From NCBI GenBank assembly GCA_030386875.1, contig CM059560.1, positions 26,654,183-26,718,182 on the forward strand: a stretch of DNA of 64,000 nt, given 5' to 3'. This DNA comes from Morinoia aosen. Lineage: Eukaryota; Arthropoda; Malacostraca; Amphipoda; Talitridae. Below, piece after piece: positions 1 to 64,000 of the stretch. The notes below the pieces were generated by a model. That model had not been told where the DNA came from, ran no database searches, and saw only the letters and a list, made by a program, of their open reading frames with translations. Numbering within the stretch: position 1 is the stretch's first letter; each line of letters starts with the position of its first letter. The position numbers were made by a program, and so were the translations under genes.

Positions 1-247
1 AAAAAGTTATTACTCACAAATTGATCGGCAGAAGGTAAGTTTGGGAGTTCGTTCTTACGGAATCTTATGATTGATAATTTCATGGCGTAAATTTCAAGGC
101 TGTCTTCTGCTGTTTGTTAGCATTTTCATTTGATGATTAGACATTAAACGAAATTTTGCTCAAGCATAAATGTTTACACCATGTATCAAATGAAACACAC
201 TTTCAGTTTTCGCATTTCTGTTGGAGTTGAATCAACAGAATAAAAAT

Positions 248-427
248 GTTTTCGTATTATATTCAAATTTCTCAGTGCAGGATTTTGCGGGAGACGAAAG
301 TTTTCAACTAAAATAACTATCTCTGCATTGTTAATAGGTTTTCGTATTATATTCAAATTTCTCAGTGCAAGATTTTGCAGGAAACGAAATTTTTCGACTT
401 AAATAGCTATCTCCGAGTTCTTAATAG
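248..427. repeat. Two-copy 90-bp tandem duplication
   Basis: Two adjacent units (248-337 and 338-427) both begin GTTTTCGTATTATATTCAAA and both end in TTAATAG. They share most bases, including CTCAGTGCA and GATTTTGC, and differ at scattered sites. The amount of divergence suggests an old local duplication. No coding or mobile signature was seen. Confidence 0.85.
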
Positions 428-1269
428 TCTGCATGTATATTTCAGTAATAAAAATCAGGTTGAAGTGAGTCTTTTAAAATACTGTTTTGCCATGAAAAGT
501 AAGGTAAATAACCTTCTGTAACGCTTTTGTAGTTTCACCAAAAACTAAATTCAAAGAAACTTATCACACAAATATTTCGTAACAGAACGAGAAATGAATC
601 AGTTTTGCATGGAATGTCCAGCATCTTTTTTCGTAAGGAAATAATTTTAACACCAAGCCATCAACTCGAACCGTGAATGCAATCTTTTTCATTGTAGTTA
701 TGATAAAATAGATTAGGTAAAATTAACCGTGAATTGTTTCACCGATCAAAATCACCATTTTGATGGCATGCGTACACTAGTAGAGTAATAAAAATAATAC
801 TAGTACAGGAGGCTCACGCATTCTCTATTATCAATTGTACAGTGGCGTCGGGATGCTTATGCAATTAGTTCTAGTTTCACTGTGATAGTCCCACTCGGCT
901 TGAAGCTAGCACCTGTGAAGTAATATTTTCTAGCATGCTGAAGGTCTTAGGTTGACTTAAATTTTTGTTGCTTTCAAAAGAGATAGAAGATTATGGTCAC
1001 AATAGGGGTGTGACCATCGTTGCCCCATTGTGAGAGTATAATTCAAATTTAGGCTCGTTTTTACGATACATATTCTAATGCTAATTCGTGTTATTACAAC
1101 GTTAGTCTGATGCGTTCTTACATTGCGTCCCTTGAAACTGGCCTCATGAAAAAAACTGTCTTTATTTTTACTTTATAACTGTTATTTTCCGATTTCGTTT
1201 CATTGAAACGCTTACGCTTTCCATTGCCACCGTAGCGGGCACTGCTACGTGACGAGCTGAAACATTGCG

Positions 1270-1480
1270 TCCTTATGGGCGAATGTTACCTCGGCTGCAG
1301 ATAAGCCTTCGGGACTTCTATCTTTCATACTCACGTTGCTTCTTTCAGTCTCATCCCTTCTTCGCTATCTATCCTGTCCTTTCTTTCTTTTCCCTCGTAG
1401 CTTGGTTAGCATGTTCGGTGACGAATACGGGGAGATGAATTAAATGAGGTGATCGTACGTAACCCTTCGTGTACTGACGG
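1270..1480 (+). repeat. Possible SINE-like fragment (divergent subfamily)
   Basis: The stretch TGTTACCTCGGCTGCAG, then a TTCGGGACTTCT block and pyrimidine-rich sequence, resembles the sense strand of the variant SINE-like copy at 36305-36610 (GGTTACCTCAGCTGTAG, TTCGAGACTTCT). A similar short piece lies at about 2545-2640. The match is by eye and divergent, so this may be an old relative rather than the same family. Confidence 0.35.
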
Positions 1481-2286
1481 CAACTCCAGTATCAAGATGG
1501 CCTGTGTTTCCACTTTGGATTAATTAATGGAATTTTAATATGGAGTTTGGGGCAGTTGGTGATATTTTCAGAACAATATATACCGAAGCTATTTACCTGC
1601 AACCTACTCATTTTTACCGAGTTCAACTTCCTAATTTTGTAAAACGTATTAACATTAGTCTTCTGTAAACCTAAGTGAATTTTTATTACATTATTTTGCT
1701 GATTAGTCTGGTTAGCAACTAAATGAAAAATAATTTGAGAATCATTTTGAGCATAGATACTATTTCTCGTTCAGCATAAATCTCTAAGGAACATGACTTT
1801 TTTAATTGTGCTTAGAAGTACAGCTACATGTATACTTGGAAAAATATCCATAGCAGGGAAATTGCAAATGTTTTTCATTAGTAGATGCAGACAACTTTTT
1901 CCTTGAATACTTATCTCCGTGTTATAAAAGTTTTGGCGTCCGAAGGTTAACGAGAAGCACTGTGAAAGTTCAAGTTACGAATGTGTTATCAAAAAGAAAA
2001 CTTTCAATGCCTGAGATCATATACGGTCTTGTGTTATTACACATAGCTTTTTAGTTTTATTTAATAACTTAGACTTATAATGCTTAGTATACGGGGAGGT
2101 ACAGATGGTGAGGGTTATGCAACAATTGATTTTAATGAATGGTACTGTAGAGTGCTTATAGTTACGCCTAGACATTCCTTGTGTTATATGCAATTTGTTG
2201 GGAAAATGCAGTTCCTTCATAAATGCGTGTAGATCCTACCCCAAATGTCCAGGTCTATACATATAGATACGTATGAAGTTCTCATA

Positions 2287-2516
2287 CAGGGTGGGGCAAA
2301 TCAAATCCCGCATTTTAATAGGCTATTAGGAAAAGTAAAACAATTCTTACAAAAGGATTTGTTGTTTTATTCGAATCAGTATACAATGCCGTTTGTGTGC
2401 TCACTTTTTGAAGATGGCATCAGGAAAATGGTGGTGCCTACACGCATCTTAACATAACCACCACAGCCGTTGCGCGCAGCTTTCAAAACTCGCGCGTTTG
2501 ATTTTGCCCCACCCTG
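2287..2516. mobile_element. Tc1/mariner-type MITE with TA target duplication
   Basis: The left end CAGGGTGGGGCAAATCAAA and the right end TTTGATTTTGCCCCACCCTG are inverted copies, with one extra A in the right arm. TA lies immediately outside each end (2285-2286 and 2517-2518). A 230-bp element with TIRs and a TA target site is the pattern of a non-autonomous Tc1/mariner-superfamily MITE. A 70-codon open frame crosses the left TIR and runs into the element but matches no family I recognise, so it is treated as chance or a relic. Confidence 0.85.
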
Positions 2517-2754
2517 TACATATATGAGCACATGTGCACATGGTACCTTAGGTAGATAGGCTTTCGGAACTCGTCTTTCGTGCCCACCTTGCTTCTATAC
2601 AGTATATTTAAACCCATAGAAATTGGGTAGCAGTGCAAAGTAGCCTGTTAGTGGCTTAGTCTAAGGTTTTTTAGCTAATGCTTCATTCTGAAAAAGCGCT
2701 CATTTTTAGCACTTACTTAGCTGACGGTATCTGTACGTGCTAATTTTGCCGGTG

Positions 2755-3180
2755 CGTCAGTACAATTTTTGTATATATGAGAACTAGCACACCCAGCGGA
2801 AGGAAGTTCCTGAGCTGATGGTTAGGTCCCTCGTCAGGGAGATACAACTATTTTATCTGAGGGTATTTGCGCTCCCTGGGGAAAACGAAAGGTCCCGAGC
2901 TGACAGAAGGTAGGTTTTCTTTTTGTTGAAATAAAATAAGATTTTAGTTTCTTTCCGGTTCATTTTTCTCTGTTCACTGTTCTACAGTTTTTCAGCACCT
3001 ATTACGTTCTTAAATTTGTGTCTTGTTTCATGACGTTCCTTCCCAACTTCTTGTTTCTATGTGAAGGGCATTTTGTGGGAACATACCTTGCATATATCTC
3101 GCGTTCCCTCAACTTCATCTTTGGAACGCCTTTTTGTGATTAGCGAGGCTTTAAACTAACCTATATTGTAATCTATTCTA
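2755..3180 (+). mobile_element. SINE-like family copy, sense on plus strand
   Basis: An old copy of the roughly 350-bp family described at 40409-40769. It reads from the hairpin end (GATACAACTATTTTATC and the GCGCTCCCTGGGG block near 2830-2885) through GAGCTGACAGAAGG to the distal end GAGGCTTTAAACTAAC near 3160. A second partial 5' end (GAACTAGCACACCCAG, GAGCTGATGGTTAGG) lies at 2755-2827, so this may be two overlapping insertions. Target duplications were not found. Confidence 0.7.
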
Positions 3181-3389
3181 ATGGTTTAAGGCCTTCTCTT
3201 ATGTCTATGTTTCCTGATTTACGGATTTTCTTTTCGATTCGCTGCTCTTTTTTTCAGCATCGTCTTCTTTTTTCTTAAACTTTTATCATCTTTCAGACTT
3301 CTTTCAATCTTGATGTTTCCCATCGCCAAGTGTGGGGACTCAGGTTGTACAGATAACCTGTTCCCTAGAGTCTCTACGAAATAGCATAT

Positions 3390-3445
3390 TTCTCCTCCCT
3401 GTCTTCTGTATCACCTATGTTATGGTTAGGGAAGCTTAAACTAAC
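3390..3445 (+). repeat. 3'-end fragment of the SINE-like family
   Basis: Only the distal end remains: a GTTAGGGAAGCTTAAACTAA block, matching the family's 3' terminus (GGGAGGCTTAAACTAA). The rest of the element is missing. The call rests on one short block. Confidence 0.45.
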
Positions 3446-3544
3446 ACATAACCCGAGAAGTCCGTTTCTACTTTGAGGGAAGAAATATAACTATTAGTGT
3501 CAGATACTAGGACAAATACTTAATTTAAGGGTTATCATCAGCAT

Positions 3545-3865
3545 TCATGAATTAGCGCTCCCTGACTATGTGAGATCCCGAGCTAAAGGTTAGGTAGGTC
3601 TTCCTTTTTTTGAAATAGAATAGTTTTTTTGTTTTGTTATGGACCATCTTTTTCGGTTCTCTGCTGTCCTGTTTTTCAGCACCTACTACCTTCTTTTTCA
3701 ACTTTCATCTCGTTTCGTGAACTTCTTTCTTAGCTTACAGTTTTTGTGCACTTTGTGCGTAGATTCCGCGTTCCCTTCCCTCCACACTAAATGAGGCCTT
3801 CATCCTTTCTCTCTTTGAACATCTTTGTTGTGGTAAGAGGAGGGTAAAACTTTCTTATAATCAAT
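3545..3865 (+). mobile_element. SINE-like family copy, sense on plus strand
   Basis: Family blocks appear in order: GAATTAGCGCTCCCTG, GATCCCGAGCTAAAGGTTAGG, the TTTCGGTTCTCTGCTGTCCTG block, TGCGTAGATTCCGCGTTCCC, and the 3' part CTTTGTTGTGGTAAGAGGAG. The region upstream (3475-3545) looks like a disrupted or rearranged 5' end. Divergence is higher than in the 27-51 kb copies, so this is probably an older insertion. Confidence 0.7.
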
Positions 3866-4289
3866 CAACCATTCACAAACTCTTCTTAACTGACACGAAA
3901 TTTGTCATATCCTAGATAGAGAAATTCATCATTACCGAAAACAACAGCGAGCTTGTGTATTCATATTGTAATATGCAATGCCCCGCCGACCTAGGTCTCC
4001 ACGATACGTACTCGAGTATATACGGCTCTGGATCTCTCTAATTTTTTTTAAAGTGACTTATAATAGTGCACTTCTACAGCAAAAATGAGTATTAATTTAC
4101 AGGTGAACTGAAACCAAGAGCGCCAGTGCTAATTTCTACCAATTGCACATATACGAAACATATAACACACGACGGTTATTCTTAGAAGCAGATATCGCAA
4201 TATTTTTTTAATTGATCTAATAACCTATTAACATTATACCCTATAGTTCGTGATACGATTTTTTTATTTAATTTTCATCAGACCTGGTG

Positions 4290-4345
4290 CCACACAGGGC
4301 CTTTGTGGCGGATAGGGAGGCTTAAACTAATAATCTAATTTAATG
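4290..4345 (+). repeat. 3'-end fragment of the SINE-like family with tail
   Basis: The block GATAGGGAGGCTTAAACTAA followed by TAATCTAATTTAA matches the distal end plus the A/T tandem tail of the family. No body sequence precedes it, so it is a fragment or severely 5'-truncated copy. Confidence 0.55.
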
Positions 4346-4349
4346 CCAC

Positions 4350-5320
4350 ATAGTTCTTGACCCGTATTCTACAGGTAATTCTACTGACCCGTATTGTTCA
4401 CAAATTACAACTAACGTATCTCCCTCTTTATTGCAGTCGTTCACCGATTACTCGGCATTAAAAAGAAAAACAATTTATTCAATATAATTGGAAAATAAAT
4501 TTCCTTGCGTCAAGAAAAGTATTTTCTTATGAGATAACGACTAGGGGGTATTAAAAATGAACAAGCACCTGCTTTAGCAGAAAATGACCTTCATAAGTGC
4601 AATTTCAAATACAAATCAAGCTATTGATAATTTATTCTTTGAACTATTTTCCACCACGTTTCAGAGTTTTTCTGGTAAAATAGTTTGCAATGAAAATGAC
4701 CAACAGTAACCTGAGGTTTCGCATAATTCGTACAAAGATTTCTCAGCCACTAAAATCCATTTCTTGTGCTCTAGTCCTGTTGAGCGTATTTTGGGACTCA
4801 AGATAACATTCATAATTGGATTATTCTCAGCTGTTCAAAACTGAATTGGCCGTTTGTCAAAAGTTTGCCAAATTCATGCTCATATGTATGTACATTGTAT
4901 GAACTTTCTATCTTTTCATATTTTTCCCCTCAAGTGAATGAACGTTACTCTGGATACAAGTTTACTAACCTTGTCAATCTTTCGTTTCAGATTTTTGCCT
5001 TGTACGATAAGTATCGGCTGGATTTTGAGTTATTCGACTACGATGGTACTGAACATATCCAAATGACTCGTACCTAAAATATCCCAAAGAAGACCTTAAT
5101 AAATCGTTGAATATTAGCAGGCAGAACGACTGCGTTAATAAAGTTAGTTTTCCTGTTTCGCCTATTTCTACCAATTTTTTTATCACTCGCCATCGGAGTG
5201 ACGTAGCCTAAGACTCGTATAGAGTGCTTACGCAAATAATTGAAGCTCAAAAGAATAGCCGTGGAACTAGAGTGAAGTACTAATATTTTGGTGAGTAAAT
5301 GTTGATTTTGAAAAAATTAT
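4350..5320. other. No feature seen
   Basis: AT-rich sequence between the SINE fossils and the minisatellite. The open frames are short, overlap on opposite strands and carry no recognised motif. Confidence 0.5.
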
Positions 5321-5324
5321 ACAA

Positions 5325-6325
5325 CTAGAGAAGATTACCGTAGAATGTGAGAATGGCTGTCAAACTAGGTAGACAACGACCACAGAATTTGATAGAATGT
5401 TCGAAGAGTTGGGAGTGAAAGACCGTAGAACTAGAAAAACCGTAGAATTTCATAGTATGACCATAGAACTAGAGAAAATGACCGTAGAACTCGAAAGAGT
5501 AACCATAAAATTTGAATGACCGTAGAACCATAGAAAATTATCAAAATTAGAGATCGACCATAGACTTTAATAGTACGACCGTAGAACCAGATAAAATGAC
5601 CGTCAAATTTAATTATATGACCGTAGAACCATAGAAAATGATCAGAACTAGAGATCGACCATAGATTTTAATAGTACGACCGTAGAACCAGATAAAATGA
5701 CCGTCAAATTTAATTATATGACCGTAGAACCATAGAAAATGATCAGAACTAGAGATCGACCATAGACATTAATAGTACGCCCGTAGAACTAGAGTATCAC
5801 CATAGAATTGATAGACTGCATAACTAAGAAAATTACCGTAGAACTACATACTGTGACCGTAGAACCAGATAGAATGACCGTGAAATTTAATTGTATGACC
5901 GTTGAACTACAGAAAAAACTAAATATAATGACCGTAGAAGTCCAAACTTTGACTGTAGAACTAGAGAGAAGGACCGTAGAATTCGACAGTGTGACCGTAA
6001 ATCTAGAGAAAATTGCCGTAAAGAAAATGACTCCAGAATATTTTAGCACGACTGTATACCTAGAGAAAATAACCCTAGAACTACTTTGACCGAAGAATTT
6101 GGAAGTTTGACCGTCTAACTACAGAAAAGAACACAAAAATAATGACCGTAGAACTGGAGAATGAACGTAGAAGTTAATAGTGCGGTGTAATCTCCGTAAG
6201 TCATGAGAAAATAGCCGTACAACTCGAGAAAATGACCGCAGAATTTTATAGCATGAGTAAAACCAGAGAGAATGACTAAAAACTTGATAAGGTGGCCATA
6301 TAACTAGAGAAAATGATCGTAGAAC
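5325..6325. repeat. 21-bp minisatellite, about 1 kb
   Basis: Tandem units of 21 bp built around GACCGTAGAACTAGAGAAAA alternate with a second type containing GACCGTAGAATTTGATAG. Spacing is mainly 21 bp with interruptions. A higher-order duplication of about 101 bp repeats at roughly 5576 and 5677. Because 21 is a multiple of three, one plus-strand frame at 5808-6089 stays open for 93 codons and reads as degenerate heptads (TVELEKM, TVEFDSV). Elsewhere the frames break where unit lengths change. I read it as a non-coding minisatellite, with an outside chance that it was once a repeat-rich exon. Confidence 0.85.
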
Positions 6326-6329
6326 TCTA

Positions 6330-9300
6330 AACCACTACAGATTTTCAATACAAACTTCTGTATACTCGACAGCTGCATACATTCCAAGAACAGTGATTGC
6401 AGATGGAGTAATAAATACATGAACAAGAGTAAAACACGAATCAAATGAAATATTTTACTGTCAGTTATAAACACTGATTCTTCACACATTCAGGATTGTT
6501 TTTGAACAGGAAAGATTAATTTCAACGAGAAATAATTTTCTACCTATTACTATCTATTGCTAGAACGGATGAATAACCATTAGTACCCTTCAATTGAGGA
6601 TCATACCAACAAATAAATACATTACCAATTGAATTCTGACCAGCACAGAATGTATACTGCAAGCTAAAGGCCTAGAAATATTTCTTTGCCACAGTGTCAT
6701 CAACTTCGGACCTATATCAAACAAAGGAGAAGACAACTGGTTTATGCACGTGATGACCGACACCATACACTGCACATATCACATGAAATATATTACATGA
6801 GAACGAGTTTGGAGACCACAGTGAAATTGAAAACCGGTAAATAGGCGCATATGTACAGAGGACGAACAAGAAAAGGCTGTGTATAGTAGACGTACGTAAG
6901 AATTAGCTGCATCATCTGACCAACGCCATCAACCTGAAAGCCAAGGCGAAGGATCAATTGAGCCATAAAAATTGGCCAAACTATACCTGGAAGCCTTTGA
7001 AAACAGATCACAATGTGTACAACATTTTGAGTCGTTTTGAATAACGGACGTTCCGAGTCGGAACTTCGTGAAATTAATCTAACTACATGTACAAAACTCT
7101 ACAAAGCAGTTAAACGTGTTACTTTAAATAATGGGAATCAGTCTTGTTACCGTCGATAGAAACTAGGACTAAAAAGGATCCTAAACTAGGGCTGACAGTT
7201 ATCCACCACATCAGTGTATATGGCCTGACAAGTTTAGGGTGCGAATAATTACAAAAGAAGAATATTTCACGAGGTGAAAACATAACCAAGTTTTTAAAAT
7301 TGCGAGCAAAGACAAACAAATTATTCGTCACTGCTAACGCAATCATTCCCACATACGCACACCGCTAGACTGGACAAAGGACACTAACAATTGCTACAAC
7401 TAAATCACAGGATAAGACCGATGTATTTACATCAAAATAAAATTGATGCGCCTGTTCGCCGTATATTGAGAGAAATAAATGAATTATAGAATTCCTTACA
7501 CACTTTTCATGTAACTATAAACATTGCGCTTTACGATTGCCCTAGACTGATATCAGTTTTAAACATTAGACGAGACATTCTACATCACCTATGTGGACTC
7601 CTTGTTTTGCTAATACTTTTCACACTGAGCCAGTTACAGGGAAGAAGTATTTGCAGGCTGTCACTGAAAGCATTCCATTAAAAATGACGAAAAAATTATT
7701 TCGTTTAGTGATACACGTTTGGGATGTTTAATGGGTTTCTCAATTTAGTCGTAGCCTTTTGACCTCCACTTGTCGAACTCAATATCAATCGACACACTAG
7801 CACCCCATCTAAATTTATTAAGTACGCAATATCCTAATTTGGAATGGGATGTACATTTCAGTGAACAGCTACAAACGCTTCGAGCGCCCCCACTGACAAG
7901 ACCTTACTTTAGAGTAATAACTGTTCAGCTTAACAGACGCTTGAGAAATGATCATGCATAAATGGTATTTTGAACGAGTTAACAATAACACACTTCAATC
8001 AACTGCATGGTTGAAGAGCACACATTTTTTTCACTGAATATTCGACAAACATTTCTACTCTGAATTTAACCTTCAGTTCTTACAGTCACACCATAAGGAT
8101 AGATCTAATCGATTTCAAATTGTTGGAGTACATGATCTCCGTTCTTGATTTCAAGGAAGCAAACGAAATATAACAACAAAAACAACAAGAGGTTCAACAA
8201 CATATCATCCGTTCCCCTATGTCAAATCGGCAAGCGGTATTTTACTAAGGAAATGCCTGGATGCAAGACAATTAGGGTGGCTATGTGCAGCGGCTTCATT
8301 CAATATATATACTAAATAGAAGTTCAAAGCAATAGGCTAAGAAAAACTCAAATTTAAAATAATCATAAGATGCAGAACAATTTGTAACTATAAAGAAAGA
8401 ACAACGTTACAGTTCGCAACTATAATGCAAGCAATGAAATGAAACTGTGGTTAACGCAGGATTGTAGCCATCAATAGCAAGTACCTTCATTCGGAGAGCT
8501 AAAACATTAATTGAGGGAGTTTTAGAAGTCCTAGTCATGATAGAGAAGCTCCATGTGATTTTCACTAAAAAATATACAAAACATACACGCAATGCGTTGT
8601 TCTACGATCTTTAGCCTGAGGGCTTCGACAAACAATGAAGAATAATAATAATTTAATAAGTAAAGGTAATGGTATAACGTAATGATTCAGATCCTCATGA
8701 TTCAATAAGGTCGGAAAACCTACACCATCGAAGATTACTTGACTACCGAAAAAATTACTACGGGGAAAATTACTGGCGTATTGCTTCCACTAAAAAAAAA
8801 ATGAAACGATACTCCCAAAGCTCTCGTTAGGACGAGCTACTGAAACCCGATAACACTGAAGCGTTCTCAATGATGAAGGTACATCATCTAAAGATAAGAC
8901 GAAAACCTGAATAATAAAAGCTTGGTTCTAACGTAATATATTGAACAAAATATATGTAATGAAGTTGGAGCATGAAGTTGGAGAAAGATATGATTCATCT
9001 AATTTAACAAAGAAGCAGGAAGTACTTACAATCGCATTCGAATGATCTTAGAATACGAAACGATGCCTTGTAAAAGTAATCAAAGTAGAAGTAATCGAAG
9101 TAGAAAGTAGCTTATGACAATTTATTACTTGACTATAAAATTATAACATTAGAAACACAAGTAAGTGGTTACGTGCAACCACTAAAAAATCTTGCTGAAG
9201 GCTTTTCACTCATAAGAAATAACTGAGATATAGACAAGTTATTCTTAAATGCACAATTACGGAACTGAAGTTTGACTAGAGCTGAAAAATTCTTCACCAA

Positions 9301-9374
9301 TAGAGTATATAATATAACGTCTCTAACGAAACCCGTCAAGAAAATAAAAAATGTCACTATGGTCCAATCGGTGA
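6330..9374. other. No gene recognised
   Basis: Three kilobases without a supported feature. Several minus-strand open frames of 60-77 codons (for example near 6590-7350) are hydrophobic and AT-driven, show no domain, and are not linked by convincing splice sites. Small AAT-rich and AGTAATC/AGTAGAA-type simple repeats occur near 8640 and 9075-9110. Confidence 0.45.
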
Positions 9375-9387
9375 CTTTTGAACGTCA

Positions 9388-9746
9388 GATTAGATTAGAT
9401 TAGTCGTTAGTTTTAGCCTCCCTACCCAGCAACAATTGCGATCCAAAGAGAGGAAGGGGGAAGGCACCATTTAGTATGGAGTTAAGGAAATGCGGAATCT
9501 ACGCAGAAAGGCATAGAAACAGTTAGTTGGGAAAGAAGATTATGAAACAAGATCAAAGTTGAAGAAGAAAGTAGTAGGAGCTGAAGAACAGGACAGCAGT
9601 GAACCGAAAAAAGGTGGTCCTTAACATAACAAAAACATTTTATTTCAACAAAAAGAAGGCCTACCTAACTCTCAGCTCGGGCCCTCACATTGTCCCCCTG
9701 GGAGCGCTAATTCCCATAGATACAATAATTGTATCCCCCTGAGGGG
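9388..9746 (-). mobile_element. SINE-like family copy with 13-bp target duplication
   Basis: A 359-bp copy, sense on the minus strand, flanked by CTTTTGAACGTCA at 9375-9387 and 9747-9759. The plus strand begins with the tail GATTAGATTAGATTAG and then TTTTAGCCTCCCTACCCAGC. It ends with GATACAATAATTGTATC and CCCCTGAGGGG. It is very similar to the copy at 45038-45393, which suggests a young subfamily. The clear target duplication shows that this end-to-end sequence is one insertion unit. Confidence 0.9.
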
Positions 9747-9759
9747 CTTTTGAACGTCA

Positions 9760-12700
9760 ACAAAATCTTCCCAATTAATATTTTTAGACGAAATATGAGG
9801 CAGATAAAAGAAAAAATACCACCGTTAACAAAATGTTACTTATTCCAATACGCTTGTTATAAGGTTTGGCAGTACTTGACATTATCTGCATAGGTCAATC
9901 AAAATCGAACAAATAAAATCCTACGATGCTTACTTATTATCGTTGGTCTGGTCATTGAAACGCGTTGAAGTACAACCTACTTTAGCGACTGAAGAATCTC
10001 ACTACCTCTGCAAATGTAAAAAAGTAAGAAAAACATTTGTTTTCAGACTTTGCGTCCCCTGATACAAAACACAGAAATCAAAATGTCGAGTTGAGCTCTT
10101 CGGTATCCGGTACACCTCACAACTTCAAGGAAAAATGTGTACGTACACAAATATTGACCTCTCCTTCCCTCACGAGTTTTGCAGCCTGAAAACAAAATGA
10201 CAATAATAAAATTATCTGAAAACTAAAAACTATACTTGCCATCTCTACCGCTACGAGACATGGTGAACTAAAACATTCGATTTGCTAACGAACATTCATC
10301 CTCACCCTGTTTTAATTTACAATCATATATTTTAATAAAGACCACTAAATTAGTAGTAAAGCGCTCAAGTACCTCAAGTAGCACAATGGCTAAGCAAGTT
10401 CAATAAATAATGAAACTCTTAGCAAGAACAAATCCAACTCGAATTTCGCTGCTTCGTGTGCTAGAACTATATTTGCATTCAAAGTTCCTCCACAAAATTC
10501 CTGTCATAAACCGAAATTAAATACAACGAAAGAAAGGTATTAAAATACAGTTGCTTTAAAAAGATTTTTTGCAAATGAAAGATAAACGTCAACATAAATA
10601 TATATTTGACTTTGAAACACGCACTGTGACTCAATAAAAATAATTGACAGTCACGTAATAAAGCCAGTCTCGGCCGGAAATGTGAGACTACAGAAACAGA
10701 TATAATTATATTCAAGGAAGAATTTACTGAAATGACCCGTCGGTCACCTACACGTAAACGAAGGTAATTAAGATCAGAGCTCGGCAAGCTTAAAACACCA
10801 CTAGTCGTCCACAATATGTTAACGACCAGTGCTACTGAATCAGACGTATTCAGTTTAGAACACCTCTAAGCAATAACACAAAAATAGGTCAGACGCAATA
10901 GGTTTACCTAGCTTGGATACCTAATTGCATCCAAAAGAACTACGTCTGCCACGATAGAATGAAAAACTTGCGCATTTCCTGGAAGAAGACAACAGTAAAA
11001 TTAAATGTAAGTCCAAAGAAACATAACCATAGTCTAGGCAAATCAAGCTCACGCACAATATACTGTATGCAAAAAATGTTCGGAAACTACAGGTGGTCAG
11101 GTAGGTAACTTTAGTTAGAACACCGAGAACCGAGCCTGCAAAAGAACACTCCAAACGACGAGGCCATGAAATTTACTATTCGCACATCATTATACTCAGT
11201 GGTTTACTTCAATATGGCATTTATCACTTCTTGTTTGGAGACGAAACTTTGTTTAAATGAATTGGCTGAGAAATGATGAGTGAAACAAGAGGAAAGCGTT
11301 CCGTCAAGTTCGAAGCAACATAAAAGCCGAAAAATATTTTAGGCAAGTGATTTTAAATGAACTTTCGCAAAAGGAACTAACGTTCATTGAAAAGGTGAAT
11401 GCCAAAGACAGGCTATGATTTTTTTTCTGCATAAAGATAGGCGCAAGATCAAATGAAATAACCATTATCGCCGTATTTCTTAAACCGAAGGCACCGATGA
11501 CCAACCTGCACTTAGCACTTGGACAACGCAAGCTCGATCAGAAAATACATCCCCTGAAAAACGTCGCATCGACGCTTATATAAGGATGGTGATATATAAC
11601 AAAGTAGAAAATATTGACGTAGTTCAGTTACGTTTAAACTATGGAATAATCCAAGGAAATATTCTCTAGGACAACTCCTTGAAATAACGCAACTAAGAAA
11701 AGAAAATAGGCCACGAAATGGAATCCAATACCGAATACCTCTCAGAGGAGAAGTTATAAGAACATGAAATGGACGTAGTGAGGCTGATTACTATAAGCAA
11801 TTGCAAGAATGTGACAATCGTATTGGTCTTAAAGACAACGAGGCTGCAGACAATCATCTTCGGTATAAGCGGCACAAAAGCAGCCACTTCACAGTCCACC
11901 TGAAACGAAAAACGAGCATTGTTACTGAAGGACATAAAGAATAAGAAGCCCCTCCACGAAAAAAAAGTTCTTAGAATTCGAAGTAGTTACAGTAATGAGC
12001 GATTTAAATTTTATACAAGATGTTATTTTCAAAATTGCAGATTTGAATAAAAATGAGGCGCATTCAAGTAACAAGCCAGCTCACAAACAATTTTTCCAAG
12101 AATTGATGTTGAGCAGTAACTTTGTTTTCGCAAATATAAAAGAAATGTACAGATTGTTAAGAAATAACGGGAACGTCTCCCTAATAATTGTCGAGAATCT
12201 GTTAAAATAATCAATTTTCGAATTAAAAATGAGAATTTAGGGAAAATCTTAACCACGTGTAATAAATTCGAGTTTTTGATCATGTGTAATAAATTTACGT
12301 GTAACAAATTTTGTACTTCAAAAAAAAAAAAAATACTTCAGTGGGTTTTGCTTTAGGTGTTGTAAAAACATTGTAGGGTTCGCATTCAGCAGTACAGAGA
12401 GTGATCGAGTCCACACGTTCGTTGAAAGAATGTTTTGGTAAGGCCATTCTGAAGAGCATCGGGCAGTTTTGTATTTGTTTTACCACGAAGGAATGTGTGA
12501 GGGAACTTGGTTACAAAGATCTCTTACAGGGCAGAGAAACCTTTCCACAAAAGTGTTTGTAGACAGGGCGATCTTAAAATAACATGGGGAGATGAGGCCA
12601 GCGAAACTTGAGAGGGTTCGGCTGAACCACATGGAGAGAAATTTATTGGAAGCACTTGTAAACGTTGGGGCTGAGGACGCTGGACAGAAGAGGGTGACAG

Positions 12701-15100
12701 ATTTATGACACACCATGGTAGGCTTAGGAGGTCCGTTAGAAAGCGAGCGATATTATCGAAAAGCAAACAACCTCAGAAGAAGGCGGAGATTACGGCGCGC
12801 TTGGCAAAACATTTCAACAGCAAATAAGAAAAGGACAGCCTCAGGGAAAACCAATGGGAACGTTAAAGGGAAGTGTAGGAGGACGCTCAGGAAGCCCGTG
12901 AGAACACGATTGGTCTCACAAAGAAAAGGGGGAGTACAGCTTTTGAACGGAGGGACAGAGCTGATGAGAGGCGAGCAGTCTAACGCGTTGCATCATCATA
13001 GAAAGAAGTACGTGTAACCAAGTGTCATACTGGAAAAGCATTCTGAAAAATATAAGTGAAAATATTGAATATATTGAACGTATAGAGGAAGTTGAATAAG
13101 TTGTTTCGAGCCCGTAAATTAAAATGAAATTAAAAAATGTCACGTCTATTTTCCAGAAATGAAAACATCGTAACCAAACTGTGCAGTATATGAAGTAATA
13201 ATTTGAACGACAGTTGGGCGGGTAAGGAGTGTTTTGGATCATAAGATATGCAGTTCCCTTTTGAAAAGAAGTTTTGAAATAAAAGTCATGAAAAATAATG
13301 TCACATTAACGTAAAAAAGTAAAATAATTTTGAACACAATTTTTGGCTATTAAAAAATGTAACGAGCTGATAAATTATTTGCAGGCAGGGTGGTCGTCGC
13401 AGATGTCTAACGTGATTGGAGGTTACGCGCTAGAAGTCAGAAGTGGAGATTTGGAAGGTGGTCGTCATAAATTTTTTTGAACTGAGAATCACTTGTGGAG
13501 ACTGAACTGGATTTGTGCCTTTGAGAAGGAACGTGTGAACGAACGTTATGACCACATCTGTACTGCTGAACGCCACAATAATTGAGGGGTATTCTGTCAT
13601 ATTCATGTGTGGGAAAGTGAGGGAAGGGCTGGCCGGCCAGATTTACTGGGATATCAATTGTGTGTAATTCAGTAGGGTAGGCTTTGAGGCAGGTTGTAAA
13701 ATTGAACTGGGTTCTAATGACATGTTCATAGATTGTGAGTCAATGTTATCGTATTGTATCAGTTCTGCCGTAATTATAAATTCATGCTGAATTCATATGG
13801 CGTATATATCCGTCAATGCAAAGGCAGTTCATCGATACAGGTGCGCACAGAATCGCGCGGATGTAAGTCGTGTATCAACTCATCGGTGAGTACCTTTTCT
13901 TTTTAGTATATGTACGGTGATTGCCGATTATTATTCATTTAATTTGTGTTGTGTATATAGCCTGGAGGTGTGCCATTCCTCTATTCCGAGAACCTGATCT
14001 TCTTGTTAATGAATTGTTAACAAGGAGGTGAAGGGACCATTGCTCGTGACATAATCCTAACTAAACAAATTCACACCAAATCATTACGCACCAAAGTACA
14101 CAATGGACATTCCAGAAATACCATCATCAAGGTGAAGGTAGCCTCAAGCATAGCTAAGTTTTTAACTTTGCTATCCACTTCATAATAACCAGGTTTGGAT
14201 GGTTCCACACTCTACGTCAGTGATACTTTCTTTTCTATACATTCAATAGACCCAGAGAAAACTCAGCCAACAATTATGAAACCTTTCAACACACTTTCGA
14301 GCCTTGACCAATGTGTTTCCTCGCTGATAATACTGTGATTTATAATTCATAAAATAAAAACTAATTAAATCAATAGTAGAGATTGATAAAAAAATACACA
14401 ATAATTCCTTTGTTTCTATCGAATTATTGATTTTTACACCATTACACCAGCTTAACACTGCAGAACATGAACTATTATGCATGCTAACCCCATCAAATAT
14501 GCTTCCTAAAAAATATTATAACAAAAAAGGGGCAATAACCATTTAAGAGTATGAACAGACTATCATTAAATTACAGCTAAACGTCATGACTAGCTTCAAG
14601 AGAGAGATGCAATTTGAATAAATATAATGCGAAACTTCTGACTGTTCTTTTTCGCAAACAACTCAATTGAGCCAACGGATCATCAGCAATGCCAAGTCCG
14701 AGCCAATCCGGCCTGAGTTTTTGTTAAGTCCACAAGCATCAGTTGGAAATGAGGGTTTTAGACAGGTTCATTCAAGATTAGTCAAGATTACCTTCGGATC
14801 AAAAATTTGAAAGGGAAGCTAAGAAACTATCAGGAGGTCCGAAACAAGCATAAATTAATCTAATTTTAACACAGAATTTCATCGTTGCAAAGGATTATAT
14901 AACAGAAATTCTACTTGCAGTTTCTCAAACCAAAGAAAACAAGAAAATTCTATTCTCACCACTCTAGAAAACTAAACCAAAGAACTCGAACAGCTCTTGT
15001 AGCTCATTGTTCTTAGGCAGCAAGCGTATACTTTAAAATACTCATCCTCAAAGTATACAGACACCACATAAGTATGGATCAGATTAACAAATAAAATTGA
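9760..15100. other. No gene recognised
   Basis: Over 5 kb with only short open frames. The region 12480-13017 has overlapping frames on both strands. The plus-strand one (12715-13017) is Arg/Lys-rich and has no recognised domain, so it may be decayed repeat DNA. A purine-rich acceptor-like site at 11896-11905 (minus strand) would add two residues and a stop if joined to the last CSP exon found; this is far too weak to annotate as the terminal CSP exon. Confidence 0.4.
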
Positions 15101-15109
15101 ACCACCTTT

Positions 15110-15295
15110 ATGAGACAAGACAAAACTTAAATGAAGTAATAAGAACTGAAAAAAGGACAGTAGGGAACCAAAAAAGATGTTCCGTTACAAAAAAAAACAC
15201 TCCATATCAACAAAAGGAAATCCTACCCACCCTTCAGGTCGAGACCTCAATCCTCGCCCCTGCTGACGCTAATTAACTTACAGGGGTTGGATAAA
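15110..15295 (-). mobile_element. Old partial SINE-like copy
   Basis: Diverged family blocks on the plus strand: CTGAAAAAAGGACAGTAGGG, AACCAAAAAAGATG, CCTACCCACCCTTCAGGTCG and GACGCTAATTAACTTACAGG. They correspond to the half nearest the hairpin end. The TAGCCTCCC end is missing and no target duplication is visible. Confidence 0.6.
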
Positions 15296-15349
15296 ATAAC
15301 GTAAACACCTTGACCAACCAACAAAATATACGTTAACATGATGTAAGTC

Positions 15350-15602
15350 AATTTTTTGCGGCTTCCGACGAACAGTTTTTGTGGAAACTGGGCTCTATAG
15401 GTGTTGATTGAGCTCTGCAGTGATTTTAGGAGCCGTGGTCTTGCTATCCTTTCTAAAAATTCGATTTAAAGTCCGACGGTCTCTCTGAGACTTCACCTTT
15501 CGGCCGGACCTGTGTTTTGCTGAGGACGTTTAGAATTCGGGCAGTTTCTGTAACACTAGCGCCTGCTATACGAGCACCAACAATTTAGCCTCTTTGAAAG
15601 TC
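15350..15602 (-). pseudogene. Tc1-like transposase remnant (N-terminal HTH region)
   Basis: The minus strand translates to GARIAGASVTETARIL and then RSGRKVKSQRDRRTLNRI, FRKDSKTTAPKITAELNQHL and SPVSTKTVRR. These are the paired helix-turn-helix DNA-binding segments at the N-terminus of Tc1-family transposases. A stop follows QHL, another interrupts the first helix region, and the segment between the two helix pairs is shortened. No DDE catalytic domain or TIRs were found nearby. This is a decayed fragment of a cut-and-paste DNA transposon lying next to an old SINE copy. Confidence 0.8.
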
Positions 15603-16444
15603 CGAGAGATCTGCCATTTTTATAAATTATAACCAACGTTTTTCTAAATATCTCTGAAAGACGATCACTTCAAACAACTATATCAAACAACAAAAAATAA
15701 CAAACAAAAAACATTAAAATATGTTGCTTTTTGATTGTTAGAACATGTTCAAATCATACTGTATGATGACAAAATGTCAGGCAGTAGATACAATAGATGC
15801 GTCCCCTTGAGGGTGCAGGCAACATTCTTGAAACAATTCCACGTCCTTCAAGGTCACAAATGAGGCAGGTTATATTAGTACATCAAGTTTAATCACCTTT
15901 CAAAACATGGAAAGTAACGACGGTGAAACACCGTCACCTAACACAAAGAAGGGGATTGATTAAAATAAATTTTAACATTGTACTGACAGCCTCATTCTTC
16001 TTGAGTAATCAAGTTTAACATGAAAATGTGACAAATTTTTCATTCCTTCCCGATTTTCATCTGGGAAACTACTTAATAATACAAATAGCTTACGAAAGAA
16101 TAACGTATATTAACATGCATCCACTAAAAGCAATAAACTCCGAATAATAAATTTTCACTACTTGGCCGTTCTCATTAGCTATGCAATGTGAGTCAGGCGA
16201 AAATCTGGAAGCACATGCAACAGCTAAACACGTTGATAGCAGAAAGTCGTGTTTTGTCAATCATTTTTAAACATGTGAAACTGCAGGTTGGCAGCAGATA
16301 TGAATTTCTTTTCGGCTTTCAGTGAACACTATTAATACGTCGACATAGCAGAATAATTTTACCAAATTCGCTTTTTCAACACGCAACCCAGCTTTTCAAG
16401 AACAAACATTCGCGACAGAAACTCGCTTAGCGGCAGAAACTACG

Positions 16445-17400
16445 TTTAAGGGGGACATCCGAGCGATTTACAAAAATTGATTTGATTTGTCTGAAATTTG
16501 GCGGCTCAATGCATTTTTTGAAATACACAGATTTTACTCGTAACTTTTTCGATTTAGACCTTAGTTTTTAAAAAATTTGAAACATTAGTTTTTTAGTACA
16601 TTTTTACGAATATTTCAAAAGAATAGAAGTCAATGAATTTTAATGCTACAACAAATTCAAAGACAGTTTTGAAATTCTCGTAACATTTCTAACAAACTGA
16701 TGGATCTGAATTTTCTTTTTTTATTTGCGATTTTTTATCACTAACTAAATTATACCAAATTTTTGGTTTCGAACTGCGAGAAAAAAAAAATTTAATGTAT
16801 AAATTGGGAAACGAAATCCATTTGTTTGTTAGATATGTTTTAGGGATTCTAAAACTGTCTTGGTTATTTCTTAGCATAAAAACTCACTGACTTCCATTCT
16901 TTTGAATGTTGAAGATGAGGGGTTTTGAGTATTAGCCAAAAACACAATTTTTTGTTGAGGTGGAATATAATGAACAGTTTTTGTACTTGACTGCTGTTTT
17001 CATGTTTTTTATAATCTCCATGCATAATTTTATATTTACAGTCAATTGTAAATTACATGTATAAATTATATTTAAAAAAAACATTTTTTACTTCTCGAAG
17101 AATGATAAATTATTTATTTGTGGACTGATTCTTCTGAAATAACCCGTTTTATGTAATTTATAAAAAGAAACACATTTCGTTCCATTCATTTTTTCGGTTT
17201 AGGCCTTAGTTTTTCAGAAAATGGGAAATATTTGTTTTTTATGTCATTTTATATGATATAGTAAATGAATACAAGTCACTGTTTTCATGCTACAACAAAA
17301 CCAAAGACAGTTCCGGAATCCTTGAAACAATACTAACATTCTAAAAGAGTCAGAATTTTAATTTTATTTGTTGTTTTCTTTTTATATGAGGTTAAAAATT
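16445..17400. repeat. AT-rich block with direct and inverted internal repeats
   Basis: The segment near 16545-16700 (TTTAGACCTTAGTTTTTA, then GCTACAACAAATTCAAAGAC) recurs in direct orientation near 17195-17350 (TTTAGGCCTTAGTTTTTC, GCTACAACAAAACCAAAGAC). It also recurs in inverted orientation near 16850-16905 (AAAACTGTCTTGG, ATTCTTTTG). Three related modules in under 1 kb suggest a transposable element with subterminal repeats or a rearranged repeat. No protein motif or clean terminus was found. Confidence 0.6.
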
Positions 17401-19132
17401 CATGATTTTTGGTCTCCTTACACCCCCGGGGTGGAGTGGAGGTGGGGGGGAGATCTAGTGCCCGAAGTCCCATAAAATTTTAGGGCACAATAACCCACCA
17501 CCTAAGGATTTTTTTTTCAACAAAGAAACGAAAATGACCCATTGGGCCAGAAAGCCCCTGGAAGTCCCCATTAACGTTATTCAACCACGCGTTTGCTAAA
17601 GACGAAACACGACAAAAAACTTGGCTGGCCTTAAAAGCAGTTCTGGAATTATATAATCACAAATTCGTAAAGAAGTATCGTAAATTATGCTAAAGAGTTA
17701 GAAAATGAGGAAAAATCGGCGTCGTATTCAACATGAACGTAAATAAGACTGTACACCAAAACATTTTTCAACACAGAAAAAAGGGGATGCTTCATTCAGC
17801 CTTTACAACCATCATGGACAGTGATAAAAAAATATATTACGCAAAAGAAAACACTCGGTGGTTGGATAAAATAAAGTACTATGAGATCTATTCCAAAAGT
17901 GTTCAGTTCATCAGAAATTTTGCGTTACAAATCAGACAGGACACAAATATCACAAGCGAGTGGGTCGTGTGACAAGCGGAACGTCTTAGCGTCAAATTCT
18001 ACCGTAAGATTATTTTACTTTCATTACATATGGTCATTTTCAAAAAATAAAATCAATCTGAAAACTCACGCAAGTCTAATTTAAGCAATGATTACTGCTG
18101 GACGCAACACCAGACAACAAATGCAAAGTGAGCATCTCGGCAGCTAGTGAGACCAAACAAAAACACGCAATTGTCTTGAATACGAGGTCTATGGCGGAGC
18201 CAACGCCTCGACACCGCTATCTGACCGCATGTTTACCCTCGCCGGTGTTGCTAGTGCTACGAGTTGAAAAAAAAATAGATTTGACAGCCGTAAATCTTCT
18301 GAGACACACACTGCTAAATAAATATAACTGATTTAATCCCTCGAGCGCAACTCAGGAGGTTTCAGCTTTTCTACAAAAAAGAAGACGTCTGCAGAACAAT
18401 GTTTTTCATACTTTACCTAATATAAACAGAGTTTCGAGTCAGAAAATTACCGCGGGAAATCCATTTTATTCACCATCAAGTCCATGATCAACTGATAGAA
18501 TTACTCGTAAACGCCAAGAAAAAAATAAAATGCTGATATTTATAACTATTCAAGGCAAAATTCAGGTAACGACACTGCAGCAATTGGTGAATTAAAGGAG
18601 GGTATTCAAATTTAAATCACTTTGAAGTATCATGGACTTCACTTAGCAGAGAGTGAGCGAGCAAGATAATCTCAATGCACTCGCAAAAATGTGTTGCCAT
18701 TTACGCTCACTTCATAGACAATTTCAGAAAATGTATTTCTTTTATTGAATTCGTTCCTTCGTGTTTCACGGCTGAAGTCACTTTTGGGATAGACCTCGCA
18801 AACAAATAAAAAAAAAAAGCAAACGAACTCACGGAGCTGTAACTTACGGAACAGGAAAGCGAAGTTTTAGTAATTGCTTGCTGCACCTGCACGACACCAA
18901 GCTTCATCTCATTTCAACCACGCCACTCAATAATCTTACTGCTAGGGGGCTTAGATTTATGGCCAACTGGTTATCTTCATATATATTCATTCAAAATTAC
19001 TCGCAAAAAATTTGCACGAAGTTTAAAGCAATATTCTACCAATAAATTAAATTTAGAGTTTTCAGAAAGATGTAAACAATATTTTAACGAAGGACAATAG
19101 TAATTTTAAAGTTATATCGCCGCCACAGTTCC
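17401..19132. other. No gene recognised
   Basis: Contains a short G-rich stretch near 17425-17450 and several overlapping short plus-strand open frames at 17733-18331 with no recognisable domain. Nothing is supportable as a gene. Confidence 0.45.
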
Positions 19133-19136
19133 TTAA

Positions 19137-19357
19137 CCCTTTAACGCCCACATTTTTATACTCATATTACCGTTATGACAACCACTATCACTAAACCGAC
19201 ACTGGCATTAGGTAGTCACTGTTATCAAGATGGGGAAGGAACTGCCACTCGGCAGTGCCGTTCAAAGGACACATTAGTGAACAAATTGAATAAGAAATAC
19301 GATATATTATTGTTATTTTTGAAAGAGGACGAAATAGTCCAGTTGGGCAGTAAAGGG
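19137..19357. mobile_element. piggyBac-type MITE, 221 bp, copy 1
   Basis: Flanked by TTAA on both sides (19133-19136 and 19358-19361). The ends are CCCTTTAACGCCCACA and the inverted complement of GGGCAGTAAAGGG. The interior matches the copy at 47454-47674 in the opposite orientation, and both are exactly 221 bp. TTAA target duplication with CCC-starting inverted ends is the signature of the piggyBac superfamily. The short interior carries no transposase, so it is non-autonomous. An open frame of 69 codons inside it is fortuitous. Confidence 0.88.
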
Positions 19358-19361
19358 TTAA

Positions 19362-21046
19362 CAGCTTCCGTGCTTTACCAATAGCTTTTGACGACAACAG
19401 CTGAATCTTTCCTACGTCAGTTTAACATTCGAAATTTGAACGGAATTGAATAAAGGCATAACAGATGCGTGTTAAAGAGTAGTGAGTGAATTGAAATTGA
19501 TAAGTTATTAAAATCGAATTCTCCAGTCAGCTATGAAAATCATGATGAGATACATAATGAAGAATACTCAAGCTAAATCATAAAACTGTGGGGCAAAACA
19601 AAGGAGAGAAATAAACAAATCGTTATGTTGATCACGGGTGCTGAGAAGTTATCAAAAAAGTACGTGAAGAGTTGACCTTTCATAAAACACAGCTCACTTG
19701 TTAAGAGATCAAAAGGAATACAGAAATGTAGAGTGAAAGTAGGTAATTAGCAAAAGGTGCCATTCATGTAAATATTTAGGCAAAGTTTGAAGGTGAAAGC
19801 GTATAACTTGCGCTCCAAAAAAGTGATTAACAGGAACTAAAATATACTGAACAAACCATTCAATACGAACAGAAATTACAAGTGTAGGCTTACAAATGTA
19901 AATCACCATTCATATTTATTGCGCAAGGCTTACAAATGTAGGTCACGATTCACGTTTATTTGCGACTCTAACGAAAGGTGAAATATGCGACCTCAGAGGC
20001 AAGCACAGAAATGAAAGGAATTAATCTCTAATAAGTAAGGTAGATCATTACATTAATCTGCCTGCCACACAGGCTAAGCACTGTTGTGTTATGGAGGGGA
20101 GGACGCGTCAAGAAAATACACGATAATAATAAATGACGTAAGTGAATAAAACGGCACAAGTAATACTTATAATATTGTGAAGAACCTTAGAAATATTTGA
20201 AATATAATTCTACTCTGGGATTACATCTGCCAATGACGAGAAAATTCGCATTTTTAGCGCAAGTTATAACGAGTCGTAATGCCAGGAGATGCACCACTCT
20301 CTTGGGAACTAACCTGAGTTGTCCTAAAGTTTTTAATGTAGTTATTCACTAAGCACGGACTTGGATTGATCACAGGAACCTGTGCATGACAGACGTTTAC
20401 GATCCCAACTTAGCAAGGGTTACGGAAATGTGGAAATTGCTTGCAATATGAGACCAGAAGTACGAATGAATATTATCTCAGTAAGTTACTCAATAAGAAC
20501 TTAGCGCTCATCAAGGAGTGGTGAGAACAAAACAAAATCTAGCGCTGGATTAAAATGACACTAACGTCAAAAAAAATGTTTTACACCGGAGAAACGCCAA
20601 AATAATCAATTGCTGTGCAGTAGGAAATACAAAATAATAAGGGTTGGGGGACTAGCACGATACTTCGGAAATAAGAATAATGCAACAACGCTGATGGAAA
20701 GTAAAAATGCTCTAAAAAAAAACTGGAGTGAAGGATGCACCCCTATAATTGACATTTTATAACGGGAAAAGTTAGCAGTAGCAAGTAATGCACACATAGA
20801 AAAACGAGAATTACAGTCCATAACCTAACGCCAGGTAACCGATTGAAGTACAGTACGTAGGAGAACAAACTTCCACGAAAGCAACTTCAGAGCTAATATG
20901 AACGGGTGCAATAACTCCATGAATAATGGGTACACGGATTTAAAGAAGAGCGAATGGGAACAATTCCCACGAGTGAAGAGACACTTGAGAGAGACTCATG
21001 AAGAGCGTGAACAAATGAAGATGACATGGGGAAGTGGAAGCCTTAC
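19362..21046. other. CSP 3' side; terminal exon expected but not found
   Basis: The last CSP exon found (21047-21183, minus strand) ends with a good splice donor, so at least one further exon must lie to the left, in this interval or beyond. By comparison with Drosophila Csp it should encode only about ten residues and a stop, too short to find by eye. A 40-bp tandem duplication (AGGCTTACAAATGTA units) lies at 19886-19965. Confidence 0.4.
19886..19965. repeat. Two-copy 40-bp tandem duplication
   Basis: The unit starting AGGCTTACAAATGTA at 19886 is repeated at 19926 with a few substitutions. It is a local duplication without a coding or mobile signature. Confidence 0.75.
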
Positions 21047-21183
21047 CTGGAGTGTAAGTTGGCTGCTGCGAGGCGTTGAGAGAAGAGTTCTCACTAGCAG
21101 CAGCTTTGAAGGGGTTGCTAGGAGGAGTCGGTTGGCCCGGAGCCGGCATCGCGAACACCGGCTGCTGCTGCTGCTGGCCCGCC
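21047..21183 (-). CDS. Csp: CSP exon 9: third NPF exon with conserved arthropod tail
   Basis: Encodes [40 protein letters not shown] and PTYTP plus one base. The acceptor is GGTTTAG|GGC and the donor CCAG|GTAAGG. This is the best-conserved part of the tail: Drosophila Csp has GQPVFAMPPP, NPF, ENTSLN and TYTP in the same order. It is 137 nt, phase 2 in and phase 1 out. If the donor is ignored the frame runs about 40 more codons of unconserved sequence, so splicing to a further short exon is more likely. Confidence 0.93.
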
Positions 21184-24100
21184 CTAAACCAACACCACAA
21201 TCATCAGTCATTTGGGTATAGCGTCCAGAAGTGGGTTCCGCGCCCAATTGGTGCGTACTAGGCATGCACTAAACGGGTCTCTAAAGGTCAAGCGCTGAAA
21301 ACTCGTTCCTGTTTCAAATTGACACACTGTCTCTGGAGAGGTAACGATGTCATGCAATAATGCTCGCACGGCAAAATCACGGATTAAAGTCAGGATACGT
21401 ATATGTTATGGTAAAAATGCAGGTCTTCAAAGAAACACTGACATGCGTACGTACGTAGAACAGAACTTCACAAGGCAGGAAACACCAAGTCTCGAGCAAC
21501 GCATCACAACTACAGGGTACCAAAGCATGATTTATGATACTACAGCACTATAGCTTACTAATATGACAAGATATCCGAAGACTGTCAGCGATTGAAAGTA
21601 TGCATGTGCAAAAAACCAAAAACAGTACATTTGAAACGTTAGAATCTGATCCTAGCTACCTAACCAGACGTTAAGTTCTCTGTTGATTGAGTAACTATTA
21701 TTTGATATACTCTAATGCGGACAGTTACCAGAGGTAAAAGTGATATCAGTTAACACGTGCATCAAGCGCATTACGATGTCATAGATAATTTCTCAACAAT
21801 CAACTATATTTTTAAGAACGCTCAGTTCGGAATTTCATAAATTATGCACGTAGAAATTGAGCAAAAAAAACTCGTGATTCCGTTCAACCCTTTGAGCACC
21901 AGCAGCCTATGCAACCCGCTCGTGTGTCAAATCCTTAAATAAAATTGGGTTCAGACACATTAGTCGAAAACTCAATTCAAAATACGTAAAACAGAAACAA
22001 TACGAAGACACTATTACAAGAAGTGGCTAATTAAATTCGTTGCTCGACTCTTCAGAGGAAATTGCAAAATAAAAATTATTAATAAAAATTATTCACTTCA
22101 AAAATTTGCATTGGGGTAGGACTCGTACCTAACGACTCATGGTTTTCTTACGGGAAAATGAACATCCGCCCCATAAAATTGCCATACTTCAGACAAATTC
22201 TACTAGTCTACTAACGGAGCTGAATTTTTTTCTCCTCTAAATTCCTCAAATATCATGAAGAATGGTTTGTGCTGAGGAACAGCGAATGATTATTGGCGTT
22301 CTACGGTACTAGTCGACCCAAATATTAAAACGGTCACTGGAGCTGCGCAGCATAAGCTCCATACAGTCACGGGCTTACCAGAGTGACTGACTCCTTCTTA
22401 CAAAGCGCCGTCTTTCAACAGTCATACAATGACATGCAAGCTTGTTTAGCTCATACATGCTTTTGGTCACGCGTTTTGAAAGTGTTATGCCCTCGCTACT
22501 CGAGAACAGATCATCGGTTAGATCGTTTCAGAGCTCACCTGAAAAGTATACATGAATCATATTTGAGTGAAAAATAATTTGCATTCAACGCATGCAAGCG
22601 CTTAATTTACAGATGATATGCGATTGTCAAGCCAAGATTCCAGTACACAAGTCAGGCCCCAACACTTTCACCGTCGTGTAATTCGAGCTGGAGACATCAA
22701 GCCGGTATGACTCCCATACTACGGAACTAAAACTAGGACTACAACACGATCACTTCAGATCTTATGCATCAGAAATCTCTATTTCCGAACTGAGATTTAA
22801 TAGAATGGGCAAACGGTTATAAGTGTTGAAGGTTTCTTGCAAAGACAAAAAGACAAGGAGTTCTTAACTACACCGACCTAGCGTCAGTGGTGCTTTGTGC
22901 GTCATTTTTGCTACTTTCCTCTATTTGGCTTTCATGATCCGAACCTTTGCGCAAGGATTCGTTGACGCAAAATTGTCACCTCCAGCGACGTTAAACATGA
23001 AAATTAGGGTTTGGCAATAAACTCGGCTCGGTACAAGAAAACAGTGATCAACAACAGTGAACAGTGACCGTGATGAATAACAATAGCTGAGGCTGAGATA
23101 ATCAACCTTTTCTTGGCCTTGCTAAAGGTCAAGACACGTTTGTACACGAGTAACAGTTAAAAAAAAACACCGATTTGCACGACAATCCAACACACAATGC
23201 TCGGATCATGACACCAATGACATCTTGAAAGGCAGAAGCAAATAAAAATTAGGTAAGAATATTTCAGTAACTAGTTTGCTGGAGGAAGGATAGACAAAAT
23301 AGGTCAGATCACCCATTAACAATACATAGCTGAACTGAGAATAGGTACACCAGTCCTGCACTGCATAGAGCCAAAAATTGCTATGCATATGTTGAAAATA
23401 GAGAAGTACTAGAAAACTTTAATTACAAATAAGTTGCAAGGCCGCTGCCATTACGCTCAAACTATAACGCTGAAATACGTAAGAAGCAGCTCATCTTCAA
23501 ATGAGAAAATAGGGCGTCACACTTCTAGTTAACTTTCCATGGCAAAAAACTTATATCGATTCAAGCATGAAATAGAAAGAACACTCCGGCGTTCTCACAT
23601 GGTGCACCAAATGCAGAGATAAAACGCTACGAGATAGCATTGGCTATCCTAACGAATGAAAGTATTTTGCACTTGTCCCTTATGTTGTGATCGAGGAGAA
23701 TTTACCAGATGGAGAACAAGCAATCTGACAACCAACTGGTTCTTTACACTAAAACTGATAAAAAATAACTTGGAAAATCGCGACCCGCAAAATCGACGAA
23801 GAAAAAACGGAAAGAAGCGGAAGAAATCATGAGGAAGAGAAAAAATGGAGAAATTGAAGACAAGCAAAAACTGTGAAAGAATAGGTTAAAAAAGATACGG
23901 CAAAGGATGAAGAAACGGGAGAGAAACTTCAGCAGAAGAAACCACAAGGATATGAAAAGATTTGAGGGAAATTAAGGGGAAGAAAATATCACCAGGGAAG
24001 AGAAAGAAGAGTCGGATCATTTAGTATGCTCCGACTCTTCTTCATGCCGTCAGGATTGCATGAGAGCAATAACAGAAGAAGAAAAAGCAGCAGCATCAGA

Positions 24101-27100
24101 AAACAAGAGAAAGCCTGTATTCTGCCAATCAAGAGAGGCATGCAGCAGCGGGAGGAGGAGGGGACGGTGCAGCAAAGGAAGTGCCGTGGACTACCTGAAG
24201 GGGTTACTAGGCGGGGCCCCGTATTGCCCTTCACCGGCCCACTGCTGAGCCCCAGCTGCCATCGCTGCCTGCTGCTGGCCCGCCCTGCAACACGCACCAG
24301 CTTGCCCTGCTTCTATGCGTCAGTCCTACCACCACACCTCCACTTCCGGGGGTCTACTTCACGCTCTAACATACATTGAAAACGATCGACTCGAGTCCAT
24401 CACCTCGTCTGATGACTTTCCCATGTATTCAAGGGAAAATTGCAGCAGAATTCATAAAATATCACGACGAATGGTTTGTGTTGAAGAAGAACAGTAAATG
24501 ATTATTGGCATTCTCTTGAATATTTTGGTGGAAGCATGGATTGCTGCGCTTCTTTAGAATAGTTACAGAATCACACGAGCATTTTACCCACACTTTAACG
24601 TGATGAAATCATGAGTTTGAGCTCAGGGAAACCGAATAAATATGTACGCAACAAAGACGCTGCAACGGCGAGTGGGCTTGTAGGCTTGAGGTACAAAGAA
24701 CACAAGAGCCGTCATCCAAACACATTACAAATTGTGATGGCACTTCCATTTGAACTCCAATTGCAATGACCATAACTACTCAGTCCGTACTTCTAAGACG
24801 TCAAAGAAACTCGTTACCAGCTCCGAGATGCAGGCTCTGACAAAAAATTCTTCACTGATGCCGCGAATTATAAGGCTTCACACGTGGCAGAAAACCTTGC
24901 AGTTGTTTTTGACGTTCATTCTATTTACTGATTAGCAAAATATACTTAAATATGATCGACTGCCCATTGCTTGAATGAAGTTCAATTTTAGGTTTTAATT
25001 CCAAAGCTTACAAATGTGTCGCATGCCAGTGGTTCTGTCGGCCGTTACATAAGCTACTAATACAGACGCGAGAGGGCTAATTTCTTGCTTTAGTGGTCGT
25101 AATGTTAAATTTGAATGGTTGTTAGTAGGAGAAAATAAAATCTTGATTGATCGATTAAAATAACGCGAGCTTATCAGGTTTCCAAGTTAAAGTTATGGGA
25201 AGAAAAAGCATGCCGTTAAAAGACGTATTCAGACGATACAACGAGATGTAAAAAAATTTGGAGATGAAGAAAGAATGATATCCACAATAAAATATATCAA
25301 TAATAGAAGAACTTTTGTGTACACAACAGTAGTGCATCACGAAAAACGTGAATGACAGAACTCCTCTTTCCTCTAAACTTGATTTCATCTTCCTGACACT
25401 CCAGACAAAATGGTGAAGGTGGTAACCAAGTCAAAACAGCGAAATAAGGAAATTGCACAGAGATATACAAACCGTCAGTCGCTAGTTCTTTGAAGAATTC
25501 ACTGGTTAGTTGAAAGGCCAACGATTAGTAACAAATCTTTACGCCGAGATGATCAAGGCAGCATTAATGTTGCTGCGCGGGGTCGTGCTTTAGAACTTGA
25601 ATTTCAGTAATCTAGAACGCAACCGAAACTGAACGCTGCCCGTTACGTAACGTTCAAAACGGCACGTAGTGCGACATCACAGAATTGTTCCCACCCTGTA
25701 AGTTTGCAATTAAAGTGATACATTTAGAAAAGCTACATGGTTGTGTTAGGCATTACCATAACTTTTACACTTGTTATGAAGCTGTCTTCGTTCAGAAGAA
25801 AATAGAAAATCCAGGCTAAAATTTTACTACATCGATGAACTGCGAGAAAAATTGGGCGTTAAGTTCTTCACGCTTTAAAATATAGTTGCACTAATATCTG
25901 AATCCCCACCCCTTGAACTATATACCGATCACACATGGGTTCGCTGTTAAGACAGTGGAGTGGAGCAATTCTCTTCAAATCAGCATTCAGTTTTAATTCT
26001 CGCCTGAAAATGGTGGAAAATATGTGACTTGATTGCGTACTGCGCAGGGTGCCAATGCGCAGGCGTAGTTTGCATGCAGTGTGCACCACGAAACGCAGCG
26101 GCCATTTGGGACACTAATGAACTAAAATAAAAAGTAATAGTTTCTCTCACTCGTAATATCAAAGACACGACCTAACGGACTTTCGAACCATTTCAAAAGT
26201 ACGACTGAAGATTACAAATAAAGGTTTGAAACTAATGCTATAACTAGTTTTCGTCAAATTGAGCTCCTTGCGAAGCGATTGTAAAATTCATCATTCTAAC
26301 TTACATGTGGTACGTCATAGACACTTTAAACTACACATCTGAATATCGGATGACAAATTCCCGCAAAAAAAAACAACGAAATCCAGTAGAGGGCCACACG
26401 GGCTTTACGACGGGTAACTCAAATGAAAGAGAAGAGGAAGGACTCACTTGAACGGGTTGCTGGTGGGCTGCTGAGTCACTGGATGACCGTCGCCGCCTCC
26501 ACCAGTTCCACCACGAGCCTCCTCCTCCAGATCCTCCTGCACGCATGTTCCACATTCCAGTACATCATAAATTCAAGCTAACGGTTGTTACCTCGATTTT
26601 CCATTTTGAGTTATTTGAGGCATTACATGTCACATAATCCAAAGAAATAGGCAGCAACTGAGCAATAAATCAAATAGCATCAACTAAGAAAGATTTTTAC
26701 CCTTTTTAAGCTACTACGTCACGCATTCTTGCAACACTATGAAAGATTTTGCCACCTTTAAATATTTTTTTAAAACCGAGAATGAATAAAAAATTACATC
26801 ATAGGTGTCTTTCTTTGTTTTCTGCGACTGCATTAAGTACTTGAACCTGCAGTGCAAAACTCAGAAAACATTTGAGGCAAAATAAACCAATTCATTTTCA
26901 TTAAAATATATACGTGCAATTTATAACCAACTTAGGCGAATTACTTGAAGATTAGATGTTAGTTTAAGCCTCCCTGACCGCAACAAATGCGTTCCAAAGA
27001 GAGCAAGGAAGAAGGCACTATTTAGTATTGTTAAGGAACGCGGAATTTATGCATAAGGTGCATAGATATAGTACATTGAGAAAGAAGTTCCTAAAATAAG

Positions 27101-30100
27101 GTAAAAAAATGGAGAAGAAAGTAGGTGCTAAAAACCAGGACAATAGTAAACCCAAAGAAGATGGAGCATAACAAAACAAAAAACCTATTCTGTTTCAATA
27201 AAAGGTAGGCCTACCTAACCTCTAACTCGGTACCTCCATGGTCCCTCTGGGAGCGCTAATTTCTATACATACAATAGTTGGATCCCTAGGATGGGGAAGA
27301 ATTACTTGTAACTTATTCATGTAGTAGCTGACTTGAAATGAGGTACACGGTCAACACGAGTTCAAAACGCATTTAGCTAATACGACACTCTCCTTTGCAA
27401 AAATATTTGCAAGCTGCATCACTACGGTGGCAGGTGATCACACGAAGCAAGCAACGCCACTACTGACAGTGGACTTGAATGAGATATACGTTACACTTAT
27501 GAGTCAACCGTAAAAACAGAAAACATACACTTAAAGTCAATATTGGAGACAAAAAGGTAAAGCAACTAACTTCAAATGAACCACTACAAAAGCGAGATAG
27601 ATAATTGAAGATTAAATTAGATTATTATTTAGTTTAAGCCTCCCTATCCGCAACAAAGGCGATCCAAAGAGAGGAAGGAAGAAGGCACCATTTAGTATGG
27701 AGTTAAGGGAACGCGGAATCTATGCAGAAAGGGCATAGAAACAGATAAGAAAGAAGTTCATGAAACAAGATCAAAGTTGAAGAAAGTAGTAGGGGCCGGA
27801 AAAAAACAGGACAGCAGTGAACCGAAAAAAGATGGTTCTTAACATAACAAAAGCATTTTATTTCAACAAAAAGAAAGTCTACCTAACTCTCAGCTCGGGC
27901 CCTCACATTGTACTCCTGGAAGCGCTAATTCCCATAGATACAATAGTTGTATCCCCCTGAGTGGTAGATAATTAAAGCTGTACTCGTCAAATATACACGA
28001 ACAGCACGTACAAATTTGGGAAGCATTGACATACGAGTGATATGTAAATGTTTTGATAAAATACTCTAAGGTTACAGAAATTTAAACTTATATCTTCACA
28101 ATGCAATGAACGTCCACAAACGCTCAGCTGATTTAGTATGTAACAAAAAGTTGGGAATTTGTGATGTAAATCATGCAGTGAATAACTAGACCAATCAAAG
28201 TGATCAGCATATTACCTAGAGCGGATAAATTACAACTATTTAACAAGTATAACCGATATTGGCAAAGGAATCCAAAATTTAATTATACATGGGAAGCACT
28301 ACTGATAGGAATACAAAAATTCTATAAAAAGCACACATTTCAGAAGAACATGAATACAATTCCCGAGGTGTAAAGCGAACATGCCAGATAACTGAAGGTA
28401 ACTTGACTTTCTACCCACCCATTGTCTTCCTATCCACGTGATGAGCATACGTGCAACATTCCACAGCGAAAACAGCAAATAAAAAAAAGGAGCTCAGGCA
28501 CTAATGCGCACTACAATGCGTCTACAACTCTCAGTATGGGAGGCGTGCAGCAAGTGTGGAAAAAACACTTCCTACAGTGAATGTAAGGAACATGATGCAG
28601 CAAAAACATAATACAGGAAAGAACAAAACAGCAAGATAACATTCATAACAAGAGCATTAGAATACACATGCTTCAACAAACGAAGATACTATTCCAAGCG
28701 AGACGGAATCAAAAACAATATGGAACATGAAGACGAATTTAGGAGATTTTTACTTATACGACTTTATCAGTAAACAAGAAGCAAGAGCACAACTTACGAA
28801 AATAGTCTGACGCACACGAAATAGAGGGAATACACATTTAAGGAACACCTGTATAATAGGCTCTACATACAACGCTTATATTCACACTAGCAGGCCAGGC
28901 GGAATAAGAAGTAAACGAAGGCAGAAATTTATCAGAATTCAACTACTTTACGGCTGCACATGCTGTAGATGGAAGAAAGCCCCAGATAACGTTTGAGTTA
29001 GTGAGAGCAACATCGCGGTTGTTTCAGGAGAGAAGGAAGGATGCTCAAAAAAGGAAGTTCTCTACATCTTACTTCTATTGTTTCACTAGCTGCACTCGAC
29101 TGGGTGTAAAGCGAGAAAATACATTTTGTGCGTTACCAAAACAAAGAAACTTGCTTTCAAATAGAATACCACAGAAGTAAAATTTCAATAAATATGAGCA
29201 TAACATAAATGCTTAGAAATTTCCAGTCTTACGTTTTGTCCTTCAGCGTACACGAAAAGAAGCGCATAACCAAAAGAGAAAATTCAAGAGGAATCACTCA
29301 ATCTCTAGACTGGATGTTACTTCCATTTCCCACGATTGTTAAAAAAAATACAAAAGAATGCAGACAACTATTCACAGCTACACACGTACATAGACAGCCG
29401 TCGAAGTACACAAATTGTCAGACATATGTTGTACAAGTCACAGCCACACGTGTACGGACGTACATCATTCACACACAAATACGATGAGTCCACAAACCTT
29501 CCTTTGAAGACCTTAAATTGCTCAAGCTCCTTCCCTCAAACAAATGCATCATTGAACAACGTTCACGACGCGTTGCAATCTCATTGGTTACTTCTATGTA
29601 TTTTCATCACAAAAGTAAAAGTCAAGAGAGTTAATATTTACAATCAAGTTTAGGTCATTACAAGTAAAACCACCCAACTTCAGCAAGAGCTTTGAACTTG
29701 ACAAGTGAAGTAACATTTGAGTGGCCACAGGAAAAAGAAGATATTTCACTGAAGAAGGAACTTGAGACTTTTTTCAAGCCTTGAAGATTGAAACACACTT
29801 ACCACGAAAGTACGCCTCAAATACTTGAGCGTGTTGGTTGCGTAGGAAGCGCAAAAATCCAGCATTTTGTAGCTACTAGTCAGGCATTCTAAGGAAGCAA
29901 TTTTGAAAGTCGAAAAGCTGTCAAGGCAGTCTTAAAATCCATAACTGTTACTGCCCACACAGTGCGGAAGACAGAAGCATTATCCTGTCGAAAATCCATG
30001 TTTTTTTTTCTTTGAATGCGGGACTCGAAGCAAAAACAAGAATCTATGGTTTAATGAAGTTATGCACTTTACGTTCCAAAATAAGCGATTTCAAGCCTCC

Positions 30101-33100
30101 CTAAACGCAAAGATGTTCTAAAGAGAAGAAGGAAGAGGACACCATTTTGTATGGAATTGAAAGGAAACAAGCAGTCTATTCACAAGGCATCATACACCCT
30201 GCGTGTAGAAGCAGCATAATAGAAAGAAGTTCACGAAGCAAGATCAAAAATTAAAGAATGAAGTAATGGGGGCTGAAAAAGGACACACGTGAACCGAAAA
30301 AGATTAGATCACAAGTTAGTTTAAGCCTCCTTAACTGCTATCAAAAAGAGCGCATCGAAGAGAGGATGGAGGAAAGCACCATTTAGTATGGAGATAAGAG
30401 AATGAGGAATCTATGCAGAAGGGGCATAGAAACAGTGAGTTGAGAAAGAAGTTCATTAAATAAGATAAAAGTTGAAGAACAGAGGGGCTGAAAAACAGGA
30501 CAGCAGTGAACCGAGAAAAGGTGGTCCTGGTCCTTAACATAAAAAACATTTTATTTCAACAAAAAAAGGACTTCCTAACTCTCAGTTCGGGCTCTCACAT
30601 TTTCCCCCTGTGAGCGCTAATTCCCATAGATATATTAGTTGTATCCCACTCAGGAGGAAGCGAAAAAGATGGTCTGAAATAAAACAAAATACCTATTGAT
30701 TTCAACAAAGGAAAAACCTAGCTGAACTTCAGCTCGGGACCTCAGATCATCTCCGTGGGAACATTAATTCCAATGGATATGATTGTCATATCTCCCTGGA
30801 CAGGATTCTGGCAAATTAGTACCACTGTGAAACGAGAATTTATACGAGTACGCAATAAGATGAAAAAATCAAACTATAACTACGATGCTGTGAAGACAGC
30901 ACAGCGTGAATTTCCCAACACCAGAAATTGACACCGCAAGAAAGACATCAAAGGTACTAGCGAGAAGCTATCTTCAAAACAAGTCAGTTTTAGTAGCATG
31001 AATATTTCGTCAAAATACATACGAATGATTAGACACAACTCGCGTATTGAAAATTTTTAAATACGACTGAAAAATGCGAGTCGGATAAAGGTAGATCTTC
31101 AGCATTTAGTCATCGAAAATAATAACTTGAACTAAGGTTTTTGTTAGCTATCGTTATGATTCGGACATAAGTAGCATTGTTTAATAGTTAAGAACTTATC
31201 TTTCTAACTCTAAAATTTTTAAATTGACCAAAAGGGAAATGCTAATTTCATTTTTTTTCTAAGTTCGATAGTACATGTGACCACTAAGAGAACGCCCAGT
31301 TGGAAGAAAATTAGTACAAGCTTAAAGTGACGCAGGAGCAGAGAACGAGATAACCACATCTAAAGAATAGGTATTGAATAGAACATGTTCACGCCCCAGC
31401 AGCGGGTGGAGTCTAGTAAACCAATTCGGTATGCCACTGATGTCAAGTAAATAAAATCGACAGATTACTGATGTTAGTACCAATTCCTTGTTTTATCACC
31501 GCTCCTACACTAGACGATCTACGAAGTGACCCCTTAACAATACATACTTCATAACGTTAGATTTCACTCTGGAGCTTCGATGAAATAAATTTTTCCAAGT
31601 CCTTTTTCTAGCCGTGAAGAATTTTTTGGAGGGTAGACAGAATGAATCATTCGTTTACGTATCCCTTGCGCCATTGAGCCAGCACTTGAAATTCGTCAAA
31701 CCTACCGAGAGAACGTTACTAACCGCCCGCACACGCAGAGAAGCAGCGGTAAAATAAGGAAAGTATAAGCATAGAAGGAAGCTATTTCAGTGAGCGACAA
31801 AGAGATCAGATTTAAAATAGACAAAAAGATGAATCAAAAATAAAGCGAATGGGAAGAGCCCAAATTAGAAAGTGATTTAGAAGAAATTATCCGGGTTACG
31901 CTTCATTAATAGCAAAATACCCCGTGGGGCGAATATGAAATAGATGACGCTTGATGAAAGAGAAGCATGAAAATTAGTGTTTACAAGAGACTGAATTAAT
32001 TGTTCAATGATCACCTTTCTCATCATCTGTGCTATCCTCGTCTTCTCTATCCCTATCGTCAGTAATGGCCTGGTGGGAGGGAGAACAAACGAAAAAATGA
32101 AAGTATAAATGATGAACACAATACAAAAATTTCAAAGCTTTAAAAATTAAGGTACAATTATCATTAGCACCGAGTGTTCCACAGATCTAAAGAATGGCTA
32201 CAAAAACCTTCACTGGATTTAGCTCTGCTCTTGTTAGATGCTCGAGGTTGCAAAAGTGGAAGGATTAGTGTGAGACTCTGTGTTTAGAGAATATAAATCA
32301 TAAAAGCGTTGTGAAACCGAGGCTCGAGTCCACAAGTTAAAAGCAATGTACTGGACGCTAAAACTGACGAAAAACTTTATTCAAGTTTGGCAATGAAGCC
32401 TGGTTTGTAAGGCGAAAATTATCTAAAGGAAAACTTGCAGCTGTACGTTGGTTATTACGTTTGTAATATTAAATAAGATAAATCACTCAAAGTATAAAAA
32501 ACGTACTCCATTAGATATGAGAAATCAAAACAAGAATTTTACACAGCAAACTTCTCAACTTTCATCTGTGGTGTTCCAGTCACCCTACCATTATACAAAA
32601 CAATATAGAGTCTCCGCTAGGACACCACCAGCGACTTATTTAAATTCTCAACGAGAACAAAGGACAGGTCATCTTAGCCACCGTACCCACTCGACTACCA
32701 AGACCACCAAGTGAAATAAAAAAGATCCATCATACACAAGCCATATAGGAGTACCCAGTAGAAAAATCAGTCAGTTCAACGTAAACTTCGAAAAATGAAT
32801 AAACCTTGCATACATGACGAAGTATATACAACAACAAATGACATACCATTAGAATTTCAATCATCAAGGAGAAATGTAACTAAGTCTGTTCTTCATTATA
32901 ATCAAGTCGTCCATCTGTCAAAAAGGAAAAAGCTTACGGTGACAGTGGCACCAATGTTCACGAGAAACGGAGTATATGCATCAAGTTATTATTATTATTA
33001 TATAAGAAAGTTTTAGCCTCCCTTAACCAGGACAAAGATGTTCCAAGAGAGGAAAGAGGAAGGCACCATTTAGTATGGAGTTGAGGGAACGTGGAATCTA

Positions 33101-36100
33101 TGCACAAGGTGCACAGAAACAGTAAGCTAGGAAAGAAGTTCATGAAACAAGAAAAAAGTTGCAGAAGAAAGTAGTAGGTGCTGAAAAACAGGACAGCAGT
33201 GAACCGAAAAAAGATGGTCCGTAATAAAACAAAAACCTATTCTATTTCAACAAAAGAAATCCTACCTAACCTTTAGCTCGGGCCCTCACATAGTCCTCCT
33301 GGGAGCGCTAGTTCCCATAGATACAATACCTGTATCCCCCTGAGGGGATACGCATCAAGTTCTGCGTCCGACGAGAAAGTCCTCAAATTCTACCGCGACA
33401 TGGTTGGTCCTCAACAACTGTTGAATAAACGCTTAACGTTACCATAGCTCCAGCAACAAGCGAATTTTAGGGCACGTGTTTTGATAATGCCCGAAATTGA
33501 AGCCATTCATATTGGAATGTACCCATATCCCGCGTGAAAATAAATTCCTTTCAATTCCTGTCAAAAATTCCTTCTTTTCAAATATCGCACTTCACTATAA
33601 AAATTACTGAACAATTTTTCCATTAATCCATGCTAGCGTAATTCTATGAGCAAGTTTCATCATAAGAGTGGTTTCGCTCGCGATGAGTAACCAACCACAC
33701 CGGTAACACGACTAAAACAATAGTCAAGGACTTCGAAACAGATCTTCTGATAACGATCTTCAATTTTGAATGCTGAAATGAAACCAGAAGTCAATTTCAT
33801 TTTTAAGTGTCTGTTCTACCTATCTGAAAGACTTCCTTTGAAATCACACACAATACACGAACTCAATTGCATTTCAAATGAAATAATAGGAAAAACATCC
33901 TTAAACCCAGCACATTTAGCGACATCCTGAGAGTATAGCTACACCGAAGGCAAAATAAGATCGAGCCTTTTTAAAGTGGGAGACGCAGTTGACCGCCACG
34001 TTACGTGAACGCTGGGAGATAAACACGAGCGCAACACCCGGAGGCAACGTTCACAACTAACAGGGGCAAGTATGTTCATGCCGTGGCTTGACACCAGCTC
34101 ACTGAAGTGAAATTCAACGCGAGTCTGAGCAGGAAATGAAGCGAGTGAGCCCTTTCCTCAGGGTAGAAAACATTTACTATTGAACTATCCAACTAAAAAT
34201 TATGATGACAAACTTACTGATGAGGAACATTAAAAAATATGACTTGAATAAGTTCTAGTAGTAAAGGAAGTTATGGCGTGCTAGATGAAAAGCGAGTAAC
34301 GAATGAGATGTTTGAAGTATGAGGGATGCCAGAAGTTTCGTAGCAAGATGAACAATTCAAGAAACAGATACACTTCTCATCAAAGTACTAGCTGAAGCTA
34401 ATCAAATTTGCTACGTGACTGAAGAAGAAGATTCACTAATAGGGCGCATCGAAACAACTAAACCTAAACCTTCAAGAGTTTGCAGGCAGGCGGGAAATTT
34501 GAAAAAAAAACTTGACCTGCAAGTAACAAAGACTAGACCTCCACCAATCGCCTTTTCCACCACAACATACTTAGAACACCCGAGAAGCGCCAAGTTCCTA
34601 AGATGTTCAAAAGGAGGAAATTACGCCAGCCTTGAGGAACAAAACCTAGTGGAATGGGCATTCGTGAGTATAATTATTTAGTATGTGAGCAACAGGGTAA
34701 GTTTTGAGAAGTGCAAACAACAGAGGGGGAATACGAAATGCAAGGAACAGTACGTTGTGAACAACACAAAACGCTGTGAGAAAAACGGGCCAACCGATGG
34801 TAGATTATATTAAGTCTTCACCGAAGAGGTAGCTATCGGTGGTAATGTGAATGTGCCTTTATGCGAGGGGAATGAAACGACTTCGAGAGCAAGGGAATGC
34901 ATGAATGAGTTAGACAATCACTCGCGATGGTAAATATTGTGCTGCGCCCACACACACGTAGAAAAATGACAAATTCGAGTGGAGACAGGGGCACAAAAGA
35001 AAGAAAGCAGTACGAGTTCTGAAGAAATTCCCTTTCATCACTTCCACATACGAAATGGCAGGAAATGCTTCATTAATCTAATTTCCCAACGTAAACTTAA
35101 AATAACAAAGGCTGTTTGAGGGATGAATAAAAAGGCTTTGGACTGAGTAAAAACAAAACTGGATACTTAGTAAATAATGAAAGAGATATGTATTTGCGAG
35201 TGAAAACTGTAACCCAAACTCGGAAATAAATAAGTAAACATTCAATCAAACTGAACGACAAAAGAATCGGTGAAATAGTCCATGAGAGAAGTACAAAAAG
35301 AACTTACTCGCGAGGCCACACAAGCAAGGAACGATCGGAAATAGAGTTAGCTTATACCTTAAATTTAGGACTGACCTTCATACCAGGAGCAACGGTCGTG
35401 GACTTAGGCTGATCTGTGACGGGTTCATTTGGATCTTTCTGCTGCTGGTCAGGCTGCACAGTATTGGGTAGAAGCCCTCAGAGCTGGCGTGCCTTGCTAT
35501 TCATTAAACTACAGGCCAAGTTCAGGCACATCACAACGCAGCACACACATCACCCCTCCACCACATCATGTCCTGTTACCGCGGCTATTAACCACACCCA
35601 AACACTCAGGTCAGTTGTTCAGCACCTCAAAATCATTCGTGCCAAGATTCATTGCTGTTAAAAATCATGAAACACAGACACAAAATCGTTCAATGCGTTC
35701 GCAGAGAAGAGTCAAAACGTAAAATCAGTTCGGCGTCAAAGAGGTCAAGCTTGTTGGCTCGGGGTCGGGAAGAGAACCATGCAAATTTGGCCAGGTCGCA
35801 CGGCACTCACAGGGCACAGGTCTCACCACTTACACGCACATGCTACGTCCAATGGAAGCGTTCTGATGCAGTGTAAGCTCAGGTCACGTCAAAACGACAC
35901 GATTCAATTAACAAAATTAATCCCTCATCTTCAGTATCAAAAACAAAGTTAAGAGCACTTTCATGCAGAGCACAAACTAATGAGATATTTACACTAGGGC
36001 AACTGAAAAATACACAGGTATTTCAACCAACACTAATTATAAAACATTTTAATAAAAACATTTTTACGACTAAGTTACGAGACAGACAGTTACGGGACTT

Positions 36101-39100
36101 ACTTGGTGGAAAAATTCTTCTATATTAAACTAGAGATCCATTTCAGATAACAAAATAACTTTTTTTTATTTTGCGGAAAACATCAAGGATTTTCACGCCA
36201 AACAAAATTTGCCAAAATGAATAAAAGAATGAAGTTAAAAACTATCTTGACCAATTGCAATTGCCTAGCGGTTCCATTATGAACAAAAAATACATCACTA
36301 TATTAGTTTAAGACGCCCTAGCCACAACAAAGGCGATTTGAAGACGGTGAAGAGGAGGAACCCTTAGTACGGACTGTAAAAAACGAGGAATCTATTCCCA
36401 TGAGTTCCCCGCACAGGATATTCTGCGCACAGAAACAGCAAGTTAAGAAGGAAGAATAGACACAAAAAGAGCAAAGAAGATATGCAAATTGAAAGAAGCA
36501 AAATAGGCCCACAAAAGAAGTCTCGAAGACCTACCTACAGCTGAGGTAACCTAACAGTATCCCTCCAAGGGTCGCCAGTCCCCATAACATGAGATAGACA
36601 AACTTAGCTAACAAAACCCTCGCCTGTCCAACCCTCCCGTGAATTAAATTGAGGTGAGTGGCCTGCTTCAGTGGACGTCTCTAATACTTCGATAAACATT
36701 TTACTAACTAACATTTGAACTAAGACTAAAGTATGAGATAGTAAAAGGAAAATTATGATAATTTATCATAAAAACATAAGAGACACGATATCGGGTAACT
36801 AAACTCAAATGCTACAGGCGCGAACGTATCCATTCTATTTAAACTTTCAAGTTTTTAAAGCCCGAAACATTAGGCAACGTACTACGGCACTTCTAACAAC
36901 CGCACAATAACAGAGCATCACTGTGAGCCTACACTGCCCCAAACGTATAACAACTGTGCAACATCATGAAGCCCAATCTGCTCACAGATGTAACACTTTG
37001 GCTGCGGCAGGTAGAACTGACGTTTGATATTCAATTCAAATTTAAAGTCAACTGAAGTATTATTATTATTACCATAAGAAAGTTTTAGCCTCCCTTTAAC
37101 CACGACAAAGATGTTTTAAGAGAGGAAAGAGGAAGGCACCATTTAGTATGGAGTTGAGGGAACGCGGAATCTATGCACAAGGTGCACAGAAACAGTAAGC
37201 TAGGAAAGAAGTTCATGAAACAAGAAAAAAGTCAAAGAAGAAAGTAGTAGGTGCTGAAAAACAGGACAGCAGTGAACCGAAAAAAGATGATCCGTAACAA
37301 AACAAAAACCTATTTTATTACAACAAAAAGGAGGCCTACCAAACCTTTAACTCGGGCCCTCACATGGTTCTCTTGGGAGCGCTAATTTCCATAGATACAA
37401 TAGTTGTATCCCCCTGAGGGGAGTCAACTGTAGTGAGCAATGTTGAAAATACCAAGCTTCAACTGGATCGTGTTTTCATTGAGTTTTGATCAAAAAAAAA
37501 TTAGAAACTTGAGTTTGTAACTACTGGTTGGTGAGCAGCATAATGAAAACTCCTTAAATTGACCACATGTGGCTCACGCCGCAGTCAAAGTGGAAAAGAC
37601 CGAGACTTGGGCCATGCCGGCGGGTGCTGGATACGAGTTGCACGAGTCGGCGCTACAAGCTCTTACGACACATACGGAGATCAACGTCACAAAAGCAAAG
37701 ATCTCAAAAAATAATGTGACATCAGTAGGACATGTAGGACCTACCATAACACTACAAGCTCTTGGGACACACTCGGAGGTCAATGGAATCTAAACCAACA
37801 GCAGCTCAGCGCACGCCTGAAACGTCTACAATAGTAAAGCAGCATGCGATAAATTGGATTCACAAAACGTTAAGCTACAAGCATGAGCCTCTGAAGCTCC
37901 GTAATATCTCTAATATTTAGATCGGCAGCACGAAAATCTCAACATGAAATATGAAACTGAACGTCATTCAAATTATATGGATGGAAAACTACACAGCTTG
38001 ACAAACACTTTAATGGGGACACAAAATGAATATTGATTTATTTGAAGAGGTGAAAATAGCAGAGCGTGATAAAAGTCGTCAAGATAATGCACGAAACTGA
38101 TCCCAAGCTAGAGTTCATCCATCAATGAAGCAAGAAACGTGCAGCTAAGCAGGTCCATCCATTCCTACGGCGCCTGGCGGCGTAACTTCCATCTTCTGAC
38201 TATGTAGATAGCACAAATTTTAAACTTCACAGCAACACCATCAGGCAGGGAAAGGAGCTCAAAAGGTTTCTAGAGGTTACTGTACTCCCCAAGGCAGGCA
38301 CCACAAAGGATCGTAAAGAAGCAAAACGTAAAGCTCCCGTGACTGAGGGAGGTGCTCCTTTGATGAGTGAACTATGCATTTCCAAATGCGAGTGAGCCTT
38401 ACCAAAAGATCAGCATCGGCCTAAGCGCGTAGCATGAAAAGCATCAAGTTTAAATCAAAAACGTGCTATATGTTCGAATAATATGCAAAATTCAGTCCAT
38501 CATTCAATAAACAGAACTCAGTTTACTCCAAAATCATATCATAGTGCTTCTGTTTGAGTTTCTGGGCATTCCCTGACTACTGCAACTAGCACTGTAAACT
38601 TCTTGCTTCTAATTCTCAGACGGAGAACACCAAGTTCATTTGTGATAAAGAACTATCAAAGATCTAATTTTGCACTCGAAAATCCCCATTAAAGAAACTG
38701 ACTTGAATTGTGGCTTGAACGAGTACAATTCTCTGCTCTGCACCATAGAAGACGGTACAGTGACACTTGAGAAAAGTAATCCCCTTTCAGTGAGCAAAAT
38801 AAGCAAGCGTGTTGAGGCCAACTCACGTTGAGATTCTGGTAGTCGCCGCTGTCCTCCGGAGGCCGGGGCTTGCACTTGCCACAGCAGAAGTTGCAGCAGC
38901 AGCAGAAGCAGCAACAGCAGAAGTAACCCAAGGTTGCTATTCCGCAGAACAGGCACAAAGCCTGCACATTCATGAAATTTTGGTCAACAATCAGTGTGTT
39001 CAACAGGAAAAGATTAGGAAATTGAATTAGAACATGTACAACATATACTGAAAATAACAAAGTACCGTACATATTGCACGACACCTACGTAAAATTAAGA

Positions 39101-42100
39101 AAGATTTATGATCAGTTGTGCTAAACATGGTGTATTGACAACTTTTCCATGAACTCTGTACCAATGTGTTTATAGGAGAGTCAGGGAAAAGGCTATCAGT
39201 AGAAGGTGAGTTGAAAACAGTGAGACGTTCATCAAGGTTTGATGGTTTCAGTACACATAAAAAAATCAATGCAATGTCTCGTAATTAAGTCCATCGCATA
39301 GGGTCTTGGAATCCATCACGCACGATGAACGTAAAACGACTGACTAAGTGTTTTGAAATTGAAAAAGAGCTGAAATGAGCAGCTAATTTCTGAAAATACT
39401 AGCCAACAGAATATTCCACAACTGGAACCATGCTCAGACAACCACGGACCAGTTAAACAGAACACCGCTCCCACTTTGAGGCAACGGTTGCTGGCAATGC
39501 TCACCTTGCACCATCCTGAATTCACAAGGAAGTAAGTGTTGACATTCTCTTCGCCGAACTGCTCGGCAATGTACAGCCCCAGAGACCCGTAAGTGTCATA
39601 GATGTTCCTCTTGGTCTGGTCGCTGAGAATGCGGTGGGCGTGGTTTACTTCTTTGAACTGCAAGCATAGGAGCATAGAGAGAATCTCTCACTAACGTCAG
39701 GCACCCAAGAAATTATTCAAGTTCTGGAAGCCTAATATTGTTGAGCTGAGAAAGAATGGTCATGAATAACCTGCCTGATTCATCAATAAAAAGCTCAGTA
39801 TCTGATCAATGTAAATGATGAGCCTACACACAACAATAGTTGCTAGTTGCTAAATAAACGAAGTTGCTTAGCAACTAACAAGGACAGTCATGCATAATCT
39901 GCCAGATTTCTGTAAAATGAACAAGCAGAAACCTTTACACAGCTGTTGCTATGGTGTATATCCTTTCATGGGTCATATAAGCTTCTACTATTTCTAAGTT
40001 GATATGGAGAATAAAAATGAATCACTCAACATAGTTGGTGTTATGTTCAAATGATTCAATTATAGTTTTGTCTCATCATAAGACAATATCTCACAATAGC
40101 TTGCTTAAATCCTCATAAGCACACTTCAACCAGTCCAGAATACAGCACTTCTAGAAAAGAAACGCCTTCCATCTAGAGCAAGAGTGGAGATCCTCACATC
40201 AAAGTGTGTGTATGAGTTAACTTCACTCTGTGGATTGGAATCTATGCTATTGAACAATGCACAGTCCACAACAAAGGCATCCCAAAAAGAAAAAGGAAGA
40301 AAACACCATTTAGTATGGAAATAAGGGAACGTGGAATTTATGCACAAAGTGTATAGAAACAGCAAGTTGAGAAAGAAGTTCATGAAATAAGATAGAAGTT
40401 GAAGAAGATTAGATTAGATTATTATTTAGTTTAAGCCTCCCTATCCTCAACAAATGAGATCCAAAGAGAGGAAAGAAGAAGGCACCATTTAGTATGGAGT
40501 TAAGGGAACGTGGAATCTATGCAGAAAGGGCACAGAAACAGTAAGATGAGAAAGAAGTTCATGAAACAAGATCAAAGTTGAAGAAGAAAGTAGTAGGTGC
40601 TGAAAAACAGGACAGCAGTGAACCGAAAAAAGATGGTCCGTAACAAAATAAAAACCTATTCTATTTCAACAAAAATAAAGCCTACCTAACCTTCAGCTCA
40701 GGCCCTTACATAGTCCCCCTGGGAGCGCTAATTCCCATAGATACATTAGTTGTATCCCCCTGAGGGGAGAAGTTGAAGAAGAAAGCAGTAATTTAAACAT
40801 AACAAAAACATTTCATTTCAACAAAAAGAAGGCATACTAAGGTTGGTCCCTCACATTTTCCTCCTAAGAGTGCTAATTCCCATAGATACTATAGTTATTC
40901 CCCTCCTGAGAGTTATCTTAGAAGCACGACCCGATCGAGGCATGCTGAAAGCTCTTCTGTAACTAGCTTCTGTATAATAACATCAACTGGAATAGAAAAA
41001 TACACTTTTACAAAACAGAAATCTTCCCATACCCAAAGCCTAAGTAAGCCTTTGTGATGAAAGTTAACCATGTGTAACTCAAAGTTTAGACCAACGTCTT
41101 TCTTCTACACATAGTGAATGCTAAAGTACAAATGCTAATGCCATAATGCCAAGCTGTTGCTAAGCAGCACTGGCGTGATGTCTGTTCGAAAATACACTAT
41201 CACATTCTAAGACACATTAGATTATTAGTTAGTTGAAGCCTCCTTCACAAAAGAAAGGTGTAAGTTATTTCAAAGACAGAAAGAATGATGGCAGTTAAGA
41301 GTGGAGTAGAGTAAAAGAATCTATGCATTAGGTGGGTACCCACAGGATACCTTGCACATAGAAACAGTGAGTTAGGAAGGCAGGGGATAAACTGTTGTAG
41401 ACAAAGTTGCAAAAAGCCATGAAAAGAGAGAACCCAAATGGGCATAAATGATAAATGTCCCCAAAGGTTTCTTTATAGCATAGGTAAAACATTCTATAGT
41501 CCCCAGTAAACCTTTAAAAGTGAACAAGGTGTACATTTGAATGTTTAATTTATTTCATAATCAATCGTAATATGGACTATTGATTTTGGCATGCTGAAAA
41601 CTCCAGAATGTTACAGGTCTTTTAGTTTGACCCTCCATTGTGTAATCACAGTAGAAATATCCACCATCCACAATCATTAAGAATTAAAACACTGTTACTT
41701 CAGTGCATTCCATTATTTTGCCTCCTCATTGTATGCATTCATCTTATTTCCACTTGACTATTAAACAGAACAAGTTACAGGTATTGTTGGTGCTTTTCAG
41801 TAGAGTAAATTTTTCCATTTTTCACCTTCAAGAAAAGCTACAGCAACTGAATTACTGAACATCCAAGAAGAATCCATGGCAGTTACCTTACATGAAATGA
41901 CTTTAAATGAACACTCCAATCTACTTCAATGTGTTGAACCCCTCAGGGGAATACAACTATTGTATGTATGAGAATTAGCACTTCCTGGGGTAAATGTAAG
42001 GTCCCAAGCTGAGAGTTAGATAGGCCTTCTTTGTGTTCAAATAAAAAAAATTTAGGTTGAGGATCATTTTTTTTTGTTCAATGCCGTCCCATTTTTCAGT

Positions 42101-44778
42101 ACCATGCTCAGCATAAATGTACTTTCTTCACCATTAATCTTGTTTCACAAACTTTTTTCTTAACTTACTGTTTCTGTACACTTAGTGCATTGATTTCACA
42201 TTCCCTCAACTATATACTGAATGGTGCCTTCCTCTCTTTGGAACACCTTTGTTGAGGTTAGGGATACTTAAACTATTATTTCTATTCTTCAATGTAATGA
42301 ATTGCTGTAAGTACTTACATACTACTGATCTATGTAGGAAAGGACAGTCATAGAACATAGAAATTGAATTAATCTCGAACTGGAAGACAAAAAAATTAAA
42401 AAAAAACACAAAGAGTTGAATAAAACCAGGTGAGAGTTTTTCTTAAACCTTAATTCTTCCCAAATGTGAATTACAAAAACATTAAAGTTGGGCAAGAAAT
42501 TACCTTCTCAGCAGCCTCAGGGTTGTTGGGGTTTTTATCAGGATGATACTTAAGGGCTAACTTCCTGTAAGTTTTCTTAATTTCCTCCTGTGTCGACTCC
42601 TTGGGAACACCAAGCGTCTGGTACAGAGACTCCCCTGTCGTCCTGAAATGAATGGAGCTCATCAATGTCATGAAGCAGCCATAAAATAGTTCAAACACCT
42701 CTATAGTTTACAACGATCATGGTAAATCATCAAAAGAATTTAACACGTTAAGTGCGGCGTGACCCACCGGTGGTCATTTAGGTGATTTTCATAATGCTGC
42801 TGGCCGACCAGCAGTCACTGACTCAATTTTTATAAATACTAAATGAAAGTTAAATGAAGGCATGATCCAGTCAATGTTTGCTATACTTAAAATTTCTTAC
42901 TACAATTGAATCTAAATTTGAGCTGGATATTGAACTTCAGTTTAACCCGCCGCACTTAACGTGTTAATGATACGTATCAGTTAATCAAGTATGCAAAACA
43001 ACATGATGTACCTCTATAATTTATGTTCCATCAAAAGTAAATCACTTCTAATCAAAATTTGAAGTAGAGTTTATTGACCTACCTAAAAATACAAAAGCAA
43101 ACCAACATTCAAACGGAAAATAACAAAATTTACTGATAGGTGAAATGGAACACACAACAAACTTGCCCATCAAATGCTATAAGTGCCATGGCCAAGGCAT
43201 TAACACTCACCATGAGGATTACAATTAATACAATGACATCTTTAATATGTACTATCAGATGATATTCTCCCAATTATTTCTTAAGCTCTCTGCAATAAGG
43301 GCATTCCTCCTTAATGATACATTGAATGATAATTCCCTTCAGAGCTTACTATGGGGAGATGACCTACTTCATGAAAAAATTTACTAAAGTATAGAAAATT
43401 TTTATTGGAGAAGCAAATGAGTGGACATCTGATGCAACAAATGCACTATTATTACTACTGCTATAATACTTTGAAGAAATTAGTGCACTCAGGAATTAAT
43501 GGTTTACATTCACACATGCTCACCAATTCAAAAAAATCAGAATCAACAATCAATGCAAACAAAAAATAAAAAGATATGGGGACACCACAGGCTTTAGGAA
43601 TGTACACACCAAAACCCCACAGAAGGCTTCTTCTAATGCATTATTTTGTGTGAGCAACTCAGGCCAGTTGCAGCTATGGAAGTACACAATACTGAAGATG
43701 GCTAGAACTTTCACCAATACTATTTGAAGGCACTCAATTCACAAGTGCCATCATCAAGTATTTCAACTCTTGGCCAATACCAGATGCTGCTCTGGATATA
43801 AAGATAACGAATATATGCACTCAAGCCCATCCCTAGACTGAAGACAGCACAATCCATGGGAATGTAAACCTCAACAAAAATGTTAGCCCTTAATCTTAAG
43901 AGAAGAACAGACCCCCCCGGACAAACCCAACAAACTGGTTAGTTTCAAAAGTGAGGATATATATACATATCAGTCTCAGCAATCTAGTCAGCTAATAACC
44001 AGGATATAAAAAAAAACTCCCACAACAAAGCCATCAATATACAGCACAGTTCAAATGGAACATTCATGTAAGGCTAATCAAAGAAATAAAACAAATAAAT
44101 CAGTTCATCCTAAATCTAGTCTACAACAGGTGGAGTCATCATAAGATGGGAGACTAGCACTTTACATCAAAATAAAAATACAGTGTGATGAAAACATTTT
44201 TTTTCAATAATGATATTGAAAATTTACCATTATGGTATTGACAACATAACATTTTTTTTAACTTGAGCCTTTTACTTTTCTTGCAATGAAAATTATGCTT
44301 TTAGCATTTTATTGAGCAAACATTTTGTTCAACCTTATTTCTAACTATTTTGCTGAACCCCCATCTAAATATATTGATAAAAAAAGAGCATGAATAGTAT
44401 CCCACACGAATATGAATAATGAACAAAAATTAGTGATATTTTCTAACATCTAACACTGGCCAACAGCCAAATGCATCCCATCTCTGGACAAAAACTCAAA
44501 TCCAAACTTCCGATGCAAGACCTTTCCTGCAGATTCAACTCGCAAGAACATTTCATTGTCTTCTTGCCCATTTAAAAGCAAAAAATTAAACTAGAGACAC
44601 AGTAATAAACTACTGTGAGCAACAAAAAAATCACAATGATTATGGCCAGTAAACAACAAGAAAGTCTGAAGTAGAGAACCCAACACTGGAGACCCTAAGC
44701 TAATCTATACCACAAATCCAACATGGAGGAGCAATTTCTGCAGGTTACTCACGAGTATCTTCTCTCAAGATCATCCAT
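21047..44778 (-). CDS. Csp: Cysteine-string protein (DnaJ homolog subfamily C member 5), nine exons located
   Basis: CSP is the palmitoylated J-domain co-chaperone that recruits Hsc70 to synaptic vesicles and keeps SNAREs functional. Exons in order (minus strand): 44753-44778 (start codon 44778-44776), 42504-42642, 39505-39657, 38827-38961, 35376-35453, optional 32015-32069, 26448-26536, 24195-24284 and 21047-21183. All have GT/AG borders. The product starts [20 protein letters not shown], has a J domain with the HPD motif (residues 42-44), the conserved linker [18 protein letters not shown], a 13-cysteine string, and an arthropod-type tail with QPVFAMP, NPF, ENSSLN and YTP. Phases are consistent when the 55-nt exon is skipped. 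Without that exon about 282 residues are accounted for, or about 252 if the 90-nt exon is skipped too, against 249 for Drosophila Csp. The terminal exon was not found. Confidence 0.97.
21184..24194 (-). other. CSP intron 8
   Basis: A 3.0-kb intron between the duplicated NPF exons 8 and 9. It carries at 22255-22315 the counterpart (GAATGGTTTGTGCTGAGGA, AATGATTATTGGCGTTCT) of the segment upstream of exon 8. The open frames within it are short and unconserved. Confidence 0.75.
24195..24284 (-). CDS. Csp: CSP exon 8: second NPF exon, 90-nt symmetric cassette
   Basis: Encodes [20 protein letters not shown], then YGAPPSNPF, between acceptor GTTGCAG|GGC and donor TTCAG|GTAGTC. Phase is 2 in and 2 out (90 nt), so inclusion or skipping preserves the frame. 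The first 16 bases are identical to the start of exon 9, and both exons carry an NPF encoded by AACCCCTTCA. This indicates that exons 8 and 9 arose by tandem duplication. Exon 8 has lost the QPVFAMP block that exon 9 shares with Drosophila, so exon 8 is the derived copy. Confidence 0.88.
24285..26447 (-). other. CSP intron 7
   Basis: A 2.2-kb intron between the first and second NPF exons. It contains near 24460-24530 a segment (GAATGGTTTGTGTTGAAGA, AATGATTATTGGCATTCT) that is also found at 22255-22315 in the next intron, evidence of the exon-containing duplication. No mobile element was recognised. Confidence 0.75.
26448..26536 (-). CDS. Csp: CSP exon 7: first NPF exon
   Basis: Encodes [20 protein letters not shown], then QQPTSNPF and two bases of a Lys codon. 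The acceptor is GCGTGCAG|GAG and the donor CAA|GTGAGT. It is 89 nt, phase 0 in and phase 2 out. LEDVDLDDV and PVTSQP of Drosophila Csp align with EDLEEE and PVTQQP here. The terminal NPF is the first of three Asn-Pro-Phe motifs in this gene; NPF is the core ligand of EH domains in endocytic proteins. Whether it binds one here is inference. Confidence 0.9.
26948..27298 (-). mobile_element. SINE-like copy with 10-bp target duplication
   Basis: Flanked by GAATTACTTG at 26938-26947 and 27299-27308. The tail is short (AAGATTAGATG) before TTAGTTTAAGCCTCCC. The hairpin end is degenerate (GATCCCTAGGATGGGG), which suggests an older insertion than the next copy at 27611. Confidence 0.88.
27611..27964 (-). 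mobile_element. SINE-like copy with 13-bp target duplication
   Basis: Flanked by TAGATAATTGAAG (27598-27610) and TAGATAATTAAAG (27965-27977). A full-length 354-bp copy with the ATTAAATTAGATTATTATTT tail and intact body. The end hairpin CCCCTGAGTGG has one change. It lies about 300 bp from the previous copy in the same orientation. Confidence 0.9.
30085..30802 (-). mobile_element. Older SINE-like copy interrupted by a younger one
   Basis: Outer copy in two parts: 30085-30304, with TCAAGCCTCCCTAAACGCAA and a variant CATCATACACCCTGCG insertion, and 30671-30802, with CCTAGCTGAACTTCAGCTCG ending in a GATATGATTGTCATATC hairpin. The inner copy (30305-30660) is flanked by CGAAAAAGAT on both sides, a sequence from the family body, so it inserted into the older copy. 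Confidence 0.85.
30305..30660 (-). mobile_element. SINE-like copy nested in an older copy
   Basis: Target duplication CGAAAAAGAT at 30295-30304 and 30661-30670. It opens TAGATCACAAGTTAGTTTAA and GCCTCC, and ends GATATATTAGTTGTATCCCA. Sense is on the minus strand. This is the second clear self-insertion in the window, after 40409-40769. Confidence 0.87.
32015..32069 (-). CDS. Csp: Possible CSP exon 6: acidic exon, alternative C-terminus
   Basis: A strong acceptor (CCCTCCCACCAG|GCC) precedes [19 protein letters not shown], an acidic segment in phase 0 after exon 5 or exon 4. The only donor nearby is AAAG|GTGATC, which leaves phase 1, and exon 7 requires phase 0, so splicing 6 to 7 would shift the frame. 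If the donor is not used, the frame continues GDH and stops at 32006-32004, giving a short acidic C-terminus. It may therefore be an alternative terminal exon. No polyadenylation signal was seen just downstream, and a chance exon is possible. Confidence 0.5.
32070..35375 (-). other. CSP intron between exons 5 and 6
   Basis: 3.3 kb containing one full SINE-like copy (32988-33351). The rest is AT-rich with short open frames lacking recognisable domains, such as 32448-32714 and 34415-34681. If exon 6 is not used, this is part of one 8.8-kb intron. Confidence 0.7.
32988..33351 (-). mobile_element. SINE-like copy with 10-bp target duplication
   Basis: GCATCAAGTT lies at 32978-32987 and again at 33352-33361. 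The tail is ATTATTATTATTATA, followed by AGAAAGTTTTAGCCTCCC. The hairpin end reads GATACAATACCTGTATC and CCCCTGAGGGG. Sense is on the minus strand, the same as CSP. Confidence 0.9.
35376..35453 (-). CDS. Csp: CSP exon 5: symmetric 78-nt exon with PVTDQP
   Basis: Encodes [18 protein letters not shown] and TTVAPGMK (26 residues), between acceptor TGTGCAG|CCT and donor AAG|GTCAGT. It is phase 0 at both ends, so it can be included or skipped without changing frame. The PVTDQP core resembles PVTSQP in the Drosophila Csp tail and PVTQQP in exon 7 of this gene, which makes it a possible duplicated or alternative module. Identification rests on splice sites, frame and this short motif. Confidence 0.85.
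36305..36610 (-). mobile_element. Variant SINE-like copy (subfamily B)
   Basis: Starts TTAGTTTAAGACGCCCTAGC. It carries an inserted CATGAGTTCCCCGCACAGGA block and ends with CTACCTACAGCTGAGGTAAC and CCCCATAACATGAGATAG instead of the triple-hairpin end. In sense orientation its 5' part contains TTAGCTAAGTTTG, which resembles a Pol III A box (TRGCNNAGTNGG) at most positions. No convincing B box was found. It shares its body with the main family but has a different head. Confidence 0.65.
37055..37421 (-). mobile_element. SINE-like copy with 9-bp target duplication
   Basis: Flanked by AGTCAACTG at 37046-37054 and 37422-37430. The plus strand opens with an ATTATTATT tail, then AAGTTTTAGCCTCCCTTTAA, and ends TTGTATCCCCCTGAGGGG. 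It is closely similar to the copy at 32988-33351, including the ATT tail and ATAAGAAAGTTTTAGCC junction, so the two form a subfamily. Confidence 0.9.
38827..38961 (-). CDS. Csp: CSP exon 4: cysteine string
   Basis: Encodes residues 107-151: [14 protein letters not shown], then [20 protein letters not shown] and [11 protein letters not shown]. Thirteen cysteines lie within 30 residues. In characterised CSPs these are S-palmitoylated and anchor the protein to vesicles. The acceptor is ATGTGCAG|GCT and the donor AAC|GTGAGT. It is 135 nt, phase 0 at both ends. A plus-strand open frame over the same bases is only the antisense shadow of the Cys/GCA-rich codons. Confidence 0.97.
38962..39504 (-). 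other. CSP intron 3
   Basis: A 543-bp intron between the linker and cysteine-string exons, free of recognised repeats. Confidence 0.85.
39505..39657 (-). CDS. Csp: CSP exon 3: end of J domain and linker
   Basis: Encodes residues 56-106. [18 protein letters not shown] finishes the J domain (helices III-IV), and [18 protein letters not shown] is the highly conserved linker found in CSPs but not in other DnaJ proteins. The acceptor is GCTTGCAG|TTC and the donor AAG|GTGAGC. It is 153 nt, phase 0 at both ends. The hydrophobic end [11 protein letters not shown] leads into the cysteine string of the next exon. Confidence 0.97.
40258..40914 (-). mobile_element. Older SINE-like copy split by a younger one
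   Basis: The two parts of one copy (40258-40395 and 40783-40914) are separated by the full copy at 40409-40769. The 13-bp sequence AAGTTGAAGAAGA, part of the family's own body, is present on both sides of the inner element (40396-40408 and 40770-40782). The outer copy therefore supplied the target site. The outer copy is the more diverged of the two. Confidence 0.88.
40409..40769 (-). mobile_element. SINE-like family, reference copy, 361 bp
   Basis: The best complete copy for describing the family, sense on the minus strand. In sense it starts CCCCTCAGGGGGATACAACT. It then folds as three successive hairpins (CCCCT/AGGGG, GATACAA/TTGTATC, TGGGA/TCCCA), continues through an AGCTGAAGGTTAGGTAGG block and a pyrimidine-rich body, and ends GGGAGGCTTAAACTAA with a TAATCTAATC tail. 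Target duplications of 9-15 bp around many copies and the simple tandem tail are marks of target-primed retroposition, hence a SINE or short non-coding retroposon. I did not find convincing Pol III A and B boxes. An antisense open frame recurring in several copies is a by-product, not a gene. Confidence 0.85.
41215..41515 (-). mobile_element. Variant SINE-like copy (subfamily B)
   Basis: It has the TTAGATTATTAGTTAGTTGA tail and GCCTCC start but an extended GGTGGGTACCCACAGGATAC block and a different hairpin end, ending near CATTCTATAGTCCCCAGT. It resembles the copies at 36305-36610 and 50335-50475. No clear target duplication was seen. Confidence 0.6.
41939..42286 (+). mobile_element. SINE-like copy in opposite orientation
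   Basis: Sense on the plus strand, 348 bp. It runs from CCCTCAGGGGAATACAACTA to GGTTAGGGATACTTAAACTA with an ATT-rich tail. The flanks CTTCAATGTGTTGAA (41924-41938) and CTTCAATGTAATGAA (42287-42301) form a 15-bp target duplication with two mismatches. It is the only clear copy in the CSP gene that is antisense to CSP transcription. Confidence 0.88.
42504..42642 (-). CDS. Csp: CSP exon 2: most of the J domain
   Basis: Encodes residues 9-55: [15 protein letters not shown], then [20 protein letters not shown]. This covers helices I and II of the J domain and the HPD tripeptide that stimulates Hsc70 ATPase. The acceptor is TTTCAG|GACG and the donor is AAG|GTAATT. The exon is 139 nt and ends in phase 0. 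The sequence closely parallels Drosophila (SLYEILGLPK) and vertebrate (SLYHVLGLDK) CSP. An ATG further upstream in the intron keeps the frame open but is not needed. Confidence 0.96.
42643..44752 (-). other. CSP intron 1
   Basis: A 2.1-kb intron containing the piggyBac-type MITE at 42744-42963. The rest is AT-rich with no further repeat or exon recognised. Confidence 0.8.
42744..42963. mobile_element. piggyBac-type MITE, CACGTTAA family, copy 1
   Basis: Flanked by TTAA at 42740-42743 and 42964-42967. The ends are CACGTTAAGTGCGGCG and its complement CGCCGCACTTAACGTG, a perfect 16-bp inverted pair. It is 220 bp with no coding capacity. A diverged second copy lies at 58588-58811. This is a separate family from the CCCTTTAACGCCCA MITEs but belongs to the same TTAA-targeting superfamily. 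It sits in CSP intron 1, about 100 bp upstream of exon 2. Confidence 0.9.
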
Positions 44779-44804
44779 TGTGTTGGGGTGAGGGTGGCAC
44801 AAAA
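44753..44804 (-). CDS. Csp: CSP exon 1: first coding exon with start codon
   Basis: The exon is bounded by a pyrimidine-rich acceptor (TTTTTGTTTTAG at its upstream border) and the donor TC|GTGAGT. The ATG at 44778-44776 opens MDDLERRY plus two bases of Ser9; the 26 nt upstream are 5' untranslated. The Ser codon is split across the intron and completed by exon 2. The upstream acceptor shows that at least one more 5' non-coding exon lies to the right; I did not find it. The RRYS sequence fits a basophilic kinase site (R-R-x-S), at the position of the PKA-phosphorylated serine near the N-terminus of other CSPs. That functional equivalence is inference. Confidence 0.9.
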
Positions 44805-45037
44805 CTAAAACAAAAACTAAGGCAAAGATTTAGCTGGAGTGAAATAATATTAGCATTGCATTAGGGATCAGGGTTAGCAAACAATTTCTAATCTGGAGAA
44901 CAGGGAAAACAAAATAAAATTAGTAAAACTGAAACGAACATCAAATTGGAAACACTAGCAAGCCTAAGGGAAAACAAGCAAAAACGTTAGAATGGATCAA
45001 AATATTAACACAAAACAATGAACATATAACATACGGA

Positions 45038-45393
45038 TTTTTTAGATTAGTCGTTAGTTTTAGCCTCCCTACCCAGCAACAATTGCGATCCAAAGAGAGG
45101 AAGGAGGAAGGCACCATTTAGTATGGAGTTAAGGAAACGCGGAATCTACGCAGAACGGCATAGAAACAGTTAGTTGTGAAAGAAGATTATGAAACAAGAC
45201 CAAAGTTGAAGAAGACAGTAGTAGGTGCTGAAAAACAGGACAGCAGTGAACCGAAAAAAGGTGGTCCTTAACATAACAAAAACATTTTATTTCAACAAAA
45301 AGAAGGCCTACCTAACTCTCAGCTCGGGCCCTCACATTGTCCCCCTGGGAGCGCTAGTTCCCATAGATACAATAATTGTATCCCCCTGAAGGG
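45038..45393 (-). mobile_element. SINE-like copy with 13-bp target duplication
   Basis: Flanked by TATAACATACGGA at 45025-45037 and 45394-45406. It is nearly identical to the copy at 9388-9746 (TTAGATTAGTCGTTAGTTTT start, CTACCCAGCAACAATTGCGA), so these two belong to one recent subfamily. The perfect target duplication supports a young insertion. Confidence 0.92.
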
Positions 45394-47453
45394 TATAACA
45401 TACGGAGTAGCAGGACACGATGTTCAGCAGTGCACAAATAGAAAATTTAGGGAATAAGCTTTAATTTGAAACTCTTCTTTTGGCATTATAAACAAATGGA
45501 AAATGCATAAATTCTTACCTTGAACAAAAAATAAACAAAAATTTAAAAATGTACCTCAACTACATACATTCACAGATATACTTCAAGAATGGCACCTCAC
45601 TTCCATGGAAAACAAAGAACATGCACTTAGAACTAGGTAATCAACTGGAGCCATAAACTCTGAAGCAAATTTTATTAAGCAGAAACCAGAAAAGCTGACA
45701 CCTGAGCAAGTTAAGGAGGATCAGGAAAGCTTCAGGGTAGGTTGACAAACAAGTTTATTACAAATTGATTCATGGTGTTCTTGAGTAGACTGCCTACTTA
45801 CAATTTTTGGTAAGCAGTTACAATGCGTAACTCAAAAACATCTTTCAAAGCGAAAAATAAAAATTCCATGCATGTTTCAAAATAATCAGTATTCAACTAA
45901 TTAACTGCATAAAACAAGCCACAAAACATTTCATCACAACAAAGAAAATAAGCCTTACAATTAACACACTTTCATTCTTGAAGTTAGCAATGAGTATTGA
46001 AAGTTACTCGAGTGAGCACATGAAACTTAAACCAAAGTATTCACATACAATAGTATGCAAGTAACAACTGTACAAGAGCAAATTAAATTTTCATCGACAC
46101 ATACCTCATCTTCATCAAATTCAAGTGTTTTCCTCATAAATACACTACTGAACTGCCTCACAGGGCTGGCATAAGAGCCCCAACAATGACAATTGACATT
46201 ATCTGAACAAAATAAAATATTTCAAAAATGCACACATGTTTATCCAAAACCAGAGAGGCAGCTTCTAATAAATACAAATATTTACATGGATATATTTTAC
46301 GGTGACGAGATCATTCTTTTTTCTGAGCCCACCTTTTGCAATTCACACCACTACAGCATCTCAATTTAATGCAACTTTGGCAAGAAGTTCATGAGAACTT
46401 CAGTAACACCAGAAAGCCCTGGTATAGACCACACACTTTATAATCACAAAATAGTCAATGACACAACTGTTGAGCCTTTTATATAGCATTGAACAAGATC
46501 TCCTAGCATACCAAATTCAACTGAAACCTAAAACTCAAGTTTAGGAATACAAAACAAAAATGATATACCATTCAACATAGAAAGACCATAACTTTTTCCT
46601 CCTACCAGTACTAAGTATAAAAAATTTCTTTCTAACTTTTAGTTTCTTTTCAAACTTAGCAATTTTGCAAAACATTGTCAGTTCCAAGTATTAAAGATGA
46701 AGAAAACTGCTGATCATAGTTACTACAACACTGTCAATCAATCAAATTTTACCTCTATAAAATTATGCTTCAAGTCCTAGAAAATTTCACGGAAGAATTT
46801 TGTGAGCACAGACATAGCCCTTCAAGCAGCACTTTTAAATCTGAGTTATGTAAAACCAAGGAAAATATCACATGCTTTTGAGATGGAGTAAAATCAAACA
46901 TTATACATGATAAATACCATGAAATCATGAGAGCATATTAGGCACATTTATTAGCAGATGATGATGCTATTCCTTTCCATTGTGCTCTATAGTAATAATT
47001 TATATCATCCATTATTTAATGAATTTCATTTCACTTAGTTCATCAAACCCTAAATTTTCCACCACTCTAAAAATGTTGAGGGAGGAACTTTTTCAGAGAA
47101 TTCAAGAAGAAAGTATATAATCTATCAAGTTTTCCTTGAGTAGTAAGAAAACCTGTGCTCATAACATTGATGATTAATGATTTAATTCTTTAATTATTAT
47201 GAAGCCAGAATTTTTAGATTAGGATAGGTTAATGAAAAATACTATCTGTAAACTAGAAAAATCACTATGCATTGAAGCTCACTTGTAATATCTATTCTAC
47301 TGATTAAAGTTAAATTTACAAGCTGTGAATTACACTACACACATAGAGACCAAAATTCCTCCAAAAAAATAAAAACTTTCAATACAAAATTCTCAGGCTA
47401 ACCTATTTATACTATGCCTAGCATATAACTTACTCAGAGATAAATTAATTTAA

Positions 47454-47674
47454 CCCTTTAACGCCCAAGTGGACTGTACGGTCCTGTTTTATAAATAACA
47501 ATAATATATTGAATTTCTTATTCAATTTGTTCATTAATGTGTCCTTAGAACTTCACTGCCAAATGGCAGTTCCTTCCACATCTTGATAACACTGACTACC
47601 TAATGCCAGTGTCGGTTTGGTGAAAGTGGTTGTGGTAACGGTCATATGAGTATAAAAATGTGGGCGTTAAAGGG
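47454..47674. mobile_element. piggyBac-type MITE, 221 bp, copy 2
   Basis: TTAA at 47450-47453 and 47675-47678 flanks perfect 14-bp inverted ends, CCCTTTAACGCCCA and TGGGCGTTAAAGGG. The interior corresponds to the copy at 19137-19357 read on the other strand, at identical length. The right TTAA continues directly into GCCATCCTAACCACAA, the start of a SINE-like copy whose consensus there is TTTAAGCCTCCC. The MITE therefore sits in the TTAA of an older SINE-like element. Confidence 0.92.
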
Positions 47675-47678
47675 TTAA

Positions 47679-47950
47679 GCCATCCTAACCACAATTAAAG
47701 TACCAGAATCTATGCATGTGTATCACCACATCCTGGGTATAGAAATAAAAAAATTTAAATATTCAGAAAATATAATAAAAGGAAAAAGAAGCAAACCAGT
47801 GAGAGCTGTAAAAATGAACCAGAAAAAAGTATACTTTGAAGAAAAAAATCTATTCTATTTCACATTAACTGCCTAAACATCTCAAGAACTCATATCTTCC
47901 TCTGAGTGATAATTTTCATAGATACAATAGTTGTACTCCTTAAGGGGTAG
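47679..47950 (-). mobile_element. Old SINE-like copy interrupted by a MITE
   Basis: Diverged body blocks: TATGCATGTGTATCACCACA, CTGTAAAAATGAACCAGAAA, and the end ATAGATACAATAGTTGTACT followed by CCTTAAGGGG. The tail side is separated from the body by the MITE at 47454-47674. No target duplication could be assigned. Confidence 0.7.
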
Positions 47951-48957
47951 TACACATATTGAGCTACAACATGAAGAGCAAGCAACTATGGCATCAGTTA
48001 ACACAAAAACCAATATTTTGAAACATTGAAGTTCTAATCACCAAAAATACACCCTACCTTCATATAAAGCTGCCATTATAAACTACATAGTTTATTTTAA
48101 CCCAATCTCCTTCACTAGAGTCATATCAGTGATACAACCTCTGGAAAGATTTATGGTGGCACATGGGAAGCACATGGCCAGAAAGGAGTGTGAACTATAC
48201 TGGCAGCAACCATGATAAAGCAAATTCAGTAATGCCATGAGCACCACAGCAATTCAACTTAGCCCACAAAGTCTATTATGAAACAGTTATTTTGAGATAC
48301 CACTGCACTATATAGATGCCAAGAACTGAATAGAACACCAAGAATTGCAACATACACTGAATTGAGATGCACGAGGCACTTGAAGCACAACAGATGCGTA
48401 CAAGGGTGATGCAACACTTCCTCGTGGAATGCAATGAGGTTTCAGCTGCTGCTGCATCTATCAGAGATAAGCTATCATTTCCCAACACCAAGTGACCACT
48501 CAGCAGCACCAGTCTAATCTGTTCCACTCATGATTCCTATTGCATAAAGGAAATTATAAGCTCTTCAATATTCTGAGCCCCAAATCCAGGGTTGAATGCA
48601 TCAAAAGCAATAGCATTTGAATATTAGAAAGTAATACTATATTTTAGAAGGTAAAACTTGAAATTTACAAGCAAATGTTTTTGACCTTGCATATTTAAAC
48701 AGAAATACAACATTTTCAGTGACATTTGAAATATTTTAACCTTTGTAATTTGAAAGTCCAGCTAAATGATAATTGATCAAGGTATTTCATTTTGAAATGA
48801 CCCCTACAGAATTACTACCAAGTTTAGTAACATTTGTTGAGAATCCTAATTTCATAAATATAAATGCAACTTATTGAACCATTGAGTAAATAAATTATTT
48901 TTTATAACTCGGTGAATATAAATATATACATCACATTACAAGGATTTCATTAGAATT

Positions 48958-49293
48958 CATTGAGTATAAGAAAGTTTTAGCCTCCCTTTACCACAAAAAA
49001 GATGTTCAAAGACAGGAAGGATGAAGGCACCATTTAGTATGGAGTTAAGGGAACGCAGAATCTATGCACAAGGTGCATGAAAACTGTAAGCTAAGAAAGA
49101 AGTTCATGAAACAAAATAAGAGTTGAAGAGTATGTGCTGAAAAACAGGACAGCAATGAACCAGTAAAAGATGATCCTTAAAAAAAAATTTTACTTCAACA
49201 AAAGGCCTACCTAACCTTTAGCTTGGGACCTCATGTAATCCCTCTGGGATAGCTAATTCCCATAGATACAATAGATGTACTCTTCTGAGGGAA
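48958..49293 (-). mobile_element. SINE-like copy with 14-bp target duplication
   Basis: ATTTCATTAGAATT at 48944-48957 and again at 49294-49307. The body starts AAGAAAGTTTTAGCCTCCCT and ends GATACAATAGATGTAC and CTTCTGAGGG. The interior is slightly shortened relative to the reference copy. Sense is on the minus strand. Confidence 0.9.
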
Positions 49294-50334
49294 ATTTCAT
49301 TAGAATTTGAGTCAAAGAAATCAACAACGCATTAAAATATTTCAAGCTTATCAGAGATTTGATCCTGTCAGACATAACATACACAAGCTCACAGTGTAAA
49401 GTATCTCATCCAGAGATGAACATTAGCACTAACTCAAATAGTAAGATTTTTGTTGTCATGCACTCATAAACCATTTTCAAAAATTATCCAGTATTTTCAA
49501 TGTTTCCCCAAGTCTGTAAATCATATCACTTTTTTAATCTAGTAGACATATTCCATGATTGTTTATCTGAGAGCAGGATGAATTAAAATGATGAACCTCT
49601 AGCTTCATTTGTACAATATTACTTGCATTTCAGAAGACTATACATTTATTACAAATATCATTAGGCTTGTATCTATAAAAGCAGTATATTCAACTAAAAA
49701 TAAAATATAAACCAATGGTTAGACTTGAAAATAGCTTGAAATACATCTTCCTTATAGCCTTAAATCTCTCTGATACAAGTGGGTAGAAGTGATTTTTTAC
49801 ATGAATAATTAAACCTTAAACGAGAAAAATAAATTCAAACTAATCCAAAACCATAAAAAAAATTTAAATCATCTTCATATATGAGCTCTCCATAATTCAG
49901 AGTGGAAAGTTCATTAAAATACCTGCAACAGATTTAGAATTGAAAGTTTGTGTAGAACTTGTTAGATAATTTACATTCCCTTTTGATATATAATAACCCC
50001 TTATTCATCATGGCCTTTGCCAGGTTTATTTATTCTTTTTTCAATCTAGTAAATGTGTCATATACCCCTGAAAGCCTTGGAACATGTAAATTATACTACC
50101 AGTAGACCTGCAGAAGATATAGACTGTTTTACTTTTCAAGCCAATTGTACTTTAATTATAGTAGTTCAAGACTTCATAAGAAAAAAGAATCAAACATGCC
50201 AAGAGAAAGGATCATTGAACAATGCACTGTAGAAAACTGGAAATCAGTGCTCAAAGTGTGCTCTCAAACAGGACCCTTCCTGGAGAAATAAGTTAGGGAT
50301 GGAAAGAAAGAAATTATGAATAGTAAAAAAAGAA

Positions 50335-50475
50335 TGAAAACTAAAAAAAACAGTGGACACAAAAGAAGTCCCATATGCTTAGCTATAGCAAAGGCAGAAA
50401 ACTGTCTCCTACAAAGCACCAGTCCCTACAACATGGGGTGGAGAAACCTAACTAACCCAGTTACATATCTAATTT
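50335..50475 (-). mobile_element. Fragment of SINE-like subfamily B
   Basis: CACAAAAGAAGTCCCATATG, the CACCAGTCCCTACAACATGG block and GAGAAACCTAACTAACCC match the head of the variant copy at 36305-36610 (CACAAAAGAAGTCTCG, GCCAGTCCCCATAACATG, ACTTAGCTAAC). Only the head and part of the body are clear. Confidence 0.5.
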
Positions 50476-50767
50476 TCTAAAAGACACCATCTATAAAAAA
50501 TACTAATCTACACAGTGGAAACAATTTAGGCTTTGAACCACCTCCATGAAGCCTGGCAGCTGGCAGAAAAGAATAAATTCAAAGCTAACCATAGACAAGC
50601 TCTTGAGTTTTATACTGACAAGTTAGCTCATAAATAAACGTTTAAGATAAGTAAATACTTCCTAAACTCGGTAAATTAGCTGGTAAAAGTCCTATTTTTA
50701 AAATAAATGAGACTTAATCAACTAAGTTTATCAGTACTTGAAATAAACCATGAAATTAATAATAAAT

Positions 50768-51121
50768 TAGCTTTAGCCTCCCTTTACAACAAAGATGTTC
50801 AGAGAGATAGAGATAAGGGCACCATTTAGCATGGAGTTAAAGGAATATATAATCTATACACAAAAGGTGTTCCTGCAAAGGATCCCATGCACATAGAAAC
50901 AGTAAGATAAGAAGAACGGTTATGAAACAAGATAAAAGTTGAAGAAGAAAGGCAGAGTTGGTGAAAAACAGAACAGCAGTGAACCAAAAAAGATGATCCC
51001 TAACACAAAATTTTGCTACAACAGAAAAAAGATCCACCTAACTCTCAGCTCAGGACCCCACATTTTCCACCTGGAAGCACCAATTCCCATAGATACAATA
51101 GCTGTATCCCCCTCAGGGGAA
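50768..51121 (-). mobile_element. SINE-like copy
   Basis: Starts TTAGCTTTAGCCTCCCTTTA and ends GATACAATAGCTGTATCCCC and CTCAGGGG. It contains the extra GTGTTCCTGCAAAGGATCCC block also seen in some variant copies. Possible flanking match ACCATG on both sides is too short to call a target duplication. Confidence 0.82.
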
Positions 51122-51889
51122 CAGACCATGCACAATTTTACATGATTCAATAAATTATTGATTATTCAAGTCCAGCAAAGCAGCTCAACAGAAATTTGAA
51201 TAAAACAGACTAACTTACCATAGTGCTAAAATAGCACAAGCTTGAAATGGACATGAATCATACTTGAATGAATGAAATTTGGTCAACATTGAATTTAATG
51301 GTGTCAACGATTTCAATAATTTTGTTGCCACATATAGGTAATATGGTAAATTTGAAGACATTTTACATGAATGACATTGTGCTTGCACATGCTTAGTTTT
51401 TGAGACATAGCATAAGTAATGTTCAGGTAAGAATAGCATTAACAGCAGTTACAAAAGGCTCTTCTGGGGTTTTGCGGATTCGGAACACGCAAAGTTTATT
51501 GGCGGAAGACATCGGCCTTAGTATGGCTAAGTTAAGTTATTTTAGGTTACCTGGGTAAGTTTAGGTTAGTTTATTTAACTAAACTAACTTTGCCTAACAT
51601 AACCTCACTTATTGTTAAGTCAAAATCATAATTCTGCTCATCTACATGTCCTTTTGTTCAACTATATAAATGACGTTCTTATAAATTCAGAGTTAAATAT
51701 CTCAAAAACTAAGCAATTGTGAACATATCAAAAAATGCCATTCCTGTAAAACGTTTATAAATGGGCTCCTCTACCGATTGTCCGAAACGGAATGCTTCAT
51801 TCCCCCACATCACCTAAACTCAATATTGACCTTTTTATCTTAGATGGCAGGAATGCACCGATCATTCAAGCACGTCGGAAGGGAGAGTC

Positions 51890-52105
51890 CATCATAGTCT
51901 TCCCGTCCGACGCACTCAAATTTTTTTCCCGCTTCAAACACTAGAGTTGCGATAAGTAATTTACCACTATAACTTGTAAAATACTCATATCAGACGGAAA
52001 GTGCATAGAAGAAAACTTTTTTATTTTTATCCAATTATGTATAGTCATCAAAAAATGGAAAATCGATTAATGTCCATTCCTACACATTTACAAAATTTTT
52101 CTATA
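51890..52105 (+). repeat. Relative of the foldback element at 54.3-54.8 kb
   Basis: AAATACTCATATCAGACGGA, AAGTGCATAGAAGAAAACTT and GGAAAATCGATTAATG match the right arm of the foldback (AAATACTCATTTCCGACGGA, AAGTGCATTGAAGAAAACTT, GGAAATCGATTATGG) with moderate divergence and the same order. Upstream CCGTCCGACGCACTC parallels CACGTCGGACCGCG there. Only one arm is present, so it is a solo or truncated member. Confidence 0.65.
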
Positions 52106-52963
52106 ATTTTCATGTTTACTTAAACATTGTTGACAAATATTTACTTTCAAATTAAAAAACAAGACATGAAAAATGAACTACTTAAACCTTTAGTATTTAA
52201 CCCTCTATGACCCACCGTCCTTCCTGAAGGACATTAGAAAAATCCCATTCATTTTCTTTCAGGAAAGCTATTTCAAGCAGTACTGCATGTTAGTGAAGAG
52301 CAGAGACGTTGTGCTTTAATAAATGAGCGTAGTGTGTCGTAATATTTTGCTCACTAAACTGTCACATGCTTCTTAGTTTGGTGGAGCGTGAAATGCCTGT
52401 AGGTGATCATACACTCCGTATATTTGTGTAAATTTATTCGCTTTTAGCAAACATAGAGCGCCACAATAATTCATGAACATGTAAAAACCATTCAACATTC
52501 CTTTGAGAAAACTTTTCAATCAAATAACTTTGTTTTGTAGAATTATTGAGTGAGTTTTCTAATGTCCTTCATGTAGGACATAGGGTCGTTACGCCAAACC
52601 TTTCATTCAACAATGGATCCACCCAGATTCTATACTATCTGTCCTACATACCACATTGCAGAAGTTATTGCTAAAGAAACAAATGCTGATGCGATGTTGA
52701 AAATGCTTCTACAATAATTGAACAAGCTGAGTCTATTATAAAGTTTATTTATCAAAATATCAATACATAAAAATAAATATGTGATACATCAGCAGAAGGA
52801 ACACCATGGAGAATTGTACCTGAAGAAATTCACTTATAAATGACAATTGAAACAGGTTCTAGACGTGACCCATTAGATTTCACATGATTTAGGTATTGTT
52901 TTATTTCATTTTGATTGTCTTTTTCTAAATAAGTATTTTGGAACAAGTCTCGTTGAGCGGCTT

Positions 52964-53478
52964 ATATTGATAACTGGAATTTGATGCCGATTCCAAATCT
53001 GCAATTTGTTTTGACCACTCTCGATTTTTTAGATTTTTTTGAATTTAAATTTTTATACATTTTTAACGTTTTTTTTGGCCTGCACCACTTCATGATCCGA
53101 ACTTTGCCATTCTCGACCCAACCTGGTCGGACTTGGCATACTTTGGCTTGCACCACCTCATGATCTGAACTCTGTCATTCTCGAGCCAACCTGGTCGGAC
53201 TTGGCATACTTTGGCCTGCACCACCTCATGATCCGAACTCTGCCATTCTCGACCCAACATGGTCAGACCGTGCCTTGAAGACCTGAGTACCGGATAGGGC
53301 CGGGTTCCACCCAACCTGTACGGACATGGTATTCTTTGGGCACCACCTGAGTTGTTGCTAGCCGCCTTTCCAAAAAAAAAAAATAAAAAAAAAAAAAAAA
53401 AATCAAGAGCGGTCAAAACAAACTGCATATTCGGAAGCAGCATCAAATTCCAGTTATAATCGATATTTTCATTCATGC
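52964..53478. mobile_element. Foldback unit nested in the piggyBac-like element
   Basis: The left arm (about 52968-53030: TAACTGGAATTTGATGCCG, GCAATTTGTTTTGACCACTC) is the inverted complement of the right arm (about 53402-53460: GAGCGGTCAAAACAAACTGC, CATCAAATTCCAGTTATAA). Arms of about 60 bp flank a 68-bp tandem array and a poly-A tract. TGAGCGGCTT occurs just outside both ends (52954-52963 and 53479-53488), compatible with a 10-bp target duplication. The right side has some extra bases before it, so the exact border is uncertain. Confidence 0.72.
53077..53272. repeat. 68-bp tandem repeat, about 2.9 copies
   Basis: Units begin GGCCTGCACCAC at 53077, 53145 and 53213, each followed by CATGATC, GAACT, CATTCTCGA and CCAACCTGGTCGGACTTGGC. 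A weaker partial unit follows near 53310-53355. A poly-A-rich tract spans 53372-53401. The array keeps long frames open on both strands, but these are repeats without conserved protein features. Confidence 0.85.
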
Positions 53479-54277
53479 TGAGCGGCTTTGCCGCTCCGCG
53501 AGACCTAAGCCAAGTATTTCTGCGACATATCTACAATTTTCCTTTCCATATGAAATTATATCAATATTTAAATATATATCCATTAACTACAATTTTTGGT
53601 GGGTAAAATATGCAATCCAAACCAAAAACTTGTACATTTCAACGGTATTTGCCATGGTTTTAGCCGAGAGATATTTTTTGTCCCACTCTGATGAACTCCA
53701 TTCGGCATGTCCTAACGATCCTATGTCCTTCATATAGGACGTTAGAATAAAAATAAAACTATTTCAAAAGTTTCCTTTCCAGTCATTGAAATTACCCTAA
53801 GTGACCATAAATTACTCATCAGATGTAAAAAAGAAAAAATTTCATAGCGGGAATTAATTTGGGTTATAGAGGGTTAATTTTCTTCATAACTCATTTCTAG
53901 CTAAAATTTAACAGGGACAAATCTACATCAATATATAGTTTTGTTATTACAAAAAAATTACATAATTAAATCTTATACCTAATTTCTAGTTTTAAATAGA
54001 GCCTCTTCTAACATTAAAACTGCTAATTTTGCAGACATGTTACCCTCAAAAATATTTCTGTAGCTGTGCACTTTATGGGACAGAAGCATTTGACATCTAT
54101 TAGTTGCTCTCCTATATTTTAGCTCCATGCCAAAAGTTCTCTTTTCCCATCAATGGAGATGTTTCATTCCCACCAACCTACAGTTTAAAATTTCTTACAG
54201 ACACTCATTAGTTCCTCATTAACCCATATGGTCATTTCCATAAAAATACATTATATAGGTACAATTAACCAAGCATT

Positions 54278-54828
54278 GATAAATAGGTAAATGTAAAGGA
54301 CTTGACCATAATCGATTTTCCACTTTTTGATCAACAAATATTGTTGATGAGACCAAAATAAACAAGTTTTCTTCAATGCACTTTCCGTCGGAAATGAGTA
54401 TTTTAAAAGTTATGGCATTAAATGAGTTACCGGAACTCCATTGTGCATCACCCTATTACAAACTTAAAGAGGTTGGGTCGTGAGGGGTAGCCACAGTTCT
54501 TTTAGTTTTATAATTTTTACTAAAAGAACTGTTGCTACCCCTCACGACCCAACCTCTTTACGTTTGTAATAGGGGGTTTGCTCTTCGTCGGCTTGGTTGG
54601 CGCGCGGGAACGCCTGTTTACTTTCACGTCGGACCGCGCGGTATATTTTTCCCCGACTCAAAGACTGGAGTTACGGTAACTCATTTAATGCCATAACTTT
54701 TAAAATACTCATTTCCGACGGAAAGTGCATTGAAGAAAACTTGCTTATTTTGGTTTCATTAACAGTCTTTGTTGATCAAAAAGTGGGAAATCGATTATGG
54801 TCAAGTCCTTTACATTTACCGATAAATA
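54278..54828. mobile_element. Foldback element with 163-bp arms
   Basis: The left arm 54278-54440 (GGTAAATGTAAAGGACTTGA, CCATAATCGATTTTCC, TGAGTTACCGGAACTC) is the inverted complement of 54665-54828 with few mismatches. Inside lies the strong hairpin at 54451-54574, then about 90 bp of GC-richer single-copy DNA (54577-54664). A solo relative is at 51890-52105. The lack of coding capacity and very long inverted arms indicate a foldback-type DNA element. An 88-codon frame at 54597-54863 is incidental. Confidence 0.8.
54451..54574. repeat. Near-perfect 55-bp hairpin
   Basis: 54451-54505 (CCCTATTACAAACTTAAAGA, GGTTGGGTCGTGAGGGGTAG, then AGTTCTTTTAGT) pairs with 54519-54574 around a 13-base AT loop, with only about two mismatches. 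It forms the core of the larger foldback element. Confidence 0.9.
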
Positions 54829-54829
54829 T

Positions 54830-56270
54830 ATTCATAAATATACCATTATTTCAAATACATTAATATTAAATAAAACTTTTACATATTTTGTTGGGGTTTG
54901 GGTTTCAAGTTTTAATTCTTAAACTGTCAAAACCACACAACTACTAAATAGTTCTCATAACAAATTTCAGCACATATTTCCAGCCCTAAAGTACAAGAGG
55001 TAATTAGTAAATTAAGAATAAATTTAGCATCTTCTAGCAACAAAATGTCACCATAGTTGCAACATTATTCGTTCAACCCTCAAAAGTCATCAGGAACTGG
55101 TGTCATGAGTTACAGCAAGGAACATTAAAGCCTCAGTAAATTATATAGGGCCTAATTAACAAAATTAAGGACATCAATGGTATTTTTAAACCAGTTTCTT
55201 TCAGGAATGATGAGAAGCCTATGATACACTAGAGTACAATCAGATACAATTAAAATTTTATTTAAGCTCTTGAATTATCCTCTACACGCAAGAAAATGAC
55301 TTTATACCGCCGAAACGGCAACCAAATTGTCATTTTCAGACTCAGAGTGCAGGTTTTGGCACGTTCCACGATAGGATGCATGAACAAGAATTTGCATACT
55401 AGGTATAAATAAATAAAAATGAAATCTGTGCTAAAATAGTGCATTTCACCGAACTTCTGCATTATCTCCAGATGCGAGCACATTACAGCTAAGGCTACAC
55501 CCGCTCTGCACTAGTTTACTTTAATTACTCACACCACTCTAATAAAGATAAATACTACTCATTGAAAACACAGGTCGCTTGCATTCAACAAAGCATGCAA
55601 ATGAAACCGCAATGCTTATGACTCACGATAGCTTCCGTCTATCCATGACGTATTCTGTGGTTCAGCATGCACTACACCCTTCCGCCACAACTCATTGCCA
55701 ACTGAATGGTGGAGCAGCTTCAGTCGATGTTCGATACGGGATTGAACAAATGACAGTCGTTTAGCGAGAAAAACAAACGATTCATGTTTAAAGAAATATT
55801 TTTGGTTATTATAGTCTCCGATAACCTTACAAAAAGTAATAATGATATGAAGGTTTATATACAAAAATTATATATATGCTGCAATATTTATTATTGCCCT
55901 GTTGATATTAAACCTCTAATTGCGATTGAAATTTTTTATTTTACTAATGACCTCTCAGTAAACACCTATTTTAACTGCATTTTAAAATAAATTAAGCATG
56001 GTTATTACCATGTTACTCGAATTACCCCAAGATGGGGAAATTCGAGAAAAATACTTGGAGCTCACCTAAAATATATTTCTCTATTTTAGGATGTCCTATA
56101 TTAAGAAACTTTTAAAAGCCAATATGTTGGCATGTATCTGTAGCATTTGCTACAAAATGTATAAATTCAGTAAATTTCTCATTAACATTTAAATAACATA
56201 ACTATTGGCATTAAAAATCTTACTCTTTATCATTATTAACAATTTTCTACTTATAATTAGTAATCTTAGA
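54830..56270. other. No feature seen
   Basis: AT-rich DNA between the foldback element and the putative promoter at 56.28 kb. Short open frames on both strands lack recognised motifs. Confidence 0.5.
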
Positions 56271-56278
56271 ACTTTTTG

Positions 56279-56316
56279 TATAAAAGCACATAATAAAAAA
56301 TATTATCGACAGTCGT
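56279..56316 (+). promoter_or_regulatory. Putative core promoter: TATA box plus initiator
   Basis: TATAAAAG at 56279-56286 is followed by ACAGTC at 56309-56314, close to the arthropod initiator TCAGTY. The A that would be +1 (56311) lies 32 nt from the first T of the TATA box, the expected spacing. The DNA downstream becomes less AT-rich and richer in CpG (56310-56420), as in a 5' leader. A strong donor-like site CTC|GTAAGT occurs at 56412-56413. No transcript evidence is available. Confidence 0.45.
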
Positions 56317-56587
56317 TCGAGTTTAAGTAGTCGTGGTTGGCAACACCATAGCCCACGCCATTGTCGAAGCGTCATTTCCCTTCTTGTGTGAGCTCGTGTG
56401 GGTCAGCGTCTCGTAAGTGGAAATAAGTGTTTTAATTTAGGGAATCTTGCTTAAAAGATTACGTGTTTTTTTTTATCGTGTTTAAGTTCTAAGTGATTTT
56501 TACCAGTGCTGTGTTATTTAAAGATGTGCAAATAGTTCGTAGATATTTCGTGCGAATTGCATAGCATATTCTGAGTTTGTTCTCAAA

Positions 56588-56605
56588 ATGGCAGTCGTGA
56601 ATGGT
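56588..56605 (+). CDS. Possible first coding exon of an unidentified plus-strand gene
   Basis: CAAAATGG at 56585-56591 is a near-ideal insect start context. The frame reads MAVVNG and then meets GTGCGT, a plausible donor at 56606, in a leader downstream of the TATA/initiator pair. If the alternative donor at 56412 is used instead, this ATG lies in an intron. The peptide is too short to identify and no later exon was recognised before the right edge. Confidence 0.25.
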
Positions 56606-56609
56606 GTGC

Positions 56610-58150
56610 GTAACGTTTTCATTTTATGTTCAAGATTACATTATATACTCAGTATTTCCTTTCCACCTGCAGTATACTCTTACAGTGTTTCAGTATTATA
56701 TTTCTATTCAGTATACTTGGTAGTATTCAATGTATTTACATGTATAATTTGCATGTGGACAGTGTAGGACTGTCTGTAGGTTTCGTAAAGAATTGATTAA
56801 GAACCAGAAACATTAGTGTAGCGTCACACAGGCATATTATAAAGTTACCGGGATTCATTCATATTCATTCATTCACATTGGTGATCGTGTGCTTAAATTA
56901 GATCGCCGATCGTGTACAGAAATCGCATGTAGTTTTCATAATATGATTAACAAATTATGACTTTTTCACTATCAAATTCTTGTTAGTGTCATGCTTATAT
57001 TTTAAATCAAGAGCATAGAGAACAGCTATTGCTAGCATGTTTAAACTTATCCTTCATTCTTCATGAGCTTAATAAAAGGAGAAATAATAAGCCCGATGAT
57101 AAATTTGTAGAAAAAGACTCGGGGTTTCTCCGTAATGGGAATTTACCGTTGCACTGCTAGGGAAAACAGTTGTTGTGGGTTTTCTTGGTGCCTCTCCGGG
57201 AATGTGTCATTCAGCGTCCTCGAATATTCCAGATTCTTGAACGTCAACAACGCCACAACACATTCATCCCTCGGCCTTGAGCTTCACCATTTACTTTGCC
57301 TTAGTTCTGCCGTGAGCCGGATTTTTACCTTGGCTTTAATTACCTTGCAATTACCTCGGCTTGACTTGCCTTTGGCCCGGTATATTATCTAATTACTGGC
57401 TAAATCTTAAACTGTTTCCAACCACGGACACTTTTCTTCAGTGTGGAATGATCTTAACTTAAGAACCAATTAAGATCTATTTCCGCCTTCAATCACGGCT
57501 CAAATTGATATCATTCCCCTGCTAAAATTACGCAGACTTTGAGCTTAACCCTGAAATCACACTGATTTCTCTAGCCTCGCAAAATTGCCTCACTCATTAA
57601 GTGAATTCCATAAATCACACACACACGCACAACCCCAGTCGACTTCGGCACTCGCCGGAGCCTTTCCCCTACACGGACTGCGCACCATCTTCAGCCAAGC
57701 TCTTCAGTAAAACAAGACGCAGCGGTCCTTCCGGCTTCTTCAAATAAAAACTCTAACACAGCTGAGTCCCAACCGTGTCGTCATTACCCTCTCGTTAGCG
57801 TGATCTTAAACCTCCTTCTCGAGGTCATTTGCGTTTTGGTAGTTGGTATTATCGTAAAAGTCTACCCAACCATCAAACGTAAAATATCTCATGTGACAAC
57901 TTGGAAATACACATTTTTTTCTTTTTTTTTCTTTTCTTTTTCACCCTTAATCAACATCTATGCATGCTAGGATGATAAAACACAATATCAAAATTACACA
58001 GTGGTTCTAAAATTTTGGTTTTGTTGCTTTTAAACGCAGTAAAACAGTTAGCACGAAAGTTCAAAGTTCAACACAGTCTTTGTCGTAATCGTCTTCAAAA
58101 TATCATAGATTAATAGAGCTTCCAATTGTTCAGGTGAAAACTCAGGTTAC
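56610..58150. other. Unassigned region with CpG-richer stretch
   Basis: No gene was recognised. The stretch 57120-57850 is clearly richer in C, G and CpG than its surroundings and contains an 85-codon plus-strand frame without a domain. It could be a promoter or first-exon region for either strand, including the missing CSP 5' exon about 13 kb away on the minus strand, or unrecognised repeat DNA. A pyrimidine-rich simple stretch lies at 57913-57945. Confidence 0.35.
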
Positions 58151-58155
58151 CAACA

Positions 58156-58437
58156 AACATCGGCATCTTTGGGATGCTTTATTTCCAATCAAGCCTGATA
58201 CAAATGATCTTAAGCATTGGTTTTTCAAATGTCTTATAACTAATACTATATATATATTGGACACCATGATGGTTCCCCCGTAAAGCCGGTACCTATTTCC
58301 GACACCTGGGTCGAGTGGGGTATTGTGCTTGAGCTTTCCCTTATACCCAACGGGGAAAATCGCAGCGCCAGCGCCGGGATACGAACCCGCGACTCCAACA
58401 TACAAATCCGATCCCTTAACCGCTGTGCCACCGCGTA
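58156..58437 (-). mobile_element. tRNA-derived SINE, copy 1
   Basis: On the minus strand the head reads GGTGGCACAGCGGTTAAGGG, with an A-box-like TGGCACAGCGG, and about 40 bp later GGGTTCGTATCCCG, a B-box match to GGTTCRANNCC. This is the internal Pol III promoter of a tRNA-derived SINE. The body follows with TTTTCCCCGTTGGGTATAAG, CACTCGACCCAGGTGTCGG and the 3' end AAGCATCCCAAAGATGCCG. An 85% or better match by eye to the copy at 58987-59262 defines the unit. It is not a functional tRNA gene, because the body replaces the acceptor 3' half. Confidence 0.88.
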
Positions 58438-58587
58438 AAAAACCTCTTAGCGCAGAGTGATGAAATCGATGCTACCAGCAAGTTACGGAAAACAAAATTA
58501 ATGGATGACCTGCTGATATGGGTAAACGCACAAATTTCTATATGGTGATTATTTACTGTTCAGTTTTAGTCGTTAACAATAAATTAA

Positions 58588-58811
58588 CACGTTAACAGCC
58601 GTGTACGTGAGCCACCGTTGGTACACTGAGAGAATTTTTATAATGCTGACGACTGACCAGAAGTCACAAGCTAAATTTTATAAATACTTAATAAACGCTG
58701 AATGAAGTCCCGATCCAGAGAATGATTGTTATTTTCAAAATGGCTTACTACTATTGACTTTCAATTTGAGTTGAATATTGAACTCTAGTTTAACCTGTGG
58801 CGGTTAACGTG
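58588..58811. mobile_element. piggyBac-type MITE, CACGTTAA family, copy 2
   Basis: TTAA at 58584-58587 precedes CACGTTAACAGCCGTGTACG. The right end reads CCTGTGGCGGTTAACGTG followed by TCAA, a decayed TTAA. The interior matches 42744-42963 throughout (TTATAATGCTGACGACTGAC against CATAATGCTGCTGGCCGACC) with clear divergence. It lies between the two tRNA-derived SINEs. Confidence 0.82.
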
Positions 58812-58986
58812 TCAATATTCATGAACTGAACACGACTCGTACTCGATACATCGTCCCGAGTAGTTTTTCGGCAATTGAAACTTTTGCACTGACAATTATT
58901 AAGATCTCATTTGCGTTGAGAGTAAGCTGCTTTCATGGATTGGACAAATGCTCCTATTAAATTGTGATAAATCTTTTGTAAAGGTT

Positions 58987-59262
58987 AACATCGGCATCTT
59001 TGGGATGCTTTATTTCCAATCAAGCCTGATACATATGATCTTAGCATTGGTTTTTCAAATATCTTATAACTAAGCCTATATATAGGACACCATGACGGTT
59101 CCCCCGTAAAGCCGGTACCCATTTCCGACACCTGGGTTGAGTGGGGTATTGTGCTTGAGCTTTCCCTTATACCCAACGGGGAAAATCTCTGCGCCAGCGC
59201 TGGGAACGAACCCGCGACTTCCAGCATACAAGTCCGTTCCCTTAACCGCTGTGCCACGGAGA
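58987..59262 (-). mobile_element. tRNA-derived SINE, copy 2
   Basis: The same family and orientation as the copy at 58156-58437. The head GTGGCACAGCGGTTAAGGGA and the B-box-like GGGTTCGTTCCCAG are retained, and the 3' end is AAGCATCCCAAAGATGCCG. The two copies are about 550 bp apart. Open frames of about 100 codons across both are products of the shared repeat. Confidence 0.88.
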
Positions 59263-59340
59263 GCACTGTAAAGTCAAGAACTTCTCGTGGAGACAACGTT
59301 TTTGTTAAAAACAAGTGTCGAGTTAACGTTCATTGCACTT

Positions 59341-60012
59341 ATAATACGAGGCGTGTCCGTAAAATAAGTTCCACGGATTTTTTCACATAAAAAACTGGTT
59401 TAATTGCAAAGAAAAGTACATTTTTGAAAAGTTCAGTCTTTCCTTCATTTTCTACATAATCGCCGTTGCGTTCTATGCACTTCTGCATTCGAGGCACCCA
59501 CTTCTTTGAACCAGAGTCATAGAACTCTGCCGCCTGTCCGAGTAGAAAACTAACAACCGCGTTTTGTACCTCTTCATCTGTCTGGAATTGGATTCCGCCA
59601 AGGTTTTTCTTCAACTTGGGGAAGAGATGGAAGTCACTTGGTGCTAAGTCTGGGCTTTAGAGTGGGTGAGACACCATTTCCAATCCAAATCTTTCGATGC
59701 GGGCTGTGGTTCGATTGGCGGTGTGCGGTCGGGCGTTGTCATGGTAAAAACGCACTCCTTTTGTCATCATTCCTCTTTTCTTGTTCTGATTTGCACGTCT
59801 AAGATTTTTCAAGGTCTCACAGTACCGTTCAGCATTGATTGTTGTCCCGCGAGGCATAAACTCGCACAACAAAACGCCTTTTCGATCCCAAAAAAGGCTA
59901 GCCATGATTTTCCCGGCAGACAGGATTTGTTTGAACTTCTTTGCTCTTAGCAAAGAAGGGTGCTTCCATTGCTTCAATTGCTCCTTTGTTTCCGGTGTCG
60001 TTTCCGGTGTAG
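59341..60012 (-). pseudogene. mariner transposase, C-terminal half, with 3' TIR
   Basis: The minus strand reads KEQLKQWKHPSLL, WDRKGVLLCEFMPRG, HDNARPHTA, SPDLAPSDFHLFPKLKKNLG and KWVPRMQKCIERNGDYVE. These are diagnostic blocks of a mariner (DD34D) transposase. The second and third catalytic Asp (HDNA and PSD) are 34 residues apart as expected. The N-terminal half, including the helix-turn-helix and the first Asp, is missing. One in-frame TAA (59659-59657) replaces the conserved Tyr before SPDLAP; the frame is otherwise open from about 60010 to 59342. The terminus near 59347-59370 (ACGAGGCGTGTCCGTAAAAT) is a TIR-like end beside TA. The break at about 60012 coincides with the start of the LINE. 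Confidence 0.9.
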
Positions 60013-60213
60013 TTGAGGCTGCGGTAGTGAGAGGAGGTGAGGTGTCGCTGCTCCAGCGAGGAGTTGTTTGGTGCTATTATTCAAGCACCTCAAAATGTGA
60101 TGAAAAACTGAGCATCCGTGAATGTACTTTCTACATCATTGAATCGTAAAACTGGAAAAAGTCATCAAAACAATCAGCTGTGAAAAGTGCTGAATTTCAT
60201 CGTGCAAAACTGA

Positions 60214-60558
60214 ATGGCGCTTTCTGTAAGCTATGTTTTAGACTCGAAGTGTGTGTGTCTGTGTGTGCAACAGACCCCGGAAATGGTCACTTCCGCCTCT
60301 CTCCCTGGTGAACCGAAACAACCCCCTCCCTCCTCCTCCGCATCCCCTGTCACTCGCACCTACTTGAACCGGAACAAGCTTACCACGGATACTAACGTGA
60401 AGCAAAAAACACCTGATGAAATAGCAAAGTTGAATTCTGTGAATACCAACATAAAATACAGTGATAAATTTACGCAATCCTCATCTGTTATTGCGAAATT
60501 TATGTTGAGTGTCAGTGAATATGAATTGAGTGTCTGTGGGTTTCTTTTCATCGCCTGA
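60214..60558 (+). other. Open frame in the LINE leader, unknown
   Basis: 114 codons starting MALSVSYVL, with a PPPSSSASPVTRTYLNRNKL stretch and a Lys/Asn-rich middle. It lies upstream of ORF1 in the same frame phase (60214 and 60759 differ by a non-multiple of three, so a shift would be needed to join them). No domain was recognised. It may be a short upstream ORF of the element or chance. Confidence 0.3.
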
Positions 60559-60758
60559 CAGTTTATTTTTCATCCCATTTTAAAAGCAATGTCACCTATG
60601 TCTCCTACATCTCAAACCATGGAAACCAAAATCGCAGCAAAATAGAAGTTGTACTCTGGCAAGACCGTGCCTCGTGTCAATGAACTCTCAGGGATCAAGC
60701 TTTGTAAACGATTTCAATAACTTCTAATCAGTGAACAAAACCTAAAATATCTTTCACG

Positions 60759-63152
60759 ATGTATTCATATGAAACTCGCTCTGCTACTCGTAAAGCGGCT
60801 TTATCTGGAGAAATAACATCCCTCACAACGCCGCTTGAAAACTCAAAGCCAAATCAGCAGAATATATCTGAACCGCTCATGAAACGGAAACGAAAACCAC
60901 CAAAAACGTCACGCGTAAAATCGCTCGTTCAAAAGCCTCAACCGCTCAAAATAACAGAAGAAACCCCGACGGTAAAGCAGTGCAACGTCAACGAAAGCAC
61001 TGCAACGCATCTACCATCACCAGAGCGAACCGACAGAGAGTCGACAGAAGGTCGCCCGACTGAGAGTCGAGTTTCTGAGCCACTCGCCACAGACATAAAT
61101 CTCTCAAGCGCTGCTGGTAACAACGAAATTTTCACACCGGCATCGCAAGCAGTCAAAACAAGCCCTAGCAAGAGCAAGGAAGAAGCCCCTGAGCCTGGAT
61201 TCTACAATCCAAGCAGTCCTCGAGAAGATACACCAGCGAAAGAATCAAGAAATGTCCCACGGGGTATGATGGGTAAAAATGTAGATTTGTCACTAGCTAC
61301 CGAGAATGATGCGATGAATGAGCCTAATATTTACTATTCTTATATTTCTAATATTTATAATTCTAGTGATCAGAATTACCTGAATATTACATCAAACAGC
61401 TTGCACCCGCTTCAAATTTCAATGTCCCATTTCATTCACCAGGTAAACAATAACCTGTCTCTCACTGTAGCCCACTTAACGAAAATGTCAAAACAGCGGA
61501 CGCCTCCAACTGCACTTTCGATATCTTCAACCGCTTCAAATATTAGGCTCATTACAGAACAACTTTTCAAATTGAACTTGCATGTAAGCTCTTTCGATCT
61601 TACGCCAAAGATCCCGTTTTCGACAAGCCAATTTTCTGACTCGCACTGCAAAAAAACTCTGGATACTTTTCTTGTCGGAGATAGAATTCTCACGGCGGTC
61701 CAGAGGACCGACATTGACCCCTCTTGTAAAATACGAACTGTAATTTCCAGTCGCATTGATGATCTCCTGAACGTAATTGACCAAATGCCTCAATTCACTA
61801 ACTACATCGTTTGCTTCAGAGACTTAAGCCTCTCACAACCTAACATTGCTAAAATCAAAGAACTCATATTTTCTAAGCATGCGTCAGCCCGTATTTGTGT
61901 CGTGAGTGCGTGTAGCGGTAAACAATTGCATCAGGCGCTGAACTTGTGCAAAACAAACGGTATTAAATTGATTCCGCTCCGAACAAACGGTGCAACTGAT
62001 CTCATAACTTGCAATGATGTTCGTACTTGGCCCGGTACAAGAGAAGAAACACACCATTTTCTTCAACAGATTGCTCTCAGATCGAGTCTAAAACTCACTT
62101 TACAATCTAGCTCATGTCTCATAAACTCAAATGGACTAGATGACAAAACTGAATGCTCCAACATCAGTACAAAACAGCAAAATGAATTGAAGAATTCTAC
62201 TCGATCACTAACTGCTTCCAGTGAAGTCTCCAGAAACCTGATTCATTGCTTGCCTATTGGGAATGAACGTTCCCCTCCATTGATCTCCGGCTACCGCAGA
62301 GTACCCACAAAAAACAGGTTCTCGTTATTATCTGATGCGAACTCAGAGAGCGATATACCCTCATCACAAACGAGTACAAATCATCAACAACCAACCACGT
62401 ACTCGGAAGCAGTAAAATCAGTACAAAGAGAAAAATTGCAGCAGAATCTCGGTCAAAATCCGATAAAATATTTACAGCCAAACCGCACACATAACCACCA
62501 CCAAGAGAGTGGAAAGAACAAGAGCACCTCTCATTTCTCAGTCGCTCACTCAACTAAAACTGGCCACAGCCCGCAAATTCATAGCCAGGAAAGCAAGAAA
62601 TCCAAACAACTCTCGTCTGAAAATGCTGAATGTCAGCCTAAATATCACTCAAGCCCCATGTACTCACTCGTCAGTACCACAATGGATGAATTAAAACGAT
62701 CATTGAAAGTGAAGCTGCATCCTACCATAGCCGATGGGCACTGCCTCCTTCATGCAGTAACTCACCAGCTTAAAACAAAATCGCCCTCAAAATGGAGTTA
62801 CAATTCCTTAAAAGCAGCAATAAAAAAAGAAAGCACTACAAATGAAAACAAATATGTCAATTTCCTTGCCAAGAAAAGCGGTGATCTACCTAGGCTCATA
62901 AGTAAATACATTGACGAAAAACATTTTGATCATGATGCTGGGGACTTAATACCACATATCATATCAAAGATCACTGGTAGGAGAATTTTCATCTTCGATG
63001 AGCAAGACGATGGTATTTGGAGAACAGTAGTCGACCCCTCACCAGAAGGATCAACTAATAACCATCCGTTGATGCTTCATCGGAAAAATTATCACTACAG
63101 TACCCTTGTTGCACAAGACAAAAACAAGACTGATATCACATCATCTTCATGA
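60759..63152 (+). CDS. LINE ORF1 protein: SGNH-like region plus OTU-type cysteine protease domain
   Basis: 797 residues. Residues 1-200 are Ser/Thr/Pro/Lys-rich and low in complexity. Residues about 300-440 resemble the SGNH-esterase-like domain known from CR1/L2-type ORF1 proteins (LVGDRIL at 305-311, a hydrophobic YIVCF strand, ICVVSACSG, DLITCNDVRTWPG). However, the nucleophile position in GDS reads GDR (R309), so esterase activity is unlikely. Residues about 640-785 match the OTU fold: D659-G-H-C662 (IADGHCLLHAV) supplies the catalytic Cys, the middle DAGDLIPHIISKITG fits the OTU core, and H779 in NYHYSTLV is the expected His. It ends in TGA at 63150-63152. The OTU call is by motif; the SGNH call is weaker. 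Confidence 0.8.
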   Translation: MYSYETRSATRKAALSGEITSLTTPLENSKPNQQNISEPLMKRKRKPPKTSRVKSLVQKPQPLKITEETPTVKQCNVNESTATHLPSPERTDRESTEGRPTESRVSEPLATDINLSSAAGNNEIFTPASQAVKTSPSKSKEEAPEPGFYNPSSPREDTPAKESRNVPRGMMGKNVDLSLATENDAMNEPNIYYSYISNIYNSSDQNYLNITSNSLHPLQISMSHFIHQVNNNLSLTVAHLTKMSKQRTPPTALSISSTASNIRLITEQLFKLNLHVSSFDLTPKIPFSTSQFSDSHCKKTLDTFLVGDRILTAVQRTDIDPSCKIRTVISSRIDDLLNVIDQMPQFTNYIVCFRDLSLSQPNIAKIKELIFSKHASARICVVSACSGKQLHQALNLCKTNGIKLIPLRTNGATDLITCNDVRTWPGTREETHHFLQQIALRSSLKLTLQSSSCLINSNGLDDKTECSNISTKQQNELKNSTRSLTASSEVSRNLIHCLPIGNERSPPLISGYRRVPTKNRFSLLSDANSESDIPSSQTSTNHQQPTTYSEAVKSVQREKLQQNLGQNPIKYLQPNRTHNHHQESGKNKSTSHFSVAHSTKTGHSPQIHSQESKKSKQLSSENAECQPKYHSSPMYSLVSTTMDELKRSLKVKLHPTIADGHCLLHAVTHQLKTKSPSKWSYNSLKAAIKKESTTNENKYVNFLAKKSGDLPRLISKYIDEKHFDHDAGDLIPHIISKITGRRIFIFDEQDDGIWRTVVDPSPEGSTNNHPLMLHRKNYHYSTLVAQDKNKTDITSSS

Positions 63153-64000
63153 CAAAATACTGTTGTCCAGTTAAATGGCAGTCTCTCAAATACACCAGAT
63201 GCTAGACTTGACACTCTGGGCAACAATGATAAAATCAATAAATCCACGAAACAGTCCCTACCAAAAAATCCCTCTGATGCCACAAATAATCGCCATAAAA
63301 TAAAAAACAATAAAATTAAACATATCAATGCTCGTAGCCTCTTTAGTAAACTGGATGACATTAGAGTAATGTTGGTCACAGAAGACATTGACATTTTATG
63401 TGTTTCCGAGACATGGTTCGATTCGCGAACTCAGAGCTCCTTTTTCAATATTCCCGATTACGTGCTGTACCGCCATGACGGCGTTAAAAATAGCAAAGGT
63501 AGTGGTTCTTGTATTTTCGTAAAAGAAGTTTACCAGTCGTCTTTACTTTTAACAAACGAAGTGTGCGAAGGCATAGAGATGGTTTGGTTGAAAGTGCAAA
63601 TAAATAAACATAAATCCATCATTACCGGCAGCCTTTACCGGCACCCATCAGCTTCTCTACCAAAAACAGTAGAGTTCATTGAGAAAATTTTCAAAGAAAT
63701 TTTAGCTACAAAAATGTCATTCTTTGCTTTCGGTGATTTTAATATTGACCTAACGGATGAAGAAAATCAGCTTAGCAGACTGTTGTACAAACTAAACCTT
63801 TCACAAATGGTTAAAGAACCGACTCGCGTTACAAGTGTATCTAAGACTCTCCTCGATCTAGCAATCACAAACAAACCTACGGCAATACTAAATACAGTAA
63901 TATCACCCTCTGTCGCCGATCACCACTCTGTAGAATGTAAAATTAATATTGCAAAGGAAAGACAAAACTATCGTCTCATGACTTACCGCCTAAAAAGTCA
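63153..64000 (+). CDS. LINE ORF2 (partial): apurinic-type endonuclease domain
   Basis: Directly after the ORF1 stop the same frame stays open to the window edge (282 codons). From 63318 it reads KHINARSLFSKLDDIR, DILCVSETW, GSLYRHPSA, FAFGDFNIDL and SVADHHSVE. These are the APE-endonuclease motifs of LINEs (catalytic Asn in NARS, Glu in SETW, Tyr/Arg block, Asp/Asn in GDFN, Asp-His in DHH), which nick the target DNA. There is no in-frame ATG between 63153 and the first catalytic Asn; the first one (63369-63371) falls inside the domain. Translation therefore needs read-through of the TGA, re-initiation at a non-ATG codon, or a single ORF was broken here. Confidence 0.9.

Follow-up and report, generated by a model that had tools for sequence, protein, structure and literature searches.

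DNA transposons, LINEs with restriction-like endonucleases (Ulp1) and herpesviruses have all captured proteases directed at ubiquitin or its relatives (PMC4640811, PMC2836005 and PMC9741609, in extract). Among the DNA transposons, Ginger1 elements carry OTU or Ulp1 domains and Helitrons carry OTU domains (PMC2836005, in extract), while OTU and tegument-like deubiquitinases are both found in Helentrons (PMC9741609, in extract). For the tegument-like domains of Helitrons, a role in keeping transposition proteins from the proteasome was proposed in the extract of PMC9741609, where the authors also note a lack of activity tests for the OTU domains of transposons. An OTU-like domain is reported for adintovirus PolB as well (PMC11071296, in extract).

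In the CR1/L2 elements of the Jockey superfamily, some ORF1 proteins possess an SGNH esterase, and some elements consist of a single ORF (PMC4120745 and PMC3905857, both in extract). A survey of 448 elements of the Jockey superfamily names, as ORF1 domains in its Table 1, PHD, RRM, CCHC, Tnp22, esterase, coiled coil, leucine zipper and zinc finger (PMC4120745, in extract).

Open reading frames at the end of the window

The last 3.2 kb of the window (the whole stretch of DNA that was analysed, 64,000 nt) is made up of an open reading frame of 797 codons (ORF1), one TGA and a second open frame (Table 1). The stop-to-stop frame of ORF1 starts at 60735 and stays open for 805 codons, a length with a chance of about 1e-21 if independent bases are assumed. 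ORF1 and the endonuclease (EN) encoded behind it share a frame of 1,087 codons in which the TGA is the sole stop. The first-pass annotation had described an ORF1 of 797 residues, in which DGHC occupies 659-662 and HYSTLV lies at 779, and a LINE endonuclease behind it. All of these were located at the places given, and the EN domain was recognized by Pfam, both as Exo_endo_phos (PF03372, E=9.1e-7) and as Exo_endo_phos_2 (PF14529, E=1.3e-6), each above its cut-off. Its NARSL, SETW, GDFN and ADHH, which we take to be LINE endonuclease motifs, follow one another in order. The element runs past position 64000, with the window edge falling inside it, so that the only copy at hand is incomplete.

RRM, CCHC and PHD families were absent from the Pfam search of the 797-aa ORF at E<=1, as well as from searches of the N-terminal 280 residues and residues 448-634 at E<=10, and a motif search for the CCHC pattern found none. 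Three segments queried against NCBIfam gave no family, and the PHROGs search gave only phrog_3719 (E=0.1), whose function is unknown.

Directly upstream of ORF1 lies an ORF of 114 codons (60214-60558) that contains a proline/serine stretch. It matched no Pfam family, and its codon score was weakly positive (0.047 per codon, with a table trained on ORF1). A mariner-type transposase fragment is located at 59660-60073 on the - strand, about 0.7 kb upstream of ORF1 (Transposase_1, E=7.3e-21).

Table 1 Features of the element at the end of the window.
Feature	Position	Strand	Basis
ORF1, 797 aa + TGA stop	60759..63152	+	Open reading frame
Alternating alpha/beta segment, residues 278-450	61590..62108	+	Predicted, AF2 single-sequence pLDDT 40
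LVGDRIL	61671-61691	+	Inside the residues 278-450 segment
OTU-like cysteine protease domain, residues 635-789	62661..63125	+	Sub-threshold Pfam PF02338, Foldseek ranking
DGHC, putative nucleophile Cys662 (residues 659-662)	62733..62744	+	Motif position
HYSTLV, putative catalytic His779 (residues 779-784)	63093..63110	+	Motif position
TGA separating ORF1 from EN, same reading frame; CAA next	63150..63152	+	Frame analysis
Open frame after TGA, 282 codons, off window end: linker, then AP-type endonuclease	63153..63998	+	Pfam
EN motifs NARSL 63327, SETW 63405, GDFN 63732, ADHH 63915	63327..63926	+	Motif positions, in order

An OTU-like domain at the end of ORF1

OTU proteases possess a DGxC block with the nucleophile, followed by a C-terminal His motif (HY). 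Both are present in ORF1 in the OTU order. Cys662 of the DGHC block, presumably the nucleophile, is the sole Cys within residues 635-797, and HY is found at 779-780, where we take His779 of HYSTLV to be the catalytic His. When the whole ORF was searched against the 24,736 models of Pfam, the OTU family PF02338 was matched with E=0.0012 and 19.8 bits, and residues 633-797 matched the same family with E=1.9e-4 and 22.4 bits. The gathering cut-off of PF02338 is 23.3 bits, so both scores are under it, that of the whole ORF by 3.5 bits and that of the domain by 0.9. Of the 128 positions of the profile, the match spans 2-66 at most. No OTU match was reported for segments starting at Cys662 or later, or for the last 104 residues of ORF1 alone, in searches where the HMMER filters drop weak matches. 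As judged from these comparisons, the OTU match depends on the DGHC block, and at the level of sequence the C-terminal half of the domain is supported solely through the His motif.

No OTU hit in Pfam was obtained with nine shuffles of the domain or with its reversal, and two of these ten controls matched other families with E of about 0.06. A sequence search of the PDB gave four matches at E<=1, all to non-OTU proteins (best E 0.17). A pairwise comparison was also made with L002, one bacterial sequence that was judged to be OTU by eye and had been found through the DGHC block itself. Locally, none of 5000 shuffles reached the score of this alignment; end to end, 4 of 5000 did so, and with the DGHC block removed the number rose to 1521 of 5000. 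The signal was carried by the block, and the comparison was dropped as evidence for the domain.

The AlphaFold2 single-sequence model of the domain is of low confidence (pLDDT 39). Its helices precede its strands, and His779 opens the final strand. In a Foldseek search of the PDB, the best 50 of 129 matches (E<=10) were all to OTU-family chains, none of them significant (best E 0.092); 37 were assigned by title and 13 belong to entries that we take to be OTU-family (3von, 4ksl, 3tmo and 6ks5), and many are redundant copies that represent far fewer proteins. The best 50 of 243 matches in BFVD (E<=10) comprised named OTU and viral proteases, and also non-proteases by name, with a best E of 0.039, which is not significant. 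The fold ranking may in part reflect the same DGHC block.

The OTU-type protease proposed in the first-pass annotation is thus borne out in part: the Pfam match, the sole Cys, the His motif and the fold ranking speak for it, whereas the score below the Pfam cut-off speaks against it; a profile match was obtained, and it stays under that cut-off. We regard it as quite unlikely that the resemblance is due to chance or marks a dead remnant, that is, a DGHC-like block lacking OTU fold or catalysis. Such an origin would agree with a sub-threshold score driven by a single block and with the fact that DGHC-type motifs arise by chance (a DGHC[LF][LF]-type pattern occurs in 22 bacterial stretches, and by eye HY follows about 110 residues on in only two of the peptides listed, L002 and L009). 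On the other hand, the E-value already covers the whole Pfam library, and three observations agree with one another: the presence of the His motif, the order of helices and strands, and the ranking of the fold matches. The OTU-like domain is, in our estimate, very probably real, and with less confidence we predict that it is catalytically active.

The endonuclease and the TGA junction

The element is putatively the 5′ part of an animal non-LTR retrotransposon (LINE). This label rests on the endonuclease, because the reverse transcriptase (RT), the 3′ tail and the target-site duplication fall beyond the window. A rolling-circle transposon of the Helentron type, with an OTU protease and a CR1-derived AP endonuclease, would be a different source of the same two domains. 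Helentrons are known to carry OTU proteases as well as an AP endonuclease at the C-terminus, and the endonuclease of a mite element matches the same PF14529 at 1.25e-6 (PMC4067079 and PMC6431247, both in extract). However, Rep and helicase families were absent from the Pfam search of the 797-aa ORF at E<=1, and the Helentron endonuclease follows the helicase, while here it follows the OTU-like domain. We consider a Helentron-like origin highly improbable.

The first-pass annotation had not pointed out that EN continues the frame of ORF1, with a single TGA in between. In the 58 codons from the TGA to EN, zero stops occur in the shared frame, and 2 and 10 in the other frames. With the codon table trained on ORF1, this stretch scores 0.074 per codon, compared with 0.068 for the EN frame, by a small margin over frame 2 (0.024) and the unassigned upstream ORF (0.047). 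The first ATG of the frame after the TGA is at 63369, behind the Asn motif of EN at 63327, and near-cognate codons such as CTG (63216) and ACG (63246) lie ahead of it. An ATGA at 63149, in which an ATG overlaps the stop out of frame, was considered as the start of ORF2 and rejected, with 10 stops in the next 57 codons; an indel in the present copy could hide an ORF2 start there.

Given the shared frame and the lack of an ATG before the Asn motif of EN, the junction is to be explained by readthrough of the stop, by a fused ORF that has suffered a nonsense mutation or by a non-AUG start. Under readthrough or a fused ORF, the OTU-like domain would belong to a polyprotein and be placed immediately ahead of EN. 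Some plus-strand RNA viruses have OTU-fold proteases that cut themselves off within a polyprotein, and the domain could be chiefly a protease of this kind, cutting itself from EN in an ORF1-OTU-EN-RT product made by UGA readthrough or from a fused ORF. The single TGA in a common frame that is open after it, the lack of an ATG before the Asn motif and the position of the domain immediately before EN are all in line with this, but cellular OTU proteases are known as deubiquitinases, and the TGA might be no more than a nonsense mutation. Cleavage of the polyprotein as the chief role is the main rival to the function that we favour, though unlikely in our view.

The nonsense mutation itself, in a copy of a single-ORF element and with no readthrough, is quite possible, if somewhat short of probable, and would be compatible with a deubiquitinase. 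It would account for just one stop across the 3.2 kb frame, and a change of CGA to TGA would need one CpG transition; single-ORF subgroups of CR1 and L2 are on record (PMC4120745, in extract). Against it, the 1,087 codons are otherwise free of stops and the TGA falls within the stretch from the domains of ORF1 to EN.

Residues 278-450

The segment of residues 278-450 had been described as a degenerate SGNH-like domain in which Arg takes the place of the Ser nucleophile. No SGNH or GDSL family was matched in Pfam at E<=1, either by the whole ORF or by its segments, and the top Pfam family for residues 278-450 was DUF2325 (E=0.018), far below its own cut-off. The sequence search of the PDB with these residues gave nothing significant (the best match was tryptophan synthase, E 0.2), and among the best 50 of 791 Foldseek matches (E<=10), obtained with a model of pLDDT 40, no entry was named SGNH hydrolase. 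The proposal found no profile, sequence or listed fold match, and the alternating alpha/beta pattern at pLDDT 40 is what speaks for it. The replacement of Ser by Arg has no anchor, since the SGNH assignment on which it was built found no support. Descent of the segment from a remote SGNH relative would be compatible with these single-sequence tests.

Search for relatives and other features of the window

A second copy of the element was not found within the 64-kb window. Six pattern scans of IMG/VR viral contigs gave no relative: three of them matched 4, 3 and 8 stretches, none related by tblastn, two found nothing, and in the 11 loci of another, tblastn at E<=0.1 matched neither EN nor the OTU-like domain. 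Two of these 11 loci (L028 and L032) gave the same match to residues 278-450 (E=0.025, 30 residues), which was taken as chance. One pattern scan of prokaryote genomes returned 22 bacterial loci and no LINE, with a best EN match at E=0.32; matches to the OTU block in L013 (E=0.002) and L002 (E=0.009) were set aside, being short and confined to the pattern used for the scan. In phage records, EN was unmatched at E<=0.001 and the OTU-like domain at E<=0.1. Since the IMG/VR, prokaryote and phage sets are non-eukaryotic and the patterns narrow, absence from them is uninformative on the abundance of the family.

Elsewhere in the window, probable exons of DNAJC5 (cysteine string protein) were located at 38692-39687 on the - strand. 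There, a match of 46 residues to DnaJ homolog subfamily C member 5 (2ctw, E=4.7e-20) was obtained, and a string of Cys residues lies in the ORF neighbouring this match, where no Pfam family was found. These exons suggest an animal host. Two copies, 95% alike, occupy 58251-58379 and 59077-59205; their neighbourhood on the - strand has the look of a tRNA-derived SINE, with what we take to be box A and box B. ARAGORN detected no tRNA and Rfam no match in the window. A 113-base repeat, itself a piece of a larger repeat that reaches 300 bases, occurs in eleven same-strand copies between 9634 and 51119 (identity of at least 60% to the reference); partial copies in the opposite orientation lie near 2.9-3.9 kb and 42.1-42.3 kb.

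Proposed function

The reading that we favour, with moderate confidence, is that the locus is the 5′ part of a LINE whose ORF1 ends in an OTU-fold deubiquitinase, with EN in the same frame behind a TGA, as a probable or ancestral polyprotein. The ORF1 protein would end in a cysteine protease domain of predicted OTU fold, most likely a deubiquitinase, with Cys662 as putative nucleophile and His779 as its partner. The domain would travel with the RNA-protein particle of the element and may free proteins of the element itself, or bound host factors, of ubiquitin. In this way it could protect the particle, a role we suggest because a like one has been put forward for the tegument-like domains of Helitrons (PMC9741609). 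An ORF1-OTU-EN polyprotein would probably make up some of the product now, or did so in an ancestor of the present copy, and the common frame of ORF1 and EN makes this directly testable.

A stronger version, in which programmed UGA readthrough yields an ORF1-OTU-EN-RT polyprotein and the OTU domain both cuts ORF1 from ORF2 and deubiquitinates the particle, seems very unlikely to us. If true, it would mean that a virus-like gag-pro-pol layout had been reached independently by a non-LTR retrotransposon.

Comparison with known elements

The element resembles CR1/L2 (Jockey superfamily) in having an accessory, modular and variable ORF1 ahead of an AP endonuclease, as far as the extracts of PMC4120745 and PMC3905857 go. 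It differs in that OTU is missing from the ORF1 domains in Table 1 of the survey, as contained in the extract of PMC4120745, and in that the present ORF1 is without a match to RRM, CCHC or PHD. NeSL and Utopia are likewise LINEs with a cysteine protease (PMC4640811, in extract), but that protease is Ulp1-like and not OTU, the endonuclease is restriction-like and not of the AP type, and the protease is N-terminal in one protein.

Ginger1 and Helitrons/Helentrons share with the present element a transposon-borne OTU domain (PMC2836005, PMC4067079 and PMC9741609, in extract), whereas they are DNA transposons with an integrase-like transposase or Rep/helicase. As in viral OTU proteases, the domain is part of a larger protein. 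The structure matches listed include solved viral OTUs along with proteins of chrysovirus, tymovirus and giant-virus origin; the similarity is weak and seen at the level of structure only (E 0.039 or worse).

Among the papers listed in searches of the open-access literature, none was seen to describe an OTU domain in a LINE ORF1; mention elsewhere, for example in Repbase reports, is possible. Transposon-borne OTU domains and protease-carrying LINEs are already known, and the present element is most likely a new variation on these. If an OTU domain is indeed carried by a LINE of the AP-endonuclease type, one more class of element would join those that have captured proteases directed at ubiquitin or its relatives, and ubiquitin-dependent control of LINE particles would be suggested as a common pressure.
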